In this document: positions 1 through 64,000 of the stretch, piece by piece
How positions within the stretch are numbered: position 1 is the first letter of the stretch
Layout of the letters: each line of letters opens with the position of its first letter
Source of the DNA: Sphaerotilus montanus
Lineage (GTDB): Bacteria; Pseudomonadota; Gammaproteobacteria; Burkholderiales; Burkholderiaceae_C
Direction of reading: 5' to 3'
NCBI RefSeq assembly: GCF_013410775.1
Contig: NZ_JACCFH010000001.1
Location: 434,001-498,000 of the forward strand
Length of the DNA stretch: 64,000 nt
Translations under genes and position numbers: made by a program
The notes under the pieces: model-generated
Seen by the model: only the letters and a program-made list of their open reading frames with translations
Databases searched by the model: none
What the model was told of the DNA's origin: nothing

Positions 1-19
1 CCGCTGACACCACGCTCCC

Positions 20-1411
20 ATGACATTGCTTCCACGCCCGGCCGCCGCACTGCTGGCCCTGCTGCTGTCCGCAGCCGGGGGCGCCTCGTCGGCCACATCG
101 GACGAGTTCCTGTACACGGTCCAGCCGGGTGACTCGGTCTGGTCACTCGCGGCGCGCTACCTGCACCAGCAGCACACGTGGCAGGACCTGCGGACGAACA
201 ACCAGCTGCGCAGCGACCGGCTGCAACCCGGCCAGGTGCTGCGCATTCCGCTGCCCTGGCTGCGCCTGACAACGCAGGAAGCGCGACTGGCCGCCCTCCG
301 CGGCGACGTCATGCTCAACAGCGGCACCGGCTGGACTGCCGCCCGTGCCGACACCCCCCTGCCCCCGGGCACCTGGCTGCGCACCCCGGTCGACGGCACC
401 GCGACACTGCAGATGCAGGACGGCACGCGGGTGCTGGTCCGCCCGTCCAGCGAGTTGCGCCTGATCCCGCTCGACCGGGCGCAGCAAGAAGCGTGGATCC
501 GGGCACAGTCGGCCAGCAGCCCGGGACCAGCCCCCCGCGCAGGCACCGCGCCCGTGCGCATCGAACTGCTGCGGGGCGGGCTGGAGAGTGCCGTGCAGCC
601 GCAGCCAGACCACAGCCGCTTCGAGATCCGCACGCCTTCGGCCGTGACGACCGTGCGGGGCACCGAATTCCGGGTGTCTGCCGATGCGGACAGCACACGG
701 GCCGAGGTCGTGCATGGCCGGGTCGATTTTGGCAACACGCTCGGCGAGGTGCCCCTGGAGACCGCCACCGGCTCCCGCGCCGACCAGGGTCTGCAGCCGG
801 TGGCCGCCGTGCCGCTGCTGCCGGCACCGGAACTGGAGACCGCCCCGGATCCGCTGTCCACCGAGCAGGTCCGCGCACTGCGCTGGCCGCCGGTGGCCGG
901 TGCCGTGGCCTACCGCGTGCAGTGGTTCGGCGACGATGCCTCGGCCAGCCTGCTCCACGAATCGGTGCAGCCAACCGCCGGACCGGGGGTCCCCGCGCTC
1001 GCCGATGGCACCTACCAGCTCCGCGTGCGGGCGATTGATGCCATCGGCCTCGAAGGCTTGCCTGGCGCCCGCACGCTCACGCTCTTCACGCCACCACCGC
1101 CGCCGCCGCCACCGCCTCCTGCGCCCCGGACCCCGCAGTTCAGCACCCACTGGCTGGACAACCGCATCGAACTGCGCTGGGCCCCGGTCGATCCGCAAGC
1201 GTGTGTGCAGGTGCAGATCGCCGAGGATGGGGCCTTCGAGCGGGTCGTGCTGGATGAGCTGACACCCCGAGAGGGGCTGAACCTGCCTGCGCCGCTTCGG
1301 CCCGGGCCTTACCACGTACGCGTTCGAGTGCTGCTGGCCGATGGTGGTCGCAGCGGGTGGTCCGAGCCGCGCGCCTTCGACCTTCGCTCGTCCCAGGAGC
1401 CCCCGCCGTGA
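20..1411 (+). CDS. Exported LysM-FecR domain protein
   Basis: A 463-residue predicted exported protein. Residues 1-25 form a signal peptide ending near ASSA. A LysM peptidoglycan-binding domain follows at about 31-77 (YTVQPGDSVWSLAARY, then LQPGQVLRIP). A FecR-like domain lies at about 105-245, with the family hallmark TPSAVTTVRGTEFRV. The C-terminal half looks like two fibronectin-III-type beta domains joined by a run of ten prolines at about 358-367. The role is probably periplasmic sensing or scaffolding at the cell wall. Its stop codon overlaps the GTG start of the CHASE2 protein that follows, so the two are translationally coupled. FecR-like proteins next to CHASE2 sensors are a recurring pairing. 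The ligand is unknown. Confidence 0.85.
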   Translation: MTLLPRPAAALLALLLSAAGGASSATSDEFLYTVQPGDSVWSLAARYLHQQHTWQDLRTNNQLRSDRLQPGQVLRIPLPWLRLTTQEARLAALRGDVMLNSGTGWTAARADTPLPPGTWLRTPVDGTATLQMQDGTRVLVRPSSELRLIPLDRAQQEAWIRAQSASSPGPAPRAGTAPVRIELLRGGLESAVQPQPDHSRFEIRTPSAVTTVRGTEFRVSADADSTRAEVVHGRVDFGNTLGEVPLETATGSRADQGLQPVAAVPLLPAPELETAPDPLSTEQVRALRWPPVAGAVAYRVQWFGDDASASLLHESVQPTAGPGVPALADGTYQLRVRAIDAIGLEGLPGARTLTLFTPPPPPPPPPPAPRTPQFSTHWLDNRIELRWAPVDPQACVQVQIAEDGAFERVVLDELTPREGLNLPAPLRPGPYHVRVRVLLADGGRSGWSEPRAFDLRSSQEPPP

Positions 1412-4299
1412 CCCACCCCCCCCCTTTCGCCCGGCAAACCCTGTCGCTCCGGCTGGTGTCTGCCCCCTGGTGGTTCGCGGCCATGCTGACCGCCTTGCTC
1501 CTGCTGGGCGCCCGCCCGCTGGTCGACCGGTTCGACCTGGCCGTGCACGATCTGCTGTCCCGCGACGTGATCGAGCCGCTGTCCAGGCCGACGCCACCGG
1601 CGGACAGCCTCGTGGTCGCCATCGACGATGCCAGCCTGCAGGCACTCGGCCGCTGGCCCTGGCCGCGCCAGCGCCACGCCGAGCTGATCGACGTGCTGCG
1701 CAGCGCCGGCACGCAGGCGGTCGGCTACAACGTGCTGTTCACCGAACCGTCCACGGATCCGGCCGAGGATGCACGGCTGGCCGAAGCGATCGCCGCGCAC
1801 GGCCAGATCGTGCTGCCCGTCGTGCCGGGCGACCGGCTGGACGGCACGCCGGCGCGCGTGCTGCAGCCCATGCCGGCACTCGCCAAGGTGGCCGCCGCAC
1901 TCGGTCACGCCGAATCGCCGATCGATCTGGACGGTCAGGTGCGCCGCATCGCGCTGGTCGCCGGCAGCGGCCCGACCGCCTGGGAAGCGCTGCCACTGGC
2001 CGTGCAGCGGGTGAGCGCGCCACGCGCCAGCCTGCTCTCCGACACCGATGCCCGTCGCCACGGCACCGATCCGTGGTGGCGCGAGCGGGTGCAGCTCCTG
2101 CCCTTCGGCAACCACCCGGTCTCGCAGATCTCCGCCTCCGAACTGCTGCGCGATCCCAGTCTGGTGACCTTGCTGACCGGGCGCGTGGTCTGGGTCGGCG
2201 TCACCGCGCAGGGCATCGACCCGATGGTGACCGTTCCCGGTGCACGCGGCAGCATGGCGCTGAGCACCGTGCAGTGGCAGGCGCAGGTGCACCAGGCCAT
2301 GGACCGCAACCGCATGGTCACCCTGGCCAGCGAACCGGTCGTGCTGGCTGCCAACGTGCTGCCGCTGGTGTTCGCGGCCCTGTTCGGGCGGCGGCTGATG
2401 CGGTCGCTGGGCGTGCGGCTCCAGGCCATGCTGTGGCTGCTGCCGCTGCCACTGCTGGTCCAGGGGATCGCGCTGGTCTGGGGCCAGGTCTGGCTGCCGC
2501 TGGGAGCGATGGTGCTGGGCTGGACGATCGCGCTGCTGCTCGGCCGGACACTCGAACTGCGCAACACCCGCATCGCCCTGCGCCGCGAGCGCGGTCTGGC
2601 CGAGGTCACGCTGCAGGCCATCACCGACGCGGTGATCACGCTCGACCACAGCCGCCGGGTCCGTTACCTCAATGCCAGCGCGGAACGTCTGGCGCTCCCG
2701 CACACACCGGACGCTGCACGGAACCAGACCATCGAGTCGGTACTGCGCCTGGAAGCACCCGATGCGCAGATCCTGCTGCAGGCCATTGGCGATTGCCAGA
2801 CGCAGCACCGGGTCGTGCACATCGAGGTGGCGCTGCACGTCAGGACGAACGATGGCGAACACCTCGTGCAGGCCGTCATCAGCCCGATGGGCCCCGCAGG
2901 CGATGCGCGGAGCGGTGTCGTGGTCGTGCTGGCCGACGTCACCGCCACGGCCCGCGCCGAACAGCTGGTCGAGCACGGCAGCACCCACGACGGCCTCACC
3001 GGGCTGCCCAACCGCGTGCTGCTGACCGACCTGCTGGCGCACGCCCTCGCCCACGGCCGCCACCAGAGCCAGGCCCTGGCGGTGCTGTTCATCGACCTCG
3101 ACCGCTTCGGCCGCATCAACGACAGCCTCGGCCAGCGCCAGGGCGACGAGGTGCTGGAAGTCATCGCCGCCCGGCTGCGCCGCGTCTTCCGCGCCCACGA
3201 CACCATCGCCCGCTGGGGCAGCGACCAGTTCGTCGTGCTGATCGAGGACGTGACCTCGCGCGAAGTCGTGGCCGCGCTCGCCTCGCAGCTCATCGACGTG
3301 GTCGCCCGCGACCTGCGCGTGGACGAGGTGTCCATCGCCTGCACCTGCAGCATCGGCATCGCGCTCTCGCCCGATGACGCGCAGACCACCGACGGCCTGC
3401 TGACGATGTCCGAGGCCGCCATGATGCGGGCCAAGGCGGCCGGTGGCGGGCGCTTCGAGTTCTACACCTCCGGCATGTCCACGCTGACCCGCGACTGGCT
3501 CGCGCTGGAGAACCGGCTGCGCCAGGCGCTCGATGCCGGCGAGTTCGTGCTGCACTACCAGATCCAGACCGACCTGCGCTCCGGGCGCCCGATCGGACTG
3601 GAAGCCCTGCTGCGCTGGCGGCAGGAGGACGGCGAGCTGTGGGCACCGGCGCGCTTCCTGTCGATCACCGAGGAAACCGGGCTCATCGTGGCCGTGGGCA
3701 ACTGGGTGATCCGCGAAGCCACCCAGCAGCTGCGGCGCTGGATCGACGCCGGCGTCACGCCGGTGCCGGTGTCGGTCAACGTCTCGGCCCGCCAGTGCAT
3801 GGACTCGCACCTGATCGACGTGATCGCCGGAGCGCTGAAGGAGGCGAACGTGCCGGCCTCGCTGCTCAAGGTCGAGATCACCGAGAGCACCGCGATGGCC
3901 GACCTCGACCACCTGCGCCAGCTGCTGCTGCAGCTGCGCCAGCTTGGCGTGGCCATCGCGCTGGACGACTTCGGCACCGGCTTCTCCTCGCTGGCCCACC
4001 TCAAGCGCTTCCCGGTCGATCAGATCAAGATCGACCCGAGCTTCATCGCCGACATCCACCGCGACCCGAACGGTGCGGCCATCGTGCGCGCGACCATCGC
4101 GCTGGCCCATGGGCTGGGGGTGCCGGTGGTGGCGGAGGGCGTCGAGAACGAGGCCCAGATCCGCTTCCTGCGCGAGCACCGCTGCGACATCGTGCAGGGC
4201 TACCTCTACGGTCGCCCCGGCAGCCCGGACGCCATCCGGGAGGTGCTCACATCAGCAGATGTTCCCCCGCATTATCTCCACCCAGAATCACATAGTTGA
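1408..4299 (+). CDS. CHASE2-PAS-GGDEF-EAL membrane c-di-GMP protein
   Basis: A 963-residue signalling protein. The start is taken as GTG at 1408: it overlaps the upstream stop (GTGA) and has AGGAG at 1395-1399, whereas an in-frame start further upstream would run far into the FecR gene. Order: N-terminal membrane segment, periplasmic CHASE2 (about 50-290), three membrane helices (about 315-390), PAS (about 400-515), GGDEF (about 525-690) and EAL (about 700-955). The GGDEF motif is degenerate (GSDQF at about 604-608, with the catalytic Glu replaced by Gln), so diguanylate cyclase activity is unlikely. The EAL part keeps E732-A-L and D853-D-F-G-T-G, so c-di-GMP phosphodiesterase activity is likely. 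The 3' end overlaps convergent guaC by 53 bases. Confidence 0.9.
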
Positions 4300-5224
4300 C
4301 GCGGCGGATGTCCTGCAGCCGGGTGCCCCCGGCGTAGGAGATGGAGCTTTGCAGGTCCTCGCGCATCTCGCGCAGCGTGTCGGCCAGCTGGCCTTTCACC
4401 GGCTCCAGGATGCGCTTGCCCTCGACGTGGCGGTACTCGCCCTTGTTGAAGTCGCTGGCCGAGCCGTAGTACTCCTTGTAGAGCTGGCCATCGACCTCGA
4501 CCGTCTGCCCCGGTGACTCCGCGTGGCCCGCGAACAGCGAGCCGATCATCACCATCGCCGCCCCGAAGCGCACGCTCTTGGCGATGTCGCCGTGGTGGCG
4601 GATGCCGCCGTCCGCGATCATCGGCTTGGTCGCCACGCGCGCGCACCACTTCAGCGCCGAGAGCTGCCAGCCGCCGGTGCCGAAGCCGGTCTTCAGCCGC
4701 GTGATGCAGACCTTGCCGGGGCCGATGCCGATCTTGGTCGCGTCCGCGCCCCAGGCTTCGAGGTCGATCACCGCCTCGGGCGTGCCGACGTTGCCGGCGA
4801 TCACGAAGGTGTTCGGCAGCTTGGCCTTGATGTGCTCGATCATGCGGCGCACGCTGTCGGCGTGGCCGTGGGCGATGTCGATGGTGATGTAGTCGGCGCC
4901 CACGCCCTCGGCGGCGAGCTGGTCGACCACCGCCATGTCGGCGGGTTTCACGCCCGAGCTGATCGAGACGAACAGTCCCTGCGCCCGCATCGAACGCGCG
5001 AAGGCGACGTTGTCCAGGTCAAAGCGGTGCATCACGTAGAAGTAGCCGTTCGCGGCCAGCCAGGCGGCCAGCGGCGCATCCAGCACCGTCTTCATGTTGG
5101 CGGGCACGACCGGCAGGTGGAAGCGGCGACCGCCGAACTCCACCGCGGTGTCGCATTCGCTGCGGCTGTCCACGCGGCAGCGGCGGGGCAGGAGCAGCAC
5201 GTTGTCGTAGTCGAAGATGTCCAT
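4247..5224 (-). CDS. guaC: GMP reductase
   Basis: Converts GMP to IMP with NADPH, recycling guanine nucleotides in the cytoplasm. The 325-residue product matches the shorter bacterial GuaC class in length and in its opening ([18 protein letters not shown]). The IMPDH/GMPR TIM-barrel hallmarks are present: [17 protein letters not shown], and the active-site loop [11 protein letters not shown] with the catalytic cysteine at about residue 173, followed by TGFGTGGWQ. The start at 5224 is preferred over an in-frame ATG 16 codons upstream because homologues begin at MDIFDYD. The gene appears monocistronic and is convergent with the CHASE2 gene, overlapping its end. Confidence 0.93.
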
Positions 5225-5522
5225 GGGGAAAAGGCTCTCGGAGACGCGGGCCGCGGGAGGCAGTGCGGCCACGAAGCTGCGAGCGCTTGACCTGGGACCC
5301 GGTCAGCAGACCGGGCCGCAGAATTTGGGCCCGGTGACCGATTCTACGCGGCGTCCAGGCGGTGAAACCCCGGAGTTCATCGGGCGGATTCCCGTGAAAT
5401 TTGCACGCACGGCAGGTCGGACGTCATTCATTCGACTATGGACTTCCGGCACACGGCGCATTCAACTCGTTTCACTTCCGGCACGCCCTGCCGGAGTCCG
5501 TTCCACCTGCTGACCTGCTGCC
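5225..5522. other. Intergenic region between guaC and metacaspase genes
   Basis: A divergent spacer of about 300 bases. On the guaC side there is a perfect 7-bp hairpin with a 4-base loop (CCCGGTC-AGCA-GACCGGG, 5298-5315), probably in the guaC leader. On the metacaspase side there is an 11-bp direct repeat and an inverted repeat, annotated separately. No ORF or known riboswitch was recognised here. Confidence 0.5.
5442..5494 (+). promoter_or_regulatory. Direct repeat and inverted repeat upstream of metacaspase operon
   Basis: ACTTCCGGCAC occurs twice (5442-5452 and 5474-5484), with repeat starts 32 bp apart, about three helical turns. The second copy runs into a perfect inverted repeat CCGGCA-CGCCC-TGCCGG (5478-5494). 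The position 30-80 bases before the metacaspase start suits a regulator-binding site. The regulator is unknown, and a chance repeat in GC-rich DNA cannot be excluded. Confidence 0.35.
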
Positions 5523-6497
<975 letters not shown>

Positions 6498-6519
6498 CCT
6501 GCACGCGCCGGGGGCCGCC

Positions 6520-9500
6520 ATGGAGTTCCGCGCACAACCCGGGACGCCCGCCCTGCCGGCGCTGCTGCGTGCACCGCAGCAGCCAGGTGCGGCCCACCCT
6601 GCCGGCGTTGCTGCGGTCGAGGACGACCGCTGGATGCCCCCCGGCTACCTGCGCGCGCACCTGAGCCTGGCGGTCGCCTGCCCGTCCGACGCGCCGCTGC
6701 ACACCCTCGATCCGGACACCGTGCCGGCGGACGCCCCGGACGGACGCACCCTGCTGGCGCTCGTCCTGGCCGACGGCAGCACCTGGCTCACCACCGCGGC
6801 GCGGCTCGGCGCGTGCCTGAACGCGCACCACCCGACCCTCGCCGATGCGAACGGCGTGTGGCGACTGGACCGGCTCACCCTGCCGAACATCCCCCCCGCC
6901 GGGCCACGCCCGTCCGACGCACCGCCGAGCCCGGTGATCGCGCAGGTGCACGTGGCCATCGCCGGCGGATTGCCGCCAGAGCTCGACCGTCTGGTCGACG
7001 CCATCGGCCACGGGGCGCAGGCCTTGGTGCGCGCCATCGAGGCACCGCTGGCACCGGGTCTCTACCGCTGGGACGGACGGGCGCTCGGTCGGCGTGCCAG
7101 CGGCCTGAGCACCGAGCAGCCGATGCTCGTGTTCATCCACGACCTGGGCTCGGACACCGCGGGCAGCTTCGCCGAACTGGCCAGCCGCGACCGCGTGCTC
7201 TGGGCCGGGCTGGAGCGCCGCTACAGCGGCGGCATCTGGGCGCTGGAGCACCGCACGCTGTCCGACAGCCCGCTGCGCAATGCGATCGACCTGCTCGACG
7301 CCCTGCCCGTGGGCGCCCGGGTCAGCCTCGTGACCCATGGGCGCGGCGGACTGGTGGGCGACCTGCTGTGCCTGCGCGACATCGAGGCGGTGGTCGCGCA
7401 GTGTCTGCCCGAGGACGAACCGGCCACCGCCGCACAGCGGGCGCTGATGCACACGCTGGCCAGCCGCCTCGGCGCGCGCCAGCCGGTGGTGCAACGCTAT
7501 GTCCGCATCGCCAGCCCCGCGGCCGGCTCGCTCTGGCTGGACGAGCACCCGGACCTGTTCCTGTCCCTGCTGCTGGGCCAGGTCGGTCAGGTGCCGCAGA
7601 TGGCGGGGCGGCCGGTGCACACCGCGCTGCGGCGGGCGGTGATCGAGCTGGTCACGCGGCAGATCGATCTCCGCGAAGTGCCGGGCCTCGAAGCGCTGCT
7701 GCCGGCTGCGCCGCTGGCGCGGCTGCTGCTGCGCGCCCGGGTGCAGACCGGCATCGACATGGCCGTGATCGCCGGCGACACCGGAGGCGGCTCGCTGCTG
7801 CACCGGCTGGGCGCCTCGCTGAGCGACTGCCTGCGCTTCGACCAGAGCGAACACGACCTGCTGATCGGCACCGACGCGATGCTCGGCGGGGTGGCTGCGG
7901 CGGCGGATGCACAGGTGCTGCTCGACCGCGGCCGGCAGGTCGGGCACTGGCGCTACTTCACCAACGACAGCACGCGGCGCGCCACCTGCAACTGGCTCCT
8001 CGCAGCACAGCCCCGCGCCGAACCCGGCTGGACCCCGCTGACCGGCACCCCCCTGCCCGAGCCCCCTGCGACCGGCAGCCGCAGCGCGGCGGCGCCCCGC
8101 GCACCTGATCGCCGCGAACAGCCGGTCGTGCTGCTGCTGCCCGGGCTGATGGGCTCGCACCTGCGCGGCCCGGACGGGCAGCGGACCTGGTTCGATCCGC
8201 AGACGCTGCCGCTGGGCGGACTGCCGTCCATCACCTGGTCCCGGCAGCAGGTCGAGGCCGAGTCGCTGTTCGACGCGGTCCATGCCGATCTGGCCGCGCA
8301 CCTGGCCGCCACGCACCGCGTCGAGACCTTCCCCTACGACTGGCGCCAGCCCCTCGACGTGCTCGCCGACCGGCTCGGCGAGCGCCTGACCGCCCTGCTG
8401 CGCGAGACCGACCGGCCGCTGCGGCTGCTGGCCCACGGGCTGGGCGGGCTGGTGGTGCGGGCCTGCATCCACCGGCGCCGTGCCGTGGTGGACGAACTGA
8501 TGCAGCGCAACGGCGCCCGCCTCGTCCTGCTCGGCACGCCGCACCACGGCACCCACGCCGCCGTCGAGGCCCTGCTGGGCAAGTCGGCGGCGCTGCGCGG
8601 GCTGGTCTGGCGCGACACCGCGCAGCCGATGGACAGCGTGCTCGGCCTGCTGGCCGAGTTCCGCGGACTGCTGCAGCTGCTGCCCCGGCGCGGCTTCGAC
8701 GAAGAGGACGCGGCCCATGCCGGCAACGCGCACGAACACCCGGATTTCCAGCGTGCCGACACCTGGGCCGCGCTGCGTCGGGCCAACCGGGACCGCTGGT
8801 TCGGTGACGGCCGGGGCGCCCTGCCGTCCCAGCGGGCGCTCGATGAAGGCAGCTGGCTCTGGCACCAGACCACCGAGTCGGGCGGCACCCTGCCGCCGGC
8901 CTACACCGACCGCACGGTCGCCGTCCACGGCATCGCCCGGCTCACACCCTGCGGCCTGCGCATCGAGAACGGGCGGCTGCAGATGGTCGGCACCACGCGC
9001 GGCGACGGCACGGTGACCTGGGCCTCGGGCCACCTCGACGGCATCGGCCGCCACTACTACCTCGCCGCCGAGCACGGGGAACTCACGACCTGCCGCGACG
9101 GTTTCCCCGCGCTGACCGAGCTGCTGGAGCGCGGCACCACCCGGCTGCTGCCCGGCACGCCGCCCGTGGCACGGGACGCGACCCCGGACGTCTCGACCCG
9201 CTACGACGCCGGCCCGCCCGAAGCGCTCGACACCGCACTGCTGATGCGCGGCCTGTCCGGCGGCACCCGCCGGCCGCGCCGCCCTGCCGTGCAGGCGCCG
9301 CGTTTGCCCACCCGGTCGATGACGGTGCAGGTGCGTGCCGGCGACCTGCGCTTCGTCAGCACGCCCCTGATGGTCGGCCACTACGAACACGACCCCATTG
9401 CCGGGCCGCAGCTGGTGGTGGACCGCGAACTGCTGGACGGCGCGCTCAGCGAGCGCTACCGCCTCGGGCTCTACGCCGGCCCGCGCGGCAGTGCCACCGT

Positions 9501-12327
9501 CGTCCTCTCGCCGCCCAACGACACCGAGCGCCGCCGCGGCAGCCTGCGCGGCGCCATCGTGGTCGGCCTCGGGCGCTACGACGGCGCGCTCGGTGCCCGC
9601 GAGCTGACAGAGTCGGTGCGCACCGGCGCGCTGCGCTACCTGATGCAGGCGCAGGACGTGCTCGGCAGCGCCGAGCGGGCGCTGTCGCTGAGCACGCTGC
9701 TGATCGGCTACAACTCCTCGCTCAACCTGACCGTGGCCGCGTCGGTGGAAGCCCTGGTGCGCGGCGTGCTGGAGGCCAACCAGCGCTTCGCCGAAACCGC
9801 CCGGGCGCGGCTGCACATCGAGCGGCTGGAGATCGTCGAGCTGTACATCGACACCGCCATCAGCGCCGTGCACGCGCTGCGGGACCTGTCCGCCACCCTC
9901 GCCCGCCAGGCCCGCCTGGCCGACCTCGCGCTGCACTGCCAGACCCGCCTCGTCGAAGGCGACGGCCTGCGCCCGCGGCTGGCCGACACGCGCAGTGCCA
10001 GCTACTGGCCGCGCCTGATCGTCACCGACGCCCGGGACGACGACCCCTGCACCCGCAGCACCCCGGTCGCTCCACGGACCGATGCCGACCCACCAGCCCG
10101 GGCCGAGCCGGGCCGCCCGCGCATGGCCGACTGCCTGAAGTTCCTCTACGTCGGCCAGCGCGCCCGGGCCGAATCGGTCGTGCAGCAGCGCCAGCCAGGG
10201 CTGATCGAGGCCATCGTCCAGCAGCACAACGGCAGCCCGGTCTGGAACGAGCACATCGGCCGGATGCTGTTCCACCTGATGGTGCCGAACGACTTCAAGG
10301 ACACCGCCCGCCAGCTGGAGCGCATCGTGCTGGTGGTGGACGACACGACCGCCAACGTGCCCTGGGAGCTGCTCTACGCCCCCGACCCGGACGACGAGAA
10401 GACCTGCGTGCCGCTGTCGCTGCGCACCCCCGTCGTGCGCCAGCTCGACACCACCCAGTACCGGTCACGGGTGCGCCAGAGCCCGGGCCGCTCGGTGCTG
10501 ATGATCGGCAACCCGAGCGTGCGCGGCTTTTCCACCGGCTTCCGCGGCCGCGACGGCAGCGCGCTGGCAGATCCGATCGACCTGCCCGGCGCCGAAGCCG
10601 AGGCCCGCGCGCTCACCCAGCTGATGGAAGGGCTGGGCCACACGGTCGTGCCGCTGATCGGTCCCGAAGCGGCCACCGCCACGCAGGTCCTCGGCTCGCT
10701 GCTCGGACAGCCCTTCCGCTTCGTCCACATCAGCGCCCACGGTGTCCACCAGCTGCAGCACCGGGACGGCGCCCTGCGCTCGGGGGTCGTGCTGTCGGAC
10801 GGGCTGCTGATCACGGCAGCCGAGATCGAGGCCATGGAAGCCGTGCCGGAGCTGGTGTTCCTGAACTGCTGCCACCTCGGCGTGGTGGTGGGCGGCACAC
10901 CGCAGGGCAACCGGCTGGCGGCCAGCCTGGCGCAGCACCTGATCGGCATCGGCGTGCGCTGCGTCGTGGTGGCCGGCTGGGCGGTGGACGACGCGCTGGC
11001 GGCGCAGTTCGGGCAGGTGTTCTACGAGGCCCTGCTGCGCGACAACCAGCCCTTCGGCGAAGCGGTCTTCCGCGCCCGCAAGGCCCTCTGGGACACGGCG
11101 CCGGACAACGTGACCTGGGGCGCCTTCCAGGCCTACGGCGATCCGGCCTGGCAGGCCGAGGCCGGCGGCAGCGAGCGCGGCAACGCCCCGGCGACCGAGA
11201 CCCCGCCGGCCAGCGTCGAGGAGCTGCTGGACGAGCTGTCGCGCCACAGCGCGCAGGCCTCGCGGCGCATCTGCCTGCTCGACCCCGGCGTGCTGGCGGC
11301 GCAGCGCACGCAGCTGGCCACCTACATCGCGCAGCGGGTTCCCCCGGAATGGCAGGACGACCCGGTGATCCTGTCGGCACTCGGCACGACCTGGGCCGAA
11401 CTCGACGCCCCGGAGCAGGCCTGCCTGGCCTACCGGGCCGCGCTGCAGCGCGAGGATCTGCGCGGCCGGGTGCCGGTGCGCGCCATCGAGCAGCTCGCGC
11501 TGATGGAGGCCCGCTGGGGCGAGCGCTCCGGCAACCCCGGTCTGGTCCGGCAGGCCTTGCGGCGCCTGAACGGCGTGCGCCGGGTCATCGGCCTGCACGA
11601 CCGGACCCGCATGCCCGACAGCCCGGACCACTGCGCCATGGTCGGTGGCAGCCAGGTGCATCTGGCAAGCCTGCATGCGGCCCATGTGCTCCGGCACGCC
11701 GACAACCCGGCGCTGATCCGCAAGGACGGGCTGTCCATGCTCAATGCGCTGCAGGCAGCCATCAACGCCTACACGCAGGCAGAGGGCGGACAGGGCACCC
11801 GCCCCTTCTCGCCCTTCCACGCCATCAACCGGCTGTCGCTCGACGCCATCACGCCGTGGGAGAACGAAGAGGAGCGCATGGCCGCCCGGCGTCTGGCGAC
11901 CGAGGCCGGCGAGGTCGCCGAGCGGCAGTTCGGAACCCGCGACAACTTCTGGAACGCGGTGATGGTGCCGGAGGCGCGGCTGGCCGAGGTGCTGCTGGAT
12001 GGCGAACTCGGCAGGCCCGACACCCCCGTGCGGGACGATCTGCGGCGCGCCTACCAGGAGGCGCTGTCGAACCTGACCGTCAAGCCACGGCAGATCGACG
12101 CGGTGATGGCACGCCTGCGCACGCTGTCCTGCCTGTTCGATGCCATGGTGCTTTTCGACGCTGGCGGCAGCGCGGACGCACAGGTCCTGCGCCACTGGTG
12201 GACGGCCGAGCACCTGCTGACGCTGTGCGAGGGGCTGCTCCCCGGCAGCCAGCCGCGCCGCGACCGCCCCCCGCGACCACCACGCCCGCTCAGGCCGCCA
12301 CCCGTTCCCGCTCCGCCGGCGCATTGA
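6520..12327 (+). CDS. Giant CHAT protease with two degenerate alpha/beta-hydrolase domains
   Basis: A 1935-residue protein. Visible order: an alpha/beta-hydrolase-like region (about 200-330, LVFIHDLGSDTAG and the elbow THGRGG near 270); a second, LCAT/PGAP1-like hydrolase (about 535-770, LLLPGLMGSHL, the elbow AHGLGG at 638-643, LLGTPHHGTH); a region with GAIVVGLG (about 935-1100); a CHAT caspase-like protease domain (about 1245-1545) with H1407 in HISAHG and C1451 in FLNCCHLG; and a helical, TPR-like C-terminus (about 1560-1935). In both hydrolase elbows the usual nucleophile serine of GxSxG is glycine, so lipase or esterase activity is doubtful while the CHAT dyad is intact. No signal peptide or membrane segment was seen. 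The gene follows the metacaspase by 22 bases, and its 3' end overlaps the convergent helix-hairpin-helix gene by 38 bases. The biological role is unknown; a two-protease response system is an inference. Confidence 0.88.
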   Translation: MEFRAQPGTPALPALLRAPQQPGAAHPAGVAAVEDDRWMPPGYLRAHLSLAVACPSDAPLHTLDPDTVPADAPDGRTLLALVLADGSTWLTTAARLGACLNAHHPTLADANGVWRLDRLTLPNIPPAGPRPSDAPPSPVIAQVHVAIAGGLPPELDRLVDAIGHGAQALVRAIEAPLAPGLYRWDGRALGRRASGLSTEQPMLVFIHDLGSDTAGSFAELASRDRVLWAGLERRYSGGIWALEHRTLSDSPLRNAIDLLDALPVGARVSLVTHGRGGLVGDLLCLRDIEAVVAQCLPEDEPATAAQRALMHTLASRLGARQPVVQRYVRIASPAAGSLWLDEHPDLFLSLLLGQVGQVPQMAGRPVHTALRRAVIELVTRQIDLREVPGLEALLPAAPLARLLLRARVQTGIDMAVIAGDTGGGSLLHRLGASLSDCLRFDQSEHDLLIGTDAMLGGVAAAADAQVLLDRGRQVGHWRYFTNDSTRRATCNWLLAAQPRAEPGWTPLTGTPLPEPPATGSRSAAAPRAPDRREQPVVLLLPGLMGSHLRGPDGQRTWFDPQTLPLGGLPSITWSRQQVEAESLFDAVHADLAAHLAATHRVETFPYDWRQPLDVLADRLGERLTALLRETDRPLRLLAHGLGGLVVRACIHRRRAVVDELMQRNGARLVLLGTPHHGTHAAVEALLGKSAALRGLVWRDTAQPMDSVLGLLAEFRGLLQLLPRRGFDEEDAAHAGNAHEHPDFQRADTWAALRRANRDRWFGDGRGALPSQRALDEGSWLWHQTTESGGTLPPAYTDRTVAVHGIARLTPCGLRIENGRLQMVGTTRGDGTVTWASGHLDGIGRHYYLAAEHGELTTCRDGFPALTELLERGTTRLLPGTPPVARDATPDVSTRYDAGPPEALDTALLMRGLSGGTRRPRRPAVQAPRLPTRSMTVQVRAGDLRFVSTPLMVGHYEHDPIAGPQLVVDRELLDGALSERYRLGLYAGPRGSATVVLSPPNDTERRRGSLRGAIVVGLGRYDGALGARELTESVRTGALRYLMQAQDVLGSAERALSLSTLLIGYNSSLNLTVAASVEALVRGVLEANQRFAETARARLHIERLEIVELYIDTAISAVHALRDLSATLARQARLADLALHCQTRLVEGDGLRPRLADTRSASYWPRLIVTDARDDDPCTRSTPVAPRTDADPPARAEPGRPRMADCLKFLYVGQRARAESVVQQRQPGLIEAIVQQHNGSPVWNEHIGRMLFHLMVPNDFKDTARQLERIVLVVDDTTANVPWELLYAPDPDDEKTCVPLSLRTPVVRQLDTTQYRSRVRQSPGRSVLMIGNPSVRGFSTGFRGRDGSALADPIDLPGAEAEARALTQLMEGLGHTVVPLIGPEAATATQVLGSLLGQPFRFVHISAHGVHQLQHRDGALRSGVVLSDGLLITAAEIEAMEAVPELVFLNCCHLGVVVGGTPQGNRLAASLAQHLIGIGVRCVVVAGWAVDDALAAQFGQVFYEALLRDNQPFGEAVFRARKALWDTAPDNVTWGAFQAYGDPAWQAEAGGSERGNAPATETPPASVEELLDELSRHSAQASRRICLLDPGVLAAQRTQLATYIAQRVPPEWQDDPVILSALGTTWAELDAPEQACLAYRAALQREDLRGRVPVRAIEQLALMEARWGERSGNPGLVRQALRRLNGVRRVIGLHDRTRMPDSPDHCAMVGGSQVHLASLHAAHVLRHADNPALIRKDGLSMLNALQAAINAYTQAEGGQGTRPFSPFHAINRLSLDAITPWENEEERMAARRLATEAGEVAERQFGTRDNFWNAVMVPEARLAEVLLDGELGRPDTPVRDDLRRAYQEALSNLTVKPRQIDAVMARLRTLSCLFDAMVLFDAGGSADAQVLRHWWTAEHLLTLCEGLLPGSQPRRDRPPRPPRPLRPPPVPAPPAH

Positions 12328-13567
12328 CCCGCCGGTCCGGCACGCCCGGCGGCAGCTGCGCCGGAAACACCCGCCGCTCGCGCCGCTGCTCGTCGAGCAG
12401 CGCCTTCGCCTGGGCCACCCAGTTCTCGCGGTAGATGCGGCGACCGAAGCGCGGCAGGTGGCCCGCCACCCACTGCTGCTCGTCCGCCTTCCAGCCCGCG
12501 ATCTGCCACAGGTACCAGACCCCGCAGCGGTTGAGCCAGACCTGGTTGGACGGGCCGACCCCCTTGATGCGCTGCAGGTTGTCGGGTGCAGGGCTGTCGG
12601 GCTGCCGCTCGAACGGCCGGGGCTCGCGCCCGCCGGACGGGCTCGCCTGCCCTGGCAACACCACATTGGCCGCCGGCACGGCCGTGGTGAAGGTGGTCAG
12701 CGCGGCTTGCGCGACCGGGCGCATCAGCGGCAGGCGGACCGGCTCGCGCGGCAGGCCCTGGCGCAACTCCTCCAGCTGGCGCTGCCCGATCGCCATCTGC
12801 TGCTCCAGCACATTGGCCCGGTGCTGCAGCGCGGCCTGCGCCGTGTCGGACTGGTCGAGCAGGTCCAGCAGCTTGCTCACCTCGTCCCGCAAGGCATCGC
12901 GCGCCTGGCAGACCTGCCGGTGCGCCTCGGCGTCCACCTGCAGGGCCTGGCGCTCGGGGGCCGGTTTCATCTGGGCGACCAGCAGGTCGGCACGGACCGC
13001 CGCCAGCAACTCGCTCAGCTCGTCGCACTGCACCCGCAGCGCCTGCACTTCGCGCCGGTGCGCCGCCCGCTCCCCACCCATCTGCCGCTCCAGCGCGAGC
13101 ATCTGCTGGCACAGGGCCTGCTCGGCCTGGCAGTGGCCGGCGCGGGCGCCGTCCATCTCGCGGCGCAACCGCTCGATCGTCTGCAGACCCTCGTCGCGGG
13201 CCTCGGTCAGCGCCCGCAGGGCCTGGTCCGCCCGCACGGCGTCGTCCCGCAGCCAGGCCACCTCGGCGTCCAGGCTGTCGCGGTCCGCCTGGCTGCGCGC
13301 CAGCGCCTGCAGCGCCTCGTCGCAGGACTGGCCCAGCACCTGCACACGCGCCAGCGCATCGAGCCGGTCCGTCTCCGCCGCTTCCGACTGCTGCATGTGC
13401 TCCTCCAGCCAGCGGTCCTGCTCGGCCCAGCAGCGGCGATGCACGGCATCGATCTCGGCCAGCCGTGCCTGTCGTTCGCGCAGTGCCTGGAACAGCTGAC
13501 CCAGCACCAGTCCGGTCAGACCCGCCAGCAACAGGTTCAACCACCACACCTGACCGATCACACCCAT
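12290..13567 (-). CDS. Membrane-anchored coiled-coil protein with helix-hairpin-helix tail
   Basis: A 425-residue protein. The start at 13567 is set by a near-perfect ribosome-binding site AAGGAGGT; an in-frame upstream codon would place this site inside the gene. Residues 6-28 form one membrane helix (LNLLLAGLTGLVLGQL). About 30-270 is a long Glu/Gln/Arg/Leu-rich coiled coil. About 320-390 is a helix-hairpin-helix module (NLQRIKGVGPSNQVWLNRCG, then WVAGHLPRFGRRI, ENWVAQAKALL), a module also known at the end of some NADH-quinone oxidoreductase-linked proteins. It could bind DNA or mediate assembly at the membrane; the function is unknown. It is convergent with the CHAT gene. Confidence 0.8.
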   Translation of the reverse strand: MGVIGQVWWLNLLLAGLTGLVLGQLFQALRERQARLAEIDAVHRRCWAEQDRWLEEHMQQSEAAETDRLDALARVQVLGQSCDEALQALARSQADRDSLDAEVAWLRDDAVRADQALRALTEARDEGLQTIERLRREMDGARAGHCQAEQALCQQMLALERQMGGERAAHRREVQALRVQCDELSELLAAVRADLLVAQMKPAPERQALQVDAEAHRQVCQARDALRDEVSKLLDLLDQSDTAQAALQHRANVLEQQMAIGQRQLEELRQGLPREPVRLPLMRPVAQAALTTFTTAVPAANVVLPGQASPSGGREPRPFERQPDSPAPDNLQRIKGVGPSNQVWLNRCGVWYLWQIAGWKADEQQWVAGHLPRFGRRIYRENWVAQAKALLDEQRRERRVFPAQLPPGVPDRRVNAPAERERVAA

Positions 13568-13761
13568 GGAACACCTCCTTGGCAAGAAAACGAGTTACGT
13601 TTTGTAACCACCTGCAATGTGCCTACTATCGTGAAAACCATCACGCTTTTTATGAAGCAAGCCTGATAGCGGCCATTGGAACGTTTTCGTTTCAGCCGGG
13701 TCAGACACCCTGTGGTAGCATTTTTTCCATCCCTAGACGCTCCCTCGGTGAACCGACTTTC
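13568..13761. promoter_or_regulatory. AT-richer divergent promoter region with GTTAC palindrome
   Basis: This spacer separates the helix-hairpin-helix gene from the degenerate GGDEF-EAL gene and is visibly richer in A and T than its surroundings, as expected for promoters. It contains a perfect inverted repeat GTTAC-GTTTT-GTAAC at 13594-13608, about 27 bases upstream of the minus-strand start, plausibly an operator. No clear sigma-70 hexamer pair could be fixed. Confidence 0.45.
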
Positions 13762-15090
13762 ATGAATCAATTGCGCATCGTGGTCATGGAACCTGGCCCC
13801 CTGCTGGCGGAGGATCACGACGCCACCATGCGGCAGCTCGGCCTGATCGACGCCCGCACGGGATTGCCGCACCGGGACCTGCTGCTCGACCGGCTCGGGC
13901 AGGCCACCGCGGGCGTGGCGCGCGGCGGATCGGCCTTCGCGCTGATGTACATCGGCACCAGTCCGGCCACACCGGCCGTGCAGGGCAGCGCGATGGAGAC
14001 GGTCATGCAGCAGTTCGCCTGCCAGCTGCACCGCCTCAGCCGGCGCACCGACAGCTTCTCGCGCATGAGCGCCTCCGAGTTCGCGGCACTGCTGCCGGGC
14101 AATCCGTCGGTGGCCGGGCTGATGGCCATGGGCCAGAAGATCGCGACCGAGTTCGCCGACCGGGTGCAGGTGCACATCGGCGTGGCGCTGTGTCCGCGGC
14201 ATGCCGGCGACGCCGACACCCTGCTCATGCAGGCCCGGAGCGCGCTGGAGCAGGCGCGTCTGGCCCAGGTCACCACCGCCCTGTTCGAACCCCGCACGGC
14301 CCAGACCCCCTCGGGTTTTGCGCCGATCACGGACAGCGCCGTGCGCTCGGCGTTCCAGCCCGTGCAGGACCTGCGCGACGGCGGCCTCTCCCGCCTGCAG
14401 ATCTCGACCACGGGGCTCACGCCCGCCCAGGACGACTTCGCCCCCACCGAACTCGGCTCGACCAGCCAGACCAGCCGCAAGGACCTGATGGTCCGGCTGA
14501 TCGCCGCCACCGACGCCGCACTGCGCCACGCACAACCCTGGCGGCAGCAGGGGCTGGTGCAGCGCCTGTCGCTGCCGCTGCCGGGACGCCTGCTGGACGA
14601 GCCGGGACTGGCCTCCGCGCTGCTGGCCCTGCTGGACCGCCACCGCTGGCCGGCGCGCCACTTCATGGTCGAAGCACAGGCCGCCGCCGTCGCCCAGCGC
14701 GGTGGTGACGTCATCGAGGCGCTCACGCGGGCTGGCGTGGCACTGGCGCTCGATGACGGTGGCTCCGGGCTGAACCTGCACGTCGCGCTGGCCGGGCTCG
14801 ATCCGGTGGCGGAATTCAGGTTCGATGCCGCCGCGCTGGGCCTGCTGCCCCGCCCGGAACAGCGCACGGCCGTCGTGCGCTCGATCCTCGCGCTGGCACG
14901 GGGCTGGAACGCCCGGGTAGTCGCCGACGGCGTCGATGATCTGGACACGCTGGCTTGGCTGGGCGAACTGGGCTGCGACGGCGCACAGGGTGCCGCCTGC
15001 GGCAAGGTGATGCCCGCCGAGCAGGTGCTCGCCTGGTGCGCCGGTCACACGGGGAGCACGCGCGCGCACTCCCCGCCGGTCAGGCGCTGA
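13762..15090 (+). CDS. Degenerate GGDEF-EAL protein, probably catalytically inactive
   Basis: A 442-residue protein read from ATG 13762; a longer in-frame ORF reaches back to 13465 but crosses the divergent promoter region. The overall layout is a GGDEF-like half (about 25-185) and an EAL-like half (about 195-430). The GGDEF signature is absent (MSASEF at that place). The EAL half keeps only the framework: the expected EAL triplet is replaced (GLSRLQIS), DDFGTG is DDGGSG, and the usual AEGVE is ADGVD. It is therefore unlikely to make or break c-di-GMP and may be a receptor or regulatory partner. No membrane segments were seen. The 3' end overlaps convergent thiDE by 11 bases. Confidence 0.8.
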   Translation: MNQLRIVVMEPGPLLAEDHDATMRQLGLIDARTGLPHRDLLLDRLGQATAGVARGGSAFALMYIGTSPATPAVQGSAMETVMQQFACQLHRLSRRTDSFSRMSASEFAALLPGNPSVAGLMAMGQKIATEFADRVQVHIGVALCPRHAGDADTLLMQARSALEQARLAQVTTALFEPRTAQTPSGFAPITDSAVRSAFQPVQDLRDGGLSRLQISTTGLTPAQDDFAPTELGSTSQTSRKDLMVRLIAATDAALRHAQPWRQQGLVQRLSLPLPGRLLDEPGLASALLALLDRHRWPARHFMVEAQAAAVAQRGGDVIEALTRAGVALALDDGGSGLNLHVALAGLDPVAEFRFDAAALGLLPRPEQRTAVVRSILALARGWNARVVADGVDDLDTLAWLGELGCDGAQGAACGKVMPAEQVLAWCAGHTGSTRAHSPPVRR

Positions 15091-16753
15091 CGGCGTCCGA
15101 CGGATCCAGACTCGGCTGCGGCCAGTCCGGCGCCGGCCTGCGCGGCGCGGCGCGACCGGCGTTCCAGGCGGCCACGGCGGCCACCAGACGGCCGGCGACC
15201 GGCTCGGCCTCCCCGGGACGCGAAGCCAGTGCCCGCACCAGACAGGCACACGCCGCCCCGCTGCCCGCCACGGCCTCGACCTGCGCCAGCTCCAGCAGCC
15301 CGCCGATGCCCACCACCGGCACCGGCGACATCGCCGCCCACCAGCGCAGGTTGTGCAGCCCCTGCGGATGCCAGGGCATGTCCTTGGTCGTCGTCGCCCA
15401 GACCGGGCCGCAGGCGATGTACGCCGGCGCCAGCGCCGCCGCCCGGCACAGCTCCCAGAGGCTGTGCGAACTCACCCCCAGCCGCAGCCCGCGGACCTGC
15501 GCCGACGCCAGCTGTGCCCGCCCGTCCGGGCCGAGCGCGAGCACGTCTTCCTGCCCGAGGTGCAGCGCGATCTCGGCCGGGTCGATGGTGCCGGCCTCGA
15601 TCGCGTCGAGCACCAGCGCGTGGTGGTCATTGACGACGATCACGGGACGCGCCGCCGTGGGCATGGCCGCGGCCTGCGCCAGCGTGCGGTCGATCTGGGC
15701 ACGGACTTCGGCAGCAAACGCCCGGTCGTCCAGCGCCGGGTGCGACGCCCGCTTGATGCGCAGCTGCAGCGCGCACAGCGCCGGTTCGGCCGCCGCCAGC
15801 AGCGGTGTGGCCTGGTCCGCGGCGTCCACGATCGCGTACAGGCCGGCGGGCCACGGCAACGCCGGCCTGCTGGTGCCGGACACCGGCGAGTCGTCGCAGC
15901 TCAGGCGCGGCAACCAGCGCGGATCCGCTGCAAAGCCAGCGTCGAACCCGACCGGCCCGACCCCCTGCCCCGCCGCGTGGCCGACTGCCAGCCCCGCCGT
16001 CGTCGCCATCTTGGCCAGCACCAGCGCGTCGGCCGTGACAAAGCCGCGCGCCATCGCCGACGCCGCGGTGGTGGCGAAGGTGCAGCCCGTGCCATGCGTG
16101 TGCCGCACGTCGAGCCGCGGCAGCGCCAGCCAGCCGCGGGCGTGCGGCGTGTCGAGCCAGTCGAGCGCATCGGCGCCATCCGGGCTGTCGCCGCCGGTGA
16201 TGCAGACCGCCTCCGCACCCAGCGCGCGCAATGCGGCGGCTTGTGCGGGCACGTCGGCGAGCGACTGGGCTTCCGGCTGACCGAGCAGCCGCGCCGCCTC
16301 GCGCCGGTTCGGCGTGACGAGGTCGGCGCGTGGCAGCAGGTGCGTGCGGTAAGCGTCGATCAGCGCGGCGTCCGCGAAGGCTGCGCCGCCCGCGCTCGCG
16401 CCGAGCACCGGGTCGATCACCAGCCGCACGCGCGGTCCGCCGTCCGCGTCAAGCCGGTCCAGCCAGCGCGCCAGCAAGGCCACGCCGTCAACGCTGCCGA
16501 TCAGGCCCGTCTTGATGACCGCTGGGCGCAGATCCTCGGCCAGCGCCGCGAACTGCGCCTCCAGCACCTCGGGCGCCACCGGCACGACCCGCTGCACGCC
16601 GAGCGAGTTCTGCGCCGTGACGGCCGCGACCACCGGGCAGAGGTGGACCGCGCAGCCCTCGGCGGCACGCGCATCGGCGCTCAGGCCGGCGCCGCCGCCG
16701 CTGTCGTTGCCGGCGACGCTCCAGAGGACCGGACGGTGCATGGCGCCGCTCAC
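15080..16753 (-). CDS. thiDE: Fused HMP(-P) kinase / thiamine-phosphate synthase
   Basis: A bifunctional 557-residue thiamine enzyme. The N-terminal half (about 8-270) is ThiD, which phosphorylates hydroxymethylpyrimidine: AGNDSGGGAGLSAD, VTPNRREA and the anion-hole motif HGTGCTFATTAAS are visible. The C-terminal half (about 300-540) is ThiE, which joins HMP-PP to the thiazole phosphate: LQLRIKR, NDHHAL, LHLGQEDV, GVSSHS, GPVWATTTKD and GIGG are visible. The first codon is GTG, overlapping the thiG stop (GTGA); an ATG four codons later (16741) is the alternative start. It is the last gene of the thiC operon, so it should follow the upstream TPP riboswitch. Confidence 0.93.
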   Translation of the reverse strand: MSGAMHRPVLWSVAGNDSGGGAGLSADARAAEGCAVHLCPVVAAVTAQNSLGVQRVVPVAPEVLEAQFAALAEDLRPAVIKTGLIGSVDGVALLARWLDRLDADGGPRVRLVIDPVLGASAGGAAFADAALIDAYRTHLLPRADLVTPNRREAARLLGQPEAQSLADVPAQAAALRALGAEAVCITGGDSPDGADALDWLDTPHARGWLALPRLDVRHTHGTGCTFATTAASAMARGFVTADALVLAKMATTAGLAVGHAAGQGVGPVGFDAGFAADPRWLPRLSCDDSPVSGTSRPALPWPAGLYAIVDAADQATPLLAAAEPALCALQLRIKRASHPALDDRAFAAEVRAQIDRTLAQAAAMPTAARPVIVVNDHHALVLDAIEAGTIDPAEIALHLGQEDVLALGPDGRAQLASAQVRGLRLGVSSHSLWELCRAAALAPAYIACGPVWATTTKDMPWHPQGLHNLRWWAAMSPVPVVGIGGLLELAQVEAVAGSGAACACLVRALASRPGEAEPVAGRLVAAVAAWNAGRAAPRRPAPDWPQPSLDPSDAVSA

Positions 16754-17565
16754 AGCAGGAACGGCCGACCGCCGACCGGCGTCGTCGCCACCGCCATCGA
16801 CTGCGGCGCCATCACGCCCGCCTCGAAGCCGAGCCGCCCCGCCTGTACCGCCTGCCCGAAGGCCGCCGCCATCCGCACCGGCTCGCGCGCCTGCGACACC
16901 GCCGAGTTCAGCAGCACCGCGTCATAGCCCAGCTCCATCGCCTGCACCGCGTGCGCGGGTGAGCCGATGCCGGCGTCCACCACCATCGGCACGTCCGGCC
17001 AGCGCTCCCGCAGCGTGCGCAGCGCCCACGGATTGATCAGCCCTTGACCGGACCCGATCGGCGCGCCCCACGGCATCAGCACCTCGCAGCCCACGTCGAG
17101 CAGGCGCTGGCAGGTGACGAGGTCGTCGGTGCAGTACGGGAAAACCGCAAAGCCGTCGCGGATGAGCTGCTCGGCGGCGGTGACCAGCTCCCACGGGTCG
17201 GGCTGCAGCGTCTGCTCGTCACCGACAACTTCGAGCTTGATCCACGGCGTGTCGTACAGCTCGCGCGCCAGGTGCGACAGCTCGATGGCCTCGCGCGCGG
17301 TGCGGCAACCGGCGGTGTTCGGCAGCAGCCGCGCGCCGCGTGCGCGCAGGGCGGACTGGATCGCGGCGATGTGGCCGTTGTCGCCCGCGCCCGAGGCACC
17401 CGCATGGATGCGGCGCAGACCAACCGTCACCACCTCGGTGCCCGAGGCGACGATGGCCTCGTGCAGCGCCTGGGGCGACGGGTAGCCTGCCGTGCCGAGC
17501 AGCAGGCGGCTGTGGAGCGTGACGCCGTAGGCGGTCCACGGGGACGGGGCAAGCTCGGGATGCAT
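16750..17565 (-). CDS. thiG: Thiazole synthase
   Basis: A 271-residue ThiG that makes thiazole phosphate from deoxyxylulose 5-phosphate, dehydroglycine and ThiS-thiocarboxylate. The TIM-barrel hallmarks are clear: the catalytic lysine K110 in WIKLEV, LPNTAGCRTA, PWGAPIGSGQG, VDAGIGSPAHA and LLNSAVSQA. It starts 5 bases after the thiS stop and its end overlaps thiDE. Together with thiO and thiS this is the aerobic (glycine oxidase) branch of thiazole synthesis. Confidence 0.96.
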   Translation of the reverse strand: MHPELAPSPWTAYGVTLHSRLLLGTAGYPSPQALHEAIVASGTEVVTVGLRRIHAGASGAGDNGHIAAIQSALRARGARLLPNTAGCRTAREAIELSHLARELYDTPWIKLEVVGDEQTLQPDPWELVTAAEQLIRDGFAVFPYCTDDLVTCQRLLDVGCEVLMPWGAPIGSGQGLINPWALRTLRERWPDVPMVVDAGIGSPAHAVQAMELGYDAVLLNSAVSQAREPVRMAAAFGQAVQAGRLGFEAGVMAPQSMAVATTPVGGRPFLL

Positions 17566-17570
17566 GGTGT

Positions 17571-17773
17571 TCAGCCTCCGACGATGGGTTGGAACAGCGT
17601 GACGGTGTCGCCGTCGTCGAGCACGCGCTCGGCGCGGGCGGCACGCGGCACGTGGCGGCCGTTGACGGCAGAGCCGACCGCTTCGGGCGTCAGGTCGCGC
17701 TGCGCGATGAGGGCGGCCAGCGTCGTGCCCGTGGGCAGTTCGGTCATCTCGCCATTGAGAAGCACGTGGAGGC

Positions 17774-17777
<4 letters not shown>
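17571..17777 (-). CDS. thiS: Sulfur carrier protein ThiS
   Basis: A 68-residue ubiquitin-fold sulfur carrier, ending in the required Gly-Gly (FQPIVGG), which is adenylated and thiocarboxylated before handing sulfur to ThiG. Family features NGRHVPR and LDDGDTVTLF are present. The ATG overlaps the thiO stop (ATGA), so translation is probably coupled. No thiF is present in this operon; adenylation must come from another E1-like protein elsewhere. Confidence 0.95.
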
Positions 17778-20968
<3,191 letters not shown>

Positions 20969-20971
20969 CGC

Positions 20972-21000
20972 ATTGTGGTGAGCCGGCGCGGCGGCGTCAA
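20972..21000 (-). promoter_or_regulatory. Sigma-70-type promoter of the thi operon
   Basis: On the minus strand TTGACG (20995-21000) and CACAAT (20972-20977) are separated by exactly 17 bases. Transcription would begin near 20965, right at the 5' edge of the riboswitch. The fit of spacing and position supports the call; the -10 box matches the consensus at only four of six bases. Confidence 0.65.
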
Positions 21001-21030
21001 GGCAACCGCCCCGCTGCCGAGTAGGTTGTA

Positions 21031-23649
21031 ATGCGTGACGCCACACTCCGTGCCACCGCAGCGACCCGGTCCCCACCCATGCCATTGCCCCTGACCAGCC
21101 CCTCCGGCCCCGCCGCGCCGGGCCATGTCCGCATCGTCGGTCTGGGGGCCTCCGCGGGTGGGCTGGAGGTGCTGGGGCAGTTCCTGAGCCACGTGCCGGC
21201 AGCCAGCGGGCTGGCCTATGTCATCGTGCAGCACCTGGACCCGACCCACAAGGCGATGCTGGCCGAGTTGCTGCAGCGGGGCTGCAACCTGCCGGTGCGG
21301 GTGGCCGCCGAGGGGATGGCGGTGGAGCCGGACGTGGTCTACGTGATCCCGCCGAACGCGGAACTCACCGTCGCCAGCGACCGGCTGCACCTGGGCACCC
21401 CCGCCCAGCCGCGCGGCCTGCGTCTGCCGATCGACGTGCTGTTCAGCTCGCTGGCCCGCGACCAGGGCGAGCGGGCGATCGGCGTGGTGCTCTCGGGCAT
21501 GGGCTCGGACGGCACCCTCGGCCTGCAGGCGATCCGTTCCCGCGGCGGCCTGACGCTGACCCAGCCGCCCGAGTCGGCGCCGTTCGATTCCATGCCCCGT
21601 GCCGCCATCGCCGCCGGCGCAGTCGACATCGTGGCGCTGCCGGCCGAGCTGCCCGCACGCATCCTGCGCATCACGGCCAGCCAGCTCCCCGCGCCACCGC
21701 CCGCCGCCGCCCTCTCCGCGGACGACGCGCACCACGACCCCCATCCGCTGACCACCATCCTCGCGATGCTGCGCGAACGCAGCAAGCACGACCTGTCCCT
21801 CTACAAGCCCAGCACCCTGAAGCGCCGCATCGATCGGCGCGTGGCGGTGCACGGGCTGGAATCGGTGGCGGAGTACGAACAGTTCCTGCAACGCAATCCG
21901 CAGGAACTGGATCTGCTGTTCAAGGAGATGCTGATCGGCGTCACCAGCTTCTTCCGTGATCCGCCCGTCTGGCAGGCGCTGCAGGACACCGTGCTACCCG
22001 CCTTGCTCGCCCGCACCGCACCCGGCGCGCAGCTGCGCGCCTGGGTGGTCGGCTGCTCGACCGGAGAAGAGGCGTATTCGCTGGCCATCGCCTTCCGCGA
22101 GGCCATGGACACGCTGCCCGACCCCAAGGCGTTCACGCTGCAGATCTTCGCCACCGACCTCAGCAAGGACGCCATCGCGTTCGCCCGCAAGGGGCACTAC
22201 CCCGCGCGGATCGCCAACGACATCGCGCCCGAGCGGCTGGCCCGCTTCTTCGGCGCGGAGGGCGATGGCTACACCGTCGACAAGTCGCTGCGCGCGGTCG
22301 TGCTGTTCGCGCAGCACGACGTGATCCTGGACCCGCCCTTCACGCGGCTCGACCTGCTGTCCTGCCGCAACGTGCTGATCTACTTCAACGCAGCACTGCA
22401 GCGGCGGCTGGTGCCGCTGTTTCATTACAGCCTGCGCGCGCAGGGGGTGCTGCTGCTGGGCGGCTCGGAAACCGTCGGCCGCTCGCTGGCACTGTTCACC
22501 CCGCTCGACCCCGGTGCGCGCCTCTACCAGCGCAGCGGCCAGCCCCTCCAGCTGGACACGCTGTACTTCCCGGTGCACCGCCACTTCCCGTCGCGCAGCC
22601 TTGCGCAGGAGCCGCATGTGTCCCCTTCCTCACCGCCCAACCCCGCCAACCTGCAGGCCATGGCCGAACAGATGCTGCTGCAGCAGTTCTCGCCCCCGGC
22701 GGTGCTGGTCAACGACAGCGGCGACATCGTCTACATCAGCGGGCGCACCGGCCAGTACCTCGAACCCGCCGCCGGCAAGGCGAACTGGAACATCCACGTC
22801 ATGGCCCGCCCCGGCCTGCGCACGCAGATCGCCGCTGCGCTGCGCCAGACGCTGCAGGACAAGCGGCCCGTCGAACTGCACGGACTGCGGCTGGAACACG
22901 ACCCGCGCCGCACGGTGGATGTGACGGTGCAGTGGATCGACGAGCCGAAGCCGCTGACGGGCATGGTGATGATCGTGTTCCGCGATGCGGCAGAGCTGCC
23001 AGCCAGCGGCGTGCGGCGGCGGCGGGCGGCACGGACCGTCGATCCGTCCGCCAGCGACGAACTCGTGCGGCTGCAGGAAGAGATCCGTGTGCTGCGCCAG
23101 GAGATGCGTTCCTCGGAGGAGGAGCTGCAGGCCGCCAACGAGGAGCTGCAGTCCACCAACGAGGAACTGCAGTCGGCCAACGAGGAACTGACCACCTCCA
23201 AGGAAGAGGCGCAGTCGATGAACGAGGAGCTGCAGACCATCAACAACGAGCTGAACTCCAAGCTCGACGACCTCGCGCTGGCACAGAGCGACATGCAGAA
23301 CCTGCTCAACAGCACCGACATCGCCACGCTCTTCCTCGACAACGCGCTGAACGTGCGCCGCTACACCGAGCAGGTCACGCGCATCATCCACCTCCGCGAA
23401 GGCGACATCGGCCGCCCGCTCAGCGATCTGGCCAGCACCCTCGTCTACCCGGAACTGAACGCCGATGCGCGGGAAACGCTGCGCACGCTGGCGGTGTCCG
23501 AGAAGCAGATCGCCACGACGGACGGTCACTGGTTCAGCGTGCGGATCATGCCGTACCGGACCGTGGCCAACGTGATCCAGGGCGTGGTGATCACCCTCGT
23601 CGACATCACGGTCGCGAAAGAACTCGAATCCCGGCTGCGCTCGGCGTAG
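21031..23649 (+). CDS. CheB-CheR fusion with coiled coil and PAS domain
   Basis: An 872-residue fusion. About 32-215 is a CheB methylesterase with the triad S41 (GLGASAGG), H68 (QHLDP) and D160 (GMGSDGT). About 230-490 is a CheR methyltransferase (SFFRDPP, VVGCSTGEEAYSLAI, LLSCRNVLIYFN). A long heptad coiled coil with repeated ANEELQS-type units lies at about 675-750, and a PAS domain at about 750-865. A receiver domain before CheB is missing, as is usual for this fused class. It probably adjusts methylation of a receptor or partner outside standard chemotaxis. ATG 21079 is an alternative start; neither start has a strong ribosome-binding site. The small PAS gene follows after 10 bases. Confidence 0.92.
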   Translation: MRDATLRATAATRSPPMPLPLTSPSGPAAPGHVRIVGLGASAGGLEVLGQFLSHVPAASGLAYVIVQHLDPTHKAMLAELLQRGCNLPVRVAAEGMAVEPDVVYVIPPNAELTVASDRLHLGTPAQPRGLRLPIDVLFSSLARDQGERAIGVVLSGMGSDGTLGLQAIRSRGGLTLTQPPESAPFDSMPRAAIAAGAVDIVALPAELPARILRITASQLPAPPPAAALSADDAHHDPHPLTTILAMLRERSKHDLSLYKPSTLKRRIDRRVAVHGLESVAEYEQFLQRNPQELDLLFKEMLIGVTSFFRDPPVWQALQDTVLPALLARTAPGAQLRAWVVGCSTGEEAYSLAIAFREAMDTLPDPKAFTLQIFATDLSKDAIAFARKGHYPARIANDIAPERLARFFGAEGDGYTVDKSLRAVVLFAQHDVILDPPFTRLDLLSCRNVLIYFNAALQRRLVPLFHYSLRAQGVLLLGGSETVGRSLALFTPLDPGARLYQRSGQPLQLDTLYFPVHRHFPSRSLAQEPHVSPSSPPNPANLQAMAEQMLLQQFSPPAVLVNDSGDIVYISGRTGQYLEPAAGKANWNIHVMARPGLRTQIAAALRQTLQDKRPVELHGLRLEHDPRRTVDVTVQWIDEPKPLTGMVMIVFRDAAELPASGVRRRRAARTVDPSASDELVRLQEEIRVLRQEMRSSEEELQAANEELQSTNEELQSANEELTTSKEEAQSMNEELQTINNELNSKLDDLALAQSDMQNLLNSTDIATLFLDNALNVRRYTEQVTRIIHLREGDIGRPLSDLASTLVYPELNADARETLRTLAVSEKQIATTDGHWFSVRIMPYRTVANVIQGVVITLVDITVAKELESRLRSA

Positions 23650-23659
23650 AGTGCTCTCC

Positions 23660-24283
23660 ATGCCCCACCCCACCATCGAATCCGACCGGCAGCAGACCTT
23701 GCGCACGCAGGCCGAGTCCCGCCTGACCGGACACTCCGCCCCGACGGGCCGGCAGGCCACCGCCTCGGCGGCGCTCGGCGTGCTGCACCAGCTCGCGTCG
23801 TCGCCGGCGACGGCCGCAGACGCACTGGCCCTGCTGCACGAGCTGCAGGTGCACCAGGTGGAGGTCGAGCTGCAGAACGAGGAACTGCACCGCAACCGCA
23901 CCGAGCTGGAAGCCGACCTGCTGCGCCTGACCCAGTGCCACGACCACGCGCCGGTGGGCTGCTTCACCATCGACCGCGGTCTGGTGCTGTGCGAGGTCAA
24001 CCGCACCGGCGCACGCCTGCTCGGTGTCGAGCGCGAGGCCTTGCCCGGCCACTCGCTGGAGGCGTTCCTTGCCCCACAGGGCGCCGAGACCTTGCGGGCC
24101 CTGCTGGCGCAGGTCGATGCCGGTCAGGGCGTCGATGCCCGCGCGGCCAGCCCGCTGGAGCTGGTCGCACGCGACGGCCAACGCCACCGCGTCGAGGCCT
24201 CGGCCGCTGCAGATCCGGCCGGGGGGCGCTACCTGCTGGCCTTGTCCAGCAGCCGCGACCACTCCCTGCGCACCACGCCGTAA
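23660..24283 (+). CDS. Small PAS-domain protein
   Basis: A 207-residue soluble protein. The N-terminal helix-rich part includes a coiled segment (LHELQVHQVEVELQNEEL). A single PAS domain follows (about 90-200; HAPVGCFTIDRGLVLCEVN, then RTGARLLGVEREALPGHSL). It has no output domain, so it should act by binding a partner, plausibly the CheB-CheR protein encoded 10 bases upstream on the same transcript. ATG 23660 is chosen over a GTG three codons earlier. The 3' end overlaps the convergent Crp/Fnr-type gene by 55 bases. Confidence 0.8.
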   Translation: MPHPTIESDRQQTLRTQAESRLTGHSAPTGRQATASAALGVLHQLASSPATAADALALLHELQVHQVEVELQNEELHRNRTELEADLLRLTQCHDHAPVGCFTIDRGLVLCEVNRTGARLLGVEREALPGHSLEAFLAPQGAETLRALLAQVDAGQGVDARAASPLELVARDGQRHRVEASAAADPAGGRYLLALSSSRDHSLRTTP

Positions 24284-24948
24284 CACTCGCAGGCGCGGGA
24301 TTCCAGCCCCGCGCGGTCCAGCACCGCGATGTGCCCGCGGCGGTAGCGGATGCAGCCGGCGAGCTGCAGCTTGCCGGCCGCTTCGGTGATGCTTTCGCGG
24401 CGCACACCCAGCAGGCTGGCGATCAGCTCCTGCGTCACCACCAGCTCCCGCTCCGGCACCCGGTCGGCGCTCAGCAGCAGCCAGCGGCTGAGCTGCTGGT
24501 CGATCGAGTGGTGGCGGTTGCACACCGCCGTCTGGCAGACCTGCGTCATCAAGGCCTGGGTGTAGCGCAGCAGCGGATCGCGGACCTGGACCACTCGCCC
24601 GAACACGGCCTTCAGCACGCTGCGTTCCAGCCGGTAGGCGTACCCGGCGGTCTGCACCATGGCCGAACTGGGCGTCGTGTCGCCGCCCATGAAGAGCGCC
24701 ATGCCGACCACCCCTTCGTTGCCCACCCCCGCGGTTTCGACCGAGGCGCCGGACTGCGTCACGTAATGCAGCGACACGATCGCCGTGGTGGGGAAATAGG
24801 CGTGCAGCAAGGGCCGGCCCGGCCCGTAGACCAGTTGCCCGAGCGGCATCGCCACCAGTTCCAGATGGGACGCCAGCAGGGCGAACACCGCGGCGGGCAA
24901 CGCGGCGAGCAGGTGGTTCTGTTCCGTGCAGAGGATGGGATCGGACAT
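24229..24948 (-). CDS. Crp/Fnr-family transcriptional regulator
   Basis: A 239-residue regulator. The N-terminal part is a cyclic-nucleotide-binding-type beta barrel (about 15-135; HLELVAMPLGQLVYGPGRPL, FPTTAIVSLHYVTQSGASVE, GNEGVVGM). The C-terminal winged helix (about 165-225) has the recognition region TQELIASLLGVRRESITEAA. The cysteine pattern of a classical FNR iron-sulfur cluster is not seen. The gene starts 11 bases after the response-regulator stop, so it is probably the third gene of a minus-strand signalling operon with the hybrid kinase. Confidence 0.88.
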   Translation of the reverse strand: MSDPILCTEQNHLLAALPAAVFALLASHLELVAMPLGQLVYGPGRPLLHAYFPTTAIVSLHYVTQSGASVETAGVGNEGVVGMALFMGGDTTPSSAMVQTAGYAYRLERSVLKAVFGRVVQVRDPLLRYTQALMTQVCQTAVCNRHHSIDQQLSRWLLLSADRVPERELVVTQELIASLLGVRRESITEAAGKLQLAGCIRYRRGHIAVLDRAGLESRACECYGVVRREWSRLLDKASR

Positions 24949-24959
24949 GGTGACGCCGC

Positions 24960-25775
24960 TCAGGCGGTGATCTCCACGCCGATGCCGCGGTAGCCGACAA
25001 AGCGGCAGGCCTCGCCGAACATCGGCTCGCCGCTGACCCGGAAGCGCTGGACCGCACCACCAGGGTGGACCCGGCTGAAGGTGAAATCCAGAAAGGGCTG
25101 GCGCGCGGCGATGGTGTCCCGCAGGGTCTGGCGCTCCAGCGCGTTCCAGCCGTCGCCCCGGGCCGGATCGGCCGCCCCTGCCAGCGGATCGACGGAGATC
25201 CCGAGCATCTCCAGCACCGGGCCGGACACCCGCGTGAAGTGGCCGTGTTCGTCCTGCTCCCAGTACCAGTCCGAGGCCAGCTCGGCCAGGCTGCGGAAGC
25301 GGGCCTCGCTCTCGCGCAGTTCGGCGGTGCGCTCCGCGACGGTGGCCTCCAGCACCGCGTTGGCGTGCGCCAGATGCCGGTAGAGCAGGCGGACTTCCAG
25401 CATGTTCCGGATGCGCGTGCGGACTTCGAGCAGGTCGAAGGGCTTGCTGATGAAGTCCCGCGCGCCGGCCTGCAATGCGCGCAGCTTGTGCCCCGGCTGC
25501 GCGGTCAGCACGATCACCGGCATGTAGTCGTCCAGCAGACAGGATTTCAGGCACTCCATCACCTGGAAGCCGTCCATCTCCGGCATCTGCAGGTCCAGCA
25601 GGATCAGGTCGAAGGGCTGGTGCCGGTGCAGTGCGCAGACCTCTGCCGGTTGCCGGGTCGCACGGACGCAGGTGTAGCCGCTGTCGGCCAGCAGGCGCTG
25701 CAGCAGCAGCACATTGGCCTCCTGGTCATCGACGATGAGGATGCTGGCAGCGCGCAGTTCCGAGTCGGTGATCAT
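24960..25775 (-). CDS. Response regulator with C-terminal PAS domain
   Basis: A 271-residue protein. The receiver domain (about 10-125) keeps the acidic pair D16-D17, the phospho-acceptor D61 in LILLDLQMPEMDG, and the lysine of SKPFDLLE. A short coiled link (about 130-155) leads to a PAS domain (about 155-270). There is no DNA-binding or enzymatic output, so it probably relays or integrates a signal. The ATG overlaps the stop of the hybrid kinase gene (ATGA), strongly suggesting that it is a cognate partner. Confidence 0.88.
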   Translation of the reverse strand: MITDSELRAASILIVDDQEANVLLLQRLLADSGYTCVRATRQPAEVCALHRHQPFDLILLDLQMPEMDGFQVMECLKSCLLDDYMPVIVLTAQPGHKLRALQAGARDFISKPFDLLEVRTRIRNMLEVRLLYRHLAHANAVLEATVAERTAELRESEARFRSLAELASDWYWEQDEHGHFTRVSGPVLEMLGISVDPLAGAADPARGDGWNALERQTLRDTIAARQPFLDFTFSRVHPGGAVQRFRVSGEPMFGEACRFVGYRGIGVEITA

Positions 25776-27871
25776 CGGGTGCCACGTGGTGCAAGACCGC
25801 TGGTGGCATCGGCGGTCGCGGTGTGCCTCTGCAGGGCGGCATCGATCGCCGCCATGAACTCGTCGACCTTGATCGGCTTGGTGAGGTAGTGGAAAAAGCC
25901 CACCTCCAGCCCCTTCTCGATGTCCCGCGGCATGGCGTTGGCACTGAGCGCAATCACCGGGATGCCGGCCGTGGCGGGTTCGCGCGCCAGCAGCTTCAGT
26001 GCCTGGATGCCGTTGACACCGGGCAGGTTGATGTCCATCAGGATCACGTCAGGCAATGCAGAACGGGCGATCTCGACACCCCGCTGGCCATCGCGCGCGC
26101 TCAGCAGGCGGAGGTCTGGCCGACGCGCGATGAGCTGCTCGACCAGCATCAGATTGGCCGGGTTGTCCTCGACACACAGCACCATGCGGACGGGCAGGCC
26201 GTCGGGCGCAGGCTCGGACGCGGTCGGCTCGGGCGCCTGAATGCACGCTGCCAGCCCGGGTGCCGCCGTCGTGTTCAGCTCGACCCAGAACACGCTGCCC
26301 ACGCCCACCGTGCTCTGCACGCCGATCTCGCCGCCCATCAGCTCCACCAGCCGCTTGCTCACCACCAGGCCGATGCCGGTACCTTCGGCCGCGCTGCCCT
26401 CCTGCCCGAGGCGGTTGAAGGGCTGGAACAGCTGGGCAAGCTTGTCTGGCGCGAGGCCGGCACCGGTGTCGCGGAAGCTGATGCGCGTGCGGAGGCCAAT
26501 CTGCTTGCACGACACCTCCACCCCGCCGCCGACACGGTTGTACTTGATGGCATTCGACAGCAGGTTGATGAACACCTGTTTCACCCGCGTGCGGTCGGCC
26601 TTGACAAAACAGGGGCAGGCAAACACCGGGAACTGCAGGTGGATGTGGTTGCCATGGGCCTGCGGCTCGATCATGGCTTCGCAGTCGGCCAGCACCTCGG
26701 TCAGCGACATCGCCTCCTGGGACAGCGAGAGCTTGCCGGACTCGATCAGCGCCAGGTCGAGGATCTCGTTGATCAGCTCCAGCAGGTACCAGCCGGCCTG
26801 CAGGATCTGGTCGATGCTGGCCTTCTGGCTCGGCGTCGGCTTGGGCGTGCCGGACTCCACGAGCTGCGCGAAGCCGAGGATCGCGTTCAGCGGCGAGCGC
26901 AGCTCGTGGCTCATGCTCGACAGGAAGTCGGACTTGGCCAGGTTCGCCTGCTCGGCGGCGAACTTGGCGCTCTCCAGCTCCACATTGGTTTCCTGCAAGG
27001 CCTGGTCGAGGAACTTGCGCTCGGTGACGTCGCGGGCCGCGGCGAACACGCCCTGCAGCGTGCGGTCGCGGTCGTAGAAGGTGGTGGCGTTGAACGAGAC
27101 CACGGTTTCCTTGCCGTCGCGGGCGCGGGCGGTGAGTTCGTAGTTGGTGACCTTGTTCTTGTTCAGCACCAGCTTGATGGCCGCCGCCGCCCGCCCCGGG
27201 TCGGTGAAGTAGTTCTTGAACGGCGCGCCGATCAGCTCGTCGCGCGTGCAGCCGGTGAGCGCCTCGGTCTGCTTGTTGACGTCGGACAGGATGCCCGAGG
27301 GGTCGGTCGTCATCAGCGCGTCCACGTTCGACTCGATCAGCGAGCGCGTGTAGAACTGCTGGTCGCGCAGGCGCTGGTCCAGCTTCTTCTGCTCGGCCTC
27401 GACCTGCTTGCGGGCGCTGTTGTCGGTGCCGATCAGCAGATAGCCGATGAGGAGGTCCTCGGCGTCGCGCAGCGCGGTGACCGAGACGACGGCCGGAAAC
27501 CGGCTGCCGTCCTTGCGGATGTAGCTCAGCTCGTAGATGTCCTCGATGCCGCGTGACGCCTTGAACACCAGCGCCTCGAAGCCGGGCGTGATCGGCGTCG
27601 ACAGCTCGGCGCTCAGCTCCCGCGCCCGGGAGACCATCTCCAGCGGGTCGGAGATGTCGGCGGGCGTGATCTTGTTCACCACATCGGCCGAGGCGTACCC
27701 CAGCATGCGCTCGGCACCGACATTGAAGATCTGGATCACCCCCTTGGTGTCGGTGGCGATGCTGGAAAAATTGGCGCTGTTGAAGATGGCCGCCTGCAGG
27801 GCCCCGGTCTTCAGGATGGACGCCTGGCGCTGCACTTCAGCCCGGGCGAGGCCATTTTCGGTATCGGGCAT
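25772..27871 (-). CDS. Hybrid histidine kinase (PAS-PAS-HisKA-HATPase-REC)
   Basis: A 699-residue soluble sensor kinase; no membrane helix was found. Two PAS domains (about 30-155 and 175-300) are followed by a dimerisation domain with H322 in MSHELRSPLNAILGF, an ATPase domain (about 430-555; NLLSNAIKYN, FRDTGAGL, GTGIGLVVSKRL) and a C-terminal receiver (about 575-690) with the acceptor Asp in ILMDINLPG. The start at 27871 is the first methionine before the PAS region; the open frame further upstream belongs to the opposite-strand gene. It heads an operon with a response regulator and a Crp-like gene. The cytoplasmic sensor could read redox or a small molecule; the signal is unknown. Confidence 0.93.
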   Translation of the reverse strand: MPDTENGLARAEVQRQASILKTGALQAAIFNSANFSSIATDTKGVIQIFNVGAERMLGYASADVVNKITPADISDPLEMVSRARELSAELSTPITPGFEALVFKASRGIEDIYELSYIRKDGSRFPAVVSVTALRDAEDLLIGYLLIGTDNSARKQVEAEQKKLDQRLRDQQFYTRSLIESNVDALMTTDPSGILSDVNKQTEALTGCTRDELIGAPFKNYFTDPGRAAAAIKLVLNKNKVTNYELTARARDGKETVVSFNATTFYDRDRTLQGVFAAARDVTERKFLDQALQETNVELESAKFAAEQANLAKSDFLSSMSHELRSPLNAILGFAQLVESGTPKPTPSQKASIDQILQAGWYLLELINEILDLALIESGKLSLSQEAMSLTEVLADCEAMIEPQAHGNHIHLQFPVFACPCFVKADRTRVKQVFINLLSNAIKYNRVGGGVEVSCKQIGLRTRISFRDTGAGLAPDKLAQLFQPFNRLGQEGSAAEGTGIGLVVSKRLVELMGGEIGVQSTVGVGSVFWVELNTTAAPGLAACIQAPEPTASEPAPDGLPVRMVLCVEDNPANLMLVEQLIARRPDLRLLSARDGQRGVEIARSALPDVILMDINLPGVNGIQALKLLAREPATAGIPVIALSANAMPRDIEKGLEVGFFHYLTKPIKVDEFMAAIDAALQRHTATADATSGLAPRGTR

Positions 27872-27895
27872 GCAGATTCCTGTGCAAAGCGTGTG

Positions 27896-27953
27896 ACGAT
27901 TCGGCACGAATCGTCCCGGATACACCGGCAAGGTGTCTGTACGGTGCCGTACA
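27896..27953. promoter_or_regulatory. Two perfect palindromes in a divergent promoter region
   Basis: The 117-base spacer between the hybrid kinase and the DUF748 gene holds two different perfect palindromes. One is ACGATTCGGCACGAATCGT (27896-27914; 8-bp arms, 3-base spacer) and the other is TGTACGGTGCCGTACA (27938-27953; 7-bp arms, 2-base spacer). Their centres are about 40 bp apart. They look like operator sites for one or two dimeric regulators controlling one or both genes. Confidence 0.55.
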
Positions 27954-27988
27954 TAGCGGACGACAAGTTTCACGAGGAGAAGGCAACT

Positions 27989-30900
27989 GTGGCGACTGTG
28001 GCAACTGGACTGAAGCGACTGGGAGGGGCCGTGCTGGCGGTGCTGGGGCTGCTGGCGCTGGCCTGGGTCGGTGTGCCGCCGCTGCTGAAGTCGCAGATCG
28101 AGCAGCACGCCAGCGCGGCGCTCGGCCGTCCGGTGACGGTCGGCCGGATCGACTTCACGCCCTGGACGCTGGAGCTGACTGCCGAGCAGCTCGCCATCGG
28201 TGCCGCGCCGGGGGCCGCGTCGGCCGAGCCGCTGCTGACGATCGCCCGGCTCCACGCCAACGCCGACCTGCGCTCGGTGCTGAACCTGGCGCCCGTGCTC
28301 ACCGCGCTGGAGATCGACCAGCCCGAAGTCCGCCTGACCCGCACCGCCACCGGCCACTACGACATCGACGACCTGATCGCCCGTTTCAGCCAGCCGGCCC
28401 CCGTCCCCGCTCCACCCGACGCCGCGCCGGCCCGCTTCGCGCTGCACAACGTGCAGCTGCGTGGCGGCGCGGTGCACTTCACCGACCAGCCGCTGCAGCG
28501 CGAGCACCGGCTCACCGGCCTCACGCTGGCGGTGCCCTTCCTGTCCAACCTGCCGGCGGCGATCGACACCGAGGTGACGCCACGGCTGGCCTTCCAGCTC
28601 GACGGCACCGCCTTCGACTCCGACGCCAAGGTCCGCCCCTTCGCGGCGCAGCACCCCACGCAGGCGCAGTTCAAGCTCGACGGCTTCGACCTCGCGCCCT
28701 GGCTCGGCTACTGGCCCGACGCGCTGCCGGTGAAGCTGCAGCGCGGCAAGGTGTCGAGCGAGATGGCGCTGCACTTCGAGGCGCCACCGGACCAGCCGCC
28801 GACCTTGCGCCTGAGCGGCCGCCTGAACGCCGACGACCTCGCCCTGACCGACCGCGCCGGCGCCGCGCTGCTGTCCTGGGGCGCACTGGACGTGGCGCTG
28901 CGCGACGTCCAGCCGCTGGCCCGGCGGATCACGCTCGGCGCGGTGACGCTGGACGGCCTGGTGCTCGACGTCACGCGCGACGCCCGCGGGCGGATCAACC
29001 TCGTCCAGCTCGGCGACACCCCGCCTGCCCCGACGGAAACTGCGGCCAGCACGCCCGCCACCCCCTGGCACATCGCGCTGGACGCCATCGCCCTGCAGAA
29101 CACCCGCGTGCGCTGGCACGACGCCGTCCAGCAGCCCGCGGCACAGCTGCTGCTGGACGGCCTGTCGCTGGTCACCGGCCCGGTGCACTGGCCGCTCGAC
29201 CAGCCGGTCACCGTGCAGGCCGCGACCACGCTGCGCGGCATGGCGGACGGATCGCCCGACCTCGGCCGCCTGCAGCTGCAGGGACAGGCCGACGACCAGG
29301 CCGCACAGATCGACCTGCAGCTCGACCAGCTCGCGCTGTCCGCGCTGGCGCCCTACCTGAATACGGTGCTGCAGCCGCGGCTGAGCGGCGCGCTGTCCGC
29401 GCAAGGGCAGCTGCGCTGGGCAGCGGCTGCAGGCGACACGCCGATGCAGCTCACGCTCGCGCTGCAGAAGGGCCAGCTCGACACGCTCCGGCTCACCGAT
29501 CCCGCCGCCGCCGCGAATGCGCCGCCGCTGGCCACCCTGGGCCAATTGCGCGTGGACGACGCCGCGGTCGATGTGGCCGCGCGCACGGTGGTGCTGGGCA
29601 AGGTGCAGCTGGTCCAGCCGGACACCCTCCTCGCCCGCGACGCCAAGGGACAGTGGAACGTGGCGCAGTGGCTCGTGCCCGACACCGCGGTGTCGACACC
29701 CGGCGCCAAACCCGGCGCAAAACCGGCGGCCCAGGCACCGGAGGCGGCCCCGCCCTGGCAGATCACCCTGAAGGACCTGCAACTGCAGAACGGCCACCTG
29801 CGCTATGCCGATGCGCAGGCCGGCACCCGCGCGGTCCAGCTCGACATCACCCAGCTCGCCGCCGGGCTGCAGAACGTCCAGCTCCGCGGCGACCGCACGC
29901 TGGCGCCGCTGCGCTGGCAGCTCGGCGGCAACGTCGCGGGCGACCTGCCGCGGGCGCGCCCGGCCAAGGGGGCCACCGCCACACGCACGCTCGACGGCCA
30001 CGGCGAACTCGCGCTGCAGCCGCTGCAAGTACGCGGTGCGCTGCGCATCGACGGATTCCCGGTCCACGCGGTGGAGCCCTACTTCGGCGACGCGCTCGGG
30101 CTGGACCTGCGCCGCGCGCTGTTCGGCTACCAGGGGGAGCTGGCGCTGCAGGAAGCGCCGGCCGGCTGGACGGTCGCGCTGCGCGGCGACGGGCGGATCG
30201 GCGATCTGCAGCTCTACACCCGCCGGCACGCGGCCGGCGGCACCACCACGGAAGACGCAGACGCGCTGCTGCGCTGGCAGACGCTGACGCTGCAGGGCCT
30301 GGACGTGGCGATCAAGCCCTCGCAGCGCCCGCGGGTGCTGGTGCGCGAGCTGGCGCTGGACAACTTCTTCTCGAAGCTCGTCATCACCGAGGACGGCCGT
30401 TTCAACTTGCAGGACGTCGGGGCCAGCCCGGCTGCGGCAGCGTCAGCGCCAGTTGCTGCGGCCTCCGGTGCGGCACCTGCGGCCAGCGCCGCCGTCGCAG
30501 CGGCCAGCGCCAGTGCAGGTCCGCCGGTCGATCTCACCATCAGCGCCACGCGCATCAGCCGCGGCACGGTCGATTTCACCGACCGCTTCATCCAGCCCAA
30601 CTACAGCGCCGACCTGAGCGAGCTGCAGGGCACGCTGGGCGAATTTCGCACCGGCAACCGCGACATGGCCACGCTCGCGCTGCGTGGCAAGGTCCAGCGC
30701 ACCGGCAGCCTGGACATCAGCGGCCAGATCAACCCGACCGCCCAGCCGCTGGCGCTGGACCTGCGCGCCCGCGCCACCGACCTGGAGCTGACGCCGCTGT
30801 CGCCCTATGCCGGCAAGTACGCCGGCTACGGCATCGAGCGCGGCAAGCTGGGCATGGACGTGTCCTACCGCATCGCGCCCGACGGCACGCTCGACGCGAA

Positions 30901-31750
30901 GAACCAGGTCGTCATCAACCAGCTCGTCTTCGGCGACCGGGTCGAGAGCCCGAGCGCCACGCAGCTGCCGGTGCTGCTGGCGGTGGCGCTGCTGAAGGAC
31001 CGCAACGGCGTGATCGACCTGAACATCCCCATCAGCGGCTCGGTCAACGACCTGCAGTTCAGCGTCTTCGGGCTGGTGCTGAAGGTGATCGGCAATGTGC
31101 TGACCAAGGCCGTCACGGCCCCGTTCTCCTTCCTGTCCGGCGACGGCACGGACGACCTGAGCGCCGTGGCGTTCGAGCCGGGCACCGCCACCCTCACGGC
31201 GGAAGGCCGGAGCACCGCCGACAAGGTCGCGCAAGCACTGATCGACCGGCCGGCACTGACCCTGACGCTGCACGGCCTGGCCGACGGCCCGACGGAAACG
31301 GACTCCTACCGGGCCGCCGCGCTGGAAAGACGCCTGCTGGCCGCGGCCCTGCGCGAGCGGGCCGAAGCCGGTGTGGCGCCCGACGCCCTGGAGGCCCCGC
31401 TGTCCGCCGAGGAGCGCGCACGCCTGCTCCGCACGCTGGTCCGGCAACTGCCCAAGGCGCCGAAGCCGGCACCGGGCAAGGCCGCGGCATCGGCCCCTGC
31501 GGCACCCGCCAAGGCCTCCGGCGAGCCGACCGACGCCGAACTGGCGGCAACGCTGGCCGCCGCCATGCCCGTGTCGGCCGACGTCTGGCGCGAACTGGCC
31601 GCACAACGCGGCGAGGCGGTGCGCGACGCGCTGCTGGCACGGCAGCTGTCGAACGAGCGGATCTTCCTCGGAGCGCCCAAGGTGGGCCGCGGCGAGGGGG
31701 ACGCCGCGGCATGGAAACCCTCGGCCGCGATGACGCTGTCGGCCCGCTAG
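27989..31750 (+). CDS. AsmA-like DUF748 envelope protein
   Basis: A 1253-residue protein anchored by one N-terminal membrane helix (about 10-30, GAVLAVLGLLALAWVGVPP), with the rest expected in the periplasm. The start is taken as GTG 27989 because GAGGAG lies at 27974-27979; an earlier in-frame GTG (27893) would place both palindromic operators within the gene. The body shows DUF748/AsmA-like repeats (for example LGRPVTVGRIDFTPWTLEL near the start, ISRGTVDFTDRFIQPNYSAD and VINQLVFGDRVESPSAT later). The last 170 residues resemble an OmpA-like domain (FEPGTATLTAEGRSTADKV). AsmA-like giants are linked to phospholipid transport or outer-membrane assembly; the exact role here is inferred. Confidence 0.88.
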   Translation: MATVATGLKRLGGAVLAVLGLLALAWVGVPPLLKSQIEQHASAALGRPVTVGRIDFTPWTLELTAEQLAIGAAPGAASAEPLLTIARLHANADLRSVLNLAPVLTALEIDQPEVRLTRTATGHYDIDDLIARFSQPAPVPAPPDAAPARFALHNVQLRGGAVHFTDQPLQREHRLTGLTLAVPFLSNLPAAIDTEVTPRLAFQLDGTAFDSDAKVRPFAAQHPTQAQFKLDGFDLAPWLGYWPDALPVKLQRGKVSSEMALHFEAPPDQPPTLRLSGRLNADDLALTDRAGAALLSWGALDVALRDVQPLARRITLGAVTLDGLVLDVTRDARGRINLVQLGDTPPAPTETAASTPATPWHIALDAIALQNTRVRWHDAVQQPAAQLLLDGLSLVTGPVHWPLDQPVTVQAATTLRGMADGSPDLGRLQLQGQADDQAAQIDLQLDQLALSALAPYLNTVLQPRLSGALSAQGQLRWAAAAGDTPMQLTLALQKGQLDTLRLTDPAAAANAPPLATLGQLRVDDAAVDVAARTVVLGKVQLVQPDTLLARDAKGQWNVAQWLVPDTAVSTPGAKPGAKPAAQAPEAAPPWQITLKDLQLQNGHLRYADAQAGTRAVQLDITQLAAGLQNVQLRGDRTLAPLRWQLGGNVAGDLPRARPAKGATATRTLDGHGELALQPLQVRGALRIDGFPVHAVEPYFGDALGLDLRRALFGYQGELALQEAPAGWTVALRGDGRIGDLQLYTRRHAAGGTTTEDADALLRWQTLTLQGLDVAIKPSQRPRVLVRELALDNFFSKLVITEDGRFNLQDVGASPAAAASAPVAAASGAAPAASAAVAAASASAGPPVDLTISATRISRGTVDFTDRFIQPNYSADLSELQGTLGEFRTGNRDMATLALRGKVQRTGSLDISGQINPTAQPLALDLRARATDLELTPLSPYAGKYAGYGIERGKLGMDVSYRIAPDGTLDAKNQVVINQLVFGDRVESPSATQLPVLLAVALLKDRNGVIDLNIPISGSVNDLQFSVFGLVLKVIGNVLTKAVTAPFSFLSGDGTDDLSAVAFEPGTATLTAEGRSTADKVAQALIDRPALTLTLHGLADGPTETDSYRAAALERRLLAAALRERAEAGVAPDALEAPLSAEERARLLRTLVRQLPKAPKPAPGKAAASAPAAPAKASGEPTDAELAATLAAAMPVSADVWRELAAQRGEAVRDALLARQLSNERIFLGAPKVGRGEGDAAAWKPSAAMTLSAR

Positions 31751-31770
31751 CCGGACGGAGAGGGCCTGCC

Positions 31771-32052
31771 ATGCACGCGTTCCTTGACCTGCTCGCCCGC
31801 CCGCTGCGCTGGCTGTTCCAGTGGCTGCTCGCGCTGATCGTCCTGTTCGAGGAGTGGGGCTGGGAGCCGCTGGCGCGCCTGATGGCGCAACTGGCGCAGC
31901 TGCCGCTGATCGGCTGGCTGGAACGCCGCATCGCGCGGCTGCCGCCCGCGCTGGCGCTGGGGGTGTTCCTCGCACCGGGGCTGATGCTGCTGCCAGTCAA
32001 GCTCGCTGCGCTGGCACTGGTGTCGCACGGCCACGTCCTTGTCGGGCTCTCC
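31771..32052 (+). pseudogene. Truncated membrane protein gene cut by the IS element
   Basis: The first 94 codons of a small membrane protein (MHAFLDLLARPLRWLFQWLL, later LFEEWGWEPLARLMAQLAQL and LPVKLAALALVSHGHVLVG). This looks like the N-terminal half of a hypothetical inner-membrane protein common in Burkholderiales, where a further hydrophobic and basic C-terminus is expected. The reading frame runs into the element's end and stops at 32073. The missing half is not found on the other side of the element. It starts 20 bases after the DUF748 gene behind a GGAGAGGG ribosome-binding site, so it was probably its operon partner. Confidence 0.7.
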
Positions 32053-32230
32053 TTGACATCCTCCCCGCCCTAAAGGACGGGGATTCCGGCGGGCGCGACC
32101 GCTTGCGCGGCCGAGCTTTCGGCGGGTTCCTGCTTCCTCGCGGCTGCGCGTCGTCCCCTCACGGGTCTGGCGCGTCTGACCTCCGCTCCACAGGCTTCGG
32201 GCCTTGCGACCCAGACCGCGTGTCCCGCGG
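32053..32230 (-). ncRNA. Predicted omega RNA (right-end guide RNA of TnpB)
   Basis: In characterised TnpB systems the guide RNA comes from the 3' part of tnpB and the element's right end, with the guide supplied by the flanking DNA. Here that corresponds to the end of tnpB plus the hairpin at 32063-32082. The guide would begin in the flanking truncated gene near 32052, reading GUCAAGGAGAGCCCGACA on the minus strand. The extents are estimated, not observed. Confidence 0.4.
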
Positions 32231-33347
32231 CCAATATGTTCTTCGCGGCGTTCAGGTCCGCGTTCTCGCTGTGCCCGCACGCTTCGCACGCGAAGCGGGC
32301 TTGCGTCGGCCGATTCTCCTTGGCGGTGTGGCCGCAGGCGCTGCACCGCTGGCTCGTGTACGCCGGCTCCACTGGCACCACTGCGCCACCTCGGGCCGCG
32401 GTCTTGTATTCCAGTTGTCGCCGTGCCTCGCCCCACGCCTGATCCAGGATCGAGCGGTTCAGCCCCGCCTTCTGTCGCACCCGCTTTCCTGGCGCGCTGG
32501 CCGTGCCCTGGGCGCTGGCGCTCATCGCCGCCACCTTCAGATCCTCGATCGCGATCACCGGATGCTCGTTCGCCCACCGCGTCGTCAGCTTGTGCAGCCA
32601 GTCATTGCGCTGCGCCGCGATCCGGGCATGCACCCTGCCCAGTCGGTCAATCGACTTGCGCCGGTTCTTCGAGCCTTTCACCTTGCGCGACACCGATCGC
32701 TGAACGCGCTTCAGGTACTTCTGCTGCCGCTTGAGCGCATTCAGCGGTGCCACACACTCGCCGTCTGTCGTCGCGGCGAACAGCTTCACACCGAAGTCGA
32801 TCCCCAGTGTCGGCACCAGCCCCGCTGCCGGCATCACGTCCGGTTGTTCAACTTGGATCGACACGAACCAGCGGCCCCGCTCCTGCGTCAGCGTGTAGTT
32901 CCGAACCGTTCCCTCGACCGGCTGCGACTGACGCATCCGCACCCAGCCGAGTTTCGGTGGCTTCAGCCGCTGGTTGTCCGTGTCGAGCTTGCAGTCCAAA
33001 GCCTTCGGGAAGCGAAGTCCCGCATCTTGCCCACGTCCGCGAAACCGGGGATAGCCGCCTTGGCCTTCGAAGAAGCGCCGGTAACTCGCCTCCAGTCGCT
33101 TCAAGGTTTGCTGCTGCGCCTGCACAGGCGTCTCGGACAGCCACGCCGTGTCCGGGTCGTTGCGCCACGCCGTCAGCCAGCGGCACATCGCCGCGTAGCC
33201 CGAGAACTTCTCGCCCGCCGCCCTCAGCCGCTGCTGCTCGCCGATGGCCCGGTTCCACACCCAGCGGCACGCGCCAGCGAACCGGCGCAAGGCGTGTGCG
33301 GTGCCGGGCTTGGGGCGCAACTGGAAGCGGAAGGCTCGAATGGACAT
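32070..33347 (-). CDS. tnpB: RNA-guided endonuclease TnpB
   Basis: A 425-residue TnpB, the transposon-encoded relative of Cas12. The RuvC-like active site looks complete: D184 (LGIDFG), E268 (IAIEDLK) and D364 (NADLNAAKN). A four-cysteine zinc-finger region lies between the last two (CSACG, then CEACG). The N-terminal helix-turn-helix-like part (SIRAFRFQLRP, RWVWNRAIGEQQ) is present. ATG 33347 is preferred; a TTG six codons upstream is also in frame. The protein probably helps retain the element by guided cleavage of empty donor sites. It is intact despite the absence of tnpA. Confidence 0.92.
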   Translation of the reverse strand: MSIRAFRFQLRPKPGTAHALRRFAGACRWVWNRAIGEQQRLRAAGEKFSGYAAMCRWLTAWRNDPDTAWLSETPVQAQQQTLKRLEASYRRFFEGQGGYPRFRGRGQDAGLRFPKALDCKLDTDNQRLKPPKLGWVRMRQSQPVEGTVRNYTLTQERGRWFVSIQVEQPDVMPAAGLVPTLGIDFGVKLFAATTDGECVAPLNALKRQQKYLKRVQRSVSRKVKGSKNRRKSIDRLGRVHARIAAQRNDWLHKLTTRWANEHPVIAIEDLKVAAMSASAQGTASAPGKRVRQKAGLNRSILDQAWGEARRQLEYKTAARGGAVVPVEPAYTSQRCSACGHTAKENRPTQARFACEACGHSENADLNAAKNILAAGHAVWVARPEACGAEVRRARPVRGRRAAARKQEPAESSAAQAVAPAGIPVL

Positions 33348-33472
33348 GATCGATACTGTATACAAAGCCAGTCAACCATGCCACAGGAAACTCATCCACC
33401 AAGCCAACGGCTCGCTGCGCGAGCCTGCGCTCTACCTCCCCGCCCTGAAGGACGGGGCTTCTCGCGCTTTCT

Positions 33473-33631
33473 GGTGAGCGTCACCTTCCACTGGAAGAAG
33501 CAGCCATGCGCCAGCGCCACCAGCAGCGCGAAGCCGACGGTGAAGAGCTGCTGCGCCAGGATCTGCCGCACCATCGACCCCCGCCGCACGAACAGCAGGT
33601 GCACCCAGTGCGGCCGCGGCCGGACGATCAC
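33473..33631 (-). pseudogene. Truncated bestrophin-family channel gene (N-terminus only)
   Basis: Reading from GTG 33631, the first 53 residues (VIVRPRPHWVHLLFVRRGS, then a membrane helix VGFALLVALAHGCFFQWKVT) match the opening of bacterial bestrophin-like (UPF0187) membrane proteins, usually about 300 residues long. Similarity stops after LT at 33473, where the IS element begins, and the rest is absent from the window. The GTG overlaps the stop of the acetyl-CoA hydrolase gene (GTGA), so it was once coupled to that gene. It is probably non-functional. Confidence 0.7.
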
Positions 33632-35151
33632 GCGCCGTGGCCCATGCGCTCGCCCCGCAGCGCCTGCAGGTGCCAAGCGAAGGCCTCCTGCAGCAGGTGC
33701 GGCGTGTGCTTGCCGGGCGACTGGTCGAGCGCGCGGCGGTAGTAGTCGCGCAGCGCGGGCCGGAAATCGGGGTGGGCGCAGCGCTCGATGATGACCTGCG
33801 CCCGCTGCTTGGGCGACAGGCCGCGCAGGTCGGCCAGCCCCTGCTCGGTGACGAGGATCTGCACGTCGTGCTCGGTGTGGTCGACGTGCGGCGTCATCGG
33901 CACGATGCAGGAGATCAGGCCGTTCTTGGCGGTGGACGGCGTCATGAAGATCGACAGGTAGGCGTTGCGCGCGAAGTCGCCCGAGCCGCCGATGCCGTTC
34001 ATGATCTGCGTGCCCATGAGGTGGGTCGAGTTGACGTTGCCGTAGAGGTCCGCCTCGATCATGCCGTTCATCGAGACCACGCCCAGGCGGCGGATCAGCT
34101 CGGGGTGGTTGCTGATCTCCTGCGGGCGCAGCAGGATGCGGCGGCGGTAGTCGGCCAGGTTGGCGTTGAAATCGGCCATCGCCGCGTTGCTCAGCGACAG
34201 CGCCGTGGCCGAGGCGAAGCCCAGCTTGCCGCAGCGGATCAGGTCGAGCATCCCGTCCTGCAGCACCTCGGTGAAGGCGGTGAGCTGCTCGAACGGGCCG
34301 TCCGCCAGCCCGGCCAGCACGGCGTTGGCGATGTTGCCCACGCCCGACTGCAGCGGCAGCAGCTCGGCCGGCAGCCGCCCCTTGCGCACCTCGTGCGAGA
34401 GGAACTCCAGGATGTGGCCGGCGATGCGCACGGAGTTGTCATCCGGCGCCGCGAAATTGATGTTGCGGTCCGGCGCGTGCGTCTCGACGACGGCGATCAC
34501 CTTGTCCAGGTCGCAGCGCAGCGTGGTCTCGCCGATGCGGTCGCCAGGGCGCACGAGCGGGATGGGCTGGCGGTGCGGCGGGAGCTGGGTGCCGTAGTAG
34601 ATGTCGTGCATCCCGAGCAGCTGCGGGTTCTGCGCGGTGTTGACCTCCAGGATCACCTTGTCCGCCTGCTCCAGCCAGGTCTTGTTGTTGCCGACCGAGG
34701 TCGAGGGCACCAGCCGGCCGTCTTCCAGGATGCCCGCCACCTCCACCACCGCCACGTCCAGGTGGCCGAGGAAGCCGAACCAGACGAACTGCGCGACATG
34801 CGAGAGGTGGATGTCGATGTACTCCATCTGGCCGGCGTTGATGCGCTGGCGGCACACCGGGTCGGACTGGTAGGGCAGGCGCATCTCGACGCCATCGACG
34901 GCGGCGAGCGCGCCGTCCAGCTCCGGCGCGGTGGAGGCGCCCGTCCAGATGCCGACCTTGAACGGCGCCCCGGCCGCGTGCACCGCCTGCATGCGCTGCG
35001 CCAGCGCCTTCGGCACCGCCTTGGGATAACCGGCGCCGGTGAAGCCGCTCATGCCGATGTGGTCGTCGGGGCGGATCAGCGCGGCGGCGGCGTCCGCCGA
35101 CATCAGGCGGCCACGCAGGGCGGGAGGGAGGACGCGGCTCTCGTGGGACAT
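33628..35151 (-). CDS. Acetyl-CoA hydrolase / succinate:acetate CoA-transferase family
   Basis: A 507-residue enzyme of the Ach1/AarC/ScpC class, which moves CoA between acyl groups such as acetate, succinate or propionate, or hydrolyses acyl-CoA. Visible blocks are MSGFTGAGYPKAVP, VGIWTGAST, EYIDIHLSHVAQF, EVNTAQNP, the oxyanion-loop-like LQSGVGNIANAVLAGL, NGIGGSGDFARNAYLS, and CIVPMTPHVDHTEHDV near the end. Length matches the family. The start at 35151 (MSHESRVLPPALRGR) is taken; the frame is open to 35232 but that part is unlike the family. A LysR gene diverges from it and may regulate it. A bestrophin remnant overlaps its 3' end. Confidence 0.9.
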   Translation of the reverse strand: MSHESRVLPPALRGRLMSADAAAALIRPDDHIGMSGFTGAGYPKAVPKALAQRMQAVHAAGAPFKVGIWTGASTAPELDGALAAVDGVEMRLPYQSDPVCRQRINAGQMEYIDIHLSHVAQFVWFGFLGHLDVAVVEVAGILEDGRLVPSTSVGNNKTWLEQADKVILEVNTAQNPQLLGMHDIYYGTQLPPHRQPIPLVRPGDRIGETTLRCDLDKVIAVVETHAPDRNINFAAPDDNSVRIAGHILEFLSHEVRKGRLPAELLPLQSGVGNIANAVLAGLADGPFEQLTAFTEVLQDGMLDLIRCGKLGFASATALSLSNAAMADFNANLADYRRRILLRPQEISNHPELIRRLGVVSMNGMIEADLYGNVNSTHLMGTQIMNGIGGSGDFARNAYLSIFMTPSTAKNGLISCIVPMTPHVDHTEHDVQILVTEQGLADLRGLSPKQRAQVIIERCAHPDFRPALRDYYRRALDQSPGKHTPHLLQEAFAWHLQALRGERMGHGA

Positions 35152-35247
35152 GTCGGCGCAGCAGCAGGAGCTGGAGAAAGTGGAGACAGCCCGGCACTCT
35201 AGGCAGCCCGGTCGCCGCCGACAAACGAGCACTTATGATCCGACGGT

Positions 35248-35260
35248 TAAGTATTGCTTA
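35248..35260. promoter_or_regulatory. LysR-type T-N11-A dyad
   Basis: TAAG-TATTG-CTTA is a perfect 13-bp dyad fitting the T-N11-A rule of LysR regulators. It lies four bases before the LysR start and about 100 bases upstream of the CoA-transferase start, so it could serve autorepression or activation of the divergent gene. Confidence 0.5.
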
Positions 35261-35263
35261 TCC

Positions 35264-36235
35264 ATGATGCGCGACCGCCTCCCTCCCCTGCCCCTGTTCC
35301 GCACCTTCGAGGCCGCCGCCCGCCACCTCAGCTTCAAGCAGGCCGCCGACGAGCTGTGCGTCACACCCGCGGCGGTGAGCCAGCAGATCAAGGCGCTGGA
35401 GACGCACCTGGGCGTGCCGCTGTTCCTGCGGCTGACGCGGGCGCTGCGGCTGAGCGAACAGGGGGCGGCGATGCTGCCCTCGGTGCAGGCGGCGTTCGGC
35501 TGTCTGGACGAGGCGGTGCGCCGCGCCGGCGTGGTGCAGACCGGCGGGCGGCTCACGGTGGTGGCGCCGCCCTCCTTCGCCAGCCACTGGCTGGTGCCGC
35601 GCCTGCCGGCGTTCCACGCCGCCCACCCCGAGATCGAGCTGCACCTGGCCAGCCGCGCCGACACGGTGGACTCTGGGGGTGAAGCCGCCGTGCTCGCGGC
35701 ACTGGACCGCCCGGCGGGCGACGAGGGCTGCGCGATGGCGATCGTCTACGGCGCGGGGCACCACGCCGGCTGCCGGGTGGACGCGCTGCTCGCGCCGGAG
35801 CTGGTGCCCGTGTGCGCGCCGGGTCTGGCGACCGCCGCCCGGCCGCTGCACACCCCGGCCGATCTGTGCCGGCAAGTGCTGATCCACAGCGACATCTACG
35901 GCAGCACCGGCCGCAGCGGGCAGCCCTGGGGCTGGCCGCAGTGGCTGCAGGCGGCGGGGGTGGACACACCGGTGGCGACGCCGGGGCGGCATTTCTCCGA
36001 CGCGATGCTGGCGATCGAGGCGGCGCTGGCCGGTCAAGGCGTGGCGCTGGCGGCGCGGCCGATGGTGGCGCCGAGTCTGGCGGCGGGCACGCTGGTGGCG
36101 CCGTTTCCGGTGGCGATCCGCTCGCCGTACACCTACTGGCTGGTGGCGCGGGCGGATGTGGCGCGCCGGCCGGCGGCGGTGGCGTTCCGGCAGTGGGTCG
36201 TGGCGCAGGCGGCGCTGGACGCCATCAGCCCCTGA
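35264..36235 (+). CDS. LysR-family transcriptional regulator (GcvA-like)
   Basis: A 323-residue regulator. The N-terminal winged helix (about 5-65) reads LPLFRTFEAAARHLSFKQAA, then LCVTPAAVSQQIKALETHLG. The co-inducer-binding domain follows (about 95-310; GRLTVVAPPSFASHWLVPRL). The opening is typical of the GcvA-like subgroup. Two ATG codons stand in tandem (35264 and 35267). It is divergent from the acetyl-CoA hydrolase gene, which is the likely target. The 3' end overlaps the convergent acetyltransferase-like gene by 11 bases. Confidence 0.9.
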   Translation: MMRDRLPPLPLFRTFEAAARHLSFKQAADELCVTPAAVSQQIKALETHLGVPLFLRLTRALRLSEQGAAMLPSVQAAFGCLDEAVRRAGVVQTGGRLTVVAPPSFASHWLVPRLPAFHAAHPEIELHLASRADTVDSGGEAAVLAALDRPAGDEGCAMAIVYGAGHHAGCRVDALLAPELVPVCAPGLATAARPLHTPADLCRQVLIHSDIYGSTGRSGQPWGWPQWLQAAGVDTPVATPGRHFSDAMLAIEAALAGQGVALAARPMVAPSLAAGTLVAPFPVAIRSPYTYWLVARADVARRPAAVAFRQWVVAQAALDAISP

Positions 36236-37349
36236 ACTTGCTGCCGAGCCCCTTCAGCAGCGCGATCGGCCCGAGCCGGGACTGCAGGTTCCACACCGAC
36301 AGGCGCCGCGTCAGGCTGCGGCCGTCGTACCAGTCCAGCACCGACGCGCTGGCGCCCTCGGGCTCGCGCACGCTGACCAGCGTCGAAGCCTCGGCCGTGG
36401 ATTCGAAGGCCTGCTGCAGCGCCTCGACGGTGAGCAGCAGGCTCGGCGTGATGTCGGCGTGGGCGGGGTCGTAGCAGGCGTGGCGCTCGATCCAGGTGTC
36501 GCCGCAGCGCAGGCGGACCAGGCCGGCGAGTTCGCCGCCGTCGCTGGCGAGCAGCCACACCGCCGCATCGCCGCGCCGGGCCAGCACCGGCAGCCACGCG
36601 CGGTAGAAGGCGGCGCGGCGCGGGTCGCTGCCGATGGTCACGCCGCCGCCAGCCTGCACCAGCGCCTGCTCCAGCGCGAGGTAGCGCTCCAGCGCCTCCA
36701 CGATGTCGTCCGGCCCCTGGGCCACCACCATGCAGGCGCCGGGCTGCTCCAGCTGCAGCCGCTGCTGCATGCGCGCCCACTGCGCCTGCACCGCGTCGCG
36801 GCGGGTGGCGACGTGCAGCTCCCAGTCGCCGTCCAGCCGCTGGTAGGGCGCCTCGATGTCGGGCAACGACTCGCTGGAGAACCCCCGCCCCGGCCGCTGC
36901 AGCTCGCGCAGCGGCCAGCAGCCCGAGACCAGCTCGCGCAGGTCGAGCACCTGCCACTCCGAGCGCAGCGCGACCAGCTCCTGCCAGAGCACGCTCCAGA
37001 CGCGGTCCGCGTCCTCCAGCGCCAGCAGGCCGGGCCGGTCGCCCTCCCAGATGCCGATGTGGCGCAGCACCTGCACCGTCATGCCGTAGTGGCGCTCCGG
37101 CACCCGCACCAGCGGCAGCACGCCCACCAGCCGCTCCGCCGCGTCGTGCACGGCCATCACCCACAGCGCATGGCCCGGCTCGGCCAGGTGCTGCCACGCG
37201 TGGTGGACATAGCCCCAGGTCACGTACAGCCCGTACTCCACCGCCTGGTCCTCCAGCGACTCCCACGCCGACCGCAGCGCCAGCAAGGCGGACTCGTCAC
37301 GCACGAGGGTGACGGACAGGACGGAGGCACGGGACTCGGGCAGGTTCAT
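36225..37349 (-). CDS. BioF2/CelD-like GNAT acetyltransferase-domain protein
   Basis: A 374-residue cytoplasmic protein with the double-GNAT layout of the BioF2-like (acetyltransferase 6) family. The N-terminal half contains YVTWGYVHHAWQHLAEPG and the strand LWVMAVHDAAERLVGVLPL. The C-terminal half contains FYRAWLPVLARRGDAAVWLL, GELAGLVRLRCGDTWIERHA and YDPAHADITPSLLL. Such proteins are found in polysaccharide or lipid modification loci. The ATG overlaps the stop of the MFS-acyltransferase gene (ATGA), so the two are coupled and may act on the same envelope lipid. The substrate is unknown. Confidence 0.82.
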   Translation of the reverse strand: MNLPESRASVLSVTLVRDESALLALRSAWESLEDQAVEYGLYVTWGYVHHAWQHLAEPGHALWVMAVHDAAERLVGVLPLVRVPERHYGMTVQVLRHIGIWEGDRPGLLALEDADRVWSVLWQELVALRSEWQVLDLRELVSGCWPLRELQRPGRGFSSESLPDIEAPYQRLDGDWELHVATRRDAVQAQWARMQQRLQLEQPGACMVVAQGPDDIVEALERYLALEQALVQAGGGVTIGSDPRRAAFYRAWLPVLARRGDAAVWLLASDGGELAGLVRLRCGDTWIERHACYDPAHADITPSLLLTVEALQQAFESTAEASTLVSVREPEGASASVLDWYDGRSLTRRLSVWNLQSRLGPIALLKGLGSKFRG

Positions 37350-39310
37350 GGCGTCGAAGAGCGGGCAACGGGGACGGCCACCGGGCCGGGGTTCGGGCCC
37401 CCAGTGTGCAACAGCGTGCCTACAGCGGTCTGAAGGCGCTCCGGCGTGACCAGCGCCGCGGGGATGGCGGGGCCGGCGATCACCTCGACCCGGCTGAACA
37501 GCCCGCGCCGCAGCGGCCGGGCCATCGCGCGCCCGCCCTCGATGCGCGAGAAGGTGGAGCCCCACAGGTTGACCAGCGCCACCGGCACGACCGGCGCGGG
37601 CTGGCGCTCCAGGATTTTCATGATCCCGCCCTTGAAGGGCTGCAGCGTGCCGTCGCGGGTGATGCTGCCTTCCGGGAAGATGCCGAGCACGTCGCCCTCG
37701 GCGAGCACCTTCGCCGCCTCGGCAAAGGCGCGCTCGTAGACCACCGGGTCTTCCTTCTGCGGTGCGACCGGGATCGCCTTGACGAGCCGGAACAGCGCGC
37801 CGAGCACGGGCGTGGCGAAGATGCGGTGGTCCATCATGAAGCGGATCGGCCGCGGGCTGGCGGCGGCCAGCACGATCGCGTCGACGAAGCTGACGTGGTT
37901 GGCCGCGACGATGGCGGCCCCTTCGGTCGGGATGTGGGCGTCGCCGGTCAGCTTCAGGCGGTAGACGAAGCGCGTCAGCATGAAGGCCAGGAAGCGCAGC
38001 AGGTACTCCGGCACCAGCAGGAAGATGTAGCCGGCCACCAGCGCGTTGGCCAGCCCGGTCGCGAGGAACACCTGCGGGATCGTGGCCCCCGCGCCGAGCA
38101 GTGCGCCAGCGATCAGCGAGCTGGCGATCATGAACAGCGCGTTGAGGATGTTGTTGGCGGCGATGATGCGGGCGCGGTGGCTCTTCGGAGCGCGCAGCTG
38201 GATCAGCGCGTACATCGGCACGCTGTAAAGCCCCGCCGAGCCGGCCAGCAGCGCCAGATCCAGCATCACGCGCCAGTGTGCCGGCTGCGCGAGGAAGGCG
38301 CCGAGCGTGTACGACGCAGCACCCTGCGGCAGTGGCAGGCCCGTCGCGGCGAAGTACAGGTCGACCGAGAACACCGTCATCCCGATGGCGCCCAGTGGCA
38401 CCAGGCCGATCTCGACGTGGCGCTTCGACAGCACCTCGCACAGCAGCGAGCCGGTGCCGATGCCGACCGAGAACACCACCAGCAGCAGCGAGGCGACCTG
38501 CTCGTTGCCGTGCAGCACCTCCTTGGCGAAGGCGGGGAACTGGCTCAGGAAGACCGCGCCGAAGAACCACATCCACGAGATGCCCAGCAGCGAGCGGAAG
38601 ACGACGAGGTTGCCGTGCGCGAGCTTGAGGTTGCGCCAGGTCTCGGTGAAGGGGTTGGGGTTGATCTTCAGCGTCGGATCGGTGGCCGGCGTTGGCGGCA
38701 CGAACTGCACGACCACCCGCCCCAGCAGCGCCACCGCCACGCAGCCGATCGCCACGGCCCGCGCCCCGCCCTCGGCCATGCCGATCAGCAGGCCGCCCAC
38801 GACGTTGCCGAGCAGGATGGCGACGAACGTGCCCATCTCCACCATGCCGTTGCCGCCGGTGATCTCGCGCTCGCCGAGGTGCTGCGGCAGGTAGGCGAAT
38901 TTCACGGGGCCGAACAGCGTCGAGTGCAGCCCCATCAGGAAGACGCAGGCCAGCAGCGTCACGACCCGCACGTTCACCGCGTCCTGCACGAAGGCCCAGG
39001 CCGCCAGCCCCATGATGCCGATCTCCAGCGACTTGACGAAGCGCATCAGCAGCGCCTTGTCGAGCTTGTCGGCGAGCTGGCCGCTGGTGGCCGAGAACAG
39101 CAGGAAGGGCAGGATGAACAGCGCCCCGATCGCCAGCCCCGCCAGCGACGGCGGCAGCCATTCGACCTGCAGCTGGTAGGTCACCAGCACCGTGAAGGCG
39201 AACTTGAACAGGTTGTCGTTGCCGGCGCCGAGGAACTGGGTCCAGAAGAAGGGGGCGAAGCGGCGCTGGCCGAGCAGCGCGAACTGGCTGGTCTGGTCGG
39301 GGTGACTCAT
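37346..39310 (-). CDS. MFS transporter fused to PlsC-type acyltransferase
   Basis: A 654-residue membrane protein. About 1-410 is a 12-helix MFS domain like the lysophospholipid flippase LplT (FFWTQFLGAGNDNLFKFAFT, GLHSTLFGPVKFAYLP, SHRARIIAANNILNALFM). About 430-640 is a PlsC acyltransferase with NHVSFVD (the HX4D catalytic motif) and FPEGSITRDG. Together this resembles an LplT-Aas system without the acyl-ACP synthetase part, so lyso-lipid uptake followed by re-acylation is likely. The start at 39310 (MSHPDQTSQFALL) is the first methionine before the first helix. It is coupled to the GNAT gene downstream. Confidence 0.88.
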   Translation of the reverse strand: MSHPDQTSQFALLGQRRFAPFFWTQFLGAGNDNLFKFAFTVLVTYQLQVEWLPPSLAGLAIGALFILPFLLFSATSGQLADKLDKALLMRFVKSLEIGIMGLAAWAFVQDAVNVRVVTLLACVFLMGLHSTLFGPVKFAYLPQHLGEREITGGNGMVEMGTFVAILLGNVVGGLLIGMAEGGARAVAIGCVAVALLGRVVVQFVPPTPATDPTLKINPNPFTETWRNLKLAHGNLVVFRSLLGISWMWFFGAVFLSQFPAFAKEVLHGNEQVASLLLVVFSVGIGTGSLLCEVLSKRHVEIGLVPLGAIGMTVFSVDLYFAATGLPLPQGAASYTLGAFLAQPAHWRVMLDLALLAGSAGLYSVPMYALIQLRAPKSHRARIIAANNILNALFMIASSLIAGALLGAGATIPQVFLATGLANALVAGYIFLLVPEYLLRFLAFMLTRFVYRLKLTGDAHIPTEGAAIVAANHVSFVDAIVLAAASPRPIRFMMDHRIFATPVLGALFRLVKAIPVAPQKEDPVVYERAFAEAAKVLAEGDVLGIFPEGSITRDGTLQPFKGGIMKILERQPAPVVPVALVNLWGSTFSRIEGGRAMARPLRRGLFSRVEVIAGPAIPAALVTPERLQTAVGTLLHTGGPNPGPVAVPVARSSTP

Positions 39311-39408
39311 CGGGAGCGGTCCTCGTCGGGGGGGCGGCGCGCCGGGATGGTGCCGCCGAAAACACTGTAGTCCAAGCGGCGTGACACGGCAGCCGCGGCG
39401 TGCCGCGT

Positions 39409-40206
39409 TCAGCGCACGGTCTGTGGCGCGCCGGCCAGCCCCGCACGCGGCAGGAAGGCGAACACCGAGTCGACGGTGACCGTGTCGATGCGGTCGGAGA
39501 AGCGGCGGGCGCTGGGGTGGTCGTCGAAGGCGACGTTGGCGCTGCCGACGCGGGCGCCCAGGCGCTGGCCGGCGCTGAGGTTCAGCGTGGTCGGCTGGTA
39601 GCCCTTGAACTGCAGCCAGGCCTGGGCGCGGGAGCGCTCGCAGGCGCTCGGCTCCACCGCGCAGGCCAGCGTCTCCAGCGCCCACTGGTTGCTCTGCTGG
39701 TAACGCTGCGCCCACGGGTAGGCGACCATGCTGTAGGGCTTGTGGTGCAGCGTGGCGGCGCGGGTGTTGTCCTGCAGCAGCGGGCGCAGCGCGTCCTGCA
39801 CGGCCAGGGTCGGGACCACCAGCCCGGCCTCGAAGTCGAACAGGTCGTCGCTGAAGAACTCGGCCAGCCCTTGCCGGTACAGCGCCGACTCGGCCGTGCC
39901 GCACTGGTTGAGCTTGTGGACGATGCGCCAGGCCTTGGCGCCCTCGTCGCGGTAGACGTAGCCGAGGTGCGAGTAGCGCACGCCGTAGCGGTCGAGGTTC
40001 TGGCCGCGGCGGGCGATGACGGCCAGCGTCGCGCCGCTGCTGTCGAGCCAGCGCGCGGTCTTCGCGGCCAGATCGAGCGCGCTGCGGATCTGCTCGGGGG
40101 ACGGCGGTTTCTGCTCGCAGTTCCGGCCAGCGTGGGCGGCCGGTGAGGTCAGCACCAGCGGCAGCAGCAGCGCCCAGGGGGCCAGGCGCACGGCGGCGGC
40201 GTTCAT
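39409..40206 (-). CDS. Exported DUF2145 protein
   Basis: A 265-residue protein with a signal peptide (about 1-26, ending AAHAG). The mature part shows the DUF2145 pattern: CEQKPPSPEQIRSALDLA, VAVIARRGQNL-like strand (AVIARRGQNLDRYGVRYSHL), then KLNQCGTAESALYRQGLAEF and an AYPWAQRYQQSNQWALETLA block. It is probably periplasmic. The biochemical function of this family is not known to me. The start overlaps the stop of the gene upstream (ATGA), placing it last in a three-gene envelope operon. Confidence 0.82.
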   Translation of the reverse strand: MNAAAVRLAPWALLLPLVLTSPAAHAGRNCEQKPPSPEQIRSALDLAAKTARWLDSSGATLAVIARRGQNLDRYGVRYSHLGYVYRDEGAKAWRIVHKLNQCGTAESALYRQGLAEFFSDDLFDFEAGLVVPTLAVQDALRPLLQDNTRAATLHHKPYSMVAYPWAQRYQQSNQWALETLACAVEPSACERSRAQAWLQFKGYQPTTLNLSAGQRLGARVGSANVAFDDHPSARRFSDRIDTVTVDSVFAFLPRAGLAGAPQTVR

Positions 40207-40637
40207 CGCGTCATCCGTTCGTTGTAGAGCAGCGAGGCACCGATCTCGTTGGGGATGAAACACAGCGCCTTGCCCGCCGCCGACAGGATCCAGCCGGTGC
40301 TCAGCGCCGTGACCACCACGGCCGTGCCCGCCGTGACCGAGAGCGCCTCGGCGCCTGCGGCGCTCAGCGTCAGCGCGACGCTGGCGCCGGTCGAGGCCTG
40401 TGTCAGCACCCAGACCGTGCCGGCCGCGGCCACCTGCACGCTCGCCACCGTCAGCGCCGCACCGGCCGACAGCACACCCGCTGCCGCAGGAGCCGCCAGG
40501 ATCGCCAGCGGCACGCCCAGCGACAGCGCGGACAGCGCGCTGGCTTCCGAGCCATCGCGGTGCGCCCAGGCCTGCGTCGGGGCGATCACGACACTGGCGG
40601 CCAGCGCCAGCGCAAGAAACTTCTTCATCGCTTTCAT
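40203..40637 (-). CDS. Exported small hydrophobic protein of unknown function
   Basis: A 144-residue protein. Residues 1-25 form a signal peptide (MKAMKKFLALALAASVVIAP, ending AWA). The mature part is very rich in Ala, Ser, Val, Thr and Gly, with several hydrophobic stretches (for example LGVPLAILAAPAAAGVLSAG), and ends in a short polar tail containing CFIPNEIGASLLYNERMTR. No family was recognised. It is coupled to the DUF2145 gene by a 4-base overlap and follows the YiaA-like gene by 32 bases, so it probably works with them in the envelope. Confidence 0.7.
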   Translation of the reverse strand: MKAMKKFLALALAASVVIAPTQAWAHRDGSEASALSALSLGVPLAILAAPAAAGVLSAGAALTVASVQVAAAGTVWVLTQASTGASVALTLSAAGAEALSVTAGTAVVVTALSTGWILSAAGKALCFIPNEIGASLLYNERMTR

Positions 40638-40669
40638 GGCGGTTTCCTTGTCGGGTCGGAGGTCGTGGA

Positions 40670-41155
40670 TCAGGCGTCGTCGCGGGCTTCGCGGCGGCCT
40701 TGCAGGCGGGCTTCGAGCACATCGGCCTCGTGGGCATCGCGCAGCGTCTTGGCCAGCGTGAACACCGAGGAGATCAGGTAGAGCCAGCTCACCGCGAGGT
40801 AGGCCTTCCACACCGGCTGCACGTCCATGCGCCACAGCCCCCACGCCGTCAGGCCCATCGCCAGGAAGAAGCCGCCCCAGACCACGTAGCGCCAGCCGGG
40901 GGTGTCGTTGCGGCGCTTGTCGTTGTCGCGGATGAACTTGGACAGGCCGAAGGCCGAGGTCAGGCAGAACAGGTAGCCCATCACCATGAACGCGCGGTCC
41001 AGGTCCTGCCCCGGCAGCCAGGCCAGGCCGGTCGCGCACAGCGTCACCGCCAGACCGAAGGAGATCCAGACCTGCATGCGCCAGGCGCGGGTATCGCGGC
41101 GCACCAGGCTGGACGAAGCAGCCGGGAAAGACGGGGTGGACACATCGGGGAGCAT
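40670..41155 (-). CDS. YiaA/YiaB-family inner membrane protein
   Basis: A 161-residue protein with four hydrophobic helices arranged as two hairpins (VWISFGLAVTLCATGLAWLP, AFMVMGYLFCLTSAFGLSKF, YVVWGGFFLAMGLTAWGLW, AYLAVSWLYLISSVFTLAKT), matching the YiaA/YiaB domain. The start is set at 41155 (MLPDVSTPSFPAA) with GAAAGG about 11 bases upstream; an open frame continues to 41227. It is first in an operon with the exported hydrophobic protein and DUF2145 genes, and divergent from an XRE-like regulator. The function is unknown. Confidence 0.83.
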   Translation of the reverse strand: MLPDVSTPSFPAASSSLVRRDTRAWRMQVWISFGLAVTLCATGLAWLPGQDLDRAFMVMGYLFCLTSAFGLSKFIRDNDKRRNDTPGWRYVVWGGFFLAMGLTAWGLWRMDVQPVWKAYLAVSWLYLISSVFTLAKTLRDAHEADVLEARLQGRREARDDA

Positions 41156-41309
41156 GGTGAAAAACCTTTCGACTGGCAGTGCGTTGAACACGGAATGGAT
41201 ACTCGGGCAGAGCGCCCCGGGGGGCAACGATAAGCAACGAAATATCAGCCAATGCCTTGATGAGTATCATTTGGCGATACCAGTTTGCAGACCGAGGACC
41301 CGCCACGCC
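41156..41309. promoter_or_regulatory. Divergent promoter region with TGAT-N4-ATCA repeat
   Basis: An AT-richer 154-base spacer between the YiaA-like gene and the XRE-like regulator. It holds a small perfect inverted repeat TGATGAGTATCA (41258-41269), about 40 bases upstream of the regulator start, a plausible binding site for the regulator itself. No hexamer pair was assigned. Confidence 0.35.
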
Positions 41310-42077
41310 ATGAGCACCACCGCCGACCTGATCCGCGTCCTCAAGGCCGAGCTGAAGACCGCTGGCCTCACCTACGCCGCGCTGGCCGTGCAGCTCGACA
41401 TGGCCGAGTCCAGCGTCAAGCGCATGTTCGCGCAGGGCGACATGCCGCTGTCGCGCATCGACGCCATCTGCCGCGTGCTGCGCACCGACTTCGCCGAACT
41501 GGCGCGGCGCGTCGCCGAGGACACCCCGCCCCGCATCGAGCTGACCCCCGAGCAGGAGCGCGCCGTGGTCGCCGACCGCAAGCTGCTGCTGGCGGCGATC
41601 TGCTGCCTGAGCCAGTGGACCTTCGAGCAGGTGCTGGCCGGCTACGGCTACACCGAGGCCGAGCTGACGGGCTACTTTGCGCAGCTCGACCGGCTCGGCA
41701 TCATCGAGCTGAAGCCGCACAACCGCTACCGGATGAAGGTGGCCAAGACCTTCCGCTGGCGGCCGCACGGGCCGGTGATGCAGTTCTTCCGCGCCGAGGT
41801 GGTGCCGGACTACTTCCGCGGCGGCTTCGACGGCGAAGGCGAGCAGCTCATGCTGGTCCACGGCGAGATCAACACCCGGCTGGCGCAGGTCTTCAATGAA
41901 CGCCTGGCCCGCATCGCCAGCGACTTCGCGCAGCAGCACCTGGCCGACCAGCGCCTGCCCGAGGACCAGAAGCGCCCGTACACGCTGGTGATCGGCACCC
42001 GCTCGTGGCTGTTCGGGCCCTTTCGCGATCTGCGACGCGACACGGGCGGGACACTGCGCCATGGATCCGGGCCTTGA
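41310..42077 (+). CDS. XRE-type helix-turn-helix regulator
   Basis: A 255-residue protein. Residues 1-65 form an XRE/Cro-like helix-turn-helix (LIRVLKAELKTAGLTYAALA, then LDMAESSVKRMFAQGDMPLS). The remaining 190 residues are a conserved but unnamed C-terminal region (WTFEQVLAGYGYTEAELTGY, FRWRPHGPVMQFFR) that may sense a ligand or partner. ATG 41310 is the first methionine of the domain; the frame is open upstream through the promoter region. It is divergent from the YiaA-DUF2145 operon, its probable target. Confidence 0.82.
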   Translation: MSTTADLIRVLKAELKTAGLTYAALAVQLDMAESSVKRMFAQGDMPLSRIDAICRVLRTDFAELARRVAEDTPPRIELTPEQERAVVADRKLLLAAICCLSQWTFEQVLAGYGYTEAELTGYFAQLDRLGIIELKPHNRYRMKVAKTFRWRPHGPVMQFFRAEVVPDYFRGGFDGEGEQLMLVHGEINTRLAQVFNERLARIASDFAQQHLADQRLPEDQKRPYTLVIGTRSWLFGPFRDLRRDTGGTLRHGSGP

Positions 42078-42161
42078 AGGGGCGCATGGCTCCGGGGATT
42101 CCCGAGGAATCGGGTTTCCCCTCTCCTGACGATGTGCTGACACCGTGACACTGGCGGCTCG

Positions 42162-42177
42162 TTGGAACCGGTTCCAA
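42162..42177. promoter_or_regulatory. LacI-family operator palindrome
   Basis: TTGGAACCGGTTCCAA is a perfect 16-bp palindrome with the central CG typical of LacI/GalR operators. It lies 25 bases before the GH1 start and probably binds the LacI-family protein encoded at 50518-51558. Its position argues against the GTG at 42145 as the gene start. Confidence 0.75.
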
Positions 42178-42201
42178 CGGTTCCAGCTTCCGGAGTCCCC
42201 C

Positions 42202-43605
<1,404 letters not shown>

Positions 43606-43618
43606 GGAGACAAGAGCG

Positions 43619-44857
43619 ATGACGATGACCATGAACATCCGCATGAAGCAAGTGGCCGCGGCCGCGCTGATCAGCTTCGGTGCCATCGGCGCCGCGCAGG
43701 CCCAGAAGGCCGAAGTCATCCACTGGTGGACCTCGGGTGGCGAAGCCGCCGCCATCAAGGAGTTCGCCACCATGTACACCAAGGCGGGCGGCACCTGGGT
43801 CGATACCCCGATCGCCGGCGGCGGCGGCGCGCAGGCCCGCACCGTGATGGCCAACCGCACGATGGGCGGCGACGCCCCGACGGCCGCCCAGTACAACTAC
43901 GGCAAGCAGTACGAGGAGATCATCAAGGAAGGCCTGCTGAACGACCTCGACGACGTGGCCAAGAAGGGCAACTGGGACAAGCTGCTGCCCGAGAAGATCC
44001 GCAACGCCGTGAAGGTCAACGGCAAGTACTTCGCCGTTCCGGTCAACCTGCACAACGAGAACTGGGTCTGGTTCAACAAGGCCGTGCTGGCCAAGGCCGG
44101 CGCCAAGGAGCCGACCAACATGGACGAGATGTTCGCGGCCATGGACAAGGTCAAGGCGGCGGGCGGCGTGGTCCCGCTGGCGCTTGGCGGACAGGGCTGG
44201 CAGGAAGGCATCACCTTCCGCGGCGTGCTGCTGGCCACCGGCGGACAGGATCTGTACCTGAAGACCTTCAAGGACAAGGACGCCTCGACCCCCGGCTTCC
44301 GCAAGGCCGTCGAGACCTTCAAGAAGCTCAAGGGCTACGTCGATCCGGGCTCGCCGGGCCGCGACTGGAACCTGGCCACCGGCATGGTCATCGAGGGCAA
44401 GGCCGCCTTCCAGATGATGGGCGACTGGGCCAAGGGCGAGTTCGTCAACGCTGGCAAGACCGCAGGCAAGGAATACGGCTGCTTCATGGCCGGCGGCCCG
44501 AAGATGCCCTACGCGATCGGTGGCGACGTGTTCGTGTTCCCGAAGCAGAAGTCGGCGGACTCGGCAGCAGCGCAGAAGAAGCTGGCCGAGATGATGATCT
44601 CGCCGGAAGGACAGGTCGCCTTCAACAACAAGAAGGGCTCGATCCCGATCCGCACCGACGTGGACACCAGCAAGATGGACATCTGCGCCCAGGCCGGCGT
44701 GCAGGCCATCAAGGAAAACCGCCTGCTGCAGAGCGACAACGAGCTGCTGAGCCCGGATGCCAAGGGCGCCTTCGAGGACGCGGTCAGCAAATACTGGAAC
44801 TCCAGCCAGTCGGCCGATGACGCCATCAAGTCCATGGCTGTCGCCCTGAAGCGCTGA
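43619..44857 (+). CDS. Sugar ABC transporter substrate-binding protein
   Basis: A 412-residue periplasmic binding protein of the carbohydrate family (family 1, MalE/UgpB-like). The signal peptide is about 1-28 (MKQVAAAALISFGAIGAAQA). The mature part opens with the sugar-binding pattern EVIHWWTSGGEAAAIKEFA and includes NLHNENWVWFNKAVLAKAG and the C-terminal GGDVFVFPKQ and SPEGQVAFNNKKGSIPIR blocks. The start is ATG 43619 behind GAGGAGA (43604-43610). A hairpin follows the gene, which may raise its transcript level over the permeases. Confidence 0.93.
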   Translation: MTMTMNIRMKQVAAAALISFGAIGAAQAQKAEVIHWWTSGGEAAAIKEFATMYTKAGGTWVDTPIAGGGGAQARTVMANRTMGGDAPTAAQYNYGKQYEEIIKEGLLNDLDDVAKKGNWDKLLPEKIRNAVKVNGKYFAVPVNLHNENWVWFNKAVLAKAGAKEPTNMDEMFAAMDKVKAAGGVVPLALGGQGWQEGITFRGVLLATGGQDLYLKTFKDKDASTPGFRKAVETFKKLKGYVDPGSPGRDWNLATGMVIEGKAAFQMMGDWAKGEFVNAGKTAGKEYGCFMAGGPKMPYAIGGDVFVFPKQKSADSAAAQKKLAEMMISPEGQVAFNNKKGSIPIRTDVDTSKMDICAQAGVQAIKENRLLQSDNELLSPDAKGAFEDAVSKYWNSSQSADDAIKSMAVALKR

Positions 44858-44864
44858 GCTTGCA

Positions 44865-44896
44865 CCGCGCGGGACCAGGTCCCTGACCCCGCGCGC
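44865..44896 (+). terminator. Intercistronic hairpin after the binding-protein gene
   Basis: GCGCGGG (44867-44873) pairs with CCCGCGC (44888-44894), followed by a pyrimidine-rich stretch CCCTTTCTCCCCTTT. The stem is stable but lacks a clean T tract, so it is more likely an RNA-stabilising or partial-readthrough element between the abundant binding protein and the permeases than a full terminator. Confidence 0.45.
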
Positions 44897-44977
44897 CCTT
44901 TCTCCCCTTTGCGACCGTCCGACCCCCGAGGCCCCAGCCGCCAGGGTCGGGCTGCTGCATGACCAGCGAGAACCGCC

Positions 44978-45877
44978 ATGGCGCGCTCCGCACGACCCAA
45001 ACGCCTGAACCTGGCCCTGCACGCTGCGCTGCTGCCGCTGGCCATCACGGCGCTTCTCGCCTACGTCGGCTCGGTGATCTGGAGCATCCGGATCTCGCTG
45101 TCCTCGTCCAAGCTGTTTCCGCGCAACGACTGGGTCGGCCTGGACCAGTTCCAGCGCCTGTTCGAGACCGACCGCTGGATCGTGTCGCTGCAGCACATGG
45201 GCGTGCTGGCGGTGGTCTACATCCTCGGTGTGCTGGTGCTCGGCACGCTGATGGCGATCTTCATCGACCAGCAGGTCCGGGCCGAGAGCTGGTTCCGCAC
45301 GATCTTCCTCTACCCCTACGCGATGAGCTTCGTGGTCACGGGCCTGATCTGGCAGTGGCTGTTCAACCCGACGCTGGGCCTGCAGAACGCCTTGCGCCTG
45401 ATGGGCTGGGAGAGCTTCACGCTGGACTGGACGGTGCAGCCGGACATGGTGCTCTACGCGATCGGGCTGGCGATGGTCTGGCAGGGCAGTGGCACGACGA
45501 TGGCCATCCTGCTGGCCGCACTGCGCGGCGTGGACGAGGAGCAGTGGAAAGCGGCTCGGCTGGAGGGTGTGTCCAAGCCACGCTACTACCTCAGCGTCGT
45601 GCTGCCACAACTCGGCCCGGCCTACGCGACGGCCTTCGTGCTGCTGGCCGTGGCGCTGGTGCGCACCTTCGACGTGGTCGCCGTGATGACGAGCGGCGGT
45701 CCCGGCGACGCCAGCGAAGTGCCCGCCAAATTCATCATCGACCACCTGTTCGGCCGCAACAACATCGGGCTGGCGTCGGCCGCGTCCGTGGTGATGCTGG
45801 TCACCGTGTTCACCGTGCTCGCGCCGCTGCTGTACTGGCGCTCCAAGGTCCAGGCGCGTCAGAACGCCGGCCACTGA
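44978..45877 (+). CDS. Sugar ABC transporter permease (MalF/UgpA-like)
   Basis: A 299-residue inner-membrane permease with six predicted helices. The EAA loop that contacts the ATPase is visible (EEQWKAARLEGVSKPRYYLS, then VVLPQLGPAYATAF). The conserved GLIWQWLFNPTLGLQNALR segment precedes it. It pairs with the second permease 12 bases downstream to form the channel of the sugar importer. Confidence 0.93.
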   Translation: MARSARPKRLNLALHAALLPLAITALLAYVGSVIWSIRISLSSSKLFPRNDWVGLDQFQRLFETDRWIVSLQHMGVLAVVYILGVLVLGTLMAIFIDQQVRAESWFRTIFLYPYAMSFVVTGLIWQWLFNPTLGLQNALRLMGWESFTLDWTVQPDMVLYAIGLAMVWQGSGTTMAILLAALRGVDEEQWKAARLEGVSKPRYYLSVVLPQLGPAYATAFVLLAVALVRTFDVVAVMTSGGPGDASEVPAKFIIDHLFGRNNIGLASAASVVMLVTVFTVLAPLLYWRSKVQARQNAGH

Positions 45878-45889
45878 GGGTTTATCGAC

Positions 45890-46804
45890 ATGAGCACCAC
45901 TGCTGCTTCCTTGGCCACCCCGACCACGCCACGCGGCCAGCGTCCCCGACGGCCGCTGGTCACGCCCGCCCGCATCGGCATCTACGCCTTCCTGCTGACC
46001 ACGTCCGCCTTCTTCCTGCTGCCGCTGTACGTGATGGTGGTGACCTCGCTGAAGTCGCCCGAGGAGATCCGCCAGGCGCTGCTGTTCGCCTGGCCCGCCT
46101 CGCCGCAGTTCGGCAACTGGAAGGAAGCCTGGTCGAGCGCCTGCATCGCGCTGGCCTGCGAGGGCATCCAGGGCGGCTTCTGGAACTCGATCCGGCTGGT
46201 CGTGCCGGCCACCATCCTGTCGGTCTTCCTCGCCGCACTGAACGGCTACGCGCTGAGCTTCTGGCGCTCGCGCTGGGGCGACATCCTGTTCGGCATCATG
46301 CTGCTGGGCGCCTTCGTGCCCTTCCAGGTGATGATCTACCCGCTGGTGGCGTGGTTCCGGCTGGGCGGCTTCTACAACACCTACTGGGCCATCCTGCTGG
46401 TGCACTGCATCTTCGGCATGCCGGTGCTGACGCTGCTGTTCCGCAACTACTACATCGCCGTGCCGAACGAGCTGTTCAAGGCCGCGCGCATCGACGGCGG
46501 CGGTTTCTGGCGCATCTTCTTCCAGCTGATGCTGCCGATGGCCACGCCGATGCTGATCGTGGCGACCATCCTGCAGGTCACGGGCATCTGGAACGACTAC
46601 CTGTTCGGCCTGATCTTCGCCGGCAAGGACAACTACCCGATGACCGTGCAGCTCAACAACCTGGTCAACACCACGTTCGGCGAGCGCCGCTACCACATCG
46701 ACATGGCCGCCACCATCCTCACCTCGCTCGTGCCGCTGGCGGTGTATTTCTTCTCCGGTCGCTGGTTCGTGCGGGGCATTGCCGCCGGCGCGGTCAAGGG
46801 CTGA
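45890..46804 (+). CDS. Sugar ABC transporter permease (MalG/UgpE-like)
   Basis: A 304-residue inner-membrane permease with six predicted helices (first helix IGIYAFLLTTSAFFLLPLYV). The EAA loop reads NELFKAARIDGGGFWRIFFQ, then LMLPMATPMLIV. The C-terminus ends at SGRWFVRGIAAGAVKG, typical of this subunit. It is the partner of the permease encoded just upstream; the ATPase gene follows after 25 bases. Confidence 0.93.
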   Translation: MSTTAASLATPTTPRGQRPRRPLVTPARIGIYAFLLTTSAFFLLPLYVMVVTSLKSPEEIRQALLFAWPASPQFGNWKEAWSSACIALACEGIQGGFWNSIRLVVPATILSVFLAALNGYALSFWRSRWGDILFGIMLLGAFVPFQVMIYPLVAWFRLGGFYNTYWAILLVHCIFGMPVLTLLFRNYYIAVPNELFKAARIDGGGFWRIFFQLMLPMATPMLIVATILQVTGIWNDYLFGLIFAGKDNYPMTVQLNNLVNTTFGERRYHIDMAATILTSLVPLAVYFFSGRWFVRGIAAGAVKG

Positions 46805-46829
46805 TCCCAATATTTCACGAGACCCCACC

Positions 46830-47915
<1,086 letters not shown>

Positions 47916-47942
47916 GCCGACGCCACCACCACAGGACACGCC

Positions 47943-50501
47943 ATGGCCCGTCCCCTGCTCCAGCAGCCCTTGCACGCGGGCTGGCGGTTTCGTGCGGCCG
48001 ATGCGCGGCTGGGCGACACGGAACAGTTCACCGCGCCCGACGGCTGGCACGCGGCCACGGTCCCCGGCACCGTCTACCAGGACCTGATCGACAGCGGAGC
48101 CCTCCCGGACCCGCTGATCGGCCGCCAGGAAACCGCCGTGCAGTGGGTGGCCGAGCGCGACTGGTGCTACCGGCTGGACTTCGACCTCGCCGCCGACGCG
48201 CTGCGCGACCAGGTGGCGCTGGTGTTCGAGGGGCTGGACACCTTCGCCCGGGTCTGGCTCGACAGCCAGCCGCTGGCCGAGAGCGACAACATGTTCGTGC
48301 CGCTGCGTGTGGACATCACCGCGCGGCTGCCGCACGCCGGGCCGAGCCGGCACACGCTGTGGATCCGCTTCGACAGCGCGCTGCGCCGCGGCCGCGCCCT
48401 GGAAGCGCACCACGGCGCCCGTCCGCTGTGGAACGGCGACCCGAGCCGGCTCTACGTCCGCAAGGCGCCCTACCACTACGGCTGGGACTGGGGCCCGACG
48501 CTGCTGACCTGCGGGCCGTGGAAGGCGGTCCGGCTGGAGTCGGCCGACCTGCGCATCGCCGAACTCGCCAGCCCGGTGACGCTCGGCGACGATCTGGCCC
48601 ACGCCCGCATCGACCTGCACACCCGGCTCGACGGTGACCTGCTCGGCAGCATCGCGCTGGAGCACACGCTGCGGGATCCCGCCGGCACGCTGGTCGCCAC
48701 GCACCGCAGCCCTGCCACCGCGCAGCACACCGCGTCGCTGTCAGTGGACACACCGCAGCTCTGGTGGCCGGCCGGCCACGGCGCACAACCGCTTTACACG
48801 CTGTACACCCGGCTGGTGCGCGCCGACGGCACCGTGGTCGACGCACAGCAGCGCCGCCTCGGCCTGCGCCGGCTGCGGCTGGTGCAGGCGCCGGTGGCGG
48901 GCGAGTCGGGGCGCAGCTTCGTGTTCGAGGTCAACGGCGTCGAGGTCTTCTGCGGCGGCGCGAACTGGATTCCCGACGACAACCTGCTCAACCGCATCAC
49001 CCCGGCGCGCTACCGCGAGCGGGTGCAGCAGGCGGTGGACGCACACCTCGTGATGCTGCGCGTCTGGGGCGGCGGCATCTACGAAGACGACGCTTTCTAT
49101 GACGCCTGCGACGCGCTCGGCGTGCTGGTCTGGCAGGACTTCGTCTTCGCCTGCGGCCTGTACCCGGCGCACCCGGCGTTTGTCGCCAGCGTCGAGGCCG
49201 AGGCGCGCGCCGCGATCACCCGGCTGCGCCACCGCACAAGCCTGGCACTCTGGTGCGGCAACAACGAGGACTACATGCTCGCCGAGGCCGTCGGCGCCTA
49301 CGGACCGGGCGGCGACCTGTCGCGCTTCGAGGCGCGGGCGATCTACGAGCAGGTGCTGCCGACGCTGTGCCACGCGCTCGACCCGGGCCGCCCCTACTGG
49401 CCCGGCAGTCCCTACACCGCCAGCACCGGCGCGGAAGCGACCGTGGCCGGCAGCGGCGTGCGCCCGTCACAAGACCCCACCGTCGGCGACCGCCACAGCT
49501 GGGAGGTCTGGCACCAGCTCATGCTCCCGTACCAGCGCTACGCCGAGGTCGGTGCGCGCTTTGTCAGCGAGTTCGGGATGCAGTCGCATCCGTCGATGGC
49601 GGTGCTGGAGCACGCCATCCCCGCCGAGGCACGTTTTCCCGGCAGCCGCACGCTGCAGTGGCACAACAAGGCGTTTTCCCCGGTCGGCGCGGATGGCCAC
49701 CGCCGGCTGGCCGTCTACCGCGCCGACACGCTGCGCAGCCCGGACACGCTGGCGGCCGAGGTCTACGCCACGCAGTTCGTGCAGGCCGAGGCGCTGCGCC
49801 ACGCCTACGAAGCCTTCCGCCGCCGCTGGCAGACCGCTGGCGCGCGGGGCTGCGGCGGCGCGCTGGTCTGGCAGCTCAACGACTGCTGGCCGGTGACCAG
49901 CTGGGCCATCGTGGACAGCGCCGGCACGCCCAAGCCGGCCTGGTACGCCATCCGCCGCGCAATGGCGCCGCTGGCCTGTGCCGTGCGGCGCGGGGCGTCG
50001 GGCGTGGCCGCCTGGGCGATGCACGCCGGGGCGCAGCCGCTGGCCGTGCAGGCGCGCTGGCAGCTGCACACGGTCGATGGCGACACGGTCGACGACACCC
50101 ATACCGCGGCGACGCTGCGCGCCAATGCCACCACCGAGCTGGCGCCACCGCCGTCGTGGTCTGCCGAACCGGAACGGCCGCTGATCGCCTCGCTCCAGCT
50201 CACCAGTGACACGGGCAGCGCCCAGGGCCACGCCTGGCCCGAGCCCTACCGCTGGCACCGCTTCCCCGATCCCGGGCTGCAGATCGCCACGGACGCGGAC
50301 GGCTGCGTCACCGTGCAGGCGACCCGGCCCGCCAAGGGCGTCTGGCTGGACCTGCCCGGCACGCCGGGGATGCCGTTCGAGGACAACTTCCTCGATCTGC
50401 TGCCCGGCGAGCTGCGGCGCCTGCGGGTGACGGGGGCAGCAACAGCGGCCGATGGGATCATCGCGACCTGTCTCAATACTCTGCAGGACCCTCCGGGGTG
50501 A
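47943..50501 (+). CDS. GH2 beta-mannosidase
   Basis: An 852-residue cytoplasmic enzyme that removes terminal beta-mannose from manno-oligosaccharides. The GH2 jelly-roll domain comes first (about 1-190; ATVPGTVYQDLIDSGALPDP and PYHYGWDWGPTLLTCGPWK, both diagnostic of beta-mannosidases). The TIM barrel holds the acid/base E442 (LWCGNNED) and the nucleophile E543 (VSEFGMQS). The C-terminal part contains WQLNDCWPVTSWAIVD. There is no signal peptide, so the substrate must be imported, presumably by the ABC transporter encoded 27 bases upstream. This points to mannan- or glucomannan-derived oligosaccharides. Confidence 0.93.
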   Translation: MARPLLQQPLHAGWRFRAADARLGDTEQFTAPDGWHAATVPGTVYQDLIDSGALPDPLIGRQETAVQWVAERDWCYRLDFDLAADALRDQVALVFEGLDTFARVWLDSQPLAESDNMFVPLRVDITARLPHAGPSRHTLWIRFDSALRRGRALEAHHGARPLWNGDPSRLYVRKAPYHYGWDWGPTLLTCGPWKAVRLESADLRIAELASPVTLGDDLAHARIDLHTRLDGDLLGSIALEHTLRDPAGTLVATHRSPATAQHTASLSVDTPQLWWPAGHGAQPLYTLYTRLVRADGTVVDAQQRRLGLRRLRLVQAPVAGESGRSFVFEVNGVEVFCGGANWIPDDNLLNRITPARYRERVQQAVDAHLVMLRVWGGGIYEDDAFYDACDALGVLVWQDFVFACGLYPAHPAFVASVEAEARAAITRLRHRTSLALWCGNNEDYMLAEAVGAYGPGGDLSRFEARAIYEQVLPTLCHALDPGRPYWPGSPYTASTGAEATVAGSGVRPSQDPTVGDRHSWEVWHQLMLPYQRYAEVGARFVSEFGMQSHPSMAVLEHAIPAEARFPGSRTLQWHNKAFSPVGADGHRRLAVYRADTLRSPDTLAAEVYATQFVQAEALRHAYEAFRRRWQTAGARGCGGALVWQLNDCWPVTSWAIVDSAGTPKPAWYAIRRAMAPLACAVRRGASGVAAWAMHAGAQPLAVQARWQLHTVDGDTVDDTHTAATLRANATTELAPPPSWSAEPERPLIASLQLTSDTGSAQGHAWPEPYRWHRFPDPGLQIATDADGCVTVQATRPAKGVWLDLPGTPGMPFEDNFLDLLPGELRRLRVTGAATAADGIIATCLNTLQDPPG

Positions 50502-50517
50502 CCTGCTCCCCACCGCG

Positions 50518-51558
50518 ATGAGCACCATCAAGGATGTCGCCCGGCTGGCCGGCGTGGGCGTGGCGACGGCTTCGCGCGCCCTGTCCGGCAACGGCTCGGT
50601 CTCCGAGGACACCGCACGGCGCGTGCGCGATGCGGCCGCTGCGCTCGACTACCGGCCGTCCAGCACGGCACGGGCGCTGTCGCTGCAGCAATCCAGCGCC
50701 ATCGGCGTCTATGTCCCCGGCTTCGACGGCCATTTCTATTCCGGCATCGTTGCCACCATCGACGGCGTGCTGCGCTCGGTCGGGCGCCACATGATCGCGG
50801 CGAACGGCTGCGGCATCGGCACGACCCGCCAGCTCGACCTCGACGGCATCGACTTCCTGATCGGCCGCGACTGCGACGGCCTGATCGTCGCCTCCAACAG
50901 CCTGGACGACGACGATCTGGAGCGGCTGATGGAGCGCGTGCCCACGCTGGTGGCGGTGAACCGCCGGCTCGCCGTGCACCGCGACAACGCCTTCTGCGCC
51001 GACCACCATGCCGGGGGACGGCTGGCCGCCCGCGCGCTGCTGGCCCGGGGCCACCGCTGCATCGCCACCGTGCGCGGCCCGCAGGACACGCCCGACAACG
51101 AAGCCCGCCTGAACGGCTTCAATGGCGAACTGGCCCGCCACGGCATCACCGTGCGCCCCGAGCACAGCGCCGACGGCGCCTTCGACCTGCCCAGCGGCGA
51201 TGCGGCCATGCAGCGCCTGCTGGCCGCGGCACCCGGCGGGCGTCCGGCCTTCACCGCCGTGTTCGTGGCCAACGACGTCATGGCGCTGGCCTGCATCAGC
51301 CGGCTGGTGCAGGCCGGGCTGCGCGTGCCCGAGGACATCTCCGTGCTCGGCTACGACGACGACGACTTCGCCCCCTACACCTCCCCGCCGCTGACCACGA
51401 TCCGCATCCCCACGGCCAGCGTCGCCACCAGCGCCTGCCGGCACGTCCTCAACCTCTGCTACGGGCTGGACCTGCCGGTCACGCGCGACTTCCCGCCCGA
51501 AGTCGTCTGGCGTGCCTCGGTCGGCCCCGGCCCGCACGCCCCCATGGAATGCCCATGA
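50518..51558 (+). CDS. LacI-family transcriptional regulator
   Basis: A 346-residue regulator. The N-terminal helix-turn-helix and hinge are clear (STIKDVARLAGVGVATASRA, then LDYRPSSTARALSLQQS). The periplasmic-binding-protein-like sugar domain fills about 60-330 (IGVYVPGFDGHFYSGIVATI, FVANDVMALACISRLVQAG, LGYDDDDFAPYTSPPLTTIR). It sits inside the glycoside locus, and its likely operator is the perfect palindrome at 42162-42177. The stop overlaps the start of the first Gfo/Idh/MocA gene (ATGA). Confidence 0.93.
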   Translation: MSTIKDVARLAGVGVATASRALSGNGSVSEDTARRVRDAAAALDYRPSSTARALSLQQSSAIGVYVPGFDGHFYSGIVATIDGVLRSVGRHMIAANGCGIGTTRQLDLDGIDFLIGRDCDGLIVASNSLDDDDLERLMERVPTLVAVNRRLAVHRDNAFCADHHAGGRLAARALLARGHRCIATVRGPQDTPDNEARLNGFNGELARHGITVRPEHSADGAFDLPSGDAAMQRLLAAAPGGRPAFTAVFVANDVMALACISRLVQAGLRVPEDISVLGYDDDDFAPYTSPPLTTIRIPTASVATSACRHVLNLCYGLDLPVTRDFPPEVVWRASVGPGPHAPMECP

Positions 51559-52655
51559 CCACCGCCGCCTCGACCCGCCCCGCTGCCCTGCCGATCGGCA
51601 TCATCGGCTGCGGCAACATCTTCCCCGCCTACCTGAAGACGCTCTCGCGCTGCCGCCGCGTGCGCATCGTCGCCATCGCGGACGCCAACGCGGATCTCGC
51701 CGCCAGTCGCGCCGCCGAACACGGCCTGACTGCGCTGTCGATCGACGACCTGCTCGCCAGCGACGCGCAGATCATCCTCAACCTCACGCCGCCGCAGGCG
51801 CACCACGCCGTCGGCCTGCGCGTGCTGAACGCTGGCAAGCACTTCTTCACCGAGAAGCCGCTGGCCGCCACGTTCGAGCAGGGGCTGGAGCTGGTCGAGC
51901 TGGCGCGCGCCAGGGGTCTGCGGGTCGGCTGCGCGCCGGACACCTTCCTCGGCGCGGCCGGGCAGGCGCTGCGGGCCCTGGTGGATGCCGGCACGGTCGG
52001 CGCCATCCGCCACGGCACGGCGCAGTTCATGAACCACGGCCCCGACCACTGGCACCCGAACCCGGCCTTCTTCTACCAGCCGGGTGGCGGGCCGCTGCAC
52101 GACGTCGGCGTCTACTACCTGACGCACCTCGTCCACCACCTCGGCCCGGTCGCCAGCCTCACCTCGACCAGCCACACCACGCACAACCCGCGCACCGTGC
52201 CGCTCGGCGCCCGCGCAGGCGAGCAGTTGCCGGTGGCGGTGCCGACCCATGTGGTGACGCAGCTCGCCTTCGCCAGCGGCGCCCACCTCGTGCAGACCTC
52301 CAGCTTCGACGTCTGGCGCCACACGCACACGCCGATGGAGCTGTACGGCGACGACGGCACCCTGCTCGGCGCCGACCCGAACCAGTTCGGCGGCACCGTG
52401 CGCCACAACCGCCAGACCGGCGAGTTCGAACGTGCGCCCGGCGGCCGGCCGTACACCACCAACAGCCGCGGCATCGGCCTGATCGACATGGCGCTGGCCC
52501 TGCAGGAAGGCCGCCCGCACCGCTGCAGCGCAGAGATGGCGCTGCACGTCCTCGAAGTGATGGACCGCGCCCTCGACGCCGGCCGAACCGGCCAGCGCAT
52601 CTCCCTCACCACCCGCTGCGAGCGCCCGGCGCCGCTCGCGGGCAAGTTGTTCTAG
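51555..52655 (+). CDS. Gfo/Idh/MocA-family oxidoreductase (first copy)
   Basis: A 366-residue NAD(P)-dependent sugar dehydrogenase. The Rossmann motif GIIGCGNIFPAYLKTLSRC is at the N-terminus, the family lysine motif TEKPLA is near residue 97, and the C-terminal sheet domain carries GGGPLHDVGVYYLTHLVHHL, matching the D-x-G-x-H-like catalytic helix region. ATG 51555 overlaps the LacI-gene stop; ATG 51549 is an alternative. It is followed 15 bases later by an isomerase/epimerase gene. Such pairs can oxidise a sugar or glycoside to a keto form for further processing; the substrate is unproven. Confidence 0.88.
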   Translation: MTTAASTRPAALPIGIIGCGNIFPAYLKTLSRCRRVRIVAIADANADLAASRAAEHGLTALSIDDLLASDAQIILNLTPPQAHHAVGLRVLNAGKHFFTEKPLAATFEQGLELVELARARGLRVGCAPDTFLGAAGQALRALVDAGTVGAIRHGTAQFMNHGPDHWHPNPAFFYQPGGGPLHDVGVYYLTHLVHHLGPVASLTSTSHTTHNPRTVPLGARAGEQLPVAVPTHVVTQLAFASGAHLVQTSSFDVWRHTHTPMELYGDDGTLLGADPNQFGGTVRHNRQTGEFERAPGGRPYTTNSRGIGLIDMALALQEGRPHRCSAEMALHVLEVMDRALDAGRTGQRISLTTRCERPAPLAGKLF

Positions 52656-52670
52656 GCCCAGGAGCCCCCC

Positions 52671-53426
52671 ATGAAACTCTCCGTCCAGCTCTATTCCCTG
52701 CGCGACGCCGGTGACCTCGACACCCAGCTCGCGATGGCACGCGCCGCCGGCTTCAAGTGGGTCGAATCGGTGGCCAGCCACGGCCTGCCGCCCGAGGAGT
52801 TCGCCGACAAGGTGGCCGCGCACGGCCTGCGGGTGTCCTCGATGCACGTCAGCATGGCGATGGCCGAACACGACCTGCAGGGCGTGATCGACACCTGCCA
52901 CGCCACCGACTGCCGCCTGGCCATCGTGCCGTGGCTGCCGATGGGCGAACGCCCGTCCACCGCGATCGGCTGGCAGGCCGTCGGCGCGCGGCTGGCCGCC
53001 ATCGGCAACAGGCTCAACAACGAAGGCCTGCGGCTGGCGTACCACAACCACGACTTCGAGTTCCACCTCTACAGCGGCCGCACCGCACTGGACTGGATCT
53101 TCAGCACCGCCCGGCCGCAGCAGCTGGGCTGGGAAGCCGACCTCGGCTGGGTCGCCCGCGCCGGGCTCGACCCGATGGCCACCATCGCCCCCTACGCCGA
53201 CCGGCTGGTGGCCATCCACACCAAGGACATCGCCGAGCCGGGCACGGCGCCGGACGAGGACGGCTGGTGTGCGCTGGGCCAGGGCATCGTGCCGTGGCCG
53301 GCCCTGCTCGCCGACCTGCAGAAGCGGGCGAGCCTGTTCGTGCTCGAACACGACAAGCCCACGGACCATGCCGCGATGCTGAAGACCAGCTTCGACTTCC
53401 TGCACCAGCACCTGATCGCCAACTGA
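52671..53426 (+). CDS. Sugar isomerase/epimerase-like TIM barrel (first copy)
   Basis: A 251-residue xylose-isomerase-like TIM barrel. Typical blocks include MKLSVQLYSLRDAGDLDTQL, YHNHDFEFH with metal ligands, WEADLGWVARAGLDP and HTKDIAEPG. These proteins bind a divalent metal and isomerise or epimerise sugars; some act on 3-keto-glycosides as lyases or hydrolases. It lies between the first dehydrogenase and a second TIM barrel gene (13 bases downstream). Confidence 0.87.
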   Translation: MKLSVQLYSLRDAGDLDTQLAMARAAGFKWVESVASHGLPPEEFADKVAAHGLRVSSMHVSMAMAEHDLQGVIDTCHATDCRLAIVPWLPMGERPSTAIGWQAVGARLAAIGNRLNNEGLRLAYHNHDFEFHLYSGRTALDWIFSTARPQQLGWEADLGWVARAGLDPMATIAPYADRLVAIHTKDIAEPGTAPDEDGWCALGQGIVPWPALLADLQKRASLFVLEHDKPTDHAAMLKTSFDFLHQHLIAN

Positions 53427-53439
53427 GCCGGAGCACGCC

Positions 53440-54513
53440 ATGCCCACGACTTCCCCGATCCGCGGCCCGGGCGTCTTCCTGGCGCAGTTCGCGGGCGATG
53501 CCGCGCCGTACGACACGCTCGACGGCCTGGCCGGCTGGGCGGCAGGCCACGGCTACGCGGGCGTGCAGATCCCGACCTGGGACACCCGCCTGATCGACCT
53601 CGCGCTCGCCGCAGACAGCCAGACCTACTGCGACGACCTGTGCAGCCGGCTCGCCGACCACGGCCTGCAGATCACCGAGCTGTCCACCCACCTGCAGGGC
53701 CAGCTGGTTGCGGTGCACCCGGCGTACGACGCACCGATGGATGCCTTCGCACCGGAGGCCGTGCGCGGCAAGTACGCCGAGCGCACCGAATGGGCCAAGC
53801 GCCAGCTGCATCTGGCCGCAAAAGCCTCGCAGCGCCTCGGCTTGAAGGCGCACGCCACCTTCAGCGGCGCGCTCGCGTGGCCCTATCTGTACCCGTGGCC
53901 GCAGCGCCCGGCCGGGCTGATCGAGGCGGCCTTCGACGAACTCGCGGCACGCTGGCGGCCGATCCTCGATGCCTTCGACGAGGCGGGCGTGGACGTCTGC
54001 TACGAGGTCCATCCCGGCGAAGACCTCTGCGACGGGGCGAGCTACGAGATGTTCCTGGAGCGTGTCGGCAACCACCCGCGCGCCAACCTGCTGTACGACC
54101 CGAGCCACTTCGTGCTGCAGCAGCTCGACTACCTCGCCTACATCGACTGTTACCACGAGCGCATCAAGGCCTTCCACGTCAAGGACGCCGAGTTCCGCCC
54201 GACTGGCAAACAAGGTGTCTACGGCGGCTTCCAGTCGTGGAAGGACCGCGCCGGCCGCTTCCGCTCGCTCGGCGACGGGCAGGTGGATTTCCGCGCCATC
54301 TTCAGCAAGCTGACCCAGTACGGCTACACCGGCTGGGCGGTGCTGGAGTGGGAGTGCTGCATCAAGCACCCGGAGCAAGGCGCGGCGGAAGGCGCCCCAT
54401 TCATCCGCGACCACCTGATCCGCGTCGCCGACAAGGCCTTCGACGACTTCGCCGCCAGCGCCACCGACGACGCGACCAACCGCCGCATGCTCGGCCTGGA
54501 GCCCCGCGCATGA
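53440..54513 (+). CDS. Sugar isomerase/epimerase-like TIM barrel (second copy)
   Basis: A 357-residue protein of the same xylose-isomerase-like superfamily but a larger subtype. Visible blocks are GYAGVQIPTWDTRLIDLALA, ELSTHLQGQLVAVHPAYDAP, VDVCYEVHPGEDLCDGASYE, LYDPSHFVLQQLDYL, FHVKDAEF and VLEWECCIKHPEQGA, consistent with metal-binding Glu, Asp and His at the barrel mouth. The stop overlaps the start of the second Gfo/Idh/MocA gene (ATGA), so the two form a coupled pair. Confidence 0.87.
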   Translation: MPTTSPIRGPGVFLAQFAGDAAPYDTLDGLAGWAAGHGYAGVQIPTWDTRLIDLALAADSQTYCDDLCSRLADHGLQITELSTHLQGQLVAVHPAYDAPMDAFAPEAVRGKYAERTEWAKRQLHLAAKASQRLGLKAHATFSGALAWPYLYPWPQRPAGLIEAAFDELAARWRPILDAFDEAGVDVCYEVHPGEDLCDGASYEMFLERVGNHPRANLLYDPSHFVLQQLDYLAYIDCYHERIKAFHVKDAEFRPTGKQGVYGGFQSWKDRAGRFRSLGDGQVDFRAIFSKLTQYGYTGWAVLEWECCIKHPEQGAAEGAPFIRDHLIRVADKAFDDFAASATDDATNRRMLGLEPRA

Positions 54514-55670
54514 GCCCGACCGTGGCTCCGCGCCGCCTGCGCCTCGGCATGGTCGGCGGCGGGCAAGGCGCGTTCATCGGCGCCGTGCACCGCATCGCGG
54601 CGCGGCTGGATGACGACTGGGTGCTGGTGGCCGGCGCGCTGTCGTCCGACCCGGAACGCGCCCGCGCCAGCGGAGCCGAGCTGCGCCTCGACCCGGAGCG
54701 CTGCTACAGCGACTTCCGCGAGATGGCCCGCGCCGAGGCGGAGCGCACCCGCCACGGCGGCGACGGCATCGACGCGGTGGCGATCGTCACGCCGAACCAC
54801 CTGCACTTCCCCGTCGCCTGCGCCTTCATTGAGGCCGGCATCCACGTCGTCTGCGACAAGCCGCTGACGACCAGCCTCGCCGACGCGCAGCACCTGCAGG
54901 CGCTCGTCCGCCAGCACGGCGTGCGGCTGTGCCTGACGCACAACTACACGGGCTATCCGCTGATCCGGGCGGCGCGGGCGCTGGTCGAGGCCGGCGAGCT
55001 GGGCGACGTGCGCATCGTGCAGGTCGAATATGCGCAGGACTGGCTCGCCCAGCCGCTCGAAGACTCCGGCCAGAAGCAGGCCGCGTGGCGCACAGACCCC
55101 GCGCTGGCCGGCCCGGCAGGCTGCCTCGGCGACATCGGCACGCACGCGGCGCAGCTCGCCGAATTCGTCACCGGCATGGCGCCGCAGCGGATTAGCGCGG
55201 AGCTGACCACCTTCGTGCCCGGCCGGCGGGTCGATGACCATGTGCAGGTGCAACTGCGCTACGCCAACGGCGCACGCGGCCTGCTCTGGGCCAGCCAGGT
55301 CGCGACCGGCGAGGAGAACCACCTGCGCCTGCGCGTCTACGGCACGAAAGCGGCGCTGCACTGGGACCAGGAATCGCCCAACGCACTGACCTGGCACCCG
55401 GCCGGTCAGCCCGCCCAGCGCCTGACCCGCGGCATGGCGTCGCTGCCGGCCGTCGCGGCGGCGGCGACCCGCACACCCGGCGGCCACCCCGAGGGCTACC
55501 TCGAAGCCTTCGCCCAGCTCTACCGCGACTTCGCCCGCGACCTGCGCGCCCTCGACCAGCCCGCCAGCGTGCCCGGCGTGGACGACGGCGTGCGCAGCCT
55601 CGCCTTCGTGGAAACGGTCCTCGCCAGCGCCTCCCGCGACGGCGCCTGGACCGCCCTCCCCACCCCCTGA
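54510..55670 (+). CDS. Gfo/Idh/MocA-family oxidoreductase (second copy)
   Basis: A 386-residue NAD(P)-dependent dehydrogenase. The Rossmann motif reads RLGMVGGGQGAFIGAVHRIA, the lysine motif is CDKPLT, and the C-terminal domain contains GPAGCLGDIGTHAAQLAEFV with the D-x-G-x-H pattern. This is a different subfamily from the first copy (GGGxGAFIG start). It is translationally coupled to the second TIM barrel. The substrate is not known; an oxidised sugar intermediate made or used with its partner is likely. Confidence 0.9.
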   Translation: MSPTVAPRRLRLGMVGGGQGAFIGAVHRIAARLDDDWVLVAGALSSDPERARASGAELRLDPERCYSDFREMARAEAERTRHGGDGIDAVAIVTPNHLHFPVACAFIEAGIHVVCDKPLTTSLADAQHLQALVRQHGVRLCLTHNYTGYPLIRAARALVEAGELGDVRIVQVEYAQDWLAQPLEDSGQKQAAWRTDPALAGPAGCLGDIGTHAAQLAEFVTGMAPQRISAELTTFVPGRRVDDHVQVQLRYANGARGLLWASQVATGEENHLRLRVYGTKAALHWDQESPNALTWHPAGQPAQRLTRGMASLPAVAAAATRTPGGHPEGYLEAFAQLYRDFARDLRALDQPASVPGVDDGVRSLAFVETVLASASRDGAWTALPTP

Positions 55671-55692
55671 CGCCCCGCCCCCTCCGCCGTCA

Positions 55693-55710
55693 TGCCCGCG
55701 AACGCGGGCA
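55693..55710. repeat. REP/dRS3-like palindromic repeat
   Basis: TGCCCGCGAACGCGGGCA has perfect 8-bp arms around AA and is preceded by CCGTCA. It resembles the short dispersed repeats of betaproteobacteria built on GTCATTCCCGCG-type arms, whose minus-strand reading gives the familiar PAFAGMT. It sits in the 61-base gap before the GH3 gene. Only this copy was noticed in the window. Confidence 0.5.
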
Positions 55711-55731
55711 CCCACGCAGACCACCACCCCC

Positions 55732-58188
55732 ATGCCCACCCCCAACCTCCCCGCCCTCCTCGACGCCATGACCCTGGAAGAGCAAGTCAGCCTCCTCACC
55801 GGCGCCGACTTCTGGTGCACCGTCGCCATCCCGCGCCTGGGCATCCCCGCCATCAAGGTCACCGACGGCCCGAACGGCGCCCGCGGCGGCATCTTCAACG
55901 GCGGCCCGAAAACCGCCTGTTTCCCGGTCGCCATCGCGCTCGGCTCGACCTGGGATCCTGCGCTGATCGCCGAAGCCGGTGCCGCGCTGGCGGCCGAAGC
56001 ACGGCTCAAGGGCGCGGGCGTGCTGCTCGCGCCGACCGTCAACCTGCACCGCTCGACGCTCAACGGCCGCAACTTCGAGTGCTACTCGGAAGACCCGTTC
56101 CTCACCGGCGAGATCGCCTGCGGCTACATCCGCGGGCTGCAGGACCACGGTGTGGCGGCGACGATCAAGCACTTCGTCTGCAACGACAGCGAGGTGGAAC
56201 GCATGTCGATCGACTCGGTCGTCGACGAGCGCACGATGCGGGAGCTGTACCTGGTGCCGTTCGAGAAAGCGGTCAAGGACGCGAACGTGCAGGCCGTGAT
56301 GACCTCGTACAACCGCATCAACGGCGACTTCGCAGGCGACAACGCGCCGCTGGTGCGCGACATCCTGCGCGGCCAGTGGGGCTTCGACGGGCTGGTGATG
56401 TCCGACTGGTTCGCCGAGCACGCCACCCAGAAATCCGCCACCGCCGGCATGGACCTGGAGATGCCCGGCACGACCCGCCACCGCGGCGAGGCGCTGGTGC
56501 AGGCGGTGCGCGAAGGCCGTGTGTCAGCCGACGACGTGCGCGCCTGCGCGGGGCGGGTGCTGCAGCTGGTCGAGCGGGTCGGCGGCTTCGCGTCGCCGGG
56601 CATTCCGGACGAGCGTTCGGAGGACGCGCCCGAGCGCCGCGCCCTGATCCGCCGCCTCGGCGCGGAAGGCTCGGTGCTGCTGAAGAACGACGGCGGGCTG
56701 CTGCCGCTGGCGGGCACGGCGCGCACCATCGCGCTGATCGGCCCGAACGTCGACACCGCGCAGATCATGGGCGGCGGCAGTGCCAACGTGAACGCGCTGC
56801 ACCGCATCACCCCGCACGAAGGGCTGGCCGCGCAGACCGACGCCGTGCTGGTCTGCGTGCCCGGCGCAGACAACTACCGCTGGGTGCCGTTGCTGCAACA
56901 GCCGATGGCGGTGGACTTCTACACCTCGACCGACCTGAGCGGCGACGTGGCCGTGCGCGCGGTCTATCCGAGCAGCGAGAAGCTGTGGGCTGGCGCGGTC
57001 GAACCCGGCATCGACCCGATGCACTTCTCGGCCCGCGCGACGGTCGAGTTCGTGCCGCCAGCCGATGGCGACTACCAGGTCTCGATCACCAGCGCGGGCC
57101 TGAGCCGCGTGCTGGTCGATGGCGTGCAGGTGATCGAGGCCTGGGAGAGCTGGGCGCCAGGCGACACCTACTTCACCTTCGGCTGCACCGAGCGCGTGGT
57201 CAGCCACCCGCTGCGGGCCGGCGTGCCGGTGACGATCACGGTCGAGTATTCGTCGCCGACCAGCGTGCCGGTGTCGTTCAAGGCGCTGCGGCTGGGCGTG
57301 TACCTGCCGCGGGCCGAGGCGGAACTGGCCGCGGCCGAGGCGGCGGCGCGTCAAGCCGATGTGGCGATCGTCTTCATCGGCCTGAACGCCGAGTGGGACT
57401 GCGAGGGCCTGGACCGCCCCGACATGGCCCTGCCGCACCAGCAGAACGCGCTGGTCGAGCGCGTCGTCGCCGCGAACCCGAACACCATCGTCGTGCTGCA
57501 GACTGGCGCGCCGGTGGAGCTGCCGTGGCTGGACCGGGTGCCGGCGGTGCTGCAGGCCTGGTATCCGGGGCAGGAATGCGGTCACGCGATCGCCGATGTG
57601 CTGACGGGCCGCGCCGCGCCGGGCGGGCGGCTGCCGCAGACGTGGCCGAAGCGGCTGGCGGATGTCGTCACGTCGAACGGCGATCCGCTGCGCTATCCCG
57701 GCCAGGGCGGGCGCGTGGTCTACGACGAAGGCGTGTTCATCGGCTACCGGCACCACGACACGCACGGGGTCGCGCCGATGTTCCCGTTCGGGCACGGGCT
57801 GTCGACGACGACGTTCGCGTGGGGTGAGGTGCGCGTCGACCGCACGGCGATCGAGCCGGGCGGCACGGTCACCGTCTCGGTGGACGTGACCAACACCGGC
57901 ACGCGCGCGGGCTCGGAGGTGGTGCAGCTCTACGTCAGCGATCCGGTCAGCGGTGTGGAACGGCCGGCGCAGGAACTCAAGGGCTTTGCCAAGCTCGCGC
58001 TGCAGCCCGGCGAGACCGGCACGGCGACGATCACGCTCGGGATGCGCGCCTTCGCGTGGTTCGACACGGCGCGCGGCGGCTGGGTGGCCGAAGCCGGGGC
58101 GTTCGGACTGCGGCTGGGAGCGTCGTCGCGGGACATCCGGGGCGAGGCCGGGGTGACGCTGGCGGGGGACTGGTTCGCGGCGGCGTGA
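55732..58188 (+). CDS. GH3 beta-glucosidase with PA14 insert
   Basis: An 818-residue glycoside hydrolase family 3 enzyme. The TIM-barrel domain (about 1-300) has KVTDGPNGARGG, TIKHFVCNDSE and the nucleophile D225 in VMSDWF. The second domain is split by a PA14 carbohydrate-binding insert (about 388-525; FYTSTDLSGD, VEFVPPADGDYQVSITSAG), then continues with FIGLNAEWDCEGLDRPDM, which holds the likely acid/base Glu. A fibronectin-III-like domain ends the protein (about 690-770). There is no signal peptide, so it should be cytoplasmic. It probably cleaves beta-glucosides imported by the locus. It is the last plus-strand gene of the cluster. Confidence 0.93.
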   Translation: MPTPNLPALLDAMTLEEQVSLLTGADFWCTVAIPRLGIPAIKVTDGPNGARGGIFNGGPKTACFPVAIALGSTWDPALIAEAGAALAAEARLKGAGVLLAPTVNLHRSTLNGRNFECYSEDPFLTGEIACGYIRGLQDHGVAATIKHFVCNDSEVERMSIDSVVDERTMRELYLVPFEKAVKDANVQAVMTSYNRINGDFAGDNAPLVRDILRGQWGFDGLVMSDWFAEHATQKSATAGMDLEMPGTTRHRGEALVQAVREGRVSADDVRACAGRVLQLVERVGGFASPGIPDERSEDAPERRALIRRLGAEGSVLLKNDGGLLPLAGTARTIALIGPNVDTAQIMGGGSANVNALHRITPHEGLAAQTDAVLVCVPGADNYRWVPLLQQPMAVDFYTSTDLSGDVAVRAVYPSSEKLWAGAVEPGIDPMHFSARATVEFVPPADGDYQVSITSAGLSRVLVDGVQVIEAWESWAPGDTYFTFGCTERVVSHPLRAGVPVTITVEYSSPTSVPVSFKALRLGVYLPRAEAELAAAEAAARQADVAIVFIGLNAEWDCEGLDRPDMALPHQQNALVERVVAANPNTIVVLQTGAPVELPWLDRVPAVLQAWYPGQECGHAIADVLTGRAAPGGRLPQTWPKRLADVVTSNGDPLRYPGQGGRVVYDEGVFIGYRHHDTHGVAPMFPFGHGLSTTTFAWGEVRVDRTAIEPGGTVTVSVDVTNTGTRAGSEVVQLYVSDPVSGVERPAQELKGFAKLALQPGETGTATITLGMRAFAWFDTARGGWVAEAGAFGLRLGASSRDIRGEAGVTLAGDWFAAA

Positions 58189-58200
58189 TCGCAGGACGGC

Positions 58201-59850
58201 TCAGGCCGAGCGCCCCTTCGCGATGCTCCGGCACAGCAGCACCATCGGCACCAGCCCCACCACGACGATCGCCAGCGCGGCGGTCGAGGCTTCGGTCAGC
58301 CGCTCGTCCGAGGCCAGCGTGTACGTCTGCGTCGCCAGCGTGTCGAAGTTGAAGGGGCGCATCACCAGCGTCGCCGGCAGCTCCTTCATCACGTCGATGA
58401 ACACCAGCAGCCCCGCCGTCAGCGCACTGCCGCGCAGCATCGGCAGATGCACCCGCCGCAGCGTCTGCCCCACGCTCAGGCCGAGGCTGCGCGCCGCGTG
58501 GTCCATGTTCGGCGTGATGCGGCCGAGGCCCTCGTCGATCGCCTGCACCGCCGCCGTCAGGTAGCGCACGAGACACGCGTAGACCAGTGCTGCGATGCTG
58601 CCCGTGAACAGCAGGCCCGGCGTGTGGCCGGTCAGCTCGCCGATCAGGGCCGCCAGCGCGTGGTCGAGCCGCGTCACCGGGATCAGCACGCCCACCGCGA
58701 TCACCGACCCCGGCAGCGCATAGCCCAGGCCGACCACCCGGTGCGCCCAGCGCGTGACCGGGCCGCGGTGGATGCGCGCCGCGTAGCCGATCAGCAGCGC
58801 CAGCGCCACCGCCAGCAGCGCGGTCGTGCCGGCCACCAGCATGCTGTTGCGCGCCAGCACGAAGAAGCGCTCGCCGAACTGCGCATCGCCCTCGGTCAGC
58901 GCCATGCGCAGCAGCAGGCCGGCCGGCAGCAGGAAACCCGCCACCAGCGGCAGGACACAGCCGATCACCGCACCGGCCGCCTTCACCCCGGCCAGCGGCA
59001 CCCGCGGATTGCCACGCTGGCGCAAGGTCGTGTCGTGGTAGCGCCGCCCGCCACGGCTGACCCGCTCGAACGCCAGCACCGCCACCACGAAGGCCAGCAG
59101 CACCAGCGCCAGCTGCGCCGCCGCCACCCGGTCACCAAGCGAGAACCACGCGCGGTAGATGCCGGTCGTGAAGGTCTGCACCGCGAAATAGGACACCGTG
59201 CCGTAGTCGGCCAGCGTCTCCATCAGCGCCAGCGCCACGCCGCCCGCGATCGCCGGCCGCGCCATCGGCAGCGACAGCCGCAGGAACGCGCGGAATGGCG
59301 ACAGCCCGAGCGAGCGGCCGACCTCGATCATCCCGCCCGCCCGCTCCAGGAAGGCCGTGCGCGCCAGCATGTAGACATACGGGTACAGCACCAGCGTGAA
59401 CATCAGCGCTGCGCCACCGAGCGTGCGCACGTCCGGGAACCAGTAGTCCGCCTTGCGCCAGCCGAACGCGGCGCGCAGGGCGGTCTGCACCGGGCCGACG
59501 TACTGGAAGAAGTCGGTGTAGACATAAGCGATCACGTACGACGGCATCGCCAGCGGCAGCACCAGCGCCCACTCGAACGACGCCCGCCCCGGGAACTCGT
59601 GGCGCGTCACCAGCCACGCAGCACCCACACCCAGCGCGGCCACGCCCAGCCCGACCCCGGCACACAGCCACAGCGTGCTCGCCACATAGTCGCCGAGCAC
59701 GGTCGAGGCCAGGTGCGCCCAGGTGTCGCCGGTTCCGCCCGAGAAGACGTGCGTGCCGACCGACACCAGCGGTGCGGCCACCAGCAGCGCTGCCAGCACG
59801 GCAATCCACAACAGCCACGGCGGACGGCGGCGGGTCGGAGCAGAAGACAT
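58201..59850 (-). CDS. Ferric iron ABC transporter permease (FbpB/SfuB-like)
   Basis: A 549-residue inner-membrane protein with about 12 helices in two similar halves. Each half has an EAA loop (GRSLGLSPFRAFLRLSLPMA and ARSLGLSVGQTLRRVHLPML). The fused two-permease layout, YVYTDFFQYVGPVQTALR and the block DVMKELPATLVMRPFNFDTL are typical of Fe3+ importers. The start at 59850 has AAAGGTG six bases upstream. It is divergent from the ATPase gene across a Fur box. No periplasmic iron-binding-protein gene is nearby. Confidence 0.92.
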   Translation of the reverse strand: MSSAPTRRRPPWLLWIAVLAALLVAAPLVSVGTHVFSGGTGDTWAHLASTVLGDYVASTLWLCAGVGLGVAALGVGAAWLVTRHEFPGRASFEWALVLPLAMPSYVIAYVYTDFFQYVGPVQTALRAAFGWRKADYWFPDVRTLGGAALMFTLVLYPYVYMLARTAFLERAGGMIEVGRSLGLSPFRAFLRLSLPMARPAIAGGVALALMETLADYGTVSYFAVQTFTTGIYRAWFSLGDRVAAAQLALVLLAFVVAVLAFERVSRGGRRYHDTTLRQRGNPRVPLAGVKAAGAVIGCVLPLVAGFLLPAGLLLRMALTEGDAQFGERFFVLARNSMLVAGTTALLAVALALLIGYAARIHRGPVTRWAHRVVGLGYALPGSVIAVGVLIPVTRLDHALAALIGELTGHTPGLLFTGSIAALVYACLVRYLTAAVQAIDEGLGRITPNMDHAARSLGLSVGQTLRRVHLPMLRGSALTAGLLVFIDVMKELPATLVMRPFNFDTLATQTYTLASDERLTEASTAALAIVVVGLVPMVLLCRSIAKGRSA

Positions 59851-59884
59851 CAGGACACCTTTCGAACGGTACGATTCGGCCAAC

Positions 59885-59897
59885 GATAATGATTATC
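59885..59897. promoter_or_regulatory. Fur box
   Basis: GATAATGATTATC is a perfect 6-1-6 palindrome within GATAATGATTATCATC, nearly the classical Fur consensus. It lies between the divergent iron permease and ATPase genes, 11 bases before the ATPase ATG, so it can repress both when iron is plentiful. Confidence 0.9.
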
Positions 59898-59907
59898 ATC
59901 CTTGATC

Positions 59908-62164
<2,257 letters not shown>

Positions 62165-62166
62165 CC

Positions 62167-62640
62167 ATGGAGATCCGCTGGCCAGCCCTGGACGACCTGA
62201 ACCCGCCGGCCACCGACGCCGAGATCACCACGCTGGAGCAGCAACTCGGCGTCACGCTGCCGGCGGACTATGTGCAGGTGCTTCGCCAGCACAACGGCCA
62301 GCGCGGCCTGGCGGACGGGCTGTTCGACGGGCAGGAGTTCCTGTCGACGCAGAACGTGTTTGCGCAGTGGCGGATCTGGAAGGGGCTGCACGACGCGGGA
62401 GAGTTCAAGGCGCTGCACTCGTCACCGGCGGCGGGCGTGCGCGACGACTGGTGGAACCCGCGCTGGATCCCGTTCACGCACGACGGCGGTGGCAACCACC
62501 TCTGCCTGGACCTCGACCCTGCCGAAGGCGGCTCGGTCGGTCAGGTCATCGCGATGTGGCACGACGCGGCCGAACGCACGGTGGAAGGCCGAAGTTTCGG
62601 TGAATGGTTTGGCCGCTGGCTGACACGCACCACGGCGTAG
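62167..62640 (+). CDS. SMI1/KNR4 (SUKH) family protein
   Basis: A 157-residue soluble protein. The SUKH opening is clear (ATDAEITTLEQQLGVTLPAD, then YVQVLRQHNGQ). Later strands IPFTHDGGGNHLCLDLDPA and VIAMWHDAAERTVEGRSF end in the usual helix FGEWFGRWL. SUKH proteins are often immunity proteins against secreted nuclease toxins, but many stand alone. It begins two bases after the tgt stop, so it is co-transcribed with tgt. No toxin gene is nearby in the window. Confidence 0.88.
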   Translation: MEIRWPALDDLNPPATDAEITTLEQQLGVTLPADYVQVLRQHNGQRGLADGLFDGQEFLSTQNVFAQWRIWKGLHDAGEFKALHSSPAAGVRDDWWNPRWIPFTHDGGGNHLCLDLDPAEGGSVGQVIAMWHDAAERTVEGRSFGEWFGRWLTRTTA

Positions 62641-62658
62641 CGCCAGCAACCCGCGTCC

Positions 62659-63924
62659 TCACCCCGCAGCGAGCACCTCGTCGATCACCTCGACCCAGTG
62701 CTTCACCGGCAACTGCGTCCCCGACTGCAGGTGCTGGATGCAGCCGATGTTGCCGGAGATGATGACGCTGGGCTGGCGGGCCTCCAGCGTCTGCACCTTG
62801 CGGTCGCGCAGCTGGTAGGCGATCTCGGGCTGCAGCACGGAATACGTGCCGGCCGAGCCGCAGCAGAGGTGGCTGTCCTGCGTCGGCAGGTGCACCTCGA
62901 AGCCGATCTCGGCCATCGCCGCCTCGACGCCGCCACGCAGCTTCTGGCCGTGCTGCAGCGTGCAGGGTGGGTGGTAGGCCAGCACACCGCGGGCGCGGCG
63001 CTGGCCCATCACCGCCTTGAGCGGCCCGATCAGCGTCGGCAGCAGCTCGGAAAGATCGCGCGCCACCGCACTGATGCGCGCGGCCTTCTCGGCATAGGCC
63101 GGGTCGCCGGCCAGCGCGTGGCCGTAGTCCTTGACCGAGAGGCCGCAGCCCGAGGCGTTGAACACGATGGCCTCGACCGGCTCGACCCCGCCCAGCCCTT
63201 CGACCTTGGGCCACCAGGCGTCGATGTTGCGGCGCATGTCGGTCAGCGCGCCTTCGCGGTCGCCGAGGTGGTCGCGCACGGCGCCGCAGCAGCCGGCCTC
63301 GTCCGACACCAGCGTCTGCACGCCGCAGGCATCGAGCACACGGGCAGTGGCGCTGTTGATGTTGGGGGCCAGCGTCGGCTGCACGCAGCCCTGCAGCATC
63401 AGCACCTTGCGGCGGTGCTCGCGCGTGGGCCAGCGCTGGGCGTGGGCCATCGCGGTGGCACTCAGCTTTGGCGGCACCTTGTTCTTGAGCATGCCGGGCA
63501 GCAGCGCCCGCACGTTCTGCCCCGTCCGCAGCATCGGGCCGAAGCTGGGCGAGGTCATGGTCTCGCGCAGCATCCAGCGCACGCTGCGGTCGGCGCGCGG
63601 GCGCTCGACCTTGGCATCGACCACGCGCCGGCCGATCTCGACCAGCGCGCCGTATTCCACGCCCGACGGGCAGGTCGTCTCGCAGCTGCGGCAGGTCAGG
63701 CAGCGGTCGAGGTGGAGCTGGGTCTTGCGGGTCGGCGCGTGGCCTTCCATCACCTGCTTGATCAGGTAGATGCGGCCACGCGGGCTGTCCAGCTCGTTGC
63801 CGAGCAGCTGGTAGGTCGGGCAGGTGGCGGTGCAGAAACCGCAGTGCACGCAGCGGCGCAGGATCTCTTCGGCGCGGTCGCCGTCGGGGGTGTCCTGGAA
63901 TTCAGGCGCGAGGGTGGTTTGCAT
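62659..63924 (-). CDS. glcF: Glycolate oxidase iron-sulfur subunit
   Basis: A 421-residue subunit of the glycolate dehydrogenase complex GlcDEF, which oxidises glycolate to glyoxylate. Two 4Fe-4S motifs stand at the N-terminus: C25, C28, C31, C35 (CVHCGFCTATCP) and C75, C78, C81, C85 (CLTCRSCETTCP). Two cysteine-rich CCG domains follow (DEAGCCGAVRDHL and SHLCCGSAGTY). Length and order are typical. It follows glcE by 6 bases. It is convergent with the SUKH gene, 18 bases apart. Confidence 0.95.
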   Translation of the reverse strand: MQTTLAPEFQDTPDGDRAEEILRRCVHCGFCTATCPTYQLLGNELDSPRGRIYLIKQVMEGHAPTRKTQLHLDRCLTCRSCETTCPSGVEYGALVEIGRRVVDAKVERPRADRSVRWMLRETMTSPSFGPMLRTGQNVRALLPGMLKNKVPPKLSATAMAHAQRWPTREHRRKVLMLQGCVQPTLAPNINSATARVLDACGVQTLVSDEAGCCGAVRDHLGDREGALTDMRRNIDAWWPKVEGLGGVEPVEAIVFNASGCGLSVKDYGHALAGDPAYAEKAARISAVARDLSELLPTLIGPLKAVMGQRRARGVLAYHPPCTLQHGQKLRGGVEAAMAEIGFEVHLPTQDSHLCCGSAGTYSVLQPEIAYQLRDRKVQTLEARQPSVIISGNIGCIQHLQSGTQLPVKHWVEVIDEVLAAG

Positions 63925-63930
63925 GCTGGC

Positions 63931-64000
63931 TCAGAGTCCCGGGTAGAGACGGCCCGGGTTGAACACGCCGTCGGGGTCGAAGGCCTGCTTGAGTTCCTGG
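63931..64000 (-). CDS. glcE: Glycolate oxidase FAD-binding subunit GlcE (C-terminal fragment at window edge)
   Basis: Only the last 22 codons and the stop are in the window: QELKQAFDPDGVFNPGRLYP then GL. This is the typical C-terminus of GlcE in the FAD-linked oxidase family, and the position directly before glcF agrees. The rest of the gene lies beyond base 64000. Confidence 0.8.
   Translation of the reverse strand, partial: QELKQAFDPDGVFNPGRLYPGL

What the first reader, a model, noticed from the sequence alone, without database searches (positions are those of the whole stretch)
5442..12327. Metacaspase plus giant CHAT protease: possible two-protease stress or defence module
An intact metacaspase (H115/C166) is followed after 22 bases by a 1935-residue protein with an intact CHAT protease dyad (H1407/C1451) and a TPR-like tail. 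Seen directly: adjacency, both dyads, and the repeats upstream. Known: caspase-fold and CHAT proteases act in prokaryotic immunity and cell-suicide systems (for example TPR-CHAT with type III-E CRISPR, and gasdermin-associated proteases). Inferred: the two form a proteolytic cascade in which one enzyme activates the other or a hydrolase-like part of the giant protein. No gasdermin or CRISPR gene is nearby.
Basis: partly seen in the sequence, partly recalled or inferred. Interest (0 to 1): 0.75.

Follow-up and report, generated by a model that had tools for sequence, protein, structure and literature searches.

The report
Metacaspase–CHAT protease pair, lipases dead
A bacterium carries a caspase-like protease next to a giant protein that joins two lipase-like domains, a second protease and a sensor-like tail; the pair recurs in many other bacteria, sometimes near immune-type genes, but in this species both lipase active sites have lost their catalytic serine while both protease sites look intact.

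Summary
In detail: a metacaspase (5523-6497, H115/C166) is followed after 22 nt by a 1935-aa protein with an intact CHAT dyad (H1407/C1451). The pairing recurs: a metacaspase lies upstream in 45 of 69 testable relatives, and both genes are present in 23 of 200 family genomes, about 5 expected. The giant is two alpha/beta-hydrolases (lysosomal-PLA2/LCAT-like), a small alpha/beta domain, CHAT and a TPR-S-like tail. TIR genes or domains lie in 16 of 80 relatives' loci, which suggests an immune/suicide-type module. New point: 33 of 33 full-length relatives keep Ser in both hydrolase elbows, the window protein has Gly in both, and all 12 of its departures from conserved columns fall in residues 1-900. 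At the same locus four congeners keep metacaspase plus a hydrolase-less CHAT protein, and two keep the metacaspase without it. So the protease core is separable from the lipase arms, which look dead here. A metacaspase-CHAT cascade and an anti-phage role remain untested. The upstream repeats are probably chance. No CRISPR array or gasdermin gene was found in what was scanned of the window.

The parts
5523..6497 (+). metacaspase (Peptidase_C14), 324 aa; H115 at 5865-5867, C166 at 6018-6020
   Evidence: solved relative 3BIJ (GSU0716) E 4.3e-87
6520..12327 (+). giant protein, 1935 aa: hydrolase-hydrolase-small alpha/beta domain-CHAT-TPR-S-like tail
7102..8034 (+). first alpha/beta-hydrolase domain (residues ~195-505), DUF7379-like; oxyanion motif HGT of relatives is HDL here
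7339..7341 (+). codon 274, GGG (Gly) where relatives have the nucleophile Ser
8107..9174 (+). second alpha/beta-hydrolase domain (residues ~530-885), LCAT/lysosomal-PLA2-like
   Evidence: which domain the Foldseek match covers is not printed
8437..8439 (+). codon 640, GGG (Gly) where relatives have the nucleophile Ser
9217..9309 (+). Arg-rich linker (residues 900-930) between hydrolase half and CHAT half; candidate cleavage segment (inference)
   Evidence: pLDDT 61-63 in the second model
9310..9999 (+). small alpha/beta domain (residues ~931-1160), possibly like the N-terminal domain of M17 aminopeptidases (weak lead, partly recalled)
   Evidence: 3kzw, E 0.006
10294..11142 (+). CHAT peptidase domain (residues 1259-1541); H1407 at 10738-10740, C1451 at 10870-10872
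11416..11841 (+). divergent TPR-S-like segment (residues 1633-1774) of the all-helical tail
   Evidence: (E 0.00035, below the gathering score)

Best explanation
This is a member of a widespread two-gene protease module: a stand-alone metacaspase encoded with a multidomain CHAT peptidase whose TPR-S-like tail probably acts as a ligand or partner sensor. In most relatives the same polypeptide carries two lipase-type hydrolases that would be the destructive output, probably against membrane phospholipids. A threat signal, plausibly a nucleotide made by TIR enzymes that are sometimes encoded beside it, would switch on the CHAT protease through the tail; the metacaspase (Arg/Lys type by its conserved Asp, recalled) and the CHAT protease then act in one pathway, and the hydrolases damage the cell. 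In the window's lineage the hydrolase output has been switched off (both nucleophiles Ser to Gly) and in sister species deleted, so here the module most likely works as a protease-only signalling or killing switch, with the dead hydrolases kept as scaffold or decaying. Shown: pairing, protease dyads, double loss of hydrolase Ser, absence of the hydrolases in congeners, TIR/TPR-S association in a part of the relatives. Inferred: threat signal, direction of cleavage, substrates, lipid target, defence role.
For: Metacaspase upstream in 45 of 69 testable loci of the 80 fetched; 23 of 200 genomes hold both against about 5 expected, odds ratio 51; 19 of 141 genera. Dyads kept. Predicted structures: residues 1-930 (pLDDT 85) hit lysosomal PLA2 first; residues 900-1935 (pLDDT 88) hit Csx29/TPR-CHAT first. 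TPR-S in 48 of 71 tails. TIR in 16 of 80 loci against about 0.4 expected from family density (rough), including 3 giants with TIR fused at the C terminus; TPR-S gene downstream in 5 Accumulibacter loci and one Cyanobium. Hydrolase death: Ser in both elbows in 33 of 33 relatives, Gly in both here; 12 broken conserved columns, all at residues under 900; lowest hydrolase/CHAT identity ratio of 29 rows; first-hydrolase end branch 1.64 against 0.41 for residues 933-1546. Congeners G200, G204, G205, G208: metacaspase plus hydrolase-less CHAT, together sister to the window protein; dN/dS 0.39 for CHAT and 0.30 for metacaspase between G204 and G208.
Against: No direct evidence of cleavage, phage resistance or toxicity. 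In the window the adjacent genes are ordinary, and in congeners the metacaspase sits at the same guaC-linked place, unlike a mobile defence island. The metacaspase also occurs without a giant next to it (at least ten family genomes; G202 and G203 at this very locus), so it must have a use of its own. 24 of 69 testable giants have no metacaspase upstream. The window's TPR-S match is below the curated score. Defence-type neighbours are a minority in each set scanned, and PADLOC also hits ordinary window genes.
Confidence: 0.5

Rival explanations
1. Decay: the hydrolase half is simply a relic on its way out, and the metacaspase and CHAT protein are independent enzymes that happen to be encoded together; no cascade.
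For: Hydrolase half has diverged most; congeners lack it, and two have no giant at this locus; the metacaspase is often without a giant beside it.
Against: The frame is open over 1935 aa without a stop; both domains still model as folded, although the alignment of active relatives helps; a first hydrolase without Ser also persists in two congeners at another locus; the pair recurs with two very different metacaspase subtypes (66-71% and 31-39% identity to the window's).
Confidence: 0.25
2. Not immunity but regulated proteolysis in stress or development, for example a Csx29-like switch that cleaves a regulator.
For: Chromosomal locus kept beside guaC in congeners; the closest solved CHAT relative by fold is Csx29, whose substrate Csx30 inhibits a sigma factor (passages of PMC10028731).
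Against: TIR and TPR-S neighbours and TIR fusions in a part of the relatives; patchy distribution, 20 of 300 genomes of the order.
Confidence: 0.2
3. The hydrolase half of the window protein keeps activity through another nucleophile.
For: Asp and His of both presumed triads are kept (D420/H476, D829/H852; 33 of 33 relatives and the window).
Against: Gly replaces the elbow Ser in both domains and the first oxyanion motif HGT is HDL.
Confidence: 0.05

Closest known systems
Type III-E CRISPR TPR-CHAT protease (Csx29/Craspase)
   Same: CHAT peptidase with TPR-type helices; best Foldseek match of residues 900-1935 (8eex, 8d9f, 7y85)
   Different: No CRISPR array and no Cas7-11 match in what was scanned of the window; the TPR part follows CHAT here (it precedes it in Csx29, recalled); two hydrolase domains and a metacaspase partner
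VMAP (MoxR-vWA) ternary conflict systems with caspase plus neighbouring alpha/beta-hydrolase
   Same: caspase encoded beside an alpha/beta-hydrolase, stated for VMAP systems in PMC7159879 (passages seen)
   Different: here the hydrolases are fused to CHAT and TPR-S; no MoxR or vWA match in the three window genes next to the pair; 'chat' has 0 occurrences in that paper
TPR-S/TIR nucleotide-sensing conflict systems (Burroughs and Aravind, recalled; the paper is not held)
   Same: TPR-S tail, TIR and TPR-S neighbours in a part of the relatives
   Different: no TIR or TPR-S gene beside the window pair; the TIR matches of this genome lie outside the window
GSU0716 metacaspase (PDB 3BIJ)
   Same: solved relative of the first gene, E 4.3e-87
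   Different: deposited as 'Uncharacterized protein'; the one paper found that names it was seen only as a search listing
Protease-activated proenzyme pairs (nuclease plus trypsin-like protease, PMC12799240; start of abstract seen in a listing)
   Same: idea of a protease switching on a neighbouring effector
   Different: other protease fold, other effector; no activation shown here

Membership tests
metacaspase (C14) | His-Cys dyad and Pfam C14 domain | tested here: met
   PF00656 3.3e-19; H115/C166, Cys motif in 52 of 52 and His motif in 51 of 52 adjacent caspases
metacaspase (C14) | Asp before the catalytic CHSG (basic P1 preference) and Asp-Asp pair of the Ca2+ site (roles recalled) | tested here: met
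   D164, D143 and D144 among the >=95% conserved columns; aligned with yeast metacaspase 4f6o. Activity not testable
CHAT peptidase | PF12770 with His and Cys | tested here: met
TPR-S | match above the curated score (27.6 bits) | tested here: inconclusive
   window 21.5 bits, E 0.00035; 48 of 71 tails match at 0.001
active alpha/beta-hydrolase/lipase | nucleophile Ser in the elbow | tested here: not met
   Gly274 and Gly640
type III-E Craspase | Cas7-11/gRAMP and CRISPR array nearby | tested here: not met
   no array-like direct repeats of 23 nt or more within 120 nt in the window (the one family found is a 21-nt coding repeat); no gRAMP model among the PADLOC matches of 32 window proteins downstream of the pair
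gasdermin-protease system | gasdermin gene beside the protease | tested here: inconclusive
   adjacent genes are guaC, a coiled-coil protein and GGDEF/EAL; no gasdermin name among the 25 families, but I did not check that the library holds one
EACC1-caspase system | NF047832 caspase above 140 bits | tested here: not met
   30.1 bits
VMAP ternary system | MoxR and vWA partners next to the caspase | tested here: not met
   three window genes next to the pair scanned, none matches; genes further away not scanned with Pfam
two-protease cascade | one enzyme cleaves and activates the other | not testable with these tools
   needs biochemistry

The most novel reading that the evidence does not exclude
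A bacterial inflammasome-like pathway: a TPR-S-gated CHAT protease and an Arg/Lys-specific metacaspase act in series, and the executioner is a pair of phospholipase domains in the same polypeptide, separable at a basic linker. In the window's genus the executioner has been disarmed and discarded, so that a death pathway was turned into a protease-only signal, a natural series of active, dead and absent effector over the same two proteases.
Probability: 0.25. Interest if true: 0.85.

Novelty: new variant of a known kind. Interest (0 to 1): 0.6.

Why it matters
Caspase-fold and CHAT proteases are linked to immunity and cell death in bacteria and eukaryotes. A conserved unit of two such proteases with built-in lipases and a TPR-S tail did not turn up in the open papers searched (ranked listings and passages only, most subscription journals not held). 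The genus offers a ready comparison of active (relatives), dead (window) and missing (congeners) lipase arms over the same protease pair, which lets one test which part does the killing or signalling.

Tried and rejected
Upstream repeats as a regulatory feature: rejected; absent in 5 of 5 congener regions and seen in 75 of 5000 shuffles; no sigma-70-like promoter was found there either. CRISPR array in the window: none (alone, a tandem-repeat scan, would not have shown one). The PADLOC 'Csx1' and 'Cas12f' matches in the control set come, by my reading, from a TnpB-like protein of an IS200/IS605-type element (8 matching places in the genome), so PADLOC hits alone were not used as evidence. Basic-linker idea: R+K fraction in linker 900-931 is 0.187 with (45) and 0.146 without (24) an upstream metacaspase (p 0.03, four linkers tested, uncorrected, relatives not independent; another linker goes the opposite way, p 0.004); kept only as a lead. 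VIA-align was not available. A single origin of the dead first hydrolase in the window, G202 and G203 is favoured by the hydrolase tree (96/89, but long branches meet); the CHAT tree puts G202/G203 elsewhere and does not reject one clade (p-AU 0.08).

Genes in fetched loci were called by a simple codon-position rule or as stop-to-stop frames. The neighbour sets hold near copies from related genomes (urate oxidase 6, GDPD 6, molybdopterin 4, Glyco_hydro_46 4, Glycos_trans_3N 4), so neighbour counts are not independent. The TIR expectation uses the density in the window's family, while the 80 loci come from many groups.
Full report
1. What is there. The window lies at 434001-498000 of contig 1 of a 5.07 Mb genome. 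Two genes on the + strand, 5523-6497 and 6520-12327, are separated by 22 nt. The first is a metacaspase (PF00656 3.3e-19) with a solved relative, 3BIJ/GSU0716 (E 4.3e-87). The second holds the only PF12770 (CHAT) match of the genome at E <= 0.001. It has two DUF7379 stretches and CHAT at 1259-1541.

2. Architecture. AlphaFold models were made from alignments of 64 and 61 sequences. Residues 1-930: pLDDT 85, pTM 0.88; best solved matches are lysosomal phospholipase A2 (4x92, E 2.7e-7), then bacterial lipases, other alpha/beta-hydrolases and LCAT. Residues 900-1935: pLDDT 88, pTM 0.83; six matches reach E 0.001, five of them Csx29/TPR-CHAT chains and one a TPR domain; weaker ones include an M17 aminopeptidase (E 0.006) and separase (E 0.018). 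The tail matches TPR-S (PF20308) in 48 of 71 scanned tails; the window's own match is 21.5 bits, under the curated 27.6. Many of the better TPR-S matches of 200 family genomes lie in the giants themselves, judged by place and frame length.

3. The pair recurs. In 200 genomes of the family, 32 have the metacaspase (E <= 1e-5) and 31 the CHAT half (E <= 1e-10). 23 have both, against about 5 expected (odds ratio 51, p 2e-16; 19 of 141 genera, p 4e-14; relatedness not removed). Reading together, the metacaspase is directly upstream in 13 of the 31 (window included; in G114 about 1 kb lies between). Of 80 GTDB loci (the best of 580), 69 can be tested and 45 have a metacaspase upstream on the same strand. 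An earlier, cruder count was 52 of 116 loci, with family and plasmid loci included. The partners fall in two groups, 66-71% and 31-39% identical to the window's. Paired loci include Betaproteobacteria, Pseudomonas, Cyanobium, Nitrospira and a Desulfobacterales bin. Against: 24 of 69 giants lack it, and at least ten family genomes have a metacaspase without a giant next to it.

4. Context in relatives. Among immediate same-strand neighbours, TIR_2 is in 7 of 48 downstream and 3 of 46 upstream, and TPR-S in 4 of the 48. With local profiles, TIR genes or domains are in 16 of the 80 loci. From 177 TIR_2 matches in 200 family genomes (sum of the table) about 0.4 loci would be expected; hosts of the 80 differ from that sample, so this is rough. 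In three giants (L186, L190, L192) TIR is fused at the C terminus. In G162 and G114 metacaspase, giant and TIR follow each other on one strand. Downstream PADLOC matches are mostly TIR types; single upstream neighbours match LmuA, Avs1a, QatA and phospholipase-effector models. A control of 32 window proteins downstream of the pair gave 25 PADLOC families (among them TnpB-like hits), none of them TIR. A Rhizobium plasmid has a hydrolase-less CHAT gene between two TIR genes. In the window the adjacent genes are guaC, a coiled-coil protein and a GGDEF/EAL protein; the TIR_2 matches of this genome lie outside the window.

5. The dead hydrolases. Aligned with 33 full-length relatives (29 from the family, 4 from plasmids; two short ones, G021 and the Rhizobium protein, left out), the window protein alone has Gly instead of Ser in both elbows (THGRGG 274, AHGLGG 640); Ser is present at both places in 33 of 33 (codons). 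Of 139 columns conserved in at least 94% of the others it breaks 12, all at residues under 900, a part that holds 82 of the 139 (p 0.001). Other sequences break 0-8, in sum 41 in that part and 45 elsewhere (Fisher p 4e-4). The first oxyanion motif HGT is HDL. Asp and His of both presumed triads stay. Triads were assigned by conservation, not by geometry. In the 80 GTDB loci the second elbow is Ser in 77, Gly in 2 (both Cyanobium: L140, L179) and missing in 1; the first is Ser in 73, Cys in 1 (L140), missing in 5 and misaligned in 1 (the first count is biased by the scan pattern). The ratio of hydrolase to CHAT identity is lowest in the window (0.873) and next lowest in L140 (0.929) among 29 rows, the rest 0.964-1.075.

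6. A natural series in the genus. 11 of 13 genus genomes (window's included) have a CHAT match. Six fetched regions show this locus by its landmarks (L226, L227, L228, L231, L232, L233; in L232 the contig lacks the guaC side). G202 and G203 have the metacaspase and no giant there. G200, G204, G205 and G208 have the metacaspase plus a CHAT protein that starts at about residue 933 and has no hydrolase; an in-frame GTG (TTG in L231) overlaps the metacaspase stop by 4 nt, and the CHAT motifs are kept. In G058 the metacaspase follows the homologue of the window's 1357-4299 gene, without guaC in the 12 kb fetched, and a TIR gene comes directly after it. The rest of the genus was not examined at this place. 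The tree of residues 933-1546 makes the window protein sister to the four short ones (SH-aLRT 98; 98/96). dN/dS between G204 and G208 is 0.30 for metacaspase and 0.39 for CHAT. G202 and G203 carry, elsewhere, a giant with only the first hydrolase, also without Ser (THGRGG, TLGRGG). So at least two kinds of event, loss of the nucleophiles and loss of the domains, hit the hydrolases while the proteases stayed. Hydrolase-less forms also occur in G021, G207 and on the Rhizobium plasmid. By contrast, G170, G058 and G209 of the genus keep giants with both Ser, at other places.

7. How it may work. Shown: two proteases with kept dyads in one unit, sensor-like tail, lipase-like arms with full triads in relatives and without Ser here. 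From known families: Csx29 is allosterically switched through its TPR part (passages of PMC10028731); caspase with alpha/beta-hydrolase neighbours is a theme of conflict systems (passages of PMC7159879); TPR-S as nucleotide sensor is recalled. Inference: a threat signal binds the tail, CHAT is switched on, metacaspase and CHAT act in one pathway, lipases execute. In the window only the proteolytic output would be left.

8. Verdict. The two-protease module is real and recurrent, a defence or suicide role is plausible from context in a part of the relatives, the cascade is untested, and the lipase output is unlikely here as far as the Ser is needed. New variant of a known kind.

Noticed in passing
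5262-5360 (- strand), leader of guaC: The guaC leader holds long blocks identical in the window and 4 congeners (GCGTAGAATCG, GGGCCCAAATTCTGCGGCCCGGT, CAGGTCAAGCGCTCGCAG) and can fold into a hairpin, but without compensatory changes; no Rfam family reaches its gathering score.
   Followed up: partly
32073-33365 (-): A protein that reads as TnpB of an IS200/IS605-type element (my reading); PADLOC models Cas12f/Csx1 match the control set. Eight places in the genome match the Csx1 model.
   Followed up: partly
23090-23279: Seven copies of a 21-nt coding repeat inside the 872-aa ORF 21031-23649.
   Followed up: no
L186, L190, L192: Giants with a TIR domain fused at the C terminus: sensor-like tail, protease, hydrolases and TIR in one chain.
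   Followed up: no
   Followed up: no
L140, L179 (Cyanobium): Loss of the second hydrolase Ser (Gly) outside the window's genus and, in L140, Cys in the first elbow.
   Followed up: partly
L032, L035 (Paracoccus plasmids): The gene before the giant encodes a protein of 1081-1094 aa instead of a metacaspase; one matches SBP_bac_3 (28.6 bits, cut-off 26.4), the other nothing in Pfam; unknown partner.
   Followed up: no
G058 (L095) and G133 (L099): Metacaspases without a giant next to them have a TIR gene directly downstream (G058) or about 2 kb downstream (G133).
   Followed up: no
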